From NCBI GenBank assembly GCA_009760855.2, contig WPIO01000001.1:16043001-16107000 (forward strand): DNA of 64,000 nt. Direction: 5' to 3'. This document shows positions 1 through 64,000 of this stretch, one piece after another. Numbering within the stretch: position 1 is the stretch's first letter; each line of letters starts with the position of its first letter. The notes below the pieces were generated by a model. That model saw nothing but the letters and a program-made list of their open reading frames with translations, was not told the DNA's origin and searched no databases. Position numbers and translations under genes: made by a program. The DNA is from Cristatella mucedo (Eukaryota > Bryozoa > Phylactolaemata > Cristatellidae).

Positions 1-736
1 ATCCCTATCCAAGATTCGGAGTTGTCTTCCGCAGTGACTTGCAAAAAATTTAACTAGCTCCTTAGTTCTATCTCGGCTTGATTACTGTAATTCCCTTTTG
101 GCTGGGCTACCAAAGAAAGCACCTAGGCCACTGCAGCTGACTATGAATATGGCTGCAAGGCTAGTTTTCAAGTCCCAGAAGTTTGACCACGTGTTTCCTT
201 TGCTAAAAGAGCTAGGATGGATGCCGGTTAACCAACGGATACAGAGCAAAGTTCTTAGGCTGAACCACAAAGCCCGCCAGGGCTTGGATCCTACGTACCT
301 AGCTGAACTGCTGCACCAGCTTCAGTCTCTTCGTGCCCCCAGGTCCTATGTGGACATTAAATTAGCTGCTCCATTCCTCCGCTTAAAGACCGTTGGCGAC
401 AGAAGCTTTAGCTCTGCAGGTCCCAGACTCTGGATCGCTTCCACAATTCTTACGCAATGACAACTAATCTCCTGCTGCCGACTATGGCTCATCCTTTTCA
501 GCGGTCCTGAGCTGCTACTTCCATGCCACTCACTACCTCAACTGCTCTCCTGACTCTGCTACGCTTCCCACTTTCTCTTTGTTGCGTGAGACGAAGTCTT
601 TTGGCTACCGAATGCATATCGAAAGCCGCTTAGGCTGTGAGTGCGCTATACAAAACTCTCATGTGTAACACCCACATAGTCTTTATGACTTTGTGGAGTT
701 GCAGACGGAGATACATTAAATTACATTACATACCTC
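1..736 (+). mobile_element. LINE A (CR1/L2-like), 3' end fragment
   Basis: The plus strand encodes the end of a non-LTR reverse transcriptase ORF: LAGLPKK-like (here WAGLPKKAPRPLQL), LLKELGWMPVNQRIQSK and DRSFSSAGPRLW. This is followed by a 3' UTR ending in a TTACAT-type tail near 730. It is truncated by the window edge and frameshifted around 440. The same segment recurs at 13.4, 16.3, 26.9, 44.2 and 58.5 kb. Confidence 0.82.
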
Positions 737-1765
737 CCAGCCCTCCAGCCCATGGAATTCTTTCAACCCCCTCGGCGCATCCATTGATGACATCGGCACA
801 TAGATGGCAGCAAACCCTTTCAATTGAATGATGTTTAAACCAACTTACTAATTATGGGCTAACCCAGTGTGATTCACAAGTTGAAAAATCTAACGCATAA
901 AGTTGGTTTTGCCAGCATATCTCCCGTTGAATCTTCACGAAATCTAGGTGTCATATTCCAAAGTGACCTTTTGTTAGACGACCACATTAGCTCCTAAATA
1001 ACGTCTTCCTACTTTCAGCTATATAACATTGCTAAAGTTCGGGCTTGCTTAGATAGGGATACCACATCTAAATTGGTATATGCATTTGTGACATCCCCTC
1101 TTGACTTCTGTAACTCACTGCTTGCTTGTCTACCGGCCTATGCCATCAGGCGCTTAAAAATTGTGCAAAAGTGTGCAACTGGGCTTATCTGTCATGAGTG
1201 TCGCAGCTGTCACATCACTCCAGTTTTCGCCTTCCTGCACTGGCCCCTAGTCAAGCAACGCATCGACGTTGGCTCCAGCCTACCTTCCAGATCTACTACC
1301 CCACCAGGCTAAGCATCGTACCAGCCGCTTTTCGGAATCTAATCATTTACTTATACTGTACAAACCTCAAATCGTTCGGATACCGTGCCTTTAGTACTTA
1401 TGCTCCCAAAGCCTGGAAACTACTTCCGACTTGTGTCACGACATACCCTGACGTCCACATTTAGAAAGAAACTAAAAATGCATCTATTTATCACAGCATT
1501 TAGTGGGTCCTCGTCATTCGTCCTTCGTGTGCTTAAGCGTGCTGAAACCGTGCATGCTGCCTGCCACTAGCCATGTTCGCATGCCAACCCTGTGCAAGCC
1601 ACCTTTAATAATGATTTTACGCTTTTTTTGTTCATTGAGCATGCTACCGCTAACCATTCAATCATGTTTCATTTGCAGTAAATTTAAAGTGCCTAGAAAG
1701 AGATCGAGTTCTCCAAGGGTGATATACACTGTAGTATTGTTATTATTATTATTGTTATCATCAGG
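737..1765 (+). mobile_element. LINE B (CR1/L2-like), 5'-truncated copy
   Basis: It starts directly after the LINE A tail, inside the segment that elsewhere follows the FYADD catalytic motif, and runs to the family's terminal stem-loop and (ATT)n. Recognisable parts are SRNLGVIFQSDLLLDD, ACLDRDTTSKLVYAFVTS and ECRSCHITP. There are several frameshifts and an internal deletion after KQRID. Confidence 0.82.
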
Positions 1766-2169
1766 ACTGGACAGAGTATATGGGGCATGGCTGGATAAGG
1801 TTCTGGGAGAAAGAGCATGGCGCTATCTCCTCGAAGAGCGGGGCTATCTCCGCAATTGAAAGAAAATAACTTCGATGCGAGCTTCACATATTTTCCCGAG
1901 ACGCTACGCACGACAGGTAGGCTAAAAAAATAAAAATGCAGCAAAATAAATATATTAATGATTAATGTAGTAAATATATAGGGATTTTGGATCGTGCACA
2001 TATTTATTAGGCTGGAGCAGCGAATTTCTGCCGTCTAAGTTCGCCTACGACCCGGCAGGCTCGTTAATTTTGAATAAAAAACCAGCCGGAAATATGCTTT
2101 GCTTAGAAAGAGTATATGGTGAATTATCTAACAACTCCGTTTTCGCTATTCAATCCCTAGTGCAGCCTT
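1766..2169. other. Unassigned 5' flanking DNA
   Basis: AT-rich sequence upstream of the CpG-rich block. I see no gene, repeat family or motif I can name. Confidence 0.5.
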
Positions 2170-2610
2170 ATTTATTTTACTTTTTTCCAGCTCTCTTTGG
2201 GGTCGGCGTTTTGCTCGGAAGGTTGACGAGCGAAGGCGCGCATGCGGTGCAGCGTGTGCCGATAGAAAACGACGCCACGAACGACTCGATAGGATGTCAG
2301 AGGATAACAGGAGGACGCCGCGAGGAGCAGTGGTCGTCGGCTACTCTGCCCGTCGTACCGTGCACGCGTGTGCGCAGGAGAATAGCAGCACGTCCGCTCA
2401 CGGCCGCGAGCCGTAGAGAAGGAGGATGGTACAGCTAGGAGAGGATCGGTTGATTGCGTGGACATTCGCTAATCCTTCGCCCAATCAGTGGGTCGGGCGG
2501 CCAGCCGCTAAGGAGTTACGCGCTCCCGCCCAGAGGGCCCACTGGGCGGGCGAAGGTTGTGAGTCAGGCGGGGGCGGAACAAAGCAGCGGCGATGCCACG
2601 CCCACAGCTC
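2170..2610 (+). promoter_or_regulatory. CpG-rich block, candidate NEURL4 promoter
   Basis: This stretch is clearly richer in G+C and CpG than its AT-rich surroundings and lies 0.45-0.9 kb upstream of the first coding exon. Visible motifs include an NF-Y type box CCAATCAG at 2481-2488, GC boxes at 2494-2500, 2544-2550 and 2571-2576, and an exact AP-1 site TGAGTCA at 2560-2566. No TATA box is obvious. Activity and direction are inferred; a divergent promoter for a gene to the left is also possible. Confidence 0.5.
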
Positions 2611-2660
2611 TATTAAGTACTTCCAACACCCTCTCAAAGCCCAAGCCGTCGACAATGGAG

Positions 2661-3060
2661 ACTAAACGCGATTAGATGAAGTACGTTTTTATTATAATTT
2701 TGAACGCTACTCTTTGCACGAATTCAGCTCTGTATATTTCAGCTAGTGGCGAATGGTGCTGTCATGTGCACGTGGTCCTCACTAAGCTCGAGACTGCACT
2801 TTTACATTATCTCCCCTGAGAGTACCCGTATGGCAAAGACATGTATCTCATCTTCCGCTGAATGACTAACTATTGAAAAACAGATTATAACTTAGCGGTC
2901 TGATATTGAACGGTAGATATAAAAGAAGTGTATATTGGAAAATTTTATGTCATGCTTGAAATTCGCTGTATCTATGATATTGGGGCGTGTTTACATTTCG
3001 TAGGAGATTACTGTAGCTGCTCACCAACGTCGGTAGCGACCGCTGTTGGGGAAAGCGGTA
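2661..3060. other. Unassigned DNA between CpG block and first coding exon
   Basis: This should hold the 5' UTR or a first intron. AG at 3035-3036 could be an acceptor for an upstream non-coding or leader exon. Nothing else is recognised. Confidence 0.4.
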
Positions 3061-3219
3061 ATGTCGTTCCATTCCCGCACCGGTTCCCTGGTTACTTTAA
3101 GCAACGGCAATAAGACAGCTCAACGCCGGCACGCTGCAACAGAATTCAACAATGGTTTAGTGATCAGTTCAGAGGCCTTGCGGGACAACTACATATTCGA
3201 AGTAAAGATCGACAAAAAG
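3061..3219 (+). CDS. NEURL4: NEURL4 exon 1: N-terminus and start of NHR1
   Basis: Begins MSFHSRTGSLVTLSNG and runs through TEFNNGLVIS to FEVKIDKK, the first half of an NHR domain. The start is placed at ATG 3061. An in-frame TAG lies at 3034-3036, the ATG has G at -3, and the FH-x2-TG box that opens an NHR follows two residues later. Vertebrate NEURL4 has a Gly-rich leader before this box, so an upstream leader exon splicing at AG 3035-3036 remains possible. Donor AAG|GTAAAG, phase 0. Confidence 0.82.
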
Positions 3220-3765
3220 GTAAAGCCGTGCGTGGTGCCTCTTAGCTGTATAACTCGCTTCGAGGTCTACTCCGAAACCGGATTTTGGTTGTCAGCTTTG
3301 CTTGAGGAGAAGAAATTTAAATGACCCTGTAGATGAGGTAGGATTTTTACTTGCCTTATTTTTGAGCTGTTAGGCTTAATTGCATCGTTTCTGAGTTCGC
3401 AGGCTGCGTTAACGAAGCAACTCCTATGTAGAAAAGTTGCGGACACTTATGAAATGAAGATTTTATTTGAACTGAATGACAATTTCTGCATTATGTTTAT
3501 TAAAGCATATTATTTCTTCAATTCTCCATCGCATTGTGGATTGTGATATTACGAAATGTAGAACTCCCATGTTAGTTTCAAGGACGAGTTTTGTTAAGCT
3601 CATCATAACTTTTCGTGGACCGTATAGCAGGTGACTATTTAAGACAGGCAATCTATTGCCATTTAAATGAGATGGTTACGGTTTTTCTGGCATTATATAA
3701 CTGCTGCCAAACGAATTTGTGGCCTTCATGCACCCACATGGTCTTCCTAGCTTTCAGTAAAGGCC

Positions 3766-3911
3766 AACAGATTCAACAGCCTCATTTATAGAGCGGCAAA
3801 AGAGTCATATTATCATTGTTGATTGAAGTGGGCTATGAAGAATCGCCTGTTGCAGGGCTCGAACCCACAACTTGGGTCCTGAAGTACCTTACTTGCTAGC
3901 TAAGACCTGGC
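3766..3911 (-). mobile_element. SINE B (tRNA-derived), intron 1
   Basis: The minus strand reads tRNA-like A box (TTAGC...GTAAGG), B box GGGTTCGAGCCC, then the family body (GCAAT...GCAGTGG...) ending in a TATAAATGAGGCTGTTGAATC tail. The two flanks, 3220-3765 and 3912-4231, show nothing further. Confidence 0.75.
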
Positions 3912-4231
3912 GTATTAGGATAGAATATTGCACTGGATTGGGTGTCAGCAGAAGACTGTATACCAAAACTTAATTGTTATACAGGAGGAGTTTTAGCTAA
4001 TTGGTGGAGCTTTGTGTGTTGTTGGACAGATGTAATCAGCATTAGCCCATGCCATTTTGTGGGCATTGTCTTTTTATATACCACTATAGTGATTGTACTC
4101 GATCGAATTATTTTAGTGTCCAATTACGTGATCGTGTACTTCAGGAATGCCTAATCTACTGATCGCTTATCGTGTCTTTCTTGCGATATCAATTTTGGAT
4201 GCATGCGGATAGGCTGCTCAATGTTTTGTAG

Positions 4232-4415
4232 TTAAATTCATGGAGTGGATCATTAGAAATTGGCGTCACCACATGTGAAGCGACAGCACTGGTGTTCCCA
4301 CCTAGTGCAACTGGTTTGCGAGATGGAACATGGGTCCTCTCAGGAACAAACGTTTTGAAAGATGGCCACTCTATCAGGGAAGAATATGGATTAGACTTGG
4401 ACACACTGAGTGAAG
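4232..4415 (+). CDS. NEURL4: NEURL4 exon 2: middle of NHR1
   Basis: Acceptor TTTTGTAG, then [16 protein letters not shown], the tryptophan-containing core strand of NHR1, followed by [13 protein letters not shown] and [14 protein letters not shown]. Entry phase 0, exit phase 1 at GAAG|GTAACA. The WSGS-x-E-x-GVT string is the most diagnostic NHR motif. Confidence 0.92.
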
Positions 4416-5365
4416 GTAACAATCACCGTTTACCGATTGACATCAGTTTATAACCTTAGAACTGGAGAGCATATTTAAGAGAATTAGAGATTCACTTATC
4501 TAGGAAAAGAGAGAAGCAATTTTATATTTTCTTTGAACTTGGTTTAAGTTCTTTGTAGAAACGAATGAGTGGCTTGACGTTAGACTCCATTGTCGGAGGT
4601 GGAGGTTGTGGTTAAACTCGCAAGGCCGGCACGTTTTTATTTCTTGTCTTGCATAATGATAGCCTTAGGGCTGCAGTAGCAGTATATCATTCTGTGTTTG
4701 GTTCACTCATGTTTAGTTATACTTTATGTTGCTGGTTTTCATTAGTCGTGATATTGGAGAAGCTCGTGATTGGGGACTATTAGTGGCACAGTTCTTGAGG
4801 ATTTGGATGTGGAATGGGTCACAATTTCTACATGGTGAACTTAAGTGTTTAGGTAGCTTATAATAGGCTATTGCAAACAATTGCTGATATGGTTTGGTTC
4901 ATCCATACTATCATACTATCATACCATGATCTGAACTCAGCCTTGTTGGTTCTAAGGGAAGTCTCACTAGGATAGTAAGAACTCTCAAGCTCTCTCACAC
5001 CTCATTACATGAACACTGGACTCTTGGATGGCCACGTAATGCATAGAAATGTCTTCTCTGTGCTTAGCAGTTTTACAGATATGCAAGACCGTCGGAACAT
5101 GTTGAGATTGAGCTGGAGCTGGGAAAAAGTAAATAATCAGGTTGTTATGATACTTTGCTTGATAACATCGTTGATATGTATTGATATGACTGTTTAATGT
5201 CAGACGAGCATCATATACTGTACATATCCTGTATATATTGTAAGGAGATGCTTTTCCTCTAAGTTGAAATTGCTTGGCCGGTCTCAGGATCCCAACCAGG
5301 TGTGCAGAACGACTTTCTGATCCTATCCACTTCCTTAGCACATATTTAAGCTTCTTCAGGTAGCT
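4416..5365. other. Intron 2, unassigned part
   Basis: No coding signal or repeat that I recognise. A short reiterated ATACTATCATACTATCATACC run lies at about 4906-4926. Confidence 0.5.
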
Positions 5366-5500
5366 AAAAAAGGGGGAAAGAAAAAGAGAAATAAGCAGTA
5401 GAGAAAGGCAAAGAGAGACACAGAGATGAGAAAAGCGAGATTTAGAGTGAGATAGGGCGGAGAGAGGGTCAGAAGAAGGGAAAAGGACGGGGAGGAGAGC
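5366..5500 (+). repeat. Polypurine tract
   Basis: About 135 nt are almost wholly A and G on the plus strand, broken by only a few pyrimidines (for example GGGGGAAAGAAAAAGAGAAA). No repeating unit. The long open frames on the minus strand here (Ser/Leu/Phe-rich) are a by-product of this composition. Confidence 0.8.
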
Positions 5501-5639
5501 GGCAAAGTCAAAGTAGCAGCACAGAGATGGCAACACAAGCTGTTTAGAAACGAAGTACCAAAGTCGGCAGTAGGAGGGAAGGCATTCGCCAGTTTTAGGA
5601 TTCATAGGGCAAAAGCGTTTACATCAATGAGCTTTATGT

Positions 5640-5700
5640 GAAAGACACAATAATAATAATGCACTTGATGCACTTGATAAAGCGCCCTCAGAGAATCTAT
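5640..5700 (-). mobile_element. LINE B 3' tail fragment
   Basis: Antisense (AAT)n followed by the conserved terminal stem-loop (GATAAAGCGCCCTCAGAGAA). Only the last ~60 nt of the element remain. Confidence 0.7.
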
Positions 5701-5839
5701 TGTCTTGGCAGGACCTGATGGCTTAAGAAGCTTGCAGTTGTTGTATGAGTTGAGCAAGGCATGAAGTAGTCAAAAGTTTAGGGGGACACAGTAATAGTAA
5801 CAGCACGATTTTGGCTATCTGCCAATACTGAGTTAAGTA

Positions 5840-6010
5840 GTTAAACCTTGAGAGAACCAAAGCTAGTAAGATCTTCACACGCATGATATTGCATCTAAAT
5901 TATTGCTATTCCCTTTGTTCCGGACTTCCTGTTACTGCCCTTAATCGTATGCAACTGATGCTGCTTGTCTGGTCTGTCGTGTTGTTGCTGCCACATCACT
6001 TCTCTTTGAT
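5840..6010 (+). mobile_element. LINE reverse transcriptase C-terminal fragment
   Basis: One frame reads ILHLNYCYSLCSGLPVTALN and continues to HHFSLI, matching the SRLDYCNSL-x-GLP-x3-I-x2-LQ region of CR1/L2 LINEs. It is divergent from both LINE A and LINE B, so it may be a third lineage. Confidence 0.55.
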
Positions 6011-6029
6011 CTGAGCTTCACTCGTTTTC

Positions 6030-6185
6030 AAATCTTAACCGCTAAGGTCCCAGTGGTAAAGGTGCTCACCTTGAATCAAGGTCAAGGTAAATGTATTTGA
6101 TGACTGAGGTCGTGGGCTCGAGCCATGTGGCATATGTGAAGTGCCCGAACAGAGATTAAGTTCTCTGAGGGTGCTATACAAATGA
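6030..6185 (+). mobile_element. SINE A (tRNA-derived with LINE B-type tail)
   Basis: A tRNA-like head (CCAGTGGTAAAGGTGCTCAC ... GTGGGCTCGAGCC B box) is followed by a tail with the LINE B stem-loop core GAGATTAAGTTCTCTGAGGG, then CTATACAAATG. It ends in the (AT)n at 6186-6211. Confidence 0.8.
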
Positions 6186-6211
6186 AATATATATATATAT
6201 ATATATATATT
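6186..6211. repeat. (AT)n microsatellite
   Basis: Pure AT dinucleotide run, at the 3' end of the SINE A copy. Confidence 0.95.
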
Positions 6212-6247
6212 ATGTAAGATCGAGATATGCGCTGTAAAGATATTCCT

Positions 6248-6312
6248 GAATAATAATAATAATGCATTTATATAGCACCTTCAGAGAACTTGATATCATT
6301 TTAGGCACTTTA
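6248..6312 (-). mobile_element. LINE B / SINE A 3' tail fragment
   Basis: (TAA)n, then TATAGCACCTTCAGAGAACT and a decayed lower stem (TTTTAGGCACTTTATGAAGT), in antisense orientation. Confidence 0.6.
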
Positions 6313-6404
6313 TGAAGTCATTGTTTATTAGTAATTCAGCAAATGTCACATGTCATGCAGTCTCATTGATCAAACCGTATCATAGATATTTTACATATAC
6401 ACTC

Positions 6405-6940
6405 TGGCAACGATTGCCTGTAATATGGACTCGTTTATCAAATTGTGCTTTGCCGAATGGTTGCTGCTAAAGGGCCCATAGTATGGTCGAGAGGTCTAGC
6501 CAAGCCTTCGACATCCATTGCATGCTAAGGCTTATCTTTAATTGTGGTAAATTTGTATAGCTACACTTGAAACTTGGTTGATTGTAATATGCAATCGATA
6601 TTGGAGCTTGCCACATACCATTAGGGCTTTAAGTGGGTCACTGCATGTTGGTCCAGGCCATTGGCTAGGCCGGGCCTTTAGAGGCCATTAGCATACAATC
6701 GTTCGTGAATGGCATGGAGTTCTGTGGGTTATTCAAAATGCCATTGTTTGTAAAATGGAATCAATGCCACAGCTTTGAACGGCTTAATTTGGAAATGGCA
6801 GGTAGCTTGCTATTCGAAAGAGTCCGGCCACTATCCTTTTGAAATCTTGTGAGTAAACTTGAAAGACCGTTGCTTGTAATATGGAACGTAAAGCTCAGCT
6901 TCACAAAGCTTATCTTGGAATGGCAGGCAGATAGAAGTAG
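6405..6940. repeat. Degenerate tandem-like repeat
   Basis: The motif CC[AG]TTG[CT]TTGTAA[TA]ATGGAA recurs at about 6740 and 6868, each followed by a related segment ending TGGAA(A)TGGCAGG. A weaker copy of the opening motif is at about 6410. The last two units are about 128 nt apart. Confidence 0.4.
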
Positions 6941-7014
6941 ATCACAGTTATTCGTGGGACCCGATGGGAACCACTGCAGCTTTTGTAGCAGGGAGAGCGT
7001 GCGATTTTCCTGGA

Positions 7015-7890
7015 TTTAAAGACTTCCTTTTTAAATTGAATGACGACAAAACCAACCTACTAGTTGTGGGCAAGCCAAGTATGATTCAGAAATTTGAAAA
7101 CCTAATGCTCAAAATTGACTCCGCCAGCATATCTCTAGTCGAATCTGAACGTAATCTAGGTGTCCAGTTCCAAAGTGACCTTTCATTAGACGACCAATCA
7201 GCTCCACAATCAAGTCTACCTACTTTCATCTACACAACACTGCTAAAATTCGGGCTTGCTTAGACAGGGATACTTACTAAATCCAAATTGGTCCATGCAT
7301 TTGTGACACCCTTTCTCGACTTCTGTAACTCACTGCTTGCTGGTCTCCCGGCCTGTCAGGCACTTACAGTTGGTGCACAACTCTGCGGCTTGGCTCATCT
7401 GTCGTGAGTGTCGCAGTTGCCACATCACACCTCTTCTCACCGACCTGCACTGGCTCCCAATCAAGCCGCCAACCGACTTCAAGGTTCTGTCATCACTTTT
7501 AGATCCCTTCATTCTCGGGCTCCAGCCTACCTCTCATCACTACTCCCCACCAGGTGAAGAATCGTTCAACTCGCTGTTCTGACTCGAACCGTTTAGCCAT
7601 ACCTTGTACGAACTTCAAAACCGTTGCTCCCAAAGCCTGGAACTCACTACCGACTGACGTCACAACGAGCCCTGACATGACGTCATTTAAAAAGAAGCTT
7701 AAAGTGCACTTGTTTATTACAGCATTTGGTTGGTCTTTGTGATTCGTTCTTCGTGTGCTTGTACCTGCTTACATTAGGCCTGCTGCTTGCGGATGTTACC
7801 ACCAATAATTTTTTAATGCTTTCTATACAGTATCTGTAAAGTTCCTAAAAAGAGGTTTAGTTCTCTGAGGGTTCTGTTCAAATATATTGT
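7015..7890 (+). mobile_element. LINE B, 5'-truncated copy in intron 2
   Basis: Encodes LNDDKTNLLVVGKPSMIQ, SERNLGVQFQSDLSLDD and ECRSCHITPLLTDLHWLP, then APKAWNSLPTDVTTSPDM, with frameshifts between segments. It ends at the stem-loop (TTTAGTTCTCTGAGGG). Confidence 0.82.
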
Positions 7891-7894
7891 TGGC

Positions 7895-8000
7895 ATTTTT
7901 GATTGCATTTTCTGGTAGTCTGGTCAATACTGAGTTATAGCAATCTTGCCTAGAGAGAACCAGAGAACTAATAAAACCATGAGATACAAATGCAGTTATA
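7895..8000 (-). mobile_element. Short antisense LINE fragment
   Basis: The minus strand reads SSLVLSRQDCYNSVLTRLPE, resembling the SRLDYCNSLLAGLPKK region of LINE A. It abuts the LINE B copy to its left. Confidence 0.5.
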
Positions 8001-8257
8001 ACCCCTGATCCTGGACAAATATCGATCAGGACGTAACTGCTCACTGCTGTCCATAGAGCTTGATGAATGAGTTGCATGTGCACAGGACGGTTTAACAGTA
8101 ATAGTTTATGACTTGAAGTACAGTGGCATGGTGCAAGGTGCTAATAATAAGCATATATTCTTTTCTAAACTGTAGCGATAGTATTTTGTATATCAGATAG
8201 AGAACTTGTGAACCAGAGTTCATATAATGCCTGTGATTTTCTCCAATATTTTTACAG

Positions 8258-8443
8258 GTGATTGTGTGGGTGTAATGCGAACAGATCAAGGAGCATTGCA
8301 CTTTTTTGTGAACAGTATCGATCAAGGTGTTGCCGTCTACAACCTGCCGAGTGTCGTCTTTGCTGTTGTTGACCTTTATGGCAAGTGTATGCAGGTATCT
8401 ATCAGCAATTTTGCTCCAGTGGACAACAGCCGTCTTAATCGTG
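8258..8443 (+). CDS. NEURL4: NEURL4 exon 3: end of NHR1 and linker
   Basis: Acceptor TTTTACAG. Encodes GDCVGVMRTDQGALHFFV, then NSIDQGVAV and VVDLYGKCMQVSIS, the closing strands of NHR1, followed by a short linker ending LNRG. Phase 1 in, phase 1 out (donor GTGAGT). An internal CAG|GTATCT at 8397/8398 could act as an in-frame alternative donor. Confidence 0.92.
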
Positions 8444-8544
8444 GTGAGTCACTTCTTGATCATCGCCTATAGTCAATTAATTTTCTCAGGCTACCGGTTT
8501 CAAAATACAAAGCAACTGAATATGGTGGGAGCTCTCAATTTACA

Positions 8545-8625
8545 TGCAAGTAATAACAAAATAAGATATTTGTATAAAGCCCTGAGAGAATTAAACCTCT
8601 TCCTAGGCACTGTACATATGCTAGA
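8545..8625 (-). mobile_element. LINE B / SINE A 3' tail fragment
   Basis: Antisense terminal stem-loop: TATAAAGCCCTGAGAGAATT followed by CTTCCTAGGCACTGTACAT. Confidence 0.6.
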
Positions 8626-8972
8626 AGGGAAAGTGCATCGTGGGCATCGGTACCTTGATTTTCAAACGCAGTGTGATTAACTCCTCGGATATTTTTGGAA
8701 ATATTTCAATACAAAGCTGTTCCCTATGTTTTGGCTGTTTCTGGAACAGTGAAACTAGTGGAGCTGAAGCATATATGTTTGCATGCACAACTGTGAGGTT
8801 AGGTTGTTTCTTAAGCGATCAAATGAGTGTGTACACAGCTCATTAATCATAATGTTAAATCCTTATTTGCGATTAGGGACACTTTTCAGAGCAGTTAGCT
8901 AGGGATCTTAGTAGCTTACTGGTTCCGGAAAAAGCCATACATTCTTTTCAGTTGGTTAAGTAAAGTAAAGGT

Positions 8973-9125
8973 TTGCTGATCTAGCCTCATTTATATAGCA
9001 GCACTAGAGCCTTTGTGACTATCACTCCGCTTGCAGAAGACAATAAAGGATTGTCTGCTCCAGAACTCAAACCCATGACCTGCGGAACAAGCACCTTACT
9101 TCTAGGTGATGCATTTGGTCCTTAG
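8973..9125 (-). mobile_element. SINE B copy, intron 3
   Basis: Antisense SINE B with tail GCTGATCTAGCCTCATTTAT, body GACTATCACTCCGCTTGCAG and a decayed B box (CAAACCCATGACCTG). The flanks at 8626-8972 and 9126-9355 hold nothing I recognise. Confidence 0.72.
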
Positions 9126-9355
9126 GTTAGTCTGTTCTTTTAGTTAGATCAGTTCAGGAAAATTTATTATTATGTCTACTTTGCTAAGGAGCTGCAATTG
9201 CTTCCTTCGACCATTGGATGCAGACCGTAGCTCTTACTCTGACCTACAGTTATTAGGCTGCCATCGCTTGGGTCTTCCCTACCCTTGCTGAAATACTTCT
9301 TAAAATACAACTTTGCCTCCCCAAGTCTCCAGGTCCTCCCTGGACACTTTACACG

Positions 9356-9905
9356 GTACATTAGTTATACCATTTTCATGTACGACTGATGCCTTTGTTG
9401 GTCCTAGGCTATGGAACTCACTTCCACATTTCTTACGAAAACATAACTACTCTCCTGCTGCCGACTATTACACATCCTTTCCAGCCGTCCTAAACTGCTA
9501 CTTTCATGCTACTCACTACTCAACTGTTCTCCTGACTCAGCTAAGCGTCTCACTTTGTCTTTGTTGTGTGAGATGGAATCTGTTGGTTACAGAATGCATA
9601 CCGAAAGCCATTTATGCTTTGAGTGCGCTATGCAAAGCTTTTCTGCGTAACACCCAGATAGTCTTTGTGGAGTTACAGACAGAGATACATTACAGTATGC
9701 TACTTCCTTTTTAGCCATGCTGTGCTGTTACATCTTTGCTACAGAATTTCTCGACTGTCCTCACTCAGCTATGCTTCCAATTTCTTATTTTTGCATGAGA
9801 TGTCGGCTGGCTAATGTATATGCACCACTTAGTTTCTCTTGCTTTGAGAGAGTTACACGTATGTTAAACTAGCCTGCATAACACCCTACTTAGTCTTTGC
9901 CTTGT
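9356..9905 (+). mobile_element. LINE A 3' end, with a second copy of its 3' UTR
   Basis: The first part (to about 9695) reads FVGPRLWNSLPHFLRKHNYS and the LINE A 3' UTR, ending GAGATACATTACA. A more decayed version of the same 3' UTR segment (CTCGACTGTCCTCACTCAGC ... TGTGGAGATACATAC) follows at 9700-9920. Confidence 0.65.
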
Positions 9906-10039
9906 GGAGATACATACGTACTGGTACACTCGTGCAAGCACAAGCATGCATGCATGAGCATGCTCTTGAATAGGCACTTGTGAACTTATTCTTATGAATG
10001 CATGCATGCTCCTACTCACCTTATGTAGGTTAATTATCC

Positions 10040-10125
10040 TAGGCACCAAATGTAAAGCGCCTAGAAAGAGATTAAGTTCTCTGAGGGCACTATCAAGTTC
10101 ATTATTATTATTGTTATTATTTTGT
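10040..10125 (+). mobile_element. LINE B 3' tail fragment
   Basis: Intact stem-loop (AAAGCGCCTAGAAAGAGATT then AAGTTCTCTGAGGGCACT) followed by (ATT)n. The rest of intron 3 to 10694 has nothing recognisable. Confidence 0.72.
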
Positions 10126-10694
10126 ATGGGAGCACCGTCATTGTCTATAGTCATGGTAAGTTTTTAGAACCGATGGTCATCTAAGCTATGCGTGGCATTC
10201 TCCAGTGATGGATATTTCAAGTGGCACATCTTTGCTATTTCTTTGCTAGTTGCTTTCAAGACGGTTCCTTCAACTCCAGCCACGTTTCTCACTTTTTAAA
10301 GCTAGCTGTAGTATGTTAACATTGAAATTGTGAAGCTCTGAAATTTCCTGAGATTTTATAGCAATTTTATAAGTAAGTTTTGTGTATCTGAATATATTTG
10401 TGCTGTATATCAATTTACTGTCTATATAATTATATACACTAAGACCTGTATACATGTACATGTGTTTACCTCGAACATATAGGAGTAGTTATGGATATAG
10501 GTTTGGCACTGCAATCGCCACCAGTCAGTGTTGTATATTGGGTGGAAGAAAATCTAGCTGGCAGCTTGAATAGGCATGATACTGCATATTTTGGTTTAGA
10601 CTCTCCATTTCCAGCAACCAAGTAAAATGAAGATCTTTATGTATCACCAAATACTGTAAATAAAACAAAATTACCCTTGGTTATCTGGTTACAG

Positions 10695-10900
10695 AGCCAG
10701 CAGCCATGGCAGCACTTATAAATTCCCTGAGAAGCTGCATTGTCAATAGTGGATATCAACTGGCTTTCCATGAGAAATGTGGCTCTTTGGTGAGACTGAG
10801 CAATGGTGGCTGTACTGCTGAGCGTCGAAGGCCTATGGACGAATTCAATAACGGTGTTGTTATGACAAACCGGCCGCTAATGCCTGGAGAGTTATTTGAG
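10695..10900 (+). CDS. NEURL4: NEURL4 exon 4: linker and start of NHR2
   Basis: Acceptor GGTTACAG. After a linker of about 28 residues comes LAFHEKCGSLVRLSNGG, then RRRPMDEFNNGVVMTNRP and PGELFE, very close to vertebrate NHR2. Phase 1 in, phase 0 out; donor GAG|GTAGGT. Confidence 0.93.
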
Positions 10901-12067
10901 GTAGGTGCATTAGCATAGCTAATGGACAGTATTACAGACTGGCAGCACACCACAGTACTGTATATTTTTAGAGGCGATGCATAATAATTTGTTAGGCTGT
11001 TTATTTTGAGTTTTAAAACGTTCATTTCTTGTAAGCCATTGCTGAGTAGAGCTGCAAATACACTAGGGCTTGGAGACCAGTTGTGTTTTGATTGGATGGC
11101 TATTGTGTTGCTTAAATATTGGCCTGTCTGCCAATCTGGCGAGCCATTTTTGGGTTTTATTTAGTATGCCATATTCAGCATCACATCTGAATGATGCTCC
11201 AAACATGCAGCAACTTTATATATATAATTACATATAATTCATTTATATAGCGCCCCAAGAGAAACCCCAAGAGAAACAAACCAGCAACTTTCATATCCAA
11301 AGGAATTATCTTCTTACCCACGGTACTGACAGAGCAACCAGAGGCCAGTGGGATTAGACATGTCACCATTTACATGTAGATTTATGGATTTACTAAGCAG
11401 GCTATTCCCCTGTCACTATCAACTCGACCTATCCGGCTCGGATTGCCAAAGGCTCGAAAATTCTTGTTCGGTAGGCAAAGGCGTTTTAAAAGTGACCGGC
11501 TCTCTCTAGGTCGGCTGCTCAAAAATAATCCTTTATGCCAAATGACTAGAATTTCTGAGGTGGGCAGCAACATCTGAAACTATTAGTTCAATTTAACAGG
11601 ATAGGTGGCAGTGCCTTGCTGTAGAATGGAAACAGTTAGCAAACCGTGCCTGCCAGTGCTTGCCTTAATAGCTACATTAAACTGCTGTCACCGATTCAAT
11701 CTTAACTTACAAGTGCTTAGCTGTGCGATCGAAAGCTGCAGAATTTGAGCACATCTGCTTTTCGCAACAGCTTCTGACGATATGGTTGAGCAATTGATCC
11801 ATGTGATCCGTGCAAGCGTTTACGTAGAGCTGTAGTCATGCAGACAGTTGCTGGATATGCTATTAATGAAATCGTGCATCCAAGACCTGTCGACACTTTC
11901 AAGGCCCTACTCGAAGTTCTTTATACCACTCTGCCACGGTAGATCCATTGGCTTGCATGGCATCTTGTGTTTAGCATGTGCACTAATGACTGCACTGGTT
12001 GCTACCATTGTTTCATGTGCGCCTTCGTGTTTTCGAATTATGCACCTGCAGCCTCATTATTTTCCAG
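10901..12067. other. Intron 4, unassigned
   Basis: No open coding segment of note. A partial stem-loop-like remnant (TTATATAGCGCCCCAAGAGA, with AAGAGAAACC duplicated) at about 11240-11280 may be a decayed LINE B/SINE A tail. Confidence 0.45.
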
Positions 12068-12179
12068 ATCCGGTTGGATTTGTTGATTGATAAGTGGTCT
12101 GGTTCCATTGAAGTAGGTGTCACTACTCACAACCCTTCTGAGCTTGAGTTTCCTGCCACGATGACCAATATGCGATCAG
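12068..12179 (+). CDS. NEURL4: NEURL4 exon 5: NHR2 core
   Basis: Acceptor TTTTCCAG. Encodes [18 protein letters not shown], then [16 protein letters not shown], nearly identical to vertebrate NHR2 as I remember it. Phase 0 in, phase 1 out; donor TCAG|GTAATT. Confidence 0.94.
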
Positions 12180-12504
12180 GTAATTTGGGGAGCAAAATGC
12201 TTTAATCTACTTTTACACAAACATTCTAACGTATCCATTGAATTTTAATACTAGAGCCTCAAGTCGTATTAACATAAACCGCTGTTGCATTTCCTGATTT
12301 GTGATAGCTGTAGCTGCAAGTTATTTCAGTCAGTTTCCCATACCTGATTTATGCTGACTAAAAATGCTTATAATTTAATAGAGTATTCTCTTTCCAAAGC
12401 TGCTCCATGATGTTTTGCAATTATGCATCGCCTGAGAATGCATGCAGCGAGAGTCAAAATGGAATCCAAAGTTTCGATGATTTCTACTTAAAAGGAAAGC
12501 ATTA

Positions 12505-12800
12505 GAAAAGATGATGCAAACCATGTCTAACCCAGAAGTAAATCAGAAGCAATGTATCTACAAATAACTCTGCATCATAAGTGACTTATGTCCCATCTTG
12601 TTGAACATTGATACATCTAGGTACATATTTGCAGCATGTTGAGGTACATGCTTGTGACTTTTCAACAGTTTCATTTATAGTGCAGCTTTGTGCCTTATAA
12701 ATTCTATAAATTTGCAAATACTTCACAGATCGACGTGAAATTTTAAATGCGAGTTGAGCTTTGCTTGTGGACCACTGCACTATTTCATTCTTGATTTCGG
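12505..12800 (+). repeat. Unclassified repeat D, copy 1
   Basis: This segment is clearly homologous to 59385-59680 in the same orientation. Both share GCAAACCATGTCTAACCC, then GGTACAT..., AGTACATGCTTGT-like, TTTAGTGCAACTTT-like and AATGCGAGT blocks in order. No coding capacity or terminal repeats are seen. Confidence 0.65.
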
Positions 12801-13360
12801 TTGGACAAGTATTGCTATATTCGTCTTCGAGTGTCTTTGAATTTTATATATGATGAAATCCTACTTCATTATCAAGTAGTAAGCAAAGTGTCGTGCATCT
12901 TCTGAGGGGGGAGGTTTGAGACATTTTTATAATTCATGAATCGGTTGATTTTTTCATAGTTGCCATGTTTGGAAGTCAGCCACAGGCTATGACCTTGACT
13001 CTTCAAGGCATCAGAAAGCTGGCATCACAGCCATTGTTGCATCAAAAGATAGCTAATGTTGGCTCAATGGCACAGTAATTGTTCTATTGGTTCTCGTTAT
13101 AAGAATTATTATTAAAGCTAGGAAACAAATATCAGGTTTCGGGGATATAACTTTTAAAGCCTTCCAATTTTCCTTCTTTTTCCTCTTAATGACATGGTAG
13201 CCCCCGGCATAGGTCTTTCTCGGCCAGCCTGATGTAGCTGCTTGAACTATCGATCCAGTATGAGTATATTTGCCGATATTATATCAAACAGTGAAATGCT
13301 AATCCCAAGCCGTTGTGTAAATCTCATGATTGCTACGGCCTTGTTGATGTAGCACTGTCA
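12801..13360. other. Intron 5, unassigned part
   Basis: No gene or known repeat recognised between repeat D and the following LINE A. Confidence 0.45.
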
Positions 13361-13364
13361 ACAT

Positions 13365-14052
13365 TCTAAAATTTAACTAACTCCTTAGTTATGTCTCGGC
13401 TTGATTATTGCAATTCCCTGTTGGCTGGGCTACCAAAAAAAGCGATTAGGCCACTGCAGCTGACTATGAATATGGTGTCAAGGCTAGTCTTCAAGTCCCA
13501 GAGGTTTGAGCACGGGTCTCCTTTGCTAAAAGAGCTTGGATGGTTGCCGGTTGAGCAACGGAAACAGAGCAAAGTTCTTACGCTGACCCACAAGGCCCGC
13601 CACGGCTTGGCTCCTTCGTACCTATCTGAACTGCTGCATCCGTTTCAGCCTGTTCGCGCCCTCAGGTCCTGTGTGGACAATAAATTATCTGTCCCATTCC
13701 TCCGCTTAAAGACCGCTGGCGACAGAAGCTTTAGCTCTGCAGGTCCTAGACAGTGGAACTCGCTTCCACAATTTTTACGCAACGACAACGACTCTCCTAC
13801 TGCCGACTATGGCACATCCTTTTCAGTGGTCCTGAGCTGCTACTTCCATGCCACTCACTACCTTTAATGCTCTCCTGACTCTGCTATGCTTCCCACTTTC
13901 TTTTTGTTGTGTGAGACGAAGTCTTTTGGCTACCGAATTCGTACCGAAAGCCGCTTAGGCTGTGAGTGCACTATACAAAACTCTCCTGCGTAACACCCAC
14001 ATGATCTTTTATGACTTTGTGGAGTTACAGCCGGAGATACATTACATTATCT
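13365..14052 (+). mobile_element. LINE A, 3' end fragment (longest clean ORF remnant)
   Basis: An uninterrupted 158-codon stretch covers the end of the RT ORF: SRLDYCNSLLAGLPKKAIRP, LLKELGWLPVEQRKQSKV, LKTAGDRSFSSAGPRQWN and YFHATHYL, then stop. The 3' UTR ends GAGATACATTACATTA. 5'-truncated, as is usual for LINEs. Confidence 0.85.
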
Positions 14053-14056
14053 TAAG

Positions 14057-14385
14057 ATGGTAGCACTACAGAATAGAACTACCTCACTTCAAGACTTTCT
14101 ACAGCCATGCAAGGACACTACATTGATTAACATTACAAAAGACAAGATCAGTAGAAGGCTCACTAATAGTAACATCTTCCGGCAGGTTGCAAAACGCAAG
14201 CCTTGGCTAACCAGCCGATATAAAGCAGGCTGCTTACGCTGGGCCCACGACCATGCCAACTGGTCAGATGATTAGAATTCTGTTTTATGGATAGGTGAAA
14301 GCATGTTGACGATATGGGTGAGCTGAAGGATGATAAGGCATACCGGCATTACTGCCTTCAGCCTATAGTGAAATTCCGTGTAAAT
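14057..14385 (+). mobile_element. Tc1/mariner transposase fragment
   Basis: One frame reads KPWLTSRYKAGCLRWAHDHA then NWSDD, the Tc1 pattern KPLLT-x-RH-x-ARL-x-FA-x-EH-x-NW. After a stop and a frame change comes VLW-x-GESMLTIWVS, like the Tc1 (F)SDES-x-F motif. The second catalytic D is changed (GES). Heavily decayed. Confidence 0.65.
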
Positions 14386-14399
14386 CGGTTATGATTCGG

Positions 14400-17010
14400 T
14401 GATTCAAAAAACTCCAAAAGATGCACTGTGTTAAGCGCAGGCTTGAACGTCATTTTAAGAGATCTGGGTCTGATGCAGGTCTAGTCAATTTCAAAGACTT
14501 CCTTCGAGTTTACACCCGGAAGCTTAAAACGCCAGGGCTTCTTTTTTTATTCGAAAACTGAATTCCTGCCACTCGGTCCCAAAACAGATTTATAAGGTAG
14601 TAAACAATTTACTTGCCAATGCTGAGAGGTCTGACTCCTCAGATATTAATGGCTCAGCCGAAAAGTTTCGAGCCTTCTTTACTGAAATAATTGTGCACAT
14701 TCATGCCTCCATAAAGCCCTCTGAGAGTAAAGCAATTGTGGAATCATAACCCGTGACTTTCTTAAAAGGATTTACGAGATTTCTGCATGCGATGTGGCTC
14801 ACTTAATAAGATCTAGCAAGAAGATCTCGTCTCCTGAAGACCCTATACCATAATAATAATAATAATAATAATTCACTTGATAAAGTGCCCTCAGAGAACT
14901 TAATCTCTCTCTAGGCGCTTTACATTTGCTGTAAAGTGAAATGCAATTGAATGGTAAGTAAAATCATGCTTGAAAAACAAACAAAATGAATAATATGGTT
15001 AGGAGTGACATGCACAGGGTCAGCATGCAAATGTGGTTAGTGGCAGCATGTACAGTGTCAGCATGCATAAGCACATCAAGGACGAATCACAGGGACCCAC
15101 TAAATGCTGTCCTAAATAGGTGTGTTTTTAGGTTCCTTTTAAATGTGGTCAGGTCAGGGGATGTTCTGACGCAGGTCGGGAGGGAGTTCCAGGCTGTGGG
15201 AGCATATGCACTAAATGCACGGTCTCCAAAGGATTTAAGGTTTGTACGAGGTATTTCTAGACTGTTAGATTCCGAAAAGCAGGTGGTGCGATGCTTGGCC
15301 TGATGGGGTAGTATATCTGACAACCATCATCTCTGTGGTCTTCACTGGTAGACCAACTTAGCCCTGCCATAACAGAGATTTTTAATGCTTCTTTGGAAAA
15401 AGGGATCATGCCCAAGTCCTTCAGATTGGCAATCTTTAGACCCATACTTAAAACGCCTGGATTAGATATCGAGGTCCTTGCAAACTATCGCCCAGCTTCC
15501 CTTCTTCTTTTCTTGTCAAAGATTCTTGAAAATTTTGTCGCTATGCAGCTGGTTGCACATATTGAAAATATTAAAATGTCAGAAACATTTCAATCAGGGT
15601 TCAAGAGGCAGCACTCCACTAAAACTGCTCTCTGTGTTAACAATGACATTCTATGTGGCAACGATGATGGGAATGTCACTGTCCTAGCTCCGCTAAATCT
15701 ATCAGCTGCCTTCGACATCATTGATCACGTTGTTCTACTTGAACGATTGAGAACAACGATCGGTCTGACAGACGAGGCCCTGGCATGGTTCAAATCGTAC
15801 TTGTCTGATCGTGTTCAATCCGCGTCGTATGGGGGTCAGGTCTCGCACACGAGACGGGTCACCTGTGGAGTCCCTCAAGGATCCATCCTCGGTCCCTTGC
15901 TGTTCTCCATTTATACTCAACGTCTGTGAAAAGTGATTAAGGTCCATATGGTAGGATATCACTTTTATAGTGACGATACTCAGCTGTATTTGTCATTCAA
16001 ACCGTCGGAATCAGCTGCAGCAACTGATAAACTGAATGCTTGCCTTGCCGAAATTAGATCCTGGATATCGGAAAACTTTTTGAAACTAAATGACAATGAA
16101 ACCGAACTACTGCTCATAGGACATTCTAAGCGTGCAGCTGGATTAAAAGGCTTTGCTCTTCTAATAGGTAATGCTGTCGTGCGACCGTCACCACTTGCTC
16201 GAAATTTAGGTGTTGTTTTCGACAGCTACCTAAATTTTAAAAGCATTCAGAAGACTGCTTTTACAGATAGCCACCACGTCCGATCCCTATCTAAAATTAA
16301 GAACTGTCTTCTGCAGTGGCTTGCAAAAAATTTAAGTAGCTCCTTAGTTCTGTCTCGGCTTGATTATTATAGTTCCCATTTGGCTGGGCTACCAAAGAAA
16401 GCAACTAGGCCACTGCAGCTGACTATGAATATGGCTGCAAGGCAAGTCTTCAAGTCCTAGAGGTTCGACCACGTCTAAAAGAGCTAGGATGGATATCGGT
16501 TGATCAACGGATACAGAGCAAAGTTCTTTCTTTGACCATTAAGGCCCTCCATGGCTTGGCTTCTCCATACCTAGCTGAACTGCTGCACCAGTTTCAGCCT
16601 CTTCGTGCGCTCAGGTGCTGTACAGACAATAAATTAGCTGTTTCATTCCTCTGCTTAAAGACCGTTGTCGACAGAAGCTTTTGCTTTGCATACCCTAGAC
16701 TGTGGAACTTACTCCCATGACTCTTGCGCAGCAACTACTCTCCTGCTCCTGACTATGGCACATCCTTTTCAGCGGTCCTGAGCTGCTACTTCTATGCTAC
16801 TCACTACCTCAACTGCTCTCCTGACTCCGCTATGCTTTTCACAATCTCTTGTTGCGTGAGACGAAGTCAGTTGGCTAACGAATGTATATCGAACGCCCCT
16901 TAGGCTGTGAGTGCGCCATACAAAACTCTCCTGCATAACATCCACATATTCTTTATGGCTTTGTGGAGTTACAGACGGAGATACATTATATTACATTACT
17001 CTACCACGAA
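14400..17010 (+). mobile_element. LINE A, longest copy (pre-RT, RT and 3' end)
   Basis: Frames in order give the segment before the RT (LERHFKRSGSDAGLVNFKDF; YKVVNNLLANAERSDSSDIN), then RT: PKSFRLAIFRPILKTPGLD, NYRPASLL, LSAAFDIIDHVVLLERLRTT, VPQGSILGPLLF and YSDDTQLYLSFK (YSDD in place of the usual YADD), followed by the thumb and the 3' UTR tail. It is interrupted by an antisense LINE B at 14851-15320. Frameshifts and stops make it inactive. Confidence 0.85.
14851..15320 (-). mobile_element. LINE B, antisense, nested inside LINE A
   Basis: (TAA)n at 14851, the antisense stem-loop and the RT C-terminus on the minus strand (FSESNSLEIPRTNLKSFGDR; FSAYAPTAWNSLPTCVRTSP). LINE A sequence ends at CCCTATACCA and resumes at CAACCATC, so this is a clean insertion with little or no target duplication. 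Confidence 0.85.
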
Positions 17011-17090
17011 AGGTGTTGGAGCTCGGTATGAGAACGAAAGTAATATGGACCAGCACGTGCACCTGTAGGTTGTTAGTTGGTACACAATGC

Positions 17091-17258
17091 TAGCTGATTT
17101 AACAGCCTTTTTTGCATAGCGACAGAAGAGCCTTTACGGCTATCACCACCGTTTGCAGTGGCGATAAAGGATCGCCCACCACAGGATTCGAACCCACGAC
17201 CTCAGGGCCGAGGTCGTGAAAAGCAACTGCCTTACCTAGTGAGCCATTACGGCTCACC
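17091..17258 (-). mobile_element. SINE B copy, intron 5
   Basis: Antisense SINE B; perfect-looking B box complement GGATTCGAACCCACGACCT and A box region (CTTACCTAGTGAGCCATTAC). Confidence 0.82.
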
Positions 17259-17383
17259 ATACCAGCAGTATATATTTCGGTTTGTGGGCTATCAAATATT
17301 GTCTCAGGCTGAGCGAAATTTTAGTATGCCTGGTACTGTAGGAAATCATCTGGTAACGCAAACGTAGCTGTAGCCCTAGAAGT

Positions 17384-17557
17384 TAATAATAATGATAATA
17401 ATGCACTTGATAAAGCGCCCTCAGAGAACTTAATCTCTTTCTAGGCGCTTTACATTTGCTGCAAAGTGAAATGCAATTGAATGGTAAGTAAAATCATGCT
17501 TGAAAAACAAACAAAATGAATAATATGGTTAGTGGTGACATGCACATGGTCAGCATG
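17384..17557 (-). mobile_element. LINE B 3' end fragment
   Basis: (TAA)n, the antisense stem-loop GCGCCCTCAGAGAACTTAAT and the LINE B 3' UTR up to GGTCAGCATGCC, where SINE B sequence takes over. Confidence 0.82.
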
Positions 17558-17690
17558 CCTTATTTGTAGTGCAATAGAAGTGGCCATCACTCTGCTTGCA
17601 GATGGCAATGTAGGATTACCTGCTGGTCAGTGCTCGAACACACGACATGGGTCATGAAGTATGAACACCTTATCAGTGGGCTGAGACCCA
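17558..17690 (-). mobile_element. SINE B copy next to exon 6
   Basis: Antisense SINE B (ATCACTCTGCTTGCAGATGG; GCTCGAACACACGAC; GCTGAGACCCA), ending 55 nt before NEURL4 exon 6. Confidence 0.72.
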
Positions 17691-17745
17691 GCTGAAGCAC
17701 TTTTAAAGTATGCTGTGTGCTGTATTCTAATGTATGAATTTGCAG

Positions 17746-17834
17746 GCACAATTATGATGAGTGGATGTGGTATACTAACTAATGGTAAAGGCACACAACG
17801 GGAGTATGGCAGTTTTAACCTTGATGAGCTATCG
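17746..17834 (+). CDS. NEURL4: NEURL4 exon 6: NHR2 third segment
   Basis: Acceptor AATTTGCAG. Encodes [18 protein letters not shown], then [12 protein letters not shown], the expected continuation of exon 5 after MRSG. The preceding 5.6-kb intron is filled with LINEs and SINEs, so this 89-nt exon is isolated, but both phases and the protein match fix it. Donor TCG|GTAGGC, phase 0. Confidence 0.93.
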
Positions 17835-18787
17835 GTAGGCCATGATCATGATTGTCGCGATGTTTCGTACTGTTGCGCTTGTATTTGAGCCAACACACGA
17901 ATGTATGTCTGCATTGGTGTCCTTGGCACTTAAGCAAGTGCTAGGGTCCGCAGCCGTTACAATGTTTGTGGCAACAGTACTTTTATGTGCCCATGCGGCT
18001 GCCTTCTGTGTGGCTAGCGTGTGTACTGGATATGTCTGTCATCAGCTATTGCGTTTGGATGAACATAGGTTGAGTCCAAAGTAGTCGATTTTGCTAGTGC
18101 TAGGGGTTACCATGGCCATGTAGAAGTGAAATCAGAAGGTAATATAGCAATGCCCTGTTAAAATAAATGATAAACATGTATTTATGTAACCCTGTATGGT
18201 GCATTGTGCAGTCAGGTTGCAACAGAAGCTCGGGACATGATTCAGGCCGATGGGCTGAAAGGTGCATCGACATTTAATTGAACAAACTACTTGATGCATC
18301 AGTATTCGTGGCATTCGTACATTACGTACTGCACACATTTGCAGGCAGAAAATAAAGCATATTTAGTGTCTGAATTTCTGCCAAAAGGCTCTTCAAGTTA
18401 CCTGCTCCAAAAATGCAGTCAGTTGTAGATGTCAAGCAGCCAACCCACAGGAATGCCTCTTACTGACGACTTCGGCCAAGCAGCTCGTACAACGGTACTT
18501 GCTGCATTACCAGTCTGTCACTACAGGGACTGTGACAGTTGCTATGCCTATCCTGTGAATAAGTTTGTCCATGCAAGTGGAGAGGTTGCTTCCCTTTTCG
18601 TGCTGTATGGAGCCATTGCTACCACGACCTACGGAGGTAGCTTTTAGCCAGCCAGCTGGTAAAGGATAAGTTACATATCGTCATGGAAATAGGTGCGTCA
18701 GTATGACTTTTACCTCTGATTTTTGAGGTCGTAGATTGAACCCCTTACGGTGAAATGGTATGTTCTTTTTTAAAGCAAATTAAGGGT
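17835..18787. other. Intron 6, unassigned part
   Basis: Nothing recognised; short open frames here show no motif. A tRNA-like GAGGTCGTAGATTGAACCCC at about 18726 hints at an eroded SINE head. Confidence 0.4.
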
Positions 18788-18937
18788 TGGCTGATTAAAA
18801 CGCCTTATTTATATAGCAGCAGACGAGACTTAGCAGCTACCACCCTTGCAATAAGCAGTAAGGATTGCTTACAACAGGACATGAATCCACGACCTTGGTT
18901 GTGAAGTATGAGCACCTTACCCCTCGGCTAAGACCCA
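18788..18937 (-). mobile_element. SINE B copy, intron 6
   Basis: Antisense tail (GGCTGATTAAAACGCCTTAT), body and tRNA-like head (TGAATCCACGACCTTGGTTG ... CGGCTAAGACCC). Confidence 0.75.
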
Positions 18938-19307
18938 ATTGCTACAATATGCCTTTACAAAGTTTAGAGCTTTATACACTTGCTGAGGGTTCTGTGAGAC
19001 ATATTTTATATTATTATTTTGTGTAGCATCCATAGAAAATGTGAGTCTAGGGATGCTAGGGTGCTAAACCTGAAAAGAAGAAATATTTTGCAGTACTTTT
19101 AATAAATAAACTTGAGTTTGGGTGCAACTATATTGTTATTTTGTGTGTTTGCTTTTGTATCACTTGTCAGTTCGGTTTTTGCATAGCTTGTCAGTACTTT
19201 GCATTCTTTTGATCGTCTTTTTGTGATTCTTTTTACCCTTTGTCTATGCACACGACGAGCTTTATATCTTTTAAAATAAATAAATAAATGAATAACATTC
19301 ATTTGCA

Positions 19308-19452
19308 TTGTGCTCTACGATAACTTATTCTCTATCCAGGTGCTTCACATATGCCGCAGAGCTCAAGCCCACGATCTAGGTCATCAAATATAATCACCTT
19401 GACCTGGGTCATCTAAAGTGAACATCTGAACCAATGAGCCAAATTAGGTTAT
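19308..19452 (-). mobile_element. SINE A copy, intron 6
   Basis: Antisense SINE A: eroded stem-loop (GATAACTTATTCTCTATCCA), GGTGCTTCACATATGCCGCA, B box complement CTCAAGCCCACGATC, and a short internal duplication of the GACCT(A/G)GGTCATC block. Confidence 0.65.
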
Positions 19453-20340
19453 GCATGATAGGCTCATTGAGAAGCTATTCTTGAATGCAGTTAAGGTTGC
19501 TCTGGTAAAAAAAATGTCTGAGCACCAAAAGTGCTCTCATTGACCTTGTCAGAGGTAGCCAACCATAGAGAAGCTGAATGTACACATTATGTAGCTTGGC
19601 CAGCCTACGCAGCCCTTTCGGTAGGCTCAGATAGGCACGAACTCCCTGGCCTCCCTTCCCCACACCTATATTGAGCACTGCAGAACAGCGAAGGGAGACC
19701 TATTTCCCACATTTTGTTATTGCTTCACTGGGTGAGCCCATTGTATTAAGCCACACTTTCTCAGTCCTGCACATTCTTTTCTCGGTCTTGCACATTCACA
19801 TATTTTAGTAAGCACCATCGGTTTAAGACGTTTACAAGAGTGATTTCAATATGCAAACCTGCATCTTTCCTGCAAGCTCTCCCACAGAGACCCAATTGCG
19901 ATTTGTAGATGCGTTGCTTCAGATTTACTTCCTGGTTAGATTTGGTCTGAACACTTTTTCTTTTATATAAAAATCGTCATAACTTCCAATTCCATTTCTA
20001 ACATTTTGTCTTTTTAAAGATACCCTAAGAAAATATTCAATTGTTGGACCTGTCTTGTCAGTATTTTCAGGACTTGTACTCTTAATGACCAAAGTTTTGA
20101 GCTCGAGCCGTTCAGCCCTTTTCAAGGGCCTGGATTAAGTTCCCTTAGGGTGCTATACAAATGCATTAAATATTTATATCTGCGATTTTACTGTCAATCC
20201 TTTTCATGCATAAGCCCTCACATTTGAATTCCCATCATGTTCTCATTAAGCTGCCCCTTGTAACGGCATTCAAAGTTCAGCAAATCCTGATAGACATTTT
20301 TCGTCTTGCTTTTCCGAGTAGGCCCCTATGTGTTCCTGCC
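19453..20340. other. Intron 6, unassigned part
   Basis: Mostly unrecognised. A SINE A/LINE B tail remnant (GGATTAAGTTCCCTTAGGGT then GCTATACAAATG) is at about 20130-20167. Confidence 0.5.
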
Positions 20341-20505
20341 GGGCTGTTTTGGTCCAGTGGTTAAGGTGCTTGCCCCGTCCAAGGTCAAGGCTTATTTAAT
20401 GGCCAATGTCGTGGGTTCCAGTCCCGTGGCATATGTGAAGTGCTCGAATAGAGATTATGTTATTTAAGGGCCCTATACAAAGAAATACAATTTATTATTT
20501 TTTAT
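20341..20505 (+). mobile_element. SINE A copy, good tRNA-like promoter boxes
   Basis: A box TGGTCCAGTGGTTAAGG, B box GGGTTCCAGTCCC, then GGCATATGTGAAGTGCTCGA, the stem-loop core AGAGATTATGTTATTTAAGG and CTATACAAAG. The stem is partly eroded. Confidence 0.82.
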
Positions 20506-20524
20506 ATCCCTGAATTTATAAAGA

Positions 20525-23055
20525 TAAACTTGAAGCTATTGACTTTAAGGGGCTCATTGTGCTTGCTGCTGTGAATTACTCTTACTTAGTGGTCACCAAG
20601 CCTGCTATAATCCCGGCAGCCAATCTTAGCTTTTGCATTTGGAACCCTTGCTCAATGTGCAATAAACCCCTAATAATATGTGACATGATACTTGGCGACT
20701 ATCTTGACCGGTTTGCTTCGACCGAGACCTTGCTGAAATGAACTAACTGCCCGACAGTAACCGACGCTACCCCGACAGGCTCCTCTTTCTTTCATACTCC
20801 TAGATCAATGAAAACGGGCGAAGGAGTCGCCATTGTTGCTCGTTCTTACCCCAATTTCAAACCATTCGCAGTCCATTTGAAGCAATCTTTCGAATCTCTT
20901 TTTTTTAATCTCTCCGATAACAAGTGGCCAATGGTTGCAGTGATTTATTGCCCTCTTGGTACCAGTTTACAGGTATTCCTTTATTTGAGGTTTTTCTAAT
21001 CTCATTGATTCAGTGTACATGAAATACTCTTTTCTTTGTTCTGGGTGATTTACCGTTCATTTTGACGACTGTACTGACGCCTTAAGTGCCGAATTTCGTT
21101 CACTGTCAATCTCGTTTTCTCGTGTGGCTCATGTGCATGATCCCACTCACAAAAAGGACCACACACACTAGATATTTTTCCAGAACTGTATGGTATCGTT
21201 CCCTATTACAACCAAATTCTGCACGTCTGACACATGCAGATCTCATCTAGTTGCAGTGCTTGCCTTCCGAATCCAGAATTATATGTACATTGCAAAACCT
21301 AAAGACTCTTGACATGGATGCTGTCCCCTCGAGAGTATCTGCTTTGCCCCTGCAGCTCAATCTTTCTTCCGTCGTCAGTAGAGTGTGCTACAACACGACA
21401 CTAGCCGACATTATTGTCGAGTTTTCAGCTTTAAGTAAGCACGCTGCGCACCCTCGCCCAGATGGCCTATGGTTACCGCAGACATTTAACTAGCTAGTTC
21501 TACTAAGTGCAAGCTTGAGAAAGTATACAGAAGATAAGGGCTGACTTCATTGGCAGGCGTACACAACTACCGTAGATCATATCCTACCAAAGGCCCAGTC
21601 AGCTTCTTTAAAAATATTGTTGAACCACAGATGTTCAATATAAAAATGCAGATATCTACCATCAAACATCTCCTCAGCCGCTTTCTGGTGAGCTCTTTAC
21701 CTAGTGATCCTTGTGGTGATCTAATTGAGCGCTTCTCTGGCTTCTTTGTCAGGAAGATGGATAAGAGAGTTCATCGCTAAGGTAGCGACATTGTCTCAGG
21801 ACTCCTGTCCCTCAATAACAGCATCACATGACTTCTTTTCCTCAATTCCATGCAAAGCACCAATGTCTACATTCAAGGAGGCCACGAGTTACATCATCCT
21901 ACAATTCATCTCTCATTCAAAGAAGACTACTAGTTCTCTAGACTCGACTCCCACTGTCCTACTTCTAAGATGTGTAGATCCACTACTGCCATGCAACATA
22001 ATAAATATGTCCTTAGCCTCAAGTCACGTCCCTGCACCTTTTAAAAAGGCTGTTGTTGGACCACTAATTAAGAAAGCAAAATTAAACGAAGAGAACCATA
22101 CTGCCTTTCCTATTCAAGACACTTGAAAAAGTAGTGTGGCAGAACAAGTGTATAACGACATTCTTTGGAATGCAGACATGGGTAGAGTATCTCCGCTTTT
22201 TTTGCTTGATCTTTCGGCAGCGTTCGAGATTATTGATCACCAAGTCCTTCTCGAGCTCCTCTCATCTCGCTTGGGCGTCACAGGCACTGCAATGGTTTAT
22301 ATCCTGTCTCAGCAAGAGACTCCAGGGTATTGATGTGAATGGACAAAGGTCATCCAAGGAGCCACTGAAGTGTACGGTACCTCAGGGTTCTGTGAATTCT
22401 TTTCACGATTTATACTCTCCCTCTTGGCGATGTGATTGCTAGGCACAAGGCTTTCACTTCTATGCAGATGACATACAGCTGTACCTATGCTTTAATCTCT
22501 CATAGCCTTCCAATATGCCAAATTGTCTCAACTCCCTTGCTGCATATATTGCTGACATCAGTGCATGGATGACAGCAAATCTTCTCAAATTGAATGGAGA
22601 TAAAACCAACTTACTAGTTATAGGTAAACTAAGTGTGTCTCAGAAGTGGAAAGCTTATCGCTTAAAATCAGCTCTGTCAGCGTATTTCCTGTTGCATCTG
22701 CACGAAATTTAGTTTTCCTGTTCCAAGGTGACCTATCACCAAAAGCCGGACCGCACTCCAGACTGACATTTAAAAAGAAGCTAAAACTCCCATGTTTCTC
22801 ACAGCATTTACTGGGTTCTTGTGATCTGCCCTTTGTGTGCTTATCCATTCTGACACTATGCATATTACCACTAACTATATTTACGTAGTGTTGACAATGT
22901 ACATGCTATGTCCAAGCATATGATGCTCGTTGACCTTGTGCATGTTACCACTAACCGTTTGACAGTGGTTCCTTTACAGCATATGCAAAGTGCTTTGAAA
23001 GTGATTAAGTTCTCTGAGGGTGCTAAACAAATGTATTATTACTATTTTTATTGTA
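20525..23055 (+). mobile_element. LINE B, copy retaining APE endonuclease and RT
   Basis: Broken frames in order: endonuclease N-terminus (NPCSMCNKPLIICDMILGDY; TGEGVAIVAR; MVAVIYCPLG), a decayed GDFN-like region (FVLGDLPFI-type), then FKKAVVGPLIKKAKLNEENH, LLDLSAAFEIIDHQVLLELL, VPQGSV and HFYADDIQLYLCF. Sequence then jumps from FQGDLSPK to LTFKKKLKLP, an internal deletion of most of the RT C-terminal region. It ends in the stem-loop at about 23000-23030 and (ATT)n-like tail. At least six frame breaks; inactive. Confidence 0.85.
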
Positions 23056-23059
23056 CAGT

Positions 23060-24425
23060 TATTCTTTACTATAGTCTCAACCAGCTCGACATAGTTTTCT
23101 GCATTGTGAAAAAGCCCAAGAAGCCACGCACCACTGCCGTGAGGCATTTCCTTGCCAGTCTTTGCTTACTAGTGAACGTCTTTGAGGATTTATTGCACTC
23201 AACGGTCTTCTTTGCCTTTGGACCCACAAAGACACTTGCTTTGACCTTTGTCTTAGACAACTTTAGGGAAGAATTTTTATTTTTGAAGATTTGGTTAGCC
23301 CTGAGGTGCTTGCCTCTTAACGATCAAGGTCGTGGGCTTAAGCCCTGCAGCATGTGTAAAGCATCTGGATAGAGATTTTTCTCTGAGGGCGCTAAACAAA
23401 TGAATTATATTTGAAGGTCGTCGAATGCTGTATACTCCTTATCTAAGGCTTTTGACAAATTGTTGATTAGCAGTGGTGGCATCAGGACCTTCCAGGGGCT
23501 CCCACTTATTCTTGCTCCCCACAGAGAGCTGGCTACGCTGTGGCCAGTCCCGTCTTTCGTCATGTGCCTGGCAGTCCCTGCTGCCCCAAATGCTAGGGTA
23601 GCAGGTAAACTAAGGAAACAATCCATGGAGACCCGTCAAGAATACTACCATTTTGACGTCGATGATGACCTTCTAGACCTTCCAATTCATCATACCAGAA
23701 GGCATCCAGCTAGGTCATGATGCTGTTGTCATCATCATGCACTACCATACTGTGCACCGAGTGGGCTCGAGGGAGAGACAGGCACTCGTTCCAGTTATGA
23801 TGTACGGCTTTGAGGCTCGTGGATGAGCTCTCAATGAACAGGGACCACTCATTCTGAGTACAGGCGATTCCTTCGAGCTGACTGGTCACAATGTGGCAGA
23901 AGCAGAGACCACCCTGGTGGATTAGGAAGCTGGAGAAAGCTTGCTCATGCTTCCTCCGATATGTATCTTGCACATATATTTATATATGTAATTTTTTGTC
24001 TAGCAAGTTCCACTGCTTCAGCCTAGACACCAAAAGCTCTGCATTGGACTTGGTGAGGCCGAGAGCTGATAAAGTCTTCGAGGTCTTATTGGTTAGGGTG
24101 GTATGAGTTTCTGTTCCCGCTCCACCTCTCAAATTTTCATTTGGATCTGTTTCGTCTTCCTTTTTTTTAATCTCACATATCTATTTCGTCTTCCTTTTTT
24201 TTAATCTCACATACTTCTCTTTTACGTAGTCTTCCATGGAATGGGTACTGGAAGCTCACGGCAGTGTGGCACGGGGTCGATTGATGAAGTACGGTCTTGA
24301 TACGTGATAGTAAGTGTATTTTTGCCAGTTTCATGCTGGGAAAGGTCTGCCACGAAGCTTGGCTGAAGAAATAGCAAGTGCTTCTGCCGGATGCATACAG
24401 CCACTTGATGCCATCTCAAGAAAAT
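23060..24425 (-). mobile_element. Repeat C copy 1 (unclassified protein-coding repeat)
   Basis: Minus-strand fragments, in order: HQVAVCIRQKHLLFLQPSF; FCHIVTSQLEGIACTQNEWS; LFIESSSTSLKAVHHNWNEC; PWKVLMPPLLINNLSKALDK; SKTKVKASVFVGPKAKKTVE; CLTAVVRGFLG. I recognise this order (NEW-x-LFI ... KVLMPPL ... KALDKE ... VFVGPxxKK ... VVRGFLG) from uncharacterised predicted proteins that recur in many invertebrate genomes and look repeat-borne. Function unknown. It is frameshifted and split by a SINE A at 23288-23410. Confidence 0.7.
23288..23410 (+). mobile_element. SINE A nested in repeat C
   Basis: CCCTGAGGTGCTTGCCTCTT head, B box GTGGGCTTAAGCCC, CAGCATGTGTAAAGCATCTG, and stem-loop ending GAGGGCGCTAAACAAATGAA. 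It separates the KALDKE and VKASVFVGP parts of repeat C. Confidence 0.78.
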
Positions 24426-25584
24426 GCAGTTATGTATGTATGTAATTATTCAGCTGGAACTAAGCAGAACTGGTGGTCTTAAAGGCTCCCGTATTTATGC
24501 TACTATCCATGCTACTAAAAAGTATTATAACACAGGTATTAGTTATTGTGATGTATTAATGCATAGAGCAATGCCATGCCTCAACGATTTCATCTAGTGA
24601 TTATTGTTAACAACATTATGCAGTGTAATTAGGTATTATTTAAGCTCCTCTTATTTAAACTGTAGCACAATTTATTAGTATTAACACTTTGCTCATTGAG
24701 AATGATGGGTGGGTACAATCTTGAAAAGGTTATTCCATCAAATATGCCTGCACACTCACCAATGCTTCCTCATACTGCCGGCAGACCTATGTAGACCTAT
24801 TGAAGCAAGCTTTTTTAAGGTCATAACTCGAGTAACCTTAATCAAAGGGTGAACAGACAAATATTTGGGCAGGGCTAATGTGCACTGACTTGATAGGGGT
24901 TGGCGACCGTCTTACAGGTGCAATAAGTGTTAATTGTATTTGATGTGGCAGTGCAGTACTCATAGTGGTAAAAACCTATAATTATGTGGAAAGAGAATTT
25001 GCATAATGTATTTAGAGCACACACAAGAACAGTGTGGCTGCAGCCATTCTTTTTGACTGTTATGCATTGGTTTTGCTAGTTATGCATTGTTTTGCTAGTT
25101 CGAGAATGATTTACGACGTTAACATTACATTACAGTGTGCGAAATCTGTTCTAATCAAGTGTCATCCATTCATGCTTATATTACCATTAAATACCCAGAA
25201 CCGATCCCGATTATTATCGCACACGGACTCACCAGATCCTCTCTTAGTTGCTATTAATTCTTCTCGCCTTCAAGAAGCTTTCTCACTCATAAAATTGCTG
25301 ATTGTGTAGCATATTTTATGTCCTTTTTACAACAGTTACATTTTAAAAGGAGGTCGGCTGTCACAAATGCAGTAGTATTACTGCTGTGATTGAGATCGAG
25401 ACTGTCCAGCTGACCTTTTTTTGTGTCTCTGTGCAAAGTCTTTTTTGTATGTGAGCATATTATTAGAGGTGCTGGAGCATCTTGTTCTGACTAACCAATA
25501 CCACGTTAATATTTTCTATTATCGTGTGTTACTTTGATACAGTCTCAGTGAACCGCCTGCATGTGCTCTCTTTTTGATGTTCAG
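24426..25584. other. Intron 6, right part, unassigned
   Basis: AT-rich sequence with no recognised gene or repeat. Ends at the exon 7 acceptor. Confidence 0.45.
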
Positions 25585-25725
25585 GAGGGAAACAGAATAG
25601 GTGTACAAAGAAAGCCTAATGGTAACCTGCACTTCTACATCAACGGAAGGGACCAGGGTATTGCTGCCGATGAAGCACCTGAACTTATTTGGGGCGTCGT
25701 AGACCTCTATGGCATGGCTATCAAG
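25585..25725 (+). CDS. NEURL4: NEURL4 exon 7: end of NHR2
   Basis: Acceptor GATGTTCAG. Encodes EGNRIGVQRKPNGNLHFY, then INGRDQGIAA and IWGVVDLYGMAIK. The exon is phase 0 on both sides. The donor is AAG|GTTCGT, with a T instead of A/G at +3, weaker than the others, but exon 8 resumes in frame with VTILH as expected for the last NHR strand. Confidence 0.92.
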
Positions 25726-26049
25726 GTTCGTAATCAATAAACGTACCTAGCAAATTGCCATCTGCAGTGGTAGGCATCTATTGACAGAGCTTTAGCTCAT
25801 CCAATGCAAATGAAGATCTTATTGCCTAGTCCCCGACTTCCTTAACGTATGAATTTATGCCGACAACCTTCCTCAGCAAACCGATTAAGGCGGAATGGCT
25901 ACTTAGTTACTGTAATATGAGGTTTTCAATCCTTCAGCACTGTTGAGCATTGCATTTTGCTGTTGTTGCCGTCGACTGCTATTTGGTGGCTGTTGGCTTT
26001 CTGAGGCAGTTGGTTTTGGGTGGTTAGTTATTTGCTAGTTTTTTTTTAG

Positions 26050-26317
26050 GTTACGATCCTGCATCTTCATGGGGATCCAGTCTCTCAGGTCACCGATCAG
26101 CTAGGTGCGAATCTCAATGATGACTCCGAGAGCCTACACAGCGGAATCAACAGCCAGCGCCTAGCCATCAATGAATCAAACTCAGGTCACAGGCTTGACA
26201 GTCAGGCCCTTGATGCCGACATCCTAGTACCATCCAGTGGAATGGTGCTGCCTGAGCAGCGACCTGCTCAGTCCCCCATATCAGGGGTGTACAGGGGTCA
26301 CGTCTCAGCAGCCGACA
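26050..26317 (+). CDS. NEURL4: NEURL4 exon 8: long NHR2-NHR3 linker
   Basis: Acceptor with eight pyrimidines before AG. Encodes VTILHLHGD, then about 75 residues of low-conservation linker rich in Ser, Asp, Gln and Pro (for example LDSQALDADILVPSSG). No domain is visible; it looks like a flexible spacer between NHRs. Phase 0 in, phase 1 out; donor GACA|GTACGT. Confidence 0.85.
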
Positions 26318-26935
26318 GTACGTGATTTTTGATTAGCTCGTTAATGGTTATGCTTGGTAGATGAGCCAGCTCTGATTGTCGTTGCAGCTGCGTATAGTTA
26401 CTCAACACTATCCCAAAAGTAGAGTGCATACATTCGTTCCAAATATTACCGTAGTGCATAGGTATAACTTTTCCTACTGTTCTGTACAGAAACCATGAAT
26501 TATGGGTTGGAGCGATCTCACTCCAAATCGAAAAGTTAAATTGCTACTAGACGAGCCTTAAGCTAAATGGCCTGCTGTACTCAATTATGAAATTATCTAG
26601 GGAAAACGTGCACGAGTTTATCGTGTGTTTACTTTATTCGATACATCGTTTTGAACACTTAGTTTGAATGATTTAGGGCTGATGAATAGAAAACGTGAAC
26701 CTGTGGGCAATAGTGATTGTAAATTAGTAGTGATAGTACTCTACCGTAGGTGAGAAAAACATGTTATGTTCTGGTGTGTGCCTGTCATAAGAATATTTCA
26801 ACTGAAATGCTTCCTTTACAGCATGAGTAAATTAATAGAAACAGATTTAGTTATTATAACTAAGTAACCAAACAAATGTCTTATCATTAGTATTATTTGT
26901 AAAAGTATAATCAATAACGATTTTTCTCGGCATGC
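26318..26935. other. Intron 8, left part, unassigned
   Basis: No gene or repeat recognised. Confidence 0.45.
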
Positions 26936-26939
26936 ATGT

Positions 26940-27345
26940 GGTATGTCCTGTGTGGACAGTAAATTAGCTGTTCCATTCCTCCGCTTAAAGACCGTTGGCG
27001 ACAGAAGCTTTGGCTCTGCAGGTCCTAGACTGTGGAAGTCGCTTTCACAATTCTTACGCAACAACTACTCTCCTGCAACATCTACTCTCCAACTGCCGAC
27101 TATGGCACATCTTTTTCAGCGGTCCTGAACTGCTACTTCCATGCTACTCACTACCTCAACTGCTCTCCTGACTCTGCTATGCTTCCTACTTTCTCTTGTT
27201 GTGTGAGACGAAGTCTGTTGGCTACCGAATGCGTACCGAAAGCCGCTTAGGCTGTGAGTGCGCTATACAAAACTCTCCTGCATAACACCCACATAGTCTT
27301 TATGACTTTGTGGAGTTACAGTGGGAGATACATTACATTACATCT
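26940..27345 (+). mobile_element. LINE A, 3' end fragment
   Basis: Begins CVDSKLAVPFLRLKTVGDRS, then FGSAGPRLWKSL and the 3' UTR, ending GAGATACATTACATTACAT. It has a short internal duplication (CAACTACTCTCCTGCAACAT...CTACTCTCCAACTGCC) near 27060-27095. Confidence 0.82.
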
Positions 27346-27399
27346 ATGCAGTATGTTGATGCACTTGCTCACCAGTTTTATGCAAAATGCCCCCTTGAT

Positions 27400-28025
27400 A
27401 TTTAGCAATGTGCTATAACAGTTGCCGGTCGTGAGCATCGCAGTTGCCACATCACACCGCCGCATTTGCCACATCACACTACTTCTCGCAGACCTGCACT
27501 GGCTCCCAGTCAAGTAGTGCATTGACTTCAAGGTTCTGTCTCTCACTTTTAGGTTTCCTTCATTAGTTGGCTCCAGCCTACCTATCAGATCTACTCTCCC
27601 ACCAGGCTAAGCATCGTACCTCTCACTTTTCTTAATAAAATCGTTTAGCTACACAACTGCGAAATTCAAATCCTTTGGAGATCGTGCCTTTAGTTCGTAT
27701 GCTACCAAAGCCTGGAGGCCGACTTACGCCATAACATCCCCTGAATTGATGGACGTTTAAAAAAAAGCTAAAAGCAATCTATTTATTACAGCATTTATTG
27801 GGCCATGTGATTCGTTCTTTGTGTTTGCTTATGCGTGCTGACACTGTGCAAGTAAGCCACTAACCATATTTGCATCTCGACCCTATGCATGTCACATCTA
27901 ACCGTGTTATGCTTATTGACATTGAGCATGCTACCATTAATCATTGGATCATGCTTCCTTTGCAGAAAATTTAAAGTATCTAGAAAGAGATTAAGTTCTC
28001 TGAGGGCACCACACATTAAACATTA
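27400..28025 (+). mobile_element. LINE B, 3' end fragment
   Basis: Begins at CRSCHIT-like sequence with a small local duplication (GCCACATCACAC twice), continues through the C-terminal codons (frameshifted) to the 3' UTR and the stem-loop AGAGATTAAGTTCTCTGAGG at about 27988. There is no (ATT)n. Bases 28026-28428 hold nothing recognised. Confidence 0.78.
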
Positions 28026-28428
28026 TCTGTAAGAAGCTCTGACCTTTATTGCTCATGCAGACAGTTTTGCACCTGTGAGTATATATTGTTTTCACAGCTA
28101 TTTTGTCACTTGGCATTAGCATTCGATAGCCAGGTCAGCTACCATAAATCCACCACATCTAGCCCACTAAGTCACTAAGCATAGAATGCCTATCGACAGC
28201 TCACGAGTCCCAGCTGCTTGTTATCAGTCCTTAGTGATCCTCTTCTCAATTAATGCACGTTGTGGGAGCAGCATTCTCAATAATGATAAGCAAGGTATTG
28301 TGATCAGAAAGTATTAAAAAAATTCAGGTATCTAGTGATTTTTTAGTCTTTGTTGTAGCATGATGGTGATGCATCAGTAGATCTGATTGTCGTGGGTGCA
28401 CTTACTTTGTTTTGTTCTTTCATCTAAG

Positions 28429-28591
28429 GTGAAGAAGATGCAGCCAACTCATCCCGAGAACTATCAGTGGCTGCATTAATAACAACTCAGTCAGGTCTTG
28501 CCGCCCCACAACACGACAGGCTCAGGTTTCATACTCGCTGTGGCCGACATGTCGCTCTTGGCACACATTCGAGGACGGCCTCGAGACTCAA
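28429..28591 (+). CDS. NEURL4: NEURL4 exon 9: linker and start of NHR3
   Basis: Acceptor CATCTAAG. Linker SEEDAANSSRELSV and onward, then LRFHTRCGRHVALGTHSR, opening NHR3. The exon ends in phase 2 at CTCAA|GTATGG. Reading through this donor gives a stop-prone frame, while splicing to 28677 restores the exact NHR spacing. Confidence 0.88.
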
Positions 28592-28676
28592 GTATGGCCT
28601 AGTTTATCATGATTTCTTTTATTCTTTGCAAGCCAGTGGATTTTTGTTGCTTTTCATGCATGTGTATACTTTGAAG

Positions 28677-28956
28677 CCCTTTGGAAGACTTCAATGATGC
28701 AATACTGCTGACTCATCGATGTCTTCTGGTCGGTGAAGTCCTTGAGGTGCGAATCGATGGTATTGTGGACAAATGGTCCGGGTCTCTTGAAATTGGTGTA
28801 ACACTTCACTCGCCGGCATGGTTAGAGTTTCCCTCCACTGCGATTCATTTGCACACCGGTACCTGGATTATGAGCACTGACGGTGTAGTGCACAATGGTG
28901 TCATCGTAGCTTCTGACTATGGCAACAACTGTGGGATTCGACTGCAGCATCTCAAG
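28677..28956 (+). CDS. NEURL4: NEURL4 exon 10: NHR3 core
   Basis: Acceptor TTTGAAG. Joined to exon 9 it gives RLNPLEDFNDAIL, the same length as the vertebrate NHR3 segment. [18 protein letters not shown] follows, then HTGTWIMSTDGVVHNG and SDYGNNCGIRLQHLK. The intron before it is only 85 nt. Phase 2 in, phase 0 out; donor AAG|GTAAAA. Confidence 0.92.
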
Positions 28957-29031
28957 GTAAAATACTTTCCTCCTGTCCGGTCAAAAAGGGTGAATTAATA
29001 TGACTCGTATATACTGTTTCTTTGGCTCCTA

Positions 29032-29337
29032 GGTCAGAGCCCAGGGGTAAGGTGCTTCCACCTCACAACCCAAGTGGTATGCTCGAATCCTCCACCAGGC
29101 AATACTTTACTGCTCATTGCAAGCACTGGTGATAGCCACTAAGGCTCCCGTGTTGCAATATTAGTAATAGCTGTTGAATCAGCCTAGGGCTAAGGTGATT
29201 TCACCTAACGAGCCAGGTTGAGGGTTTAAGTCGTGCAACGAGCAATTCTTTCTCTATTGCTCACTGCAAGCAGGAGTGGTGGCTGCTATGGATCTTCTGC
29301 TGCTATGTGAATGAGGCTGTTAAATCAGCTGACCTTT
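29032..29337 (+). mobile_element. Two SINE B copies in direct tandem, intron 10
   Basis: Copy 1 (29032-29184) starts CAGAGCCCAGGGGTAAGGTG and ends GCTGTTGAATCAGCC. Copy 2 (29185-29337) starts at TAGGGCTAAGGTGATTTCAC and ends GAGGCTGTTAAATCAGCTG. They differ at many bases, so they are two insertions or an old duplication. Confidence 0.78.
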
Positions 29338-29524
29338 GTCTAGCTCTTTTTTATGTTGTTTAATGCTGAATCTGCCGGTGTAGGTATGTCCACTACGATA
29401 GCATCTGAACCTAGTTTTTTATTTAATTTCAAAATTCAGCATAGTCCGCTGAATTTTTTATGACCTCAGTCTTACAATAATGTACAGCATTGTTTTGTGG
29501 TTAGCATGCGACACTTTATTTTCT

Positions 29525-29578
29525 AGTGAGCTGAAATTATGTAGTGAGCTGAAATCATGTAGTGAGCTGAAATCATAT
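29525..29578 (+). repeat. 18-bp tandem repeat, three units
   Basis: AGTGAGCTGAAATCATGT in three head-to-tail units; the first has T for C at position 13 and the last ends AT in place of GT. Confidence 0.92.
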
Positions 29579-29855
29579 AGCCGCATTGTTGCATACTGCC
29601 CTTTTTTTCTCACTAGACGTTCATATAAATATATTGATGCATTTTGCACTTTGATGGCTGCAAAACTTCTCAAATCTCGTGAGTGTGCACACAAACATTA
29701 AAGGCCTGAGCATACCTGTGAATGGGTAAAAACAAGGAGCACATGCATGTCCTTCAGCAGCTGCTATAGTATGTCCGTAAAGGTAGTATGTGTCACCTGT
29801 AATCTTCTGTAGAGCTGTTTTAGGTTCACTAAATATTGCACTTTTTGGTTGATAG

Positions 29856-30027
29856 GTGGGAGACAGAGTTGGCGTTGCAAGGAAAGCTGATGGCGACCTG
29901 CATTTTTATATCAATGGAATAGACCAGGGTTGTGCTGCTCGTGGAGTACCAGTGAATATTTATGGTGTGATCGATCTCTATGGGCAGGTGGTAGAGGCAA
30001 GCATAATCGACAGTACAACAGTTTATG
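29856..30027 (+). CDS. NEURL4: NEURL4 exon 11: end of NHR3
   Basis: Acceptor GTTGATAG. Encodes VGDRVGVARKADGDLHFY, INGIDQGCAARGVPVN and IYGVIDLYGQVVEASI, closing NHR3. Phase 0 in, phase 1 out; donor TATG|GTAAGC. Confidence 0.93.
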
Positions 30028-30741
30028 GTAAGCCCTATGCTATTGAAATTTTCCTGTCACATTAGGACCTTGCACTGGCCTCTACATCGATATGTTTATG
30101 CAGTTCATGTAACGAGCAGTTCCAAAGTAGTGTACCATGTTGTAGGCAGTGAACCTGCACTCTTCGAGTCAGTGAAGTGACACTTTTTTTTAGCAGCTAT
30201 CTTTGTCGTTATACCATGCTTTGATCTTTTCACATGTGAGTTCTGTTCCTCACCCCATAGTCAGCTAAAATTAGATTCCACCGATTTAGATGCTCATTTT
30301 CCTGATTTTTTGCCCACTTTCATACCACCACAAGCATAACCTACTGCCATCACATTGACTGAAGGCAAGCCAGTGCTGCCGGTTCATTGATTTCACTACT
30401 CAGGTGATTGCTTCACATATTTCTTAATAGGATTTTATTCGATGCTGCTTTTACTGTCTTGTCAGTCGTCACGTGGCAATGGTGTCCTGGTCGGCCATTT
30501 GGACTTAAAATACCGAGCTCTACCCATTCTGTTGCCTATCAAGGTTATATGTTAAATACATGAAATACAGGAGCTTTTGTTAAATGCTTCACTTGAAGGT
30601 GTTGAAGGTGTCAAAAACCTTGTATTTTTGACTTCGTGCAGCCGTTCTAGATATTTTGGTAGGTTTTCCAATGTATAACATGTGCGGGAATTTGGTATCA
30701 CTCATTGTTGAATTGTATTTAAGGTTGTTTGTCTGTGCCAG
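30028..30741. other. Intron 11, unassigned
   Basis: No recognised repeat or gene. Confidence 0.5.
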
Positions 30742-30948
30742 GTGGGGCTGGCAGAGATCTGCGGTTTTACCATCGTTGTGGAAGAAACTGCAGCTTGACC
30801 AATGACGGCAGGACAGCATCCCGAGTGGAGGCTAGAAATGAATTTAACGATGCAGTTGTTATGAGCAGTCGTCCATTGCTGGACGATGAGCTTTTTGAAG
30901 TGGTCATCGATAATATTGTTGGGCGCTGGTCTGGCTCTATCGAATGCG
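30742..30948 (+). CDS. NEURL4: NEURL4 exon 12: NHR4 first half
   Basis: Acceptor CTGTGCCAG. Encodes GGAGRDLRFYHRCGRNCS, RNEFNDAVVMSSRPLLDD, ELFEVVIDNIVGRWSGS and IECG. It therefore holds both the opening and the WSGS core of NHR4, which NHR1 and NHR2 split over two exons. Phase 1 in, phase 1 out; donor TGCG|GTATGT. Confidence 0.94.
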
Positions 30949-31338
30949 GTATGTCAGCCAAAAATGATATTGCATTTTCCTGACTGCCATGTGATGGAGC
31001 TTTGCTGTGCTTATATTTTATCCATGATAGAGGCATTATGTTTCTCTGGTGGTCAAAAGTCTGATTTGAAGGACATGTATGGGACCACACAAGGTGTATT
31101 GATTGGCTTGTATTCTGCCTCCGTGTGAGCAATATTTTGTCGAGTGAGCAATATTTTGTAACCTGGGAAGGATGACCATGATATTTCTTGTCGATGGTCG
31201 CTTTTTGTCCTGATGATACACTGCCTGCCTGTCCACCTTGTTATGTTGTCCAAGATCTGCTCTATATCCTCTTTGCTTTGTTGTCAAGGTCTTTTAGTTA
31301 TCCCACTACATAAGCTGAAGTAATAATTTTTCATTTCG

Positions 31339-31360
31339 AAGCCTTGAGCTGTACAAGCTC
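31339..31360 (+). repeat. 22-nt motif, copy 1
   Basis: AAGCCTTGAGCTGTACAAGC followed by TC. It is identical to 32543-32564 and contains a short GAGCT...AGCTC inverted repeat. Confidence 0.85.
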
Positions 31361-31415
31361 TCGTCATTAAAATTGAAAATCGCTCTGTATCCTAATAAAT
31401 GCACCTCATTTTCAG

Positions 31416-31494
31416 GGGTTACAGGCATACCGGCTGAAGACATGGTTTTCCCCGACACTGTAACTGACTTGACCGAGAGAACGTGGTTATGGAG
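31416..31494 (+). CDS. NEURL4: NEURL4 exon 13: NHR4 short segment
   Basis: Acceptor CATTTTCAG. Encodes GVTGIPAEDMVFPDTVTD, then LTERTWLW, equivalent to the vertebrate stretch ending in TWMLSG. Only 79 nt; phase 1 in, phase 2 out; donor TGGAG|GTAAGT is a perfect consensus. Confidence 0.92.
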
Positions 31495-31614
31495 GTAAGT
31501 GTTGTCTATTTGATATAGTGCTTTCCACCAGCTGCCTTACTAGTTAACTTCGATTTATAATTGTGTATTAGTACCTACCTTGTTTTTGTAATAGGAGTCA
31601 TGTTATTCTTGTAG

Positions 31615-31784
31615 TGGGTGTGCGATCATGCGCGATGGTGTTACTATCCGTAATGACTATGGATGTGACCTTGAAACGTTGTCCATTGGTTCTACAGTAG
31701 GCATTATGCGCACTGGAGATGGACAGCTGTTGTTCTATGTCAATGGCGTTGAGCAAGGCGTCGCATGTGAGGATGTTCCTGGAG
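31615..31784 (+). CDS. NEURL4: NEURL4 exon 14: NHR4 third segment
   Basis: Acceptor TCTTGTAG. Encodes SGCAIMRDGVTIRNDYGC, DLETLSIGSTVGIMRTGD and FYVNGVEQGVACEDVPGG. Phase 2 in, phase 1 out; donor GGAG|GTATGG. Confidence 0.93.
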
Positions 31785-31919
31785 GTATGGGTTGAGCCTG
31801 CAAGATGTATTCCTGATATTCAAAGTTACACTACAGTTTTTTCCAGAAGATAATTTGTGATCTGGGGTATGTATATTTAATAATAGTTACATTGAAGCAT
31901 GTATTTATTGTTATTTTAG

Positions 31920-32108
31920 GTGTCTATGCTGTCGTCGATTTATATGGGCAGTGTGCTCAGGTCACTATCAATGCCACAGGCAGGTATAGAGCCGAATCCG
32001 ATGGTGGCCATTCAGGTGCTAGTAGCCACCCATCTGGATTTCCAAGCCCTCCTCAAGCCACACCAGTGCCTACTGGTTTATCTGTCTCGACGGATTCTCC
32101 ATTTTCAG
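31920..32108 (+). CDS. NEURL4: NEURL4 exon 15: end of NHR4 and linker
   Basis: Acceptor TTATTTTAG. Encodes VYAVVDLYGQCAQVTINA, then about 40 residues of Ser/Pro/Gly-rich linker (for example HSGASSHPSGFPSPPQ). Phase 1 in, phase 1 out; donor TCAG|GTATGT. It is followed by the longest intron of the gene (7.7 kb). Confidence 0.92.
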
Positions 32109-32542
32109 GTATGTTAAATGGTGATCGAGTCGATGTCTATTCTTTGGTGACTCGACTGACTGCAATAGTTTTTGCTCGGTGGGAAATTGATGTAAATAAG
32201 CTGCTTGTTTGTCGAACTTTTTCTAATTGCGTTTGAACTTATTTTAGGGATGGAATGCCACAATAGTTGAGGGATTGTAAATAGGGAAGGTTTATTTTAT
32301 CGTTGGTACATGTGTGAATATCTATTTTACGCACACAATTACTGCATGTGCTCCTAGACTTGTTCATAGCTCACTGAATAAACTATTGCTTAAACAAAGA
32401 ACCTATACATTCTCAACAAATCTAGTTGGGCCACCAGAAAGATGTTGCCCTATGCTGATAAGAATAGTGACTAGCAAGCGTCAAGGAGGAGAGTTATTAC
32501 TAACCCCAGACGGCAGGAAGTAAGCCCCTTCCTCACCCTTTA

Positions 32543-32564
32543 AAGCCTTGAGCTGTACAAGCTC
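32543..32564 (+). repeat. 22-nt motif, copy 2
   Basis: Exact second copy of the 31339-31360 motif, same orientation, in the next large intron. It lies just before the inverted repeat at 32576. Confidence 0.85.
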
Positions 32565-32575
32565 AACACAGCTGT

Positions 32576-32631
32576 AACCGTGACAGAATTGTCTGGCAGC
32601 TCAACAACCTGTTACAATTTTTGTCACGGTT
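32576..32631. repeat. Imperfect inverted repeat
   Basis: AACCGTGACA pairs with TGTCACGGTT, and after one mismatch AATTGT pairs with ACAATT, leaving a ~21-nt loop. Confidence 0.85.
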
Positions 32632-32701
32632 GTAATGGTTGCTTCTTAATTGACTATGCTTCAGAAGTGTAGTAAATTGTCATTATTTCCTAAAAACTTG
32701 A

Positions 32702-32734
32702 CTTTTATTACCAAGACAGTCTTGGTAATAAAAG
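32702..32734. repeat. 33-nt palindrome with perfect 16-bp arms
   Basis: CTTTTATTACCAAGAC, a single central A, then GTCTTGGTAATAAAAG. The arms are exactly complementary. Confidence 0.97.
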
Positions 32735-33136
32735 AGCTTGTCAACTTGAAAGACGTCGGACTGTAGCTGGCACATCCACTCTCACTTGGGAACAAGAAAA
32801 AATTCGGAAGTGGAAATCGTAAAGGTTTTTTTTTAAATAGCAAATGGAAACGGAGCAGTGGCTACCCATAAACTTGTAACTGCCGCCTATAAACCTTATA
32901 TACCAGTCACCGAAAATGTAGCTGACATCGTGCGATAGGCAGCCTTATTTGTCGATAAATTCCTGCATTATGAACTCTTGCTGTCCCACAGACAGGTATC
33001 TGTTTAGATCTGTTACTGATTGGTTTGCTTCCTCAGAAGTCTTCGGTCTTCTGCAAAGAAATAGACTGCCCGGCTAATTCCTCAAATCCGGCCCACGAGA
33101 CTTCAATCCTTTCCGTGAGCTATTACTCCCTGCCCC
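32735..33136. other. Intron 15, unassigned part
   Basis: Nothing recognised. It may include further decayed repeat C sequence next to 33137. Confidence 0.4.
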
Positions 33137-33465
33137 TTAGCAGTAAAACTGCAATCTTGGGTGTCTCGACTCCGAGCGTTTGCTTAATTTAGATGCAGCT
33201 TTAGTGTTCTGGCAGTTCCATCGGCAAAGAAAACAAGAAAACTTCGTGAAACCCCCTTCGAGGTCTATCAGGAATGACACCATTTTATAATAATAATAAT
33301 AATGCACTTGATAAAGCGCCCTCAGAGAACTCAATCTCTTTCTAGGCGCTTTACATTTGCTGTAAAGGGAAATGCAATTGAATGGTGAGTAATATCATGC
33401 TTGATAAACAACATGAATAACATGGTTAGGGGTGACATGCACTGGGTCAGCATGCAAATGTGGTT

Positions 33466-34570
33466 CACTTCTATGCAGATGACACTCAGTTGTACCTTTG
33501 CTTTGATCCCTCCCAGCCTTCGAGCACCTCAAATTCTCTAAACTCACTAGCTGCATGCATTGATGACATCCGCACATGGATGGCAGCAAATTTTCTAAAG
33601 CTTAACGATGATAAGACTAACTTACTAGTTATGGGCAAACCCAGTGTGATCCAGAGATTGGAAAGGCTGACTCTCAAAATTGGCTCTGCCAGCATATCTC
33701 CAGTTGAATCAGCTCGAAATCTAGGTGTCATATTCCAAAGCGACCTCTCGTTAGACGACCATATCAGCTCCACAGTCAAATCCGCCTATTTTCAGCTTCA
33801 TAACATTGCTAAAATTCGGGCTTGTTTAGATAAGGATACCACGTCTAAGTTGGTCCATGCATTCGTGGCATCCCGTCTCGACTTCTGCAACTCACTGCTT
33901 ACTGGCCTACCGGCATGTGCGATCAGGCGATTGCAGCTGGTGCAAAACTCTGCAGCTAGGCTTGTCTGTCGTGAGTGTCGCAGCTGCCATATCACACCAC
34001 TTCTCACCGACCTGCACTGGCTACCAGTCAAGCAACGGATTGACTTCAAGGTTTTGTCGCTCACTTTTAGGTCACTTCATTCTTTGGCTCCAGCCTATCT
34101 CTCAGATCTACTCCCTCACCAGGCCAAGCATCGTACCACCCGCTTTTCGGAATCCAACAGTCTAGAAATACCTCATACAAACCTTAAATCCTTTGGAGAC
34201 CGTGCATTTAGTTGATATGCTCCCAAAGCCTGGAACTCCCTCCCGACCTACGTCAGAACATCTCCTGACCTGACCACATTTAAAAGGAACCTAAAACACA
34301 CCTATTTAGGACAGCATTTAGTGGGTCCCTGTGATTCGTCCTTGATGTGCTTATGCGTGCTGACACTGTGCATGCTGCCACTAACCACATTTGCATGCTG
34401 ACCCTGTGCATGTCACCCCTTACCATATTATTCATTTCGTTTGTTTTTTCAAGCATGATTTTACTTACCATTCAATTGCATTTCACTTTACAGCAAATGT
34501 AAAGCGCCTAGAGAGAGATTAAGTTCTCTGAGGGCGCTTTATCAAGTGAATTATTATTATTATTATTATT
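33466..34570 (+). mobile_element. LINE B, sense, youngest layer of the nest
   Basis: A 250-codon open stretch starts at HFYADDTQLYLCFDPSQPSS (RT catalytic motif C) and runs through LNDDKTNLLVMGKPSVIQ, RNLGVIFQSDLSLDDHISS, RACLDKDTTSKLVHAFVAS and NSLEIPHTNLKSFGDRAFS; a stop (TGA) replaces the next codons. 3' UTR, stem-loop and (ATT)n complete the 3' end. Among the best preserved copies, but 5'-truncated. Confidence 0.9.
34500..34570 (+). repeat. LINE B terminal stem-loop and (ATT)n tail
   Basis: Outer stem AAAGCGCC/GGCGCTTT (34501-34508 with 34533-34540), inner stem AGAGA/TCTCT around a TTAAG-type loop, then ATCAAGTGA and seven ATT-type units. Reference copy for the tail shared with SINE A. 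Confidence 0.85.
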
Positions 34571-36159
34571 AGTGGCAGCATGCACAGTGTCAGCACACAT
34601 AAGCACATGAAGGACGAATCACAGGGACCCACTAAATGCTGTCCTAAATAGATGTGTGTTTGAAGTTCTTTTTAAATGTGGTCAAGTCAGGGAATGTTGT
34701 GACACAAGTCGGGAGGGAGTTCCAGGCTTCGGGAGCATACAAACTAAATGCACAGTCTCCAAAGGATTTGAGATTTGTACTGGGCATAGGTAGACTGTTG
34801 GATTCCGAAAAGTGGGTGGTACGATGCTTGGCCTGGTGAGGGAGTAGATCTGAGAGATAGGCTGGAGCCAAAGAATGAAGTGACCTAAAAGTGAGCGACA
34901 AAACCTTGAAGTCAATCCGTTGCTTGACTGGTAGCCAGTGCAGGTCGGTGAGAAGTGGTGTGATTTGGCAGCTGCGACACTCACGACAGACAAGCCTAGC
35001 TGCAGAGTTTTACACCAGCTGCAATCGCCTGATCGCACATGCCGGTAGGCCAGTAAGCAGTGAGTTGCAGAAGTCGAGACGGGATGCCACGAATGCATGG
35101 ACCAACTTAGACGTGGTATCCTTATCTAAACAAGCCCGAATAACTTTCCAGCCATAGGTGCTCTATTTCCCGGCACTTGGTAACATCTTGACACTGATAT
35201 AGTCCTCTTTGATGTCTTTGTAGTCCTCTTTTGAGTGAGTCAAAGGGAGAGACGCATATTAGTTCCCGTTATGAAGCAGCATGGCTATGAGACTCCTGGA
35301 TGAACTTCCTCTGACTAGGCACCATTCACTCGGGTTACAGAGGATTCTTGTAGCCTCGAGTAGGCCGGAATTGTTGCAGAAGTATAGCCCATCTCTTACG
35401 ACCGAAGAAGTTGGATAAAGTTAGTGACGATTTCACTAAGCTGTCATATCACTTGTTCATCTAATAAGTTTTACTCCTCCAGTCTAGATGTCGAATGCTC
35501 AGCATTGGATTTAGAATGACGAAGGCCTCTGATCGGGTCGTTGAGGTCTTTCTGTTGGGGAAGTGTACCTTTCTCTCCTCAGCTGCATCTATGAAATTGG
35601 AATCTGGATTTGCAATATCTTCCTCGATGATTGACATGCTGCTCTTTCCGGAAAAAGGTCAACCACTCTCCGTAGGGGTGGGGATATGGAGCTCAGGACA
35701 GTGCGCTAGTGGGGCAATTAATGAAGGATTGTGTGGATACAGGATGGGAGGCGCAATCTCGCCAGTTCAACGTTTGGAAGGGTGAACCATGCTGAGATAG
35801 AAGTTGCTTGAGTGGTCAGTCGGTTTCTGCTAAATTCACGTGATGGCAAACTTCACGGCTCCCCTTTCGTCCTTTACCAGCCTGTAAACATGACAATTAA
35901 ATAAATTAAAAAATGTTATTTCACTCATTACCTAATGTTGTGAAAGAAATTCCATCTAGCAAGCAGCAATCGTTTACCTTACTTTCAAGAGTTCTCTTGC
36001 AGTGTTATTAAGGTAAATGAGATGCCCAGAGCTTGTCTTGATCCCCGACAGGTATGCCGGAGTATGCTTTGTAGGCCTTGCACATCTTAAAGATGCTTCA
36101 ACATAGTGCTTTTTTGCTCTTGTCTTTATAAATTGTCCACGCTCGTAGAAAAATGCATC

Positions 36160-36285
36160 TGGTTTTGCATATGGGTAAGGTGCTCTCCTTTAATGACCAA
36201 GCTCATGGGTTCCAGCTCTGCGGCATATGTAAAGCACCTGGATAGAGATCGAACTCATAATTAATATAAATGAATTATATTATTA
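36160..36285 (+). mobile_element. SINE A copy, intron 15
   Basis: GGGTAAGGTGCTCTCCTTTA, B box ATGGGTTCCAGCTC, CGGCATATGTAAAGCACCTG, and an eroded stem-loop (GATAGAGATCGAACTCATAA). The A box is weak. Confidence 0.72.
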
Positions 36286-39200
36286 TATACTATCTGCTTG
36301 GTGGAACAACCTTTCGACTGCATGACAAGCAAATACAGGTATTCACTCTTCTCTTACTCTGCAATAATGTAACACTACAATATTCGTATAAGGCGCCTAT
36401 ACTGTTACACTTCTGTGGACACTGCTCCATAGTGTAGCGACACAACTCGTTCTATATGTGTTAACTTGATGCATAGTGCCCGACAGAAAACCGGAAAATA
36501 TCGTTATCCTGACCACATAAGCAAATCTAAGTGGAACAATCGCAGTTTTCTGTCTATTTTAGGTTTAAGATACTAGGAAAACACATTTTATACCTATGGA
36601 CACAAATTTAAATCTTATCTTGTGTAATATTCCAGGTTTTACCCGAGACTTTATCTTGGGAGAGTCATTTATTCTTCTGAGGAGTGCAGCATAGAGCGGC
36701 CAAGATTAGATCCTTCCGTCGGCCTCATTAGCCTTATGCTAAGCTGCTGCGAGTTAGACATTTCTGGCTGAAGTGTTTGGTGATGTTGGTTCCTTGGGAA
36801 GGTAACACTGTCAAAGCACTAAGACTGCTAGCCTTGTCAGTAAGACTCCTGGAAATTATTGCTGCCTTTGATTATCTGTGTTTTCCTGGGGTGCTGCTCC
36901 TTGAGCTTCGTACAGGCATAGCACCAATATAGCAGTTATGCCGAACGTCCTTCATCGGCGTGCTCTCACGTTAGAAATGTTATCGGAGTAAATTGCAAAG
37001 GACGATGCTTTCACCTTGACCCGGGTTTATTGCTCACCTTGATACCGTGGTTCGAAAAGTCTGTCTTTGCTTGTGCTGATTGCAGAGTTTTTTGCTACTA
37101 AATGCATTAGACTAAGAGTAAGCGGTCGATGACTTGCTTTCACAGTATAAGTCTTTAGATTGGTATTTAGCAACACTGGAAAAGTTATACGTTGAGCTAA
37201 TCCAGGAGCAGCGTTGACGGTTACTTATGAGGTTCATTTGATTTGCTGTAACTTACTTAGTATTAAGTACATTCGTAAAGCTAGGAGCATTCATATTGAA
37301 TAGGCATCACGCTCAAGGCTGCACTATGTCTTGAGCTCACTACTTTCTAGAAACCCATCTTAGAACGTTATTATATTGTAGCCCTCCCTCAGCAAATGGA
37401 TATGCTTCAATGATCAAGTGCCTAGTTGATATAATACTTTCAAAGTGAACACATCGTGTCTATTAGAGGTACTCTTAAAAGCACTCCCTACAATGCTTTG
37501 TCAAATTCAGTGATTTTAAAAATTAAGATTGGCTAATGTATTAACTGACTATCTGCCTTTCTTGGCTCCACCAATGCCTTTCTTGGCTCCATGCAATTCA
37601 AGTTAGCACCAAGATATTGCTCCGAGCAAATGTGTCGCATCACCATTGTCATCTTAGTAGACTATAGGCGTTTTTTCGTGTAACGCCATAAATACAAAAT
37701 CTTTTGTCATCGAAATTTCCAATGGGTCACTGTCTGTAGACTGGTAATAGTGTTTATACCGCATTTTACACCAGGCATCTATACTTTTTACATGACCACA
37801 GCAAAGGCAAAGACCTGCTCGAAGCTTTGTTTGAATATCGATCCCCATTTGTTCCATATTTTATAGATGGTGCACCTGTGGAGTCAAGTCAAATTATGAG
37901 TAGGCTGACCCACTTAAGAGAGTTTCTACTTTGCTACTATTCAGGATTCAGACACTAGAATCGGCCGTGTCTTTGCTGCTGTATTAGTCGGCTGTTCAAT
38001 GTATGCAGCTTGACTGCAATCCGGTTTATGAAGTGCTAAACACCCTAAACAGATGTAGCATAGAAAGAAAGAAAGAACAACGTTTCACGTTGTCACCGGG
38101 AGTTTACTCACCATCCCTAAAACCAGTTGCGCGAATTTGATCCACTTCACTGTAAGGTAATCAAGAATTTTAAGTGCTTCTGCATATATACAACAATCGT
38201 GCTTACTGGTTCTGCCCTTAGTTGAACTCCTCAAATGGTCTAGCTATGTTTGAAAGTGGGGAACCAATCTTTGAGATCCCAAAAGGAGGCCAATGAGGAT
38301 AACAAATCACACCATAAGACGAAATAAGGGCAGTGAGTGGTAGATTTTTGTTATTTGCACTTGATATAGGAATAGAAACAAAAATTATTGATACATTTTC
38401 TCTGTCAATAAGATGGATAGTTAGTTGAGGTATTTGACAGTTGTCACAAGGACGTATATGATTACTAGTCGGAATAAATGTCATCTTTAGACAAGGCTCA
38501 AGCCATCCTTAGGGTGAATGGGGGCGTGTCACTTTGCTCAGCATTTATGCCACTTAATCATGTTTTATGGTTTGACCATTCACTTGGCCCTAATTAACTG
38601 TTAGAAATACTTTTTAATACTGTTCTGCCGATCACTTGGTGTTTTGGAACAGTTGCAGTCTATTGGGAAACACTTGCCTTTCTAAGGCAAGATAGCACTA
38701 GTCGGGCAGTTTGTGAACTATTCTCTTTTTTAATAGGTGTAGGATTTTGCAATGCCAAAACTGTTTCGTAGATTTAGCTGTGAGTGCTTAGAGTAGTTAA
38801 TGGTGGTCTTTTAGTAAATGTAGAACTTCAATTAAGACAAAATGTAATGGAGAGACCCTCGTGTTAGTATGCAGTATTTCAATGCTCTATTTGTGTATTC
38901 TAGCCAGAAATCTACCCCAATAATAATAAGCTAGGTTTATCAGTTAGTTCACTTGTCCGTCCCTGACGACATATGTACACTGAATCTTTCGTATTGTATT
39001 TATATAGTAGGGTATAGTACATTGCGATACAGCAATATTGAATGTCAAAAAGGCCAGGGAAAGGGAAGAAAGATAATTTGCATGTGTAGCTGCAACATGC
39101 ACACTCATTGAGATTGAACATTTCAATGCTAGAACTTCACATTACTATGAACTTAAAAAGGTTTATTCAAAGGGTGGCTATATAAAATTTCAGCTGCTTG

Positions 39201-39530
39201 CATTCTCCCTTTGCTTTCGTGCAAACAGACGACTATAGCTTTAGGTACTCCTGCTTCGACTGGCTGAGTTGGCTCATTGGAAAGTTGCCAGAGTGCTCGT
39301 GACCGCGTGTGATCATCAGCTAGGTCAGCAGATGCTCAGGGCTACCTTTCAAAGCAAAGCTGGAGTTTTCTGGGATTTTTTCAGAGGTGCAAATTAGTAC
39401 GTTCATTATGAAGAAAATAGCTCTGCAATTAGCACGGTGCCACTTTATGGCACTCACAATATGCTACAAATATGCTTACTACTTAGCAGACTGTAACAAT
39501 AATCAGGCAACCATATATTTATCATTTATA
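36286..39530. other. Intron 15, right half, unassigned (3.2 kb)
   Basis: I recognise no gene, RNA or transposon here. A minus-strand open frame at 38218-38484 shows no motif. A (GAAA)n-like run is at about 38066-38078. Confidence 0.4.
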
Positions 39531-39561
39531 TATGTATAATATTTATATGTATGTAAGCAAT

Positions 39562-39697
<136 letters not shown>

Positions 39698-39833
39698 AGC
39701 AATATAATAAACTTAAACTAAGAGATGATTTAGTGCCGATTCTTGTATGGTGCACCTGCTATAAAATTGTAACCTCAACTCAATTGGCTAGCTGTAGACA
39801 GTTTTTAAGAATGTTCTATGCTGATCTCTACAG

Positions 39834-39994
39834 GAAAACGTAAAACTATCGATGCTCACATGCCGAGGTTTAGCAACTACTGCGGGAAGAACATAACTTT
39901 AAGGAATGATGGTACTAAAGCATGCAGAGTGCGGGGATTCGATCATGGCACCATATTCAGTGCTGACCCTGTCAAAGACGACGAGCTTTTTGAG
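39834..39994 (+). CDS. NEURL4: NEURL4 exon 16: start of NHR5
   Basis: Acceptor CTCTACAG. Encodes PRFSNYCGKNITLRNDGT, then RGFDHGTIFSADPVKDDE and LFE. The G-F-D-H-G variant in place of EFN is shared with vertebrate NHR5 (GYAHG) and marks the repeat identity. Phase 1 in, phase 0 out; donor GAG|GTATGA. A CA/TA microsatellite sits 140 nt upstream. Confidence 0.92.
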
Positions 39995-40304
39995 GTATGA
40001 ATCGCATGCATTGCTTGCCATACACTCTAAAGACAATAATTCACTTGGCATGCTTGGCTGCACCTGCAGAAAAAGTTGCCAGATAAGTATCCTCTGAGAA
40101 TATGGTGACTTAGCATTTAGGAACCTTGGTAACGCAAATACTGCTGATAAATTATATTGTTGTAAAGAAGGCCTGTTTGATCCATAGAATGCAGTGCATC
40201 ACAGAGGCTAGTCGTACAAGCTGATTGTAGTATGATTCTTAGAATTGACTGCATGTATAGCAATGGTTATAATTAACTGCTGGGAAATCCATGCAGAATG
40301 AGAT

Positions 40305-40440
40305 TTAGTCATTTATATAGCAGCATAGGAGCCTTAACGGCTATCACCACCGACTGCAGTGGGCAATAAAGGGTCACCCACTGCTGGACTCGAACCCACG
40401 ACCTGGGTCCGGAAGAGCCAGCACCTTGTGTTATCTTGTA
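40305..40440 (-). mobile_element. SINE B copy, intron 16
   Basis: Antisense SINE B with an exact B box complement GGACTCGAACCCACGACC and body GGCTATCACCACCGACTGCA. The following 40441-40936 is unassigned. Confidence 0.82.
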
Positions 40441-40936
40441 GGATCTAAAGTAAGTACCTTTTTTTGTCAGGTAGGTAGCCTGCTAATAATGATTCCACGA
40501 GACAAACGAACGAAATGCTGCAGAGTTCATAATGAGATGTTGGGAAGCGACTTGCAAACAGCATTAATAGGGTAGTGTCTTTCTTTGAGCATCCATGTAC
40601 ATCAGCAGTAGCTACCTAAGAATTAGTGAAGGTGATCAAACACAGCATCCATCTTGAGCTGTATTTGGTTAAATGCCAGTTTGTGCAAAGCATTACGATT
40701 GATGCATGTATGCTTGTATGTACTATGTTAAAAAAATCATTGTTCTTATCATGTAGCCTGGAGCAGGCTCATAGTTATTAAACATGATATTATAGAGTAG
40801 TGTTTATAGCACACATGTGTAGCAATTGTATTATGGCTGTAACAGGTCTGCTTCTGCTTGCTGGCATGATGCTGCTTGAGAGGGCGCTAGTAATGCTGAA
40901 CGACATTACTGGTGCATCGGCATTGGTACTTTTTAG

Positions 40937-41155
40937 GTCGTGTTAGAACAGACCTCCCGCCAGTGGTCTGGAAACTTTCGGATTGGTCTTACTACTGTAA
41001 CCTTATCAGAGAACACACCTTCGTCTTTACTGCAAGCCAGTGCTTCTGACTTGCATGTGAAGGGTAAGGTGACATGGCTTGTGTGTGGCTCAGAGGTAAA
41101 AAAGAATGGTGTCGTCATAAAAGAAAACTATGCAACTATCCTGGAGAGGATGGAT
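40937..41155 (+). CDS. NEURL4: NEURL4 exon 17: NHR5 core
   Basis: Acceptor CTTTTTAG. Encodes VVLEQTSRQWSGNFRIGL, KVTWLVCGSEVKKNGVVI and KENYATILERMD, with the extended loop typical of NHR5 between GLTT and TWLV. Phase 0 both ends; donor GAT|GTGAGT. Confidence 0.92.
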
Positions 41156-41521
41156 GTGAGTCCATGCTGCATGCTTGCAATCAATCAAACGAGCGATTTC
41201 TTGCATCGGAATTATGATGGGAAGCCCAATGAGTTCAGACTCACTTTGCTTTGGCCATTAATTTACTTTTGGGTGGGAGTATAATGTAAGATTGATGTGC
41301 TTGTACAATATCTTTCTTGACATTTTCCTATGACACGAGACAAATATAATTCTGCTGAAGAGTGTTTAGATGTTAAGCAGGTTTTTTAGAGTAGCAGGAT
41401 CTTTTGTGATGTGCGCCTTCTCTTTTCTGACTGACATTATTATGACAGACTTACTTGGTTGGCTATCCTTTTAACAAGCTTGTGGTTGCAGTGTACCCCC
41501 GAATCATGCAAAGTGACAAAT

Positions 41522-41600
41522 ACAACGTTTACTAAGTGTGTAGAACAAGATTTAGTTCTCTAAGGGCGATATGCAAACGTATTATTATTATTATTACATG
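41522..41600 (+). mobile_element. LINE B / SINE A 3' tail fragment
   Basis: AGATTTAGTTCTCTAAGGGC, GATATGCAAACG and (ATT)n, in sense orientation. Confidence 0.65.
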
Positions 41601-41782
41601 GTTTAACATTGGGCGATGCAATTTTTGTCTTTCCTATTAAAAGGAGTGAGCTTCTACGACATCTTCAGGCCGTTAGGCTTGTATTCGTTGCTAGCTTACA
41701 GTAGTATCATAATTACCGGAAAGGTTTGGCAACACAATCACCTATGAGGGTAATATAGGTGACTTTAATAATACTAAAATAA

Positions 41783-42690
41783 TTATTATTGTTATAATAT
41801 ATTTCTATAGCACCAACAGAGAACTTAAATCTCTTTCTAGGCACATTACATGTGCTGTAAAGGAAGCTTAATCAAATGGTTAGTAGTAACGTGCATAGTG
41901 TCAGCAAGCATAATATGATTGGGGGTAAAATGCAGTGATAACATATGCGTATATATGGCTAGTGGTAACATTCGTAATGTCAGCACGAATAAGAACACAA
42001 ACTACAAATCACAAGAACCCAGCAATTGCTGCAACAAACAGGTGTGTTAGCTTCTTTTTAAATGTCTTCAAGTGGTGATGTGACTTCAGTCGGGAATGAG
42101 TTCCGGGCTTTGGGAGCTTATGCACTAAAGGCACGGTCTCCAAGGGATTTGTGGTTAGTCAGAGGTATAGCTAAGCGATTTGGGTCAGAAAAGCAGGTAG
42201 TACGATGTCTAGCCTGGTGGGGCAGTAGCTCTGATCGGTAGGCTGGAGCCAGAGATTGAAGGACCCTCAAAGTGAGTGACAGAACCTGAAAGTCGTTATG
42301 CTGCCTGATTGTGAGCCAGTGCAAGTCGGTGAGAAGTGATGTGATGCGGCAACTGCAATGCTCAGGATAGACAAGCCTGGCTGCAGAGTTTTGTAAATGC
42401 CTTATTACAAAGACCAGGAGACCAGCAAGCAGTGAGTGTTACAGAAGTCGGGACGGGCTATGACAAAAGCATGGACCGCTTTGGATGTAGTACTCTTATC
42501 TAATCAGCCCAGAATTTAAAAAATGTTACGCAGCTGAAAGTAGGCAGATTTGACGTGGCCGTCTAGTGGCAGGTCACTTTGGAGCTAGACACGAGATTTC
42601 GTGCTGATGCTACAGGAAATATGCCGACAGAGCCGATTTTGAGTGTTAAACTTTCTTATTTCTGAGTCACACTTAGTTTGCCCACAGCTT
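41783..42690 (-). mobile_element. LINE B, antisense, intron 17
   Basis: (AAT)n and stem-loop at the left end. The minus strand then reads HQARHRTTCFSDPNRLAIP, TNHKSLGDRAFSA, and, further on, KS..RLVCPE-type and NLVSSSK-like segments. Diverged subfamily with deletions. Confidence 0.8.
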
Positions 42691-43141
42691 TTGTCTCTCG
42701 ATGCTGGTATATGGAAATCGGTAAGTAAACAGGACAAACGGTTTTTGCTGTTGCTACGATTTGACAAGTACTCTTACATTGCTATAAATAAATATCTGTC
42801 TATGTAGAGGTACATTTCTGACCATTAATAATAGGTCCTAGGATGTCATGCTTGAAACTATCACAAATGTTAGAGGATCAGTCAGCACAATGTGGCAGTC
42901 GTTGGTTGCCTTCATGCAATAACACCAAACTATGCAGCACGTATGTAGGGAGCAGGTGGAGAACTCTGAAATATTTGAAATATGGCATATCTTCCTTGTA
43001 CCCACCTGGGAGAGGCGATATTTTCAGTAAGCAACAGTCACTTTTTTGCTGTTTGGCCTTCTATTTTTCAGCAACTGTCAAGATGTATTCCATTGGCAAA
43101 TTCTGTCACGTACATGTGAAATTTGAAAGCATGGTCTATGT

Positions 43142-43327
43142 CAGTGGTTCTCAGCCTTCCTAATGCTGCGATCCTTTAATACAGTTCCTCATTTTGTGGC
43201 GATCCCCATATCATAAAATTATTGTATGCAAAATGTGGAAATGTGTTTTCCGATGGCCTTAGGTGACCCGTGTGAAAGGGTCGTTCGACCCCCAAAGGGG
43301 TCGCGATCCACAGGTTGAGAACCATTG
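43142..43327. mobile_element. SPIN-like non-autonomous hAT element (186 bp)
   Basis: The ends are CAGTGGTTCTCAGCC... and ...GGTTGAGAACCATTG, an inverted repeat opening CA[GA]TGGTTCTCA. The element is flanked by a perfect 8-bp duplication GTCTATGT (43134-43141 and 43328-43335), the hAT signature. The interior has CCTTTAATACAGTTCCTCAT and GTGACCCGTGTGAAAGGGTC, then GTTCGACCCCCAAAGGGGTC, which I recognise from memory as the SPIN family consensus. No coding capacity. It lies in NEURL4 intron 17. Confidence 0.88.
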
Positions 43328-43698
43328 GTCTATGTGGTGCTTCATGCTAGTAGGTTAGGCTTAGCAAGTCTGCAAAGTACACTGCAGCTTCAAAAAGCAT
43401 ATGCGTACTGTGTAGTATCAATTGCTAGGTTAGCACGAAGCCTACTAAAGGTGATAGCAAACACGATAAATGAAATGTTCAACTTTGTATTTTACGATCA
43501 CTAGCAGATATACGTGAAATCTATTATTAGAGAACTAATACTCTGTTGCAGTTCACCTTTCGTAATGCTACGTTAGGCCTTTGTATTCCTACAACCAGTA
43601 ATGGCTGTCCACTTGCCTAATTAAATTCACTGGCTATGTGTTCAGATATCGACAACATATTACCATATTTAGTGATTGCTTTTTCTTGCCATGTCTAG

Positions 43699-43797
43699 GT
43701 GAATACTCGAGTCGGAGTGATAAGAGCAAAGGACTCATCGATGCATGTCTATGTCAACGGTGAGGACCTTGGCATTGCAGCTATTGGACTACCACGG
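43699..43797 (+). CDS. NEURL4: NEURL4 exon 18: NHR5 third segment
   Basis: Acceptor ATGTCTAG. Encodes VNTRVGVIRAKDSSMHVY, then VNGEDLGIAAIGLPR. Phase 0 both ends; donor CGG|GTAAGC. The SPIN-like transposon ends 371 nt upstream, and LINE A debris begins about 35 nt downstream. Confidence 0.92.
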
Positions 43798-43830
43798 GTA
43801 AGCATGTGGCATACTTTGCACTTAAAGTAG

Positions 43831-44570
43831 GTGATGCTGTTGTGTGGCCTTCACCATGTGTTCGGAGTTTAGGTGTTGTGTTTGACAAATGCCGAAATTT
43901 TGATCACGTACGATTCCTATCCAAGATTAGGGACTGTCTACCACGGTGGCTTGCAAAAAAATTCGAGTAGCTCCCTGATACTGTCTAGGCTGGATCAATG
44001 CAATTCCATATCGACTGCATTACCGAAAAAACCATTAGACCCCTGAAGATGGGAATGAATATGGCTAAAATAGGCTAGTAACAAATCCCAAAGTTCTTAC
44101 GATGACCCATCAGGCCTGCCATGGCTTGGTCCCTTCATATCTAGCTGAACCAGTTTCTGCCTTCTCAGTCCTGTATGGACAATCAATTAGCTATTCCTCT
44201 GCTTAAAGACCGTTGGAAACAGCTTTTGCTCTGCAGGTCCTAAACTGTGGAACCCATTTCCGCTATTGTTATGCAACTGCATCTATTCTCCTGCTGCCGA
44301 CTGTGACATATTCTTTGCAGCCATCCCGAGCTGCTACTTCCATGTTACTCACTTTCTCAACTCCCTTCCTGACTCAGCTGTGCTTCTCACTTTCTCTCTG
44401 TTGCTTGAGAAGAAGTCTGTTAGCTACCTTATTGGCTACCAAATCTGCTTAGGCTTTGAGTGTGCTATAGAAATATATACTTTGTATACTTACTTTCCTG
44501 CATTACAGCCAGTCAGTCTTTGTGGCTTTGTGGAATTACAGATGAGATACATAAAATTAAATTAAAAAAG
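43831..44570 (+). mobile_element. LINE A fragment with deletions, intron 18
   Basis: Starts GDAVVWPSPCVRSLGVVFDK, then MTHQACHGLVPSYLAEPVS, LLLLPTV-like and the 3' UTR ending near GATGAGATACATAAAATTAA. Several internal deletions compared with the 13.4-kb copy. Confidence 0.78.
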
Positions 44571-46564
44571 AAATTGCTGAGAGCTGCTTCAGGGTTTGGT
44601 TTGTACAGCTGTTGGATTGATATGGTGGAATGCCTTATTTTTAGTGTTTTTTCGTAGATGTCATAAGTTTTCCAAGCATTTGATATGGGAACTACTGTAT
44701 TGCATTGCCTATTACCTCAGTCTGTCAGCTGAAACTTTCATAATTGAAGGTGATACTATCCATGCTATTTGTACATGCTTTGGTTAATGATGGCTTCATC
44801 CTGGATGACAATGCAGACAAGGCGACATTCTGGTAAAATATGCAAGAAAAAGCTGCAAAGGGCTGCAAGATATTTTTAGCAGATGCTCTTATGCTCGGCC
44901 TCTATGATTGGTGACATTGAATGGACTAAGTGCGAAATGTGTGATAAACTTGCGGTCAAGCAGTCTTGTTTAGGTACTTTGGGTTGCCATCACTCGGTGG
45001 TCGGGAGCCGTTGACGGGGATCCTTGATAGCAGGAGTTAGATTTATGACCATGTGTATTAATGTACCCCGGAATAGGCTATTCCGACGAAGCTACTGTTA
45101 GAAATGATCCAGTAAAGGAAATTATCTTCTCATTATATGATTACAACCGACAAGATGGCTCTAAGAGATAGTAGCTTATATTTGTATAAAATCGATCAGT
45201 TTAACCCTGAAACGACCGCTATTTTTAAAATCCACACATTTTAGAATAGGCCTTATGCACTGCAATATAGAAGTTTCTATGCACCTGGTCCATCGATCTG
45301 AGTTCAGTTGTTGGTAGTGTTCGTATTCGAGTAAGTAATTATGGTACACTGATTATTAAAATGTAGCAATCTGTCAGTACAATTTGGCCTCAGTAAGAGG
45401 TTGGTACGTTTGGCTTAGTGAGTTACTACATTCGCCAGCAACCGGGTCTGTGGTTCCCATGTAAATGGATAGGAAGGCATGGTGACATGACCATACCACC
45501 CGCTTGGCCATTCAGCAGAACCTATTTTCACCTGTTTCTTCATCGATAATGCCTTGGCCAATGATGAAGTAAGGTATTCGTATATCACCTTGACCTGTAG
45601 GGGTCAGCCCATGCCATATTGACGCTTGGTATGCGACCAGAACTAGTCGCCAGATGCACAGCTTTGTGAAGGTTCAAGAGTGGTTTTGATGTAGCTCCAC
45701 AAAGATGGCAATTCAAACCAAGAACTCACGAGGCGGTTGAAGATATGAGAGGGTACTTTTTAGAACAATATTAGTAAACATTTGGACTATGGTAGCACAG
45801 AGGCACTGCTACGATCGAGTCGCTCTCGAGTAACTTTTCCGAGGGAGAATCGGCTCCTGAAAAGCAGGGCTGTGAAGGAAATGTTGATCTTTGCTAAACT
45901 GCACCGTTAGAGTCTCTGCTAAGCTACCGGACAGGTCGTAAGCCAAAATACCGAGAGTAGATGACCTAATGAACAAGGACTGAATGCACGGATTGCCAAG
46001 TGCAAGCCATTGTTGACTTCAAAGCGCTAAAAAGCAATGCTAATTTTGCTTGTTGATACCAGCACTGGACATCTGCACAGTGGAGCAGCCTGCCTACATT
46101 GACGGTTGACTGCAAAAGACCATGAAATTCGGTTGTTGAAGAGGAATGGTAGAGAGTTGCATCAACTTCTGGTAAATTATATCTGCACTTGATTCAAGGA
46201 AAATATGAATCTCAATCTGGAGATTGTGGTCGTAAATAACCAAGGTGGGCAGGCTACTTCTTACCGAATAAAAAGTTTGGCTATACCATTTTATATATTT
46301 ATGAGAGCTTAATAGATATTGTCACACTTCACGTGCGACTTCTGTGCCATGCGGGTTAAAGAATTTTAGCCTGAATGTCCTTTGGCACACGCCATCGGAC
46401 GTATTGTTTGGGGGTTGGGGTGGCGGGTACCTAAATACCCTTAGGTATGAGTGTGCCTTCCGTTTGGTTGCCAGCCAAGTTATAGTTCACTCTGGCTGTC
46501 GACTGCAATGTGGATATATGTGATGGTTAATATTTCCTTCTCATAAATGCTCTTAATTTTGTAG
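44571..46564. other. Intron 18, right part, unassigned (2 kb)
   Basis: No gene or known repeat recognised on either strand. Confidence 0.4.
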
Positions 46565-46699
46565 AATGTTTTTGCAATCATTGATCTCTATGGATATGTC
46601 GACACAATCTCTGTATGCAGTGCCATGTTTGGAATAAAGAACTCGAAGTCAGCATTGCTGGCACGTCAGTCCGTGGCATTTCCCACATCAGTTTATGAG
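46565..46699 (+). CDS. NEURL4: NEURL4 exon 19: end of NHR5 and linker
   Basis: Acceptor ATTTTGTAG. Encodes NVFAIIDLYGYVDTISVC, closing NHR5, then a short linker to SVAFPTSVYE. Phase 0 both ends; donor GAG|GTAAGG. Confidence 0.9.
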
Positions 46700-47600
46700 G
46701 TAAGGCTGTGCCCTTTGTATGCAGTGATTTATTGCTATTTGCGAAAACGACCGATCAAGTATATACCTAGAGTACCTGATGGGATAGTCAGGAATGCTTC
46801 GAAGATCTCCAACCTGAACTTCAATGCCCAGTTATTGCACGTCACCGTCCACTTATCACCCAGGGATTAATGTGTGAAAGGGTAGTGTTTCTTGTGACGA
46901 GACTCCCAAGTCACAGCCAAAGGATTTAAGCTAGTCAACCAGCCCTCACCAACCATAGATATACTCAACACCTTGTCGTAATTACATGCCAATGTTTGCA
47001 CGAGCAGGAGGGGAAAGGAAACTACTGCAGAGAATTTGATGGACCACATTGAACGGTGCGAACACTGTTGTCGCTAACAGGATCTTAACACTCTATGAAG
47101 AAGTTGCTTCTCCAGTGGTATATCTAGTGGGCAAGGGTACGATCGCAGCAGTAATTTTGTCCTTTCTACTACCCTGTAATTGATTAGCTTTTGAGAATTA
47201 TGTGGGGGCTTGAATCCTCTTTACACATTTTTTAAAAACAGAATGGAGTCTCGAGGGCCCCTTTGTTAGTTACAAATTGATAGCAAAATCATAGAATTAT
47301 AATTTTAAATACTCCTGTGAAGTCTCAATGCCACGAGCTTTTTTGAGCAAATGAAATACTACTGACTGGTTTGAAAGAGAAATTTTAGGGCCTAATATGC
47401 TAACGCAGCTGCATAAGCTCTCTTTAGCATCCCTTCAATGTATGAAATTGCTGATGGTGCACACAAGTGCCCCCGTGGCCCAGCAACGTTACTATGTTTT
47501 AGAAATGGGTGCTCATTGCATGTTTAGGGCTTAAGTTTTGTCACCATATGCTTATAAATCCTGCAGCTTTTTATACAGTTCAATAGCATGGTACCACTTG
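46700..47600. other. Intron 19, left part, unassigned
   Basis: No recognised features. Confidence 0.4.
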
Positions 47601-48990
47601 ACTTCCAGAGCCGAGGTACTAGCCGGTTGGTTCCAACGTACTTACAGGTGGGCTGCCTGGGAACCTTGCCCTCAAGTATAAAGTCTTGCTTTAATTCAGA
47701 TTTTTGTGATCCAATTCTGATTATGTTTGCAAGAAATAGTCCCGTCCTTATTCTAGGTGATTTTAACTTTCATTCCGACGAACCAAACGGTGCATTATGT
47801 GCCGAATTTCATGCATTGAGTGGTTAATTTTCTCTTTGTGCATGTCTCCACTCACAATAAAGGTCACACTCGATAACATTTCCTCCTACGACTATATGCT
47901 ATTGTCTCTTAATATTACCAAATTATGCACATCTGACCAAACACAGATTTGGTCTGCAGATTGTATGTACTGTTCTCGATATCGAGAATCATCTGCGAAT
48001 CACAAAACCTTAAGACCCTTGACATTGGTGCACGAAAATGCCTTCCTTCAGCACGAAAATATCTTCCTTACCCCTGCTGCTCAGTTCTCTGTCCGTCCTG
48101 TTCTTACTGGTAGAATGTTGCCTCATGATACTAGCTGATGTTCTTGAGGAGTTTGATCCTCTGGCTAAGTACTCCGTACACCATTGCCCAGATAGCCTAT
48201 GGCTTACGAAAGCTATTAAACTAAATAGATCTATCAAGTTCAAGCTTAAGAAAGCCTACGAAAGTTCAGACCGGAGTGTCCAACAACTTACATACTAGGA
48301 TCCTAGCAAAGGCCAAGTCCAGCTTCTATAAAAAACATCGTCAAATCTCAAATGCACAATTAAAAATATTGTTGTCGATAATCAAACATCTCCTTAGTCA
48401 CTCCCAGGACAGCATCTGAACTCCTGATCCTTGTGCCGATCGCTTCTCTGGCTTCATTCTCACCTAGGTAGATATAATCAGAGTCTATTCCCAAGGTAGC
48501 ATCACCAGTGTATTCCTCACTCTCAATTCCTTGTACCTCCTCAATGTGTCTACATTCAAGCTTGCCACTAATGGCCTTGTGTCAAAGTTCATCTTTCAGT
48601 CTAAGAAGACTATTAGCCCTCTAGACCCTATACCTGCTGTTCTCCTTCTGAGATGCTTTGATTTGCTGCTACCCTGCATAGTACATGCATAATACACGTG
48701 TCACTATCCTCAGGTTTTGTCCTTGCACTTTTCAAAAAGGCTGTTGTTAGGGCTGTAATTGAGAAGGCAACAATAGACCGTGACAACTTTAGCAGCTTCC
48801 GCCCCATTTCCCTACTGATGTTCATATATAAGATTCCAGAACGAATAGTTCGAGACCAGTTATACTCTTATATCGAAACTTCAAACCTAGTAAGTTCCAG
48901 TCATGGTTTAGAGCTGATCACTCCTTGTAACCAGCATTGCTGGGGGTGTTAAATGACCTCAGGAATGCAGACCAAGATAGTCTCTCTGCT

Positions 48991-50130
48991 TAATAATAAT
49001 AATAATAATATTGCACTTGATAAAGCGCCCTCAGAGAACTTAATCTCTTTCTAGGCGCTTTACATTTGCTGCAAAGTGATACGCAATAGAATAGTAAGTA
49101 AAATCATGCTTGAAAAACAAACAAAATGAATAACATGGTTAGGGGTTACATGCACTGGGTCAGCATGCAAATGTGGTTAGTGGCAGCATGAACAGTGTCA
49201 GCACGCATAAGCACATCGAGGACGAATCACAAGGACCCACTAAATGCTGTCCTAAATAGGTATGTTTTTAAGTTTCTTTTAAATGTGGTCAGGTCAGGGG
49301 ATGTTCTGATGCAGGTCGGGAGGGAGTTCCAGGCTGTGGGAGCATACGAGCTAAATGCACGGTCTCCAAAGGATTTAAGGTTTGTACGAGGTATTTCTAG
49401 ACTGTTGGATTCCGAAAAGCGAGTGGTACGATGCTTTGCCTGATGGGGTAGTATATCTGAAAGATAGGCTGGAGCCATAGAATGAAGAGACCTAAAAGTG
49501 AGCGACAAAACCTTGAAGTCAATCCGTTGCTTGACTGGTAACCAGTGCAGGTCGGCGAGAAGTGGAGTAATGTGGCAACTGCGACGCTCACGACAGACAA
49601 GCCTAGCTGCAGAGTTTTGCAACAGCTGCAATCGCCTGATCGCACATGCTGGTAGGCCAGTAAGCAGTGAGTTGCAGAAGTCGAGACGAGATGTCACGAA
49701 TGCATGGACCAACTTGGACGTGGTATCCTTATCTAAACAAGCCCTAATTTTAGCAATGTTATGAAGCTGAAAATAGGCTGATTTGACTGTGGAGCTGATG
49801 TGGTCGTCTAACGAGAGGTCGCTTTGGAATATGACACCTAGATTTCGAGCTGATGCAACTGGAGATATGCTGGCAGAGCCAATTTTGAAAGTCAGCCTTT
49901 CCAATTTCTGAATAACACTAGGTTTGCCCATAACTAGTAAGTTAGTTTTATCATCGTTTAGTTTTAGAAAATTTGCTGCCATCCATGATCGGATGTCATC
50001 AATGCATGCAGCAAGTGAGTTGAGAGAATTTGAGGTGCTCGAAGGCTGGGAGGGATCAAAGCAAACGTACAACTGAGTGTCATCCGCATAGAAGTGAAAG
50101 CCTAGATTGTGCTTGGCAATCACATCAGCT
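48991..50130 (-). mobile_element. LINE B, antisense, nested; best preserved RT C-terminus
   Basis: (TAA)n and stem-loop at 48991. The minus strand is open from DVIAKHNLGFHFYADDTQLY (motif C) through RNLGVIFQSDLSLDD, LVHAFVTSRLDFCNSLLTG, RSCHITPLLADLHWLPVK and FGDRAFSSYAPTAWNSLP to FRTAFSGSL and stop, about 300 codons with no interruption. The open frame continues upstream to 50282, but those extra ~50 codons are antisense of the older host LINE. Confidence 0.9.
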
Positions 50131-50282
50131 TGTTCTTGACTTTCCGACAGTGTCTGATCGCTAAATCTTCGATCGACTCTCACTTGACTGGGCACTGCAC
50201 TGCAATTATTGAGGTCATATCTCAGTGGGAGACTCCAAAGTGTTGATGTAAACTGGCAACACTCACCCCCTGAGTCTTTCAA

Positions 50283-50435
50283 GTATGCAAGCTGGTTTGG
50301 CCCAGTGATTAGGTGCTAGCCCCGACCAAGGTGGCCGAGGTCGTGGGCTCGAGCCGTACAGCATGTGTGAAGCGCCTGAATAGAGATTAAGTTCTCTTAG
50401 GGCGCTATACAAATGAGCTATATTTATTTATTATA
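50283..50435 (+). mobile_element. SINE A copy inside LINE B
   Basis: Well preserved: A box TTTGGCCCAGTGATTAGG, B box GTGGGCTCGAGCC, CAGCATGTGTGAAGCGCCTG, stem-loop GAGATTAAGTTCTCTTAGGG and CGCTATACAAATGAGC. Reference copy for the family. Confidence 0.88.
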
Positions 50436-50960
50436 TGGGATGTCCCAGAGCTCTGTGTTTGGCCCACTTCTTTTTGTGGTTTATACTCTCTCTCTCTTGT
50501 CGATGTAATCGCCAAGCAAAATCTAAGCTTTCCTTTCTATGCAGATGACACTCAGTTGTACCAGTGCTTTTGTCCCTTCCTGTCATCTAGTACGTCAAAA
50601 TCCACACTCCTTTGCTGCTTGAATGGCTGGTGTACGTGCTTGAATGGCAGCAAACTTTCTCAAATTGAATAATTATAAAAACCAACTATCTATGGGGAAA
50701 CCAAGTGTTACTCAGAAATTATAAAACCTATACCTCAAAATGGGCTGTGCCAGTGTATCTCACCTGTAGCATCTGCACCAAATCTGGGTGTCCGGTTTCA
50801 AATTGACCTATCACTAAAAAACCAAATTAGCTCCTCAGTCAATCATGTCTACTTTCAGCAAAGTAAAGTTGTTAAAATACAGGCCCACGTAGACAGGAAT
50901 ACCACATCCAAGTTTGTCCACGCATTTGTGACATCCCGTCTGACTTTTGCAACTGTTTTC

Positions 50961-51098
50961 TCTTTTTTTACGACCTCGGTCCCGAGGTCATGGGTTCGAA
51001 TCCTTCGGTGGGCGATCCCTTATTGCCTTTGCAAGCAGCGGTAATAGCTGTAAAGGCTCTTCTTTTGCTGTGCAAAAGATGCTGTAAAATCAACTAGT
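50961..51098 (+). mobile_element. SINE B copy inside LINE B
   Basis: GACCTCGGTCCCGAGGTCAT, B box GGGTTCGAATCC, GATCCCTTATTGCCTTTGCA, AGCGGTAATAGCTGTAAAGG and tail GCTGTAAAATCAACTAGTAA. The A box half is missing. It splits the TSRLDFCN / AGLLAC codons of the LINE. Confidence 0.82.
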
Positions 51099-51520
51099 AA
51101 CTCTCTTTTTGCAGGTCTTCTGGCCTGTGCAAAATGGCACTGTTGGTCAAAAAGTCAGCCGTTTGGCTCGTCTGCCGTGAACGTCACATTTGCTGCATCG
51201 CCCTACGTTTCACCCACCTGCATTGGCTGCCTATCAAGCAGCGCATCGACTTCAAGGTTTTGTCACTCACTGCTCTTCATACTCTTTTTTTCCAGCTTAC
51301 CTATCTTAACTATTTCCCCATCAGGCCAGGCATCGTACTACTGCTCGTTGGACTCAAGTCGCTTAGCTGTGCCTGGAACCAACCTCAAATCCTTAGGAAA
51401 TCGCACCTTTAGTTGGTATGTTCCAAATGCCTGAGACTCACTCCCGACTGCCATGCTACATTCCCCGACTTGACAAAATTTAAAAAGAAGTTGAGAATTC
51501 ACTTGTTTCTCTCGTCGTTA

Positions 51521-52672
51521 TGTCGCCACCCATCATTCCGGTTGGCTGGCAGCCGGGTCGACGTGCAAAGACTGCAAACTGCCATTGACAAGATCTTGGG
51601 ACAGCAACTACCATTTCTTGCAAAAACTATCTGACTTTTAACCGTCAAGCGAAATATCTGTTGCTTCAAACATAGCCCACGGGTCTTCACAGGAGAACAC
51701 ATTGACAGATTTGTTGCTTAATTGCTAGTGGCTCTGCTTGTCCTGGACTGCTTAGCTCATGTGTTCCAATCTTGATGACTTTATTCTTGTACCGGCCCCC
51801 CCCCATATCCGAGTGGCTGCTTTATGTCTACTTGCTACACTTCCCTGGAATCTTTTTGCTTTGGCCACGATCTCCCACTTTTTTTTTTACCGTGTTACAT
51901 GTTATGCATTTTCTTAGCCACATGCTGTGTGGATGCTGTAGACACTCTTTTGCAACATGCACTTAGCCAAATACATTTTTGAATTTATAGACAGAAGCGA
52001 AAACTAGGTGAGTGCTTGAAGGCAGTGTCTTTGCCAGTTGTAGCAACTCAGAGGCTGTCGATGACTTTCAAAGGTGATATGGCAGTTTCTCTTCTTGATC
52101 CTATAGTGTGCTCTCTACCGTTCATACTCCACTTCTCGCAAAGCTACCAACAGCTTGCTCCCTTGCTCCGTAATAGCATAGCTGCTTTCAATGCCGTTTG
52201 TGGAGTAACAGAAGGGTCATACTGATCATACAGGTCATACTGATTCTTCGACTCTCTTGTCTCCATCGAAAGACATAAACTGAAATAGGCTAGGCACATG
52301 CTCGATTTATGTGTTTGCATCATATTTTTCATTCGATTAACCATTTTGTCAGGATTTCGTTGAAATGGGCGAGTTTATATGACTCTTGCCTTCGATTTTC
52401 AAGTGTTATGAGTTCAACTCCCGAGAACGGCATTACATACGCTTTCACTCTAATGCTTCAGTATCTCATTGGGTTGCATGATGCTATGTAAATATACACG
52501 GTGATATCTTTTTTTAGGAAAGGTATTCTCTGTTTTGTAGGTGAAGCTATACTTGCCATGATTAGCAAGACATACTGCAGATTTGATGAGGGGATATATG
52601 TTGGATGATTGCTACGAAATCTCCTGATAAGAATAATATACCTTAAGCTGGCCTATGCTATTATCGTTGTAG
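51521..52672. other. Intron 19, right part, unassigned
   Basis: No recognised gene or repeat. A C9 homopolymer lies at about 51798. Confidence 0.4.
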
Positions 52673-52846
52673 GTGTTTGGTGGAGACAGTGACACTCGTT
52701 CAGGTTTGCACATGCAGTTTCATCCCACTTGTCACGGTAAAAATATTGTACTAAACAGCAGCCTGACCACAGCATCACGAGTCGGGGGTTATGATGATGG
52801 AGTGATTTTTTCTAAGCGACCTCTTCGTCGGAATGAGCTGTTTAAG
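52673..52846 (+). CDS. NEURL4: NEURL4 exon 20: start of NHR6
   Basis: Acceptor TCGTTGTAG. Encodes MQFHPTCHGKNIVLNSSL, VGGYDDGVIFSKRPLRRN and ELFK. Motif G-Y-D-D-G matches the divergent NHR6 style. Phase 0 both ends; donor AAG|GTACCT. Confidence 0.91.
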
Positions 52847-53015
52847 GTACCTAAGTGTGCAGCCTCTTCCCTGTTAAGACATGTTGGAATCTGAGAGTCT
52901 ATGTTAAGCTAAATCACACGTCTTTAGCTTGACACTGGTTGCTCTGCTTATAGGCCGCATATTTATTGTGCCTGGAAATATCAAACCTATTTATTAATTT
53001 CTATGTGCTGTGCAG

Positions 53016-53174
53016 GTACGCATCGACCGTATGAATGCGAAGTGGTCATCATCACTGATGATTGGTATTTCCACACTGCCCTCTCGTGGGATGGAGTTAC
53101 CATGCAATGCAACGATGCTTACTGAGTGCTGCTGGCTCATACGGGGCAATAGCATTATCTGTAATGGATCTAAG
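53016..53174 (+). CDS. NEURL4: NEURL4 exon 21: NHR6 core
   Basis: Acceptor TGTGCAG. Encodes VRIDRMNAKWSSSLMIGI, then TECCWLIRGNSIICNGSK. KWSSS replaces WSGS here, and vertebrate NHR6 is also divergent at this spot (QWTSS, from memory). Phase 0 both ends; donor AAG|GTAATT. The intron that follows holds the hAT transposon. Confidence 0.91.
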
Positions 53175-53940
53175 GTAATTAAATTGTGCTTGGATTAAAA
53201 TTGCTGACATCGTAAAATATTGCTTAGCCAACATTTTACTAAGTGATATAATCCAACCGTTAGCATGCTAAGAGAACTTTGTTGTTTGGCATTCACGGTT
53301 AATTATGTGATCTGTGCATAGTTTTCATAATGGGTAATTCAAGCTAGTTTGCATATAATTTTATAGCTGCTGTTTTCCATGTCGAGGTTTTTCTTTCATT
53401 AAATAGCAAGCTAACCAATTTGAATATGAAAATACAGACCGACCGAAGGCCATCTTCAATGGGTAGGAGAGCAGAAAAGGTTTGCTTGGGAGTGGGAAGG
53501 GGGAGGAATTTTGAATTTTGCAACCTCTGGTTTTCTGGGCTAGTGCTGTATTTATTGAGCTATGTAGATTATGTTTGCTATGGATTAAGTTATTAGGATC
53601 ATATTCTCTCATTCACAGCAAATGGCTTAAAGCCTTGGCTAGATCACTTACGTGTTCTAGCCGAATTTGGTCATGAGCTTCAACCATTACTTCTGCTTTG
53701 ATCTGTGATCCGAGTCCATATCTGCTGTTATACTTAACGGAAGTCAAAGTGGGTGGGGATGACTCTACTCTCGACCTCCCACTGTTGCTCGGCATCCCTT
53801 TACGGCTGAATGCACTCGCTGCCGTCAGTAGTGGTTTCAACTGATGCCGTGGTTTTCGATTATAAATACAGACGGACAGGAAGAGCATCTACCGGCTCGG
53901 ACAAAAATGTTGTTTGCATTCGATTATATGGTTGTGTATT
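53175..53940. other. Intron 21, left part, unassigned
   Basis: AT-rich; nothing recognised. The 5' end of the hAT element may lie in here, but I could not find its terminal repeat. Confidence 0.4.
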
Positions 53941-53944
53941 TATT

Positions 53945-54260
53945 AGGAGGCCCGACGTCCCTGCGCTCTGCGTCGGGAGAGGGTGGGAGGGCCGAGAGGA
54001 CGTTCAGACGCTGATTGAGCACTCCGACGTCAGGTCGTAACGACATGGTTTTGACCTCGGCTCGCGGCGGAACGTTTCCGAGCGAGCGAGGTTAGATTCT
54101 CAGACGTCAGAGCGGAACGCTGCGAGCGGCAGCCCGTCGTCGGTCAGGCCGCACCATAGATTCGTTCGCAGTGCATTTGGTCTCACGAAGCCGCACTTGG
54201 CGGAAGCGTGCGGAACTTCTTCACGGTATACCTTCATTGCAATAGCAGTCACTCTGCAGC
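53945..54260. promoter_or_regulatory. CpG-rich block with three GACGTC sites, upstream of hAT gene
   Basis: A second CpG-rich island, unlike its surroundings, lies 0.4-0.7 kb before the transposase frame. CRE/ATF-type cores GACGTC occur at 53954-53959, 54026-54031 and 54103-54108, the last two extended to GACGTCAG. It may be the transposon's own promoter or an intronic host element. Confidence 0.45.
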
Positions 54261-54619
54261 CAAGGCGAGACAACTTGCAAATCCGTGCAGGTAACAACAC
54301 CACTAGCACTGTATATCTTTTTGCGCTTTTTTTCCGAAATTTGAGTTTTGCGTAGTGCGCAGTGTTGCTAGCGCCAGACCGCGTCACTACAGAAGTCACT
54401 GAACACATTTTGGTTGGTCTGGTGTGCCGCGACAGCTTTTGGCAGTTAATCGCGCCCCGCTGAAGTACGTAACCTAAAACGGGGCTGCATTCACGTATTT
54501 GAATTCTGTACATAGGACCAGGTCAGTGTGACTGCCGTGGAGAATGCGTGTGTGTGTGCGTGCGTGCAGTGCGCATAAATTGCTGGCTATACGCATAAAG
54601 GGCGGCCTTATAAATAAAT

Positions 54620-57018
54620 CCAAAAGTCTTTTAATTGTGTTTTATTTTTAACTAGATGACAGACAAAATGAAAAAAACAGTCCAGTTTGGGAATACTTCA
54701 GAGAAAAGGACGGTGACAGCTCAAAATCCCAGTGTTTGCTGTGTCCAAGCATCTTGTCACGTGGTAAACCAGATGAGCCCAAAAAAATTTTCAACTTCGG
54801 CCATGCTGACACATCTTCGCTCAAAACATTATAAAGAATACAACGAAATGCAAACCAAAATTGCTAATGCAAAGAAGAAGGCTGAAACTGCAGCACTGTG
54901 CCGAATGTTACACCTGGTGCAATAGGCAAAGTCATGATCCAGAAAACGATTCCCCGAACAAGTTGCATGCATGAAAGTATGGGATATCAATAACAGCTCA
55001 TCAGTGAGAATTCACCGTGCCATTGCTAAGATGATAATAACAGATATGCAACCGGTTCAGATTGTTGAGAAGGCAGGCTTTGTTGAACTCATGGGAGTTT
55101 TTAGAGAGGCGTTACACTGTTCCATCACACGAAAATATTTTGCAGAGAGAGTCATTCCTGAAATTAATGATGAAGTTTGCACCCAGCTGTTGGTAATACT
55201 CGATCCAGCAACTACTCCGTTTCTGTCCTTTACCACTGATACATGGACAGCAGACAATACTGTGCAATCATTCATGGGCTTAACTGCCCATTGGCTGACA
55301 GAGGAGTTTGAAAACATGAGTTTTGTGTTGGATTGCATGCCATTTGCTGGTCATCACACTGCTGCTGGACTGATGACTGCCTTTCAGCAGATGCTTGACA
55401 AATGGAACATTAGCTTTGGACGCTGTCATGTCGTACTTCGAGACAATGCGGCGAACATATCAAAATGTTTTCGTGATGCCAACATAAAAAAGCTTCGGGT
55501 GCTTTGCACATACCATGCAGTTATGTGTGCATGACGGATTGCTCAGTCAGCGGGGAGTATCAGACATAATAAGTATCGGAAAGAAATTAGTTGGTCATTT
55601 TAAACATTCTTCATCTGCGAGTGGTCGGTTCAAGGAGTTGCAGGCTGAACTGGGTTTGCCAGACCACCAGCTGTTACAAGACGTGAGCACAAGATGGAAC
55701 TCAACGTTTTTACATGCTGCGTCGTCTATGTGAACAGCGTCGTGCATTAACCCTCTACTGTTCAGAAGTCGTTGGCACTTCCTGCCCAACTGCACATCAG
55801 TGGTCCGTGGCTGAAAATGCTGTGTCCGTGCTTGCTCCGTTTGAAGAGGCAACAAGAGAAGTTAGCCGTGAAGCAGCACGTATATCACTAGTTATTCCTA
55901 TTGTAACAGCTCTGCGGAACCTGTTGAAGAAGGACTGCACAGATGCAGGTGTAAAGACTATGAGGTCAACCCTAATCAACTCATTGAATGAACGCTTTGA
56001 CAGTATCGAGCAGGAAGCCCTGTATACAGTGGCGACAATGATTGATCCACGATTCAAAACAAAATTCTTCTCATCAGAAGCTACACTGACAGCTACAAAA
56101 GCAAGGGGTTCTGCTTGCATTCAATGAATTGACAGGGCAGATAGAAACTGTGCAAGATGGAAGCCACAAAAATCAGTCTGAGCGGCAGGTTGACACAAAT
56201 GAAGAAATTCCAGCCAAGCAAGCCCGGCTGGATAATTCTTCTCAATCATCAGTACTTTGGGAATGTTTTGATGACATTGTTCAATCTACTGCTGGTACCA
56301 CAGGCAGTGAGCAACAACCAGACATTGACAGTCAGCTGAACAAATACTTGGCAGAGCCATTAATAAACAGAGAGGCTGATCCACTACAGTGGTGGAGACA
56401 GAACAGGGAACGACTGCCAGCTCTGGGCAACAGTAGCTCGCGTTTATTTGGGTGCTCCACCAACAAGTGTACCTTCAGAACGTTTGTTCAGTGTTGCTGG
56501 GGAAGTCCTCAGTGATCATCGAAGTTCACTTCTGCCAGAGAATGCAGCTCGACTGATATTTCTCAAATATAATTCAAAACTGATGAAATAAATTTAAGAA
56601 ACAAATGTATGAAAAAAATATATAAAATTACAGTACTTATTTTTGTATTTTTGAATTTTGAACTTTAGTCTCTTTTCATTTTTTTTGTGTTATTACCAAT
56701 ATTATGATGTAAAAAATGTTTACTCAATTTTTTAATAAAATGTCACTGCTATACGATTATCACTGAGGTCTCCCACAGCAACACCTATTACACACAAAAA
56801 TAAACAAACAGCGCAAAAGACAATGATGCTACTTATTATTAATAATATTTTTTTAATTAAATATTTATTGTAGTATATATCCTCAAGTAAAAACTTGGTA
56901 GTACAAATGGTAAAAATTTGTCCGATGAACAAATCCGGCTCCGGCCGTATTTGTCATCAAAAATCCGGCAAATCCGGCTCCGAAAAAAAAAAAAAAAATC
57001 AAATCCGGTACAGCCCTA
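54620..57018 (+). mobile_element. hAT transposon, BED-zinc-finger type, degenerate
   Basis: Holds a broken transposase gene (54656-56591). Its 3' end is rich in AAATCCGG copies (about 56931, 56964, 56972, 57000) and finishes ...CAAATCCGGTACAGCCCTA, whose reverse complement TAGGGCTGTACCGGATTTG is a plausible hAT terminal repeat. I did not find the matching 5' end, so this copy is probably 5'-truncated or its left end has diverged. Bases 57019-57418 contain nothing further. Confidence 0.8.
54656..56591 (+). pseudogene. hAT transposase (ZBED-like), multiple frameshifts
   Basis: In order, over at least three frames: BED finger with WEYF, C-x2-C (QCLLCPS) and LTHLRSKHYKEYNE; a helical segment; RNase H-like fold with first Asp in FTTDTWTADNTVQSF, second in LRDNAANISKCF; CTYHAV; DVSTRWNST (the hAT W-x-S/T box); MIDPRFKTKFFS; and the C-terminal dimerisation region DPLQWWRQN, PPTSVPSERLFSVAGEVLSD, ENAARLIFLKYN. 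Breaks lie near 54790, 54920, 55530, 55730, 56115 and 56440. The family is Ac/ZBED-like hAT. Not translatable as one protein now. Confidence 0.88.
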
Positions 57019-57418
57019 GTATATATTAGAAAATTGTGTCCAATTTGTTTGGGAAGTGTCCCTCTTGATTTTTAAACTGTTGTCCCTGTTCGAATGCTCT
57101 TGCAAGTTTTGGATTGCCTTATTTTTTGGTTACCATCCCTCATATTTAATAATAGCATTTATACATAGTAATGTGATTGTCGTGATGTGGTGTTTGTTGG
57201 TAACCTTGTTTTTAATGCTGATATGGAAGTTACTTCTTCAGAATGTGCTTATTATGCTCTAGCCTTTTTTCCTGAGTATTCGAAAAAATTATTGCTTATC
57301 CTTGATTCTTTTTCCTGAATCTGTTTTCGTGCATGCATGCTTAATCAATCAAAGAGTTGTGAGATCTTCGTATGCAGACGCTAGCGATAATAGCGTACAG
57401 TGCTAGGGATTGACATTG

Positions 57419-57568
57419 TGTCTTAGCCCAGGGGTAAGGTGCTCACCCCAGGTCGTGGGTTCGAGTTCTGCTGTGAGCGATGCTTTATTGCCCACTGCAA
57501 GCAGTGGTGATAGTCGTTAAGGCTCTTCTGCCACTATATAAACGAGGCTGTTGAATCAGCTACCCTTT
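57419..57568 (+). mobile_element. SINE B copy, sense, before exon 22
   Basis: A box TCTTAGCCCAGGGGTAAGG, B box GTGGGTTCGAGTTC, GCTTTATTGCCCACTGCAAG, GGTGATAGTCGTTAAGGCTC, and tail TATAAACGAGGCTGTTGAAT. Reference copy for the family. Confidence 0.86.
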
Positions 57569-57706
57569 AAATTTTTAGCTTTAAGTTCATTCCCTTAACG
57601 TTGTTTCCATGAGTATTTTCAGTTCGTTACCAGGCTTGTTGCATTCTTTTATATTGCCTTTGTCTTCTTCAGCAGCTTATTAAAAATATATTTACTATGT
57701 TGGCAG

Positions 57707-57898
57707 GTCCGTGAGCATTATTGTTGTGACATGGAATCACTGACCACTGCTCACTCAGTCGGCATCTCAATTGATCATGATGGAAGCTTGCACGTATATG
57801 TCAATGATGTTGATCAGGGCATAGCTGCAAACGACGTGGTGAGCTGTAGCAGTCAATCCTGGCATGGTGTCATTGATCTCTATGGAGGATGTGAACAG
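57707..57898 (+). CDS. NEURL4: NEURL4 exon 22: end of NHR6
   Basis: Acceptor TGTTGGCAG. Encodes SVGISIDHDGSLHVYVND, VDQGIAAND and WHGVIDLYGGCEQ. There is a small insertion (VSCSSQS) before the final strand compared with the other repeats. Phase 0 both ends; donor CAG|GTAAAC. Confidence 0.91.
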
Positions 57899-58107
57899 GT
57901 AAACTGTGACCACTGATATATCGTTTGTGTCATCAATGATTGTGACATCATATTGTCTTGTATCTCCGTTTGTAACTCCACAGAGCCGCAAAGACTATGT
58001 GGGTGTTATACAGGAAAGTTTTTGTATAGTGCACTCAATGTGCTTTCGATACACATTTAGTAGCCAACGTACTTCATCTCACGCAACAAAGGGAAAGTGA
58101 GAATCAT

Positions 58108-58855
58108 AGCTGAGTCAGGAGATCAGTTGAGTAGCATGAAAGTAGCAGCTCAAGACGGCTGGGAACGATGTGTCATAGTCGGCAGAAGGAGAGTAGTTGT
58201 CGTTGCGTAAGATTTGGAAGTGAGTTCTACAATCTAGGACCTGCAGAGTAAAAGCTTCTGTCTCTAACGGTCTTTAAGCGGAGGAATGGAACAGCTAATT
58301 TGCTGTCCATACAGGACCTTAGGGCACTAAGAGGCTCAAACTGGTGCAGCGGTACAGCTAGGTATGAAGGAGCCAAGCCGTGGCAGGCCTTGTGGGTCAG
58401 CATAAGAACTTTACTCTGTATCTGTTGATTGACCAGCAGCCATCCAAGCTCTTTTCAGCAAGGAGACACATGATCAAACCTCGGGGATTCGTAAAATAGC
58501 CTCTCAGCCATATTCATAATCAGCTTCAGTGGCCTAGTGACTTTTTTTGGTAGCCCTGCCAAAAGGGAATTACAATAATCAAGCCGGGATAGAACTACGA
58601 ACCTAGTTAAATTTTTTGCCAGCCAGTAGGAAGACAGCTCATGATCTTAGATAGGGATCAGACGTGATGGCTAGATGTGGAAGCAGTCATCTTAATGAGC
58701 TTTCAAAATTTAGCTTTGGAAGATGACATCTAAATTCCGAGCACACGGTGATGGTTGCACAACAGCATCACCTATTAAAAGAGCAAAGCCTTCTAGTGCA
58801 GCCACACGCTTGGGGTGTCCTATGAGTAGCAGCTCTGTTATATCGTTGTTCATAT
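58108..58855 (-). mobile_element. LINE A, antisense fragment, intron 22
   Basis: The minus strand carries the 3' UTR start, DRSF.S..G..L..., the LRLKTV region (GGTCTTTAAGCGGAGGAATG in plus orientation), HKACHGLAPSYL-like codons, and reaches the LLLIGH segment at about 58830. Decayed. Confidence 0.8.
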
Positions 58856-59380
58856 TCTTTTCGTGATTTACTTTTTTGGAAATACATAGCCCAGAGGCAC
58901 CTGCTAATGCACTCGAGTTGCAATGGCCCTGTGAACTATTCCTAGAATCGAACCTGGTAACTTACAATGTTGTAACATTATCCCTTGTAGCATGCAGATG
59001 CGATTCGTATTCCTGTAGGTACCAGTCCAAGATAAATTGACATGCTGTGAAGTCGTTCTGGAGCAATGGCATCATTGATTGTGCATAACAAGTAAAACAA
59101 AATATAAAGGACGCTGGTGAATTCTTTTTAACATTCTGGACGTCTTCTCACCATCTCAGTCAATGCCTGGTCGATATTGACCATTTGCAAAAACCGAGTG
59201 ATATCTTGGTGTATGTTCAACCACAGGATATGCAAGGGTTTCCTTTTATGAGGTCTACTTCTAATGGACAGCAGCCTTAACCGGGTACAATTTTTTAAAA
59301 GGGTCTTACAGTCTAAAATTGTTCAGAAGACAATTATGTTAGAAATTCGAGAGTAAGTTCTGACGACCGCAAAAAAGAAA
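58856..59380. other. Intron 22, unassigned part
   Basis: Nothing recognised between LINE A and repeat D. Confidence 0.4.
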
Positions 59381-59384
59381 AAAA

Positions 59385-59680
59385 TGATTATGCAAACCAT
59401 GTCTAACCCGGATGTTAATAGGAAGTAACATATCTACACATAATAAATTTACCGATCTCCGTATCAAATGTGACTTGTGTCAACTTTTTGAACCGTGGTA
59501 GATCGAGGTACATATGTGAAGCTATTTTTAAGTACATGCTTGTTCGCGACTTTTATGCAGCTTCATTTTTAGTGCAACTTTATCCTTGTAAATTTTCTTT
59601 CCATAATGAAATTTGAAATGCGAGTCTAGCTCTTTTTGTACCCTATTTCTCTGAAATATTTCTAATTTTAGTTCGATAAG
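59385..59680 (+). repeat. Unclassified repeat D, copy 2
   Basis: Homologue of 12505-12800: GCAAACCATGTCTAACCC, GAGGTACATATGTGAAGC, AAGTACATGCTTGTTCG, TTTTTAGTGCAACTTTAT and AATGCGAGTCTAGCT blocks in the same order and spacing. Confidence 0.65.
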
Positions 59681-59721
59681 ATTTTTTGAAGTCATGAACA
59701 TGTATAACAAAATATCTTCTT

Positions 59722-60385
59722 AAATCTCGTCAAATCTGGGGATGTCTTGAAGTAAGTCGGGTGTAAGTTGTAGGCTTTGAGAGCATACAAACTAAAGACT
59801 CTGTCTTCAAAGGATTTGAGATTGGTGAGAGGCACAGCTGAACGATCGAGTCTGAATAGCAGGTGGTACGATACCTAGTCTGATAAGGAAATAGTTTTGA
59901 TAGGTAGGCTAGAGATAGAGAGCGAAGGGACCTTAAGTGGGTAAACAAAACCTTGAAATCGATGCTGCTTGATGGCTAGCCATGCAGGTCGGTGGTATAA
60001 CGTGGCAATTTTGAAGTTTCTTAACAGACAAAGACTGGTTGTAGAGTTTTGCACCAACTATTAATACATCATTGGATTGTCCAGAAGACCTGCAGTAGTG
60101 AGTTACAGTAGCTGCAACAGGCTGTGGCAAATGCATGAACCATCTTTGCTATGGTATACCTGTCTAAGCAGGCAGAATTTTCCAATGATGTGTCGCTTGT
60201 CTGTGGAGCTGATGTGGTCATCTAATAAAAGGTCAATTTATAATAGGACATCCAGGTTGGTGCAGATGCTGCTGGAGCTGTGCTGGCAGAGACCATTTTG
60301 TGGGTTAGGCTTTCCAATTTCTGAGTAGCACTATGTTTGTCCATAACTAGTCACTTGGTTTTATATTCATTTAATTTGGGAACTT
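59722..60385 (-). mobile_element. LINE B, antisense, intron 22
   Basis: The minus strand reads LRSLSLAYLSKLFPYQTRYR, SNPLKTESLVCMLSKPTTYT and, further left in the ORF, decayed LSLD-D and K-x-NLLV-like codons. It lacks the 3' UTR and tail, unlike most other copies. Confidence 0.72.
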
Positions 60386-60827
60386 AGCCTCCGTCCAAGT
60401 ACTTATGCACATCGACAAATTTATGTGTCTATGCATATTTCCTAGTACCTTCATTACCCATTCTGCTGTTAGTATTTATTTTTTCACGGAAGATTTGTCC
60501 ATGTTTCATATATAGGGTACAATGGAATAGCGTTTGTGTATGTAAAAAAAAGCAAATTTTTAAGAAACCGTTATTTTTGCATTCCACTTTTTTCATTTAT
60601 GCTGCTTATATTTGCTATGATGCTTAATTTATTGGTATGTTTCCTATTATATTTTGAGCGTTATTACGAGGAACTGCTAACTGTTGCTGCTCCGACTGCT
60701 TGGGAGCTCGAGCTGCAGATTTTCCTGCTTGCAAGGTCGTATGAAAAACAGTTTGCTGCGAATAGATCGACGAGGAAATTTTCAAATTTATTCCACTCAT
60801 GACTAAGCTTCTTTTCGTTGTTTGCAG
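60386..60827. other. Intron 22, right end
   Basis: AT-rich. An open frame with hydrophobic residues at 60536-60802 shows no family motif and runs into the exon 23 acceptor; I do not call it a gene. Confidence 0.4.
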
Positions 60828-60909
60828 TGTTCACTAGTTGACTCATCAGTTCCCGAGCATCCGGAGCTATGCCTTATTGATGGTCGTGAAAAAGCAGACA
60901 TTGAAACAT
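60828..60909 (+). CDS. NEURL4: NEURL4 exon 23: post-NHR6 linker
   Basis: Acceptor TGTTTGCAG. Encodes CSLVDSSVPEHPELCLID, then GREKADIET. It has no domain of its own. Phases (0 in, 1 out) and position support it more than sequence similarity does. Donor ACAT|GTAAGC is strong. Confidence 0.72.
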
Positions 60910-61029
60910 GTAAGCACCATCCTTTTAAACTTATTCTAAAATTCGTGCAAGTTGTGACGTCTTATGTGGCGGATACTCTTTTAGGCTAATTAACCAGCAA
61001 GTCTATCGTCTGAGCTTTTTTTATTGTAG

Positions 61030-61123
61030 CTGCAAAAGAAAAAAATCAAAAGGCTGCACTCAAAGTGTGCGCATATCAGAATCTCTGTGACCGATTTAGG
61101 CAGTACCTCGGTCGGTCTTCCCG
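61030..61123 (+). CDS. NEURL4: NEURL4 exon 24: C-terminal region, CAYQNLCDRF motif
   Basis: Acceptor TATTGTAG. Encodes a Lys-rich helix, then CAYQNLCDRFRQYL, which resembles the vertebrate CEYHALCSRF motif after NHR6. A strong donor (CCCG|GTAAGG, phase 2) ends it at 61123, but the last exon needs phase 1. A weaker donor CTCG|GTCGGT at 61110/61111 would give that phase directly. The 3' boundary is therefore uncertain by 13 nt. Confidence 0.78.
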
Positions 61124-61350
61124 GTAAGGCAGGCCGTGTCGTCTTTATCTAGAGAACTCAGCTTACTTTTTGGGTGCCTATGTTGCTGTTCATTCAGTTC
61201 CTGTCGTCACACAGTCGTGCTGATGTTTGAGTCATGAGTTTATAGAGTGAGTGCTGAGTTAACTGCATTGGTTTCTTTGAGGTTATGTACAAGTGTTGTC
61301 TTTTTATACTGATTTAACATCTGACACATTATATCTCTGTCATCTTGCAG

Positions 61351-61364
61351 GATTAAGGAGAAAG
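61351..61364 (+). other. NEURL4: Candidate 14-nt NEURL4 micro-exon with GC donor
   Basis: A good acceptor (CATCTTGCAG) at 61350 is followed by an open stretch that could take the phase-2 product of exon 24. The only exit in the phase required by the last exon is a GC donor, AAAG|GCAATA, which would make a 14-nt exon adding RIKEK. It would reconcile the strong exon-24 donor with the last exon. Speculative; it competes with use of the weak donor at 61111. Confidence 0.25.
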
Positions 61365-61539
61365 GCAATATGCTGTCAGCTGTATATCTTGCTTTCTTGA
61401 CTGTTGCTTGATACTGCCGACTTGCTTGCTACGATTCTATAAGCTTGAACCACATTTCTGCATAATTCTGCAAAAAACTGGAGAGAAAATGTTTTAATCC
61501 CAACTGTTCCCTGCTCAAACTCTGTATTGATGTCTTTAG

Positions 61540-61665
61540 CAGTGAGGGCTCGAGGCTGTGCAAGTGTGTTTCTTCAAAGCATAATCTAAAAACAGGATTT
61601 GAACCTAGGACTTCAGGTTCCAGAATGTGAAACAGAAACCTACTAACCCACATGGTAAGCCCAAT
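61540..61665 (-). mobile_element. tRNA-derived element with exact B box, separate from SINE A and B
   Basis: The minus strand reads GGGCTTACCATGTGGGTTAG (A-box-like) ... CTAGGTTCAAATCCTGTTTT, containing the exact B box GGTTCAAATCC, then an unrelated tail with CTCGAGCCCTCAC. The arm spacing is too long and unpaired for a working tRNA. Confidence 0.5.
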
Positions 61666-62215
61666 AAGTTTAGAACACACTACCCTTTTAATTAAATTTT
61701 TAATTAAATCAAATGAATCTAAACAATATTTTTTAGTGGTTAGCTAGATCAGTTTTTATTTCTGGATGAGCTCATGAGTTTTTGTGTGATGTTGACTGAC
61801 ATAGCACACATAGGTTATCCTGACGATCTGCACGATGTCTTGCTGTAGGGTATGATATGGGAAATATGCAAAAGAGATTGTTCACGTTATCAAGTCCCAA
61901 CGGGTCAATCTTGAATGTGGAAGGCTTTCAAAAAGTTTTGTTCTGTGCTTGATTTTTGCTGCTTACCAGTTCTTTAAATCTTCACTTAATGCTTAATGTC
62001 AAGATTGTTTGCATATATCAGGTTGCATATATGGTAGCCATGGCAGACGCTGCCCTATCGCCTCGTTGCAAACAGTCCAGAACAGCTCGAGTCCAGGCCG
62101 TGAACTGCGGATACTCGGTGTTCTGTTTGGCTCCAGACCTATGTTGGGCTATTTTTCTCTGGCCACTGACTGTTAATGATGCTCTACTAATGATGCTACT
62201 TCTCTCTACCAGAGA
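61666..62215. other. Last intron, unassigned part
   Basis: No recognised gene or repeat. Confidence 0.4.
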
Positions 62216-62217
62216 TC

Positions 62218-62415
62218 ACTGACACTGCTGCTGCTGCTTCTCCCCCCAGTTGATCATCTTCTTCCACCACCGATGCTACTTCTGCCTCTCTTTCTTCGGC
62301 TGCCGATGCTGCTCTCCTTCCTACTGCTCTGCTTCCTTAATCCTTCTCCACTAACGGCTGCCACTGCTGCTGCTACTTCCTCGCGGCTCACGGTACTCCT
62401 CCGTTGGCTGCTGCT
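62218..62415. repeat. Imperfect CTG/CTT-rich low-complexity stretch
   Basis: Pyrimidine-rich with repeated CTGCTGCTGCT, GATGCTACTTCTGCC and GCCACTGCTGCTGCTACTTC motifs. A cryptic simple repeat with no clear unit. Confidence 0.7.
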
Positions 62416-62537
62416 CCACTGCTAGCTTCTGGACTGTTTGCACAGCCTTTTCCCACTTCGGCAGGCATGACCCCTGGGTCGGAAGCTCCATGCTTTGATC
62501 GCACGCACTTGGGTCTTGGTCTTAACCGCCACGTCGG

Positions 62538-62540
<3 letters not shown>

Positions 62541-62569
<29 letters not shown>
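62541..62569. repeat. (CT)n microsatellite
   Basis: About 14 uninterrupted CT units. Confidence 0.96.
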
Positions 62570-62572
<3 letters not shown>

Positions 62573-62911
62573 TACCTCATCCGAAAGTATTGAAGTTTCC
62601 CAGCACGGGGAACTATGCAGGCTCGAGCAAGCAGCCACTGTCTGCAATCTGCAATGCTAGTTAACGATAGCACAGTGCTGAAGCAAGACTTTCCCTGCTT
62701 ACCGTTATTTCGGCCTCTTTCGGTGAGCTGCTCATGCTCCAGCCGACACCTCCGAGTCTCAAGCTCTGTTTTTTTTTTTTTTTAAAATGTGTAGAGGTTG
62801 ATGAGTTTTCTGTGCCCCTGATTGGGATTTGCTTTTGTCTGCCAGACGGCTGTTCCGTATATAATTCACCAAGAAATAGGTATTGAGCTCTAGTATAAAC
62901 ATATTTATTTA

Positions 62912-63060
62912 CTAAAACCAGGATTCACTAAAAATATTTTCACCTTTCAGGCAGTTTTGCTTAGGTTCATTATCTTGCTGCCAAATGTAACAACCCCAAG
63001 CAGAGTATTTGAGCTTTAAAATCCCAACTTGCTTGACCAAAACAATATGAGTATAGTACT
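62912..63060 (-). mobile_element. Tc1/mariner transposase fragment, minus strand
   Basis: The minus strand reads KLKYSAWGCYIWQQDNEPKQ, matching the Tc1 second-aspartate block (F-QQDND/EPKH). Decayed, with PKQ for PKH. Confidence 0.5.
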
Positions 63061-63084
63061 TGTTGACAAGTCCTTGTTTGGTGC

Positions 63085-63290
63085 TGGTGGTGTAGTGGCC
63101 TAGCCACGCGCCCGATTTGAACCCCATAGAACAACTATGGAGCGATATCGACAGGCAGCTGAGTCGGTGTTTGGCCCATGCCAGTAGCTGACCCTTTCAG
63201 TGAAACTCATGCTCAATGGAATATGCTACATCAGGAAAGACAATGCAGAAGCTGGTAGCCACTATTCTGACCCAGACAAGGGTAATCATA
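63085..63290 (+). mobile_element. Tc1/mariner transposase C-terminal fragment, plus strand
   Basis: One plus frame reads PSHAPDLNPIEQLWSDIDRQ, the Tc1 block W-P-x2-SPDLNPIE-x2-W with the third catalytic acidic residue. The following LSRCLAHASS and ETHAQWNMLH segments fit the C-terminal tail loosely. Confidence 0.65.
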
Positions 63291-63453
63291 TTGAATCGTG
63301 GTGGAACAACGTCACACTAAATTTATACACACCCAACAGCATGTGTGTTTGTTTTGGGCTACCAATAAATATGTTCACATGCTTTGCATAACTTTAGTAA
63401 ACTTTGTAGAAAACCCTGGGCCATCCTGCGAGAATTGTTTGCGCCTGAGCGCG

Positions 63454-63455
<2 letters not shown>

Positions 63456-63490
<35 letters not shown>
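63456..63490. repeat. (CA)n microsatellite
   Basis: About 17 CA units. Confidence 0.96.
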
Positions 63491-63493
<3 letters not shown>

Positions 63494-63728
63494 CACACGT
63501 ATACATTCGATTTTATGTAGGATTATTTACAGCTGTGTAAATTTAATAATACTGTATATACTGCATACCTGTATATCCGTATATCACATTGTTCCCCAGT
63601 GCCTTGCAACTTAGGTAGCTACCAGCTTTAGGACATTTATGGGGGCATCTGAATACTCTGGAAAATTTACAGTCGCCGTCATATATGTGTGTATATATAA
63701 CATTTTGTATATGTATTTTATGTTGTAG

Positions 63729-63909
63729 ACGAATTTTTCAAGCCTAAGTTTGACAGATGTTTCTGTGATGCCTGTTGGAAAAAGCGCAGCACTGTACAGG
63801 ATGACGGATTACTCCGAGATGACGAAGGCCGAGCTCTGCCATATTGCATATCCGGAAGTCCTCCTCGCCGATATGCCCTTCCTTTGGGCTGGTGTCGTTT
63901 TGGTCTAAG
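63729..63909 (+). CDS. NEURL4: NEURL4 last exon in window: Cys-rich C-terminal segment
   Basis: Acceptor ATGTTGTAG. Encodes EFFKPKFDRCFCDACWKK, then a basic stretch and RRYALPLGWCRFGLR. Vertebrate NEURL4 has the same pattern (CYCESC ... YALPFGWCRFNLR, from memory). The C-F-C-x2-C cluster may bind metal; this is inference. The exon leaves in phase 2 at CTAAG|GTAATT, and the rest of the C-terminus lies beyond the window. Confidence 0.92.
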
Positions 63910-64000
63910 GTAATTCACTTTGCGTGCAACGTTAAGGTTGTGACAGCAGCACCATGCCGTTTCATCTATATGTGGGATGGATGACTATAGAGGGGAAAGA

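Follow-up and report, generated by a model that had tools for sequence, protein, structure and literature searches.

A 186-bp element within a window of 64,000 nucleotides (i.e., the whole stretch of DNA that was analysed) is reminiscent of SPIN (SPACE INVADERS), which Pace and colleagues reportedly described in 2008 as non-autonomous hAT elements of tetrapods. The locus thus raises the question of whether such an element entered the present genome by horizontal transfer and, if so, when. A sequence-only reading had answered with a recent arrival, pointing to the inverted ends and the perfect 8-bp target duplication of the element, in a window where all the other transposons would be heavily decayed. 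The element and its flanks are organized as follows:

43142..43327, + strand: probable SPIN-type non-autonomous hAT element, 186 bp, with 13 substitutions and a 2-nt gap relative to the 187-bp family consensus
43142..43157, + strand: left terminal inverted repeat, 16 nt, complementary to the right repeat at 14/16 positions
43312..43327, − strand: right terminal inverted repeat, 16 nt
43134..43141, no strand: left target-site duplication, GTCTATGT
43328..43335, no strand: right target-site duplication, GTCTATGT
43283..43302, + strand: 20-nt family signature GTTCGACCCCCAAAGGGGTC, with 1030 genome places at ≤2 mismatches (control: 0)

Both structural features were recovered as claimed: the 16-nt ends (CAGTGGTTCTCAGCCT on the left, AGGTTGAGAACCATTG on the right) are complementary at 14 positions (88%), and GTCTATGT stands on either flank. 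The direct repeat reads as 10 nt (TGGTCTATGT at 43132–43141 and 43326–43335), because the terminal TG of the element is identical to the two bases preceding the left duplication. Two interior strings were also located, CCTTTAATACAGTTCCTCAT at 43173–43192 and GTTCGACCCCCAAAGGGGTC at 43283–43302. When the window was scanned for identical 8-mers spaced 80–1500 bp apart and the adjoining 14-nt ends were compared, only 2 of the 2239 pairs enclosed inverted ends matching at 11/14 positions or more, the other one (33980–34975) lying within an inverted pair of reverse-transcriptase ORFs. No second copy of the 186-bp element was found in the 64,000-nt window.

At the genome level (572,011,866-bp assembly, 688 contigs), the window element used as a query returned 2163 first-look candidates, and the 40 best scored among them include 39 other copies that are 86–91% identical to it. 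Together with the window copy, these 39 copies were used to build a 187-bp consensus, which remained unaltered when extended to 53 full copies (54 distinct copies, minus an incomplete one that was left out). Used in turn as a query, the consensus yielded 2336 candidates, of which the 40 best are 94–96% identical to it, with one further match at 85%; the fetched copies being the best-scoring ones and the nearest to the query, this sample is biased toward well-preserved copies. A genome-wide count of the signature GTTCGACCCCCAAAGGGGTC gives 1030 places (against 0 for the control), and copies are spread over many contigs of 0.1–25 Mb. With their 8-bp target duplication and short inverted ends, the copies have the hallmarks of the hAT superfamily. 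Target octamers, taken from the 28 of the 39 copies that show at most 2 mismatches between flanks (11 left out), follow the consensus nTCTAGAn: position 4 is T in 53/56 octamers, and position 5 is A in 53/56. Such a TA-centred duplication is that of the hAT Buster group, the target of which, nnnTAnnn, is said to have been established by Arensburger and colleagues in 2011. Across the 53 full copies, the duplication is exact in 14 and differs by at most one mismatch in 36.

Empty sites were identified for seven of the 39 other copies: when their flanks are joined, leaving out the element and one of the two octamers, the resulting sequence matches repeat copies inside the window on both sides of the junction. 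The junction is gap-free in 22 of the 31 comparisons, while a gap lies near it in the other 9. The clearest case is that of copy L024, where the window (14041–13445) features a single GTCTAGGA:

13445..14041, − strand: control, repeat copy without the element, paralogous empty site for L024 (600 columns, 78.8%, junction gap-free)

The copies are therefore products of cut-and-paste transposition with an 8-bp duplication. When the flanks of the window copy were searched for an empty site, they matched only themselves. In addition, two SPIN-like copies (L025 and L029) occupy similar target sites in related repeats, one in the opposite orientation to the other.

To which known elements is this family akin? 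The consensus was translated in its reading frames and compared with a set of 5.8 billion proteins; 17 of 37 candidates passed the threshold (E 0.01), eleven without an organism name and six with one. These six are all from vertebrates: Myotis myotis (three), Gekko kuhli, Xenopus tropicalis and Staurois parvus. The Myotis and Gekko matches cover both arms of the consensus (nt 1–81 and about 97–186), in non-coding DNA, and no vertebrate match was returned by this protein search for the middle of the 187-bp form (about nt 82–96). Compared as translations of 27–30 codons per arm, and not as whole DNA, the consensus and one Myotis sequence (P0121) share 28 consecutive identical residues (28/30 over the full local alignment), while the Gekko sequence (P0124) is identical at 26/27 residues and a second Myotis sequence (P0126) at 25/27; the matches to Staurois (23/26), to the third Myotis sequence (P0127, 24/29) and to Xenopus (27/45) are weaker. 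We take all these vertebrate sequences to be SPIN, of which these vertebrates are presumably hosts. Outside of proteins, the SPIN strings had no match in viral contigs (0) nor in phage and plasmid collections, and three bacterial or MAG contigs carrying them were set aside, as their best matches to the element (19–26 nt) were taken as chance. A text search of papers for the same strings matched only mouse Ate1 papers. In one of them (PMC2837401), a mouse Ate1 primer agrees with the consensus at 18/20 positions, and its partner, compared by eye, at 18/19, within the element end.

Longer relatives of the 187-bp form bear on the same question. The query here was a sequence of 32 nt, presumably from the interior of vertebrate SPIN, which is present at 34 places of the genome with at most 3 mismatches (control: 0) and is absent from the 187-bp form. 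Five of these loci were read (L118 to L122), and all correspond to longer elements sharing their left arm with the 187-bp form, with lengths of 309, 300, 482, 509 and 478 bp, in that order. The left arm of L120 and L122 matches four proteins (one from Myotis, three unnamed) at 26–29/32 residues, its frame reaching a stop codon where the matching proteins end, while the three others (L118, L119 and L121) have a disrupted frame and match at 15–19/32 residues. Exact 8-bp duplications were observed in L121 and L122. These longer SPIN-like elements (about 300–509 bp) are of at least two internal types. Considering the copy number, the nTCTAGAn targets, the empty sites, the vertebrate translation matches and the presumed SPIN 32-mer, the assignment of the element and its family to SPIN-type hAT transposons, which had first been proposed from the letters alone, appears well supported, as does horizontal transfer.

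For the case for transfer, a host gene right beside the element serves as a comparison:

43699..43797, + strand: NEURL4-like exon, 3′ of the element, in a frame with a Neuralized-like stretch (3′ boundary by eye)

Since the element lies about 370 bp upstream of this exon (43699 onward), it most likely sits in an intron of the NEURL4-like gene, the identity of which was assigned via Pfam Neuralized and human KIAA1787. The NEURL4-like exons (3037–57900) span more than 50 kb, with introns packed with repeats. Over 630 columns, identity is highest (58–60%) to Haliotis, Pecten, Lingula, Tubulanus, Capitella and Liolophura, then reaches 57.8% to Biomphalaria pfeifferi, 57% to Saccoglossus, 55% to Ixodes, 53.5–54.3% to vertebrates and 32–44% to cnidarians, but the differences are small and, because the exons were chosen by motif, the vertebrate figure is inflated. 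Exon pieces are about 28–44% identical to animals generally over long alignments. Two NEURL4 trees gave the window row no settled place: in one, it is nearest to two molluscs, and in the other, it falls outside of the remaining bilaterians (support 95), next to the long cnidarian rows, a position that was not used, as it might be a long-branch artefact. The host is likely an invertebrate, but not Biomphalaria (57.8%), nor by inference its pond-snail kin, nor apparently a hemipteran (37% to Rhynocoris). A COX1 motif search of the genome returned 0 places.

When set against this gene, the element is well preserved: the two best arm matches keep 96–100% of their residues, versus 53.5–54.3% for NEURL4 (three vertebrates), even with the inflation due to exon choice, and the element has no gene that would constrain it. 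Because gene-less DNA is far more conserved than NEURL4 across the divergence of this lineage from vertebrates, horizontal transfer, as already claimed by the sequence-only reading, would be the best account of the near-identity in non-coding DNA, and we regard it as well supported. Our preferred interpretation, to which we give a probability of roughly 85%, is that the window copy belongs to a large non-coding family matching SPIN, likely transferred horizontally, long ago, into a probably invertebrate lineage. Mechanistically, a SPIN transposase would have moved internally deleted copies in trans, by binding their ends, excising them and inserting them at nTCTAGAn with an 8-bp stagger, while the deletion derivatives (187 bp and about 300–509 bp) would have been amplified before coming to a stop and decaying. 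No such transposase was found in the genome: a search for the hAT dimer domain reported 138 matches (150 scored of 766 candidates), and no SPIN end was seen at 30 strong hAT loci nor at 10 weak ones.

A less probable scenario, though one still worth entertaining, would make the lineage an old and long-term host of SPIN, in which the deletion derivatives arose, so that this lineage or a close relative acted as a reservoir for the invasion of tetrapods and was not a mere recipient. Quite improbable, by comparison, is vertical descent, i.e., an ancient hAT family of the lineage, the SPIN-like ends of which would be due to shared ancestry or convergence. Related termini are frequent among hAT elements, but the similarity extends beyond the termini to both arms (nt 1–81 and about 97–186), in gene-less DNA, in a host with a NEURL4 only 53.5–54.3% identical to that of vertebrates; moreover, the scored copies all derive from a single, recent-enough consensus.

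Regarding the date of the transfer, the window copy diverges from the consensus by 7.0%, and the K2P distance to the consensus ranges from 0.033 to 0.098 (median 0.056) in the 53 full copies, the closest pair of which differs by 5.9% and the median pair by 10.3%. Since the best-preserved copies radiate star-like from one consensus, with such a median distance, such a closest pair and such a divergence of the window copy, the amplification burst seems to be both over and old. CpG cells (22 CpG positions in the consensus) are changed in 129 of 877 cases, against 321 of 6587 elsewhere, hence about three times as often, which suggests DNA methylation of the SPIN-like copies in the host. At face value, the exact 8-bp duplication might speak for a very recent horizontal arrival, with a young window copy and near-identical copies elsewhere. 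Yet, it is a poor sign of youth, as an exact duplication flanks 14 of the 53 full copies (the window copy being among those examined), and thus 13 others if that count includes the window copy. A recent arrival is further contradicted by the best 40 scored copies (of 2336 candidates), which reach only 94–96% identity to the consensus, by the 5.9% separating the closest full copies, by the 7.0% of the window copy and by the CpG decay, all of which make it hardly credible. From the initial interpretation, we thus retain the SPIN-type hAT and the horizontal transfer, but neither the recent date nor, as detailed below, the general decay of the other transposons.

A transferred hAT family other than SPIN (OposCharlie1, hAT1 or ExtraTerrestrial) is just as hard to credit, considering that the presumed SPIN interior 32-mer is found at 34 places, against 0 for the control, and joined to the same left arm. 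What speaks for it is that these families have hosts in common with SPIN, according to PMC11614815. Finally, contamination of the assembly by vertebrate DNA, even if all named protein matches are from vertebrates, has a negligible probability and was rejected, because the window copy adjoins exons of a non-vertebrate-like NEURL4 gene and other copies are nested in the repeat families of the host found in the window, with empty sites there; copies are also spread over many contigs of 0.1–25 Mb.

In comparison with tetrapod SPIN, the present family has the same termini, both arms, the 8-bp TA-centred duplication and a non-coding high-copy form, as well as the presumed SPIN interior 32-mer in its longer copies, whereas the middle of its abundant form (about nt 82–96) is its own, without a vertebrate match, and it probably resides in an invertebrate. 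SPIN is also known in Lymnaea. Among invertebrates, Rhodnius prolixus offers a parallel: its genome contains vertebrate-like SPIN that is ascribed to horizontal transfer (Gilbert et al. 2010, as cited in PMC11614815), but our host is not a close relative, its NEURL4 being 37% identical to that of the hemipterans Rhynocoris and Ranatra (local alignments, joined-exon query). Similarly, Biomphalaria glabrata carries about 1,000 copies of a SPIN-like hAT, a high-copy family in an invertebrate host that PMC5440852 judges not to be a recent invader; the host lineage is nevertheless different, because NEURL4 is just 57.8% identical to Biomphalaria pfeifferi. Among vertebrates, 385 SPIN copies are given for the painted turtle in PMC4054807, while OC1_Das_NA of the Tasmanian devil (PMC3621081) is a horizontally transferred hAT which, like the present family, exists as a homogeneous high-copy MITE resulting from internal deletion, but which belongs to another hAT family and has a known autonomous partner. 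Within the portions of the literature searched, Rhodnius and Biomphalaria are the only invertebrates named as SPIN hosts, and the present lineage apparently differs from every invertebrate host given there. SPIN serves as a classic example of how transposons move between phyla, to which a further and apparently unrelated invertebrate host would be added: its thousand or so signature places, several size forms and old burst offer a datable point on the route, and its genome is a place where an autonomous SPIN source could still be sought.

Other repeats of the window deserve a brief comment. Near-identical reverse-transcriptase ORFs form an inverted pair (33436–34215 and 34644–35125), and the corresponding LINE is repeated many times in the window. 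A second hAT, which is not SPIN, lies at 54827–57026 and is 98.8% identical to a genomic copy (L083), at odds with the statement that all the other transposons are heavily decayed. It was considered as the autonomous partner of the SPIN-type element and rejected, its end (CCGGTACAGCCCTA) being unrelated. The ORF of this second hAT is broken in the window copy; several genomic copies of its family have open frames of 635–642 aa and are about 99% identical to one another, so that the family may be active.
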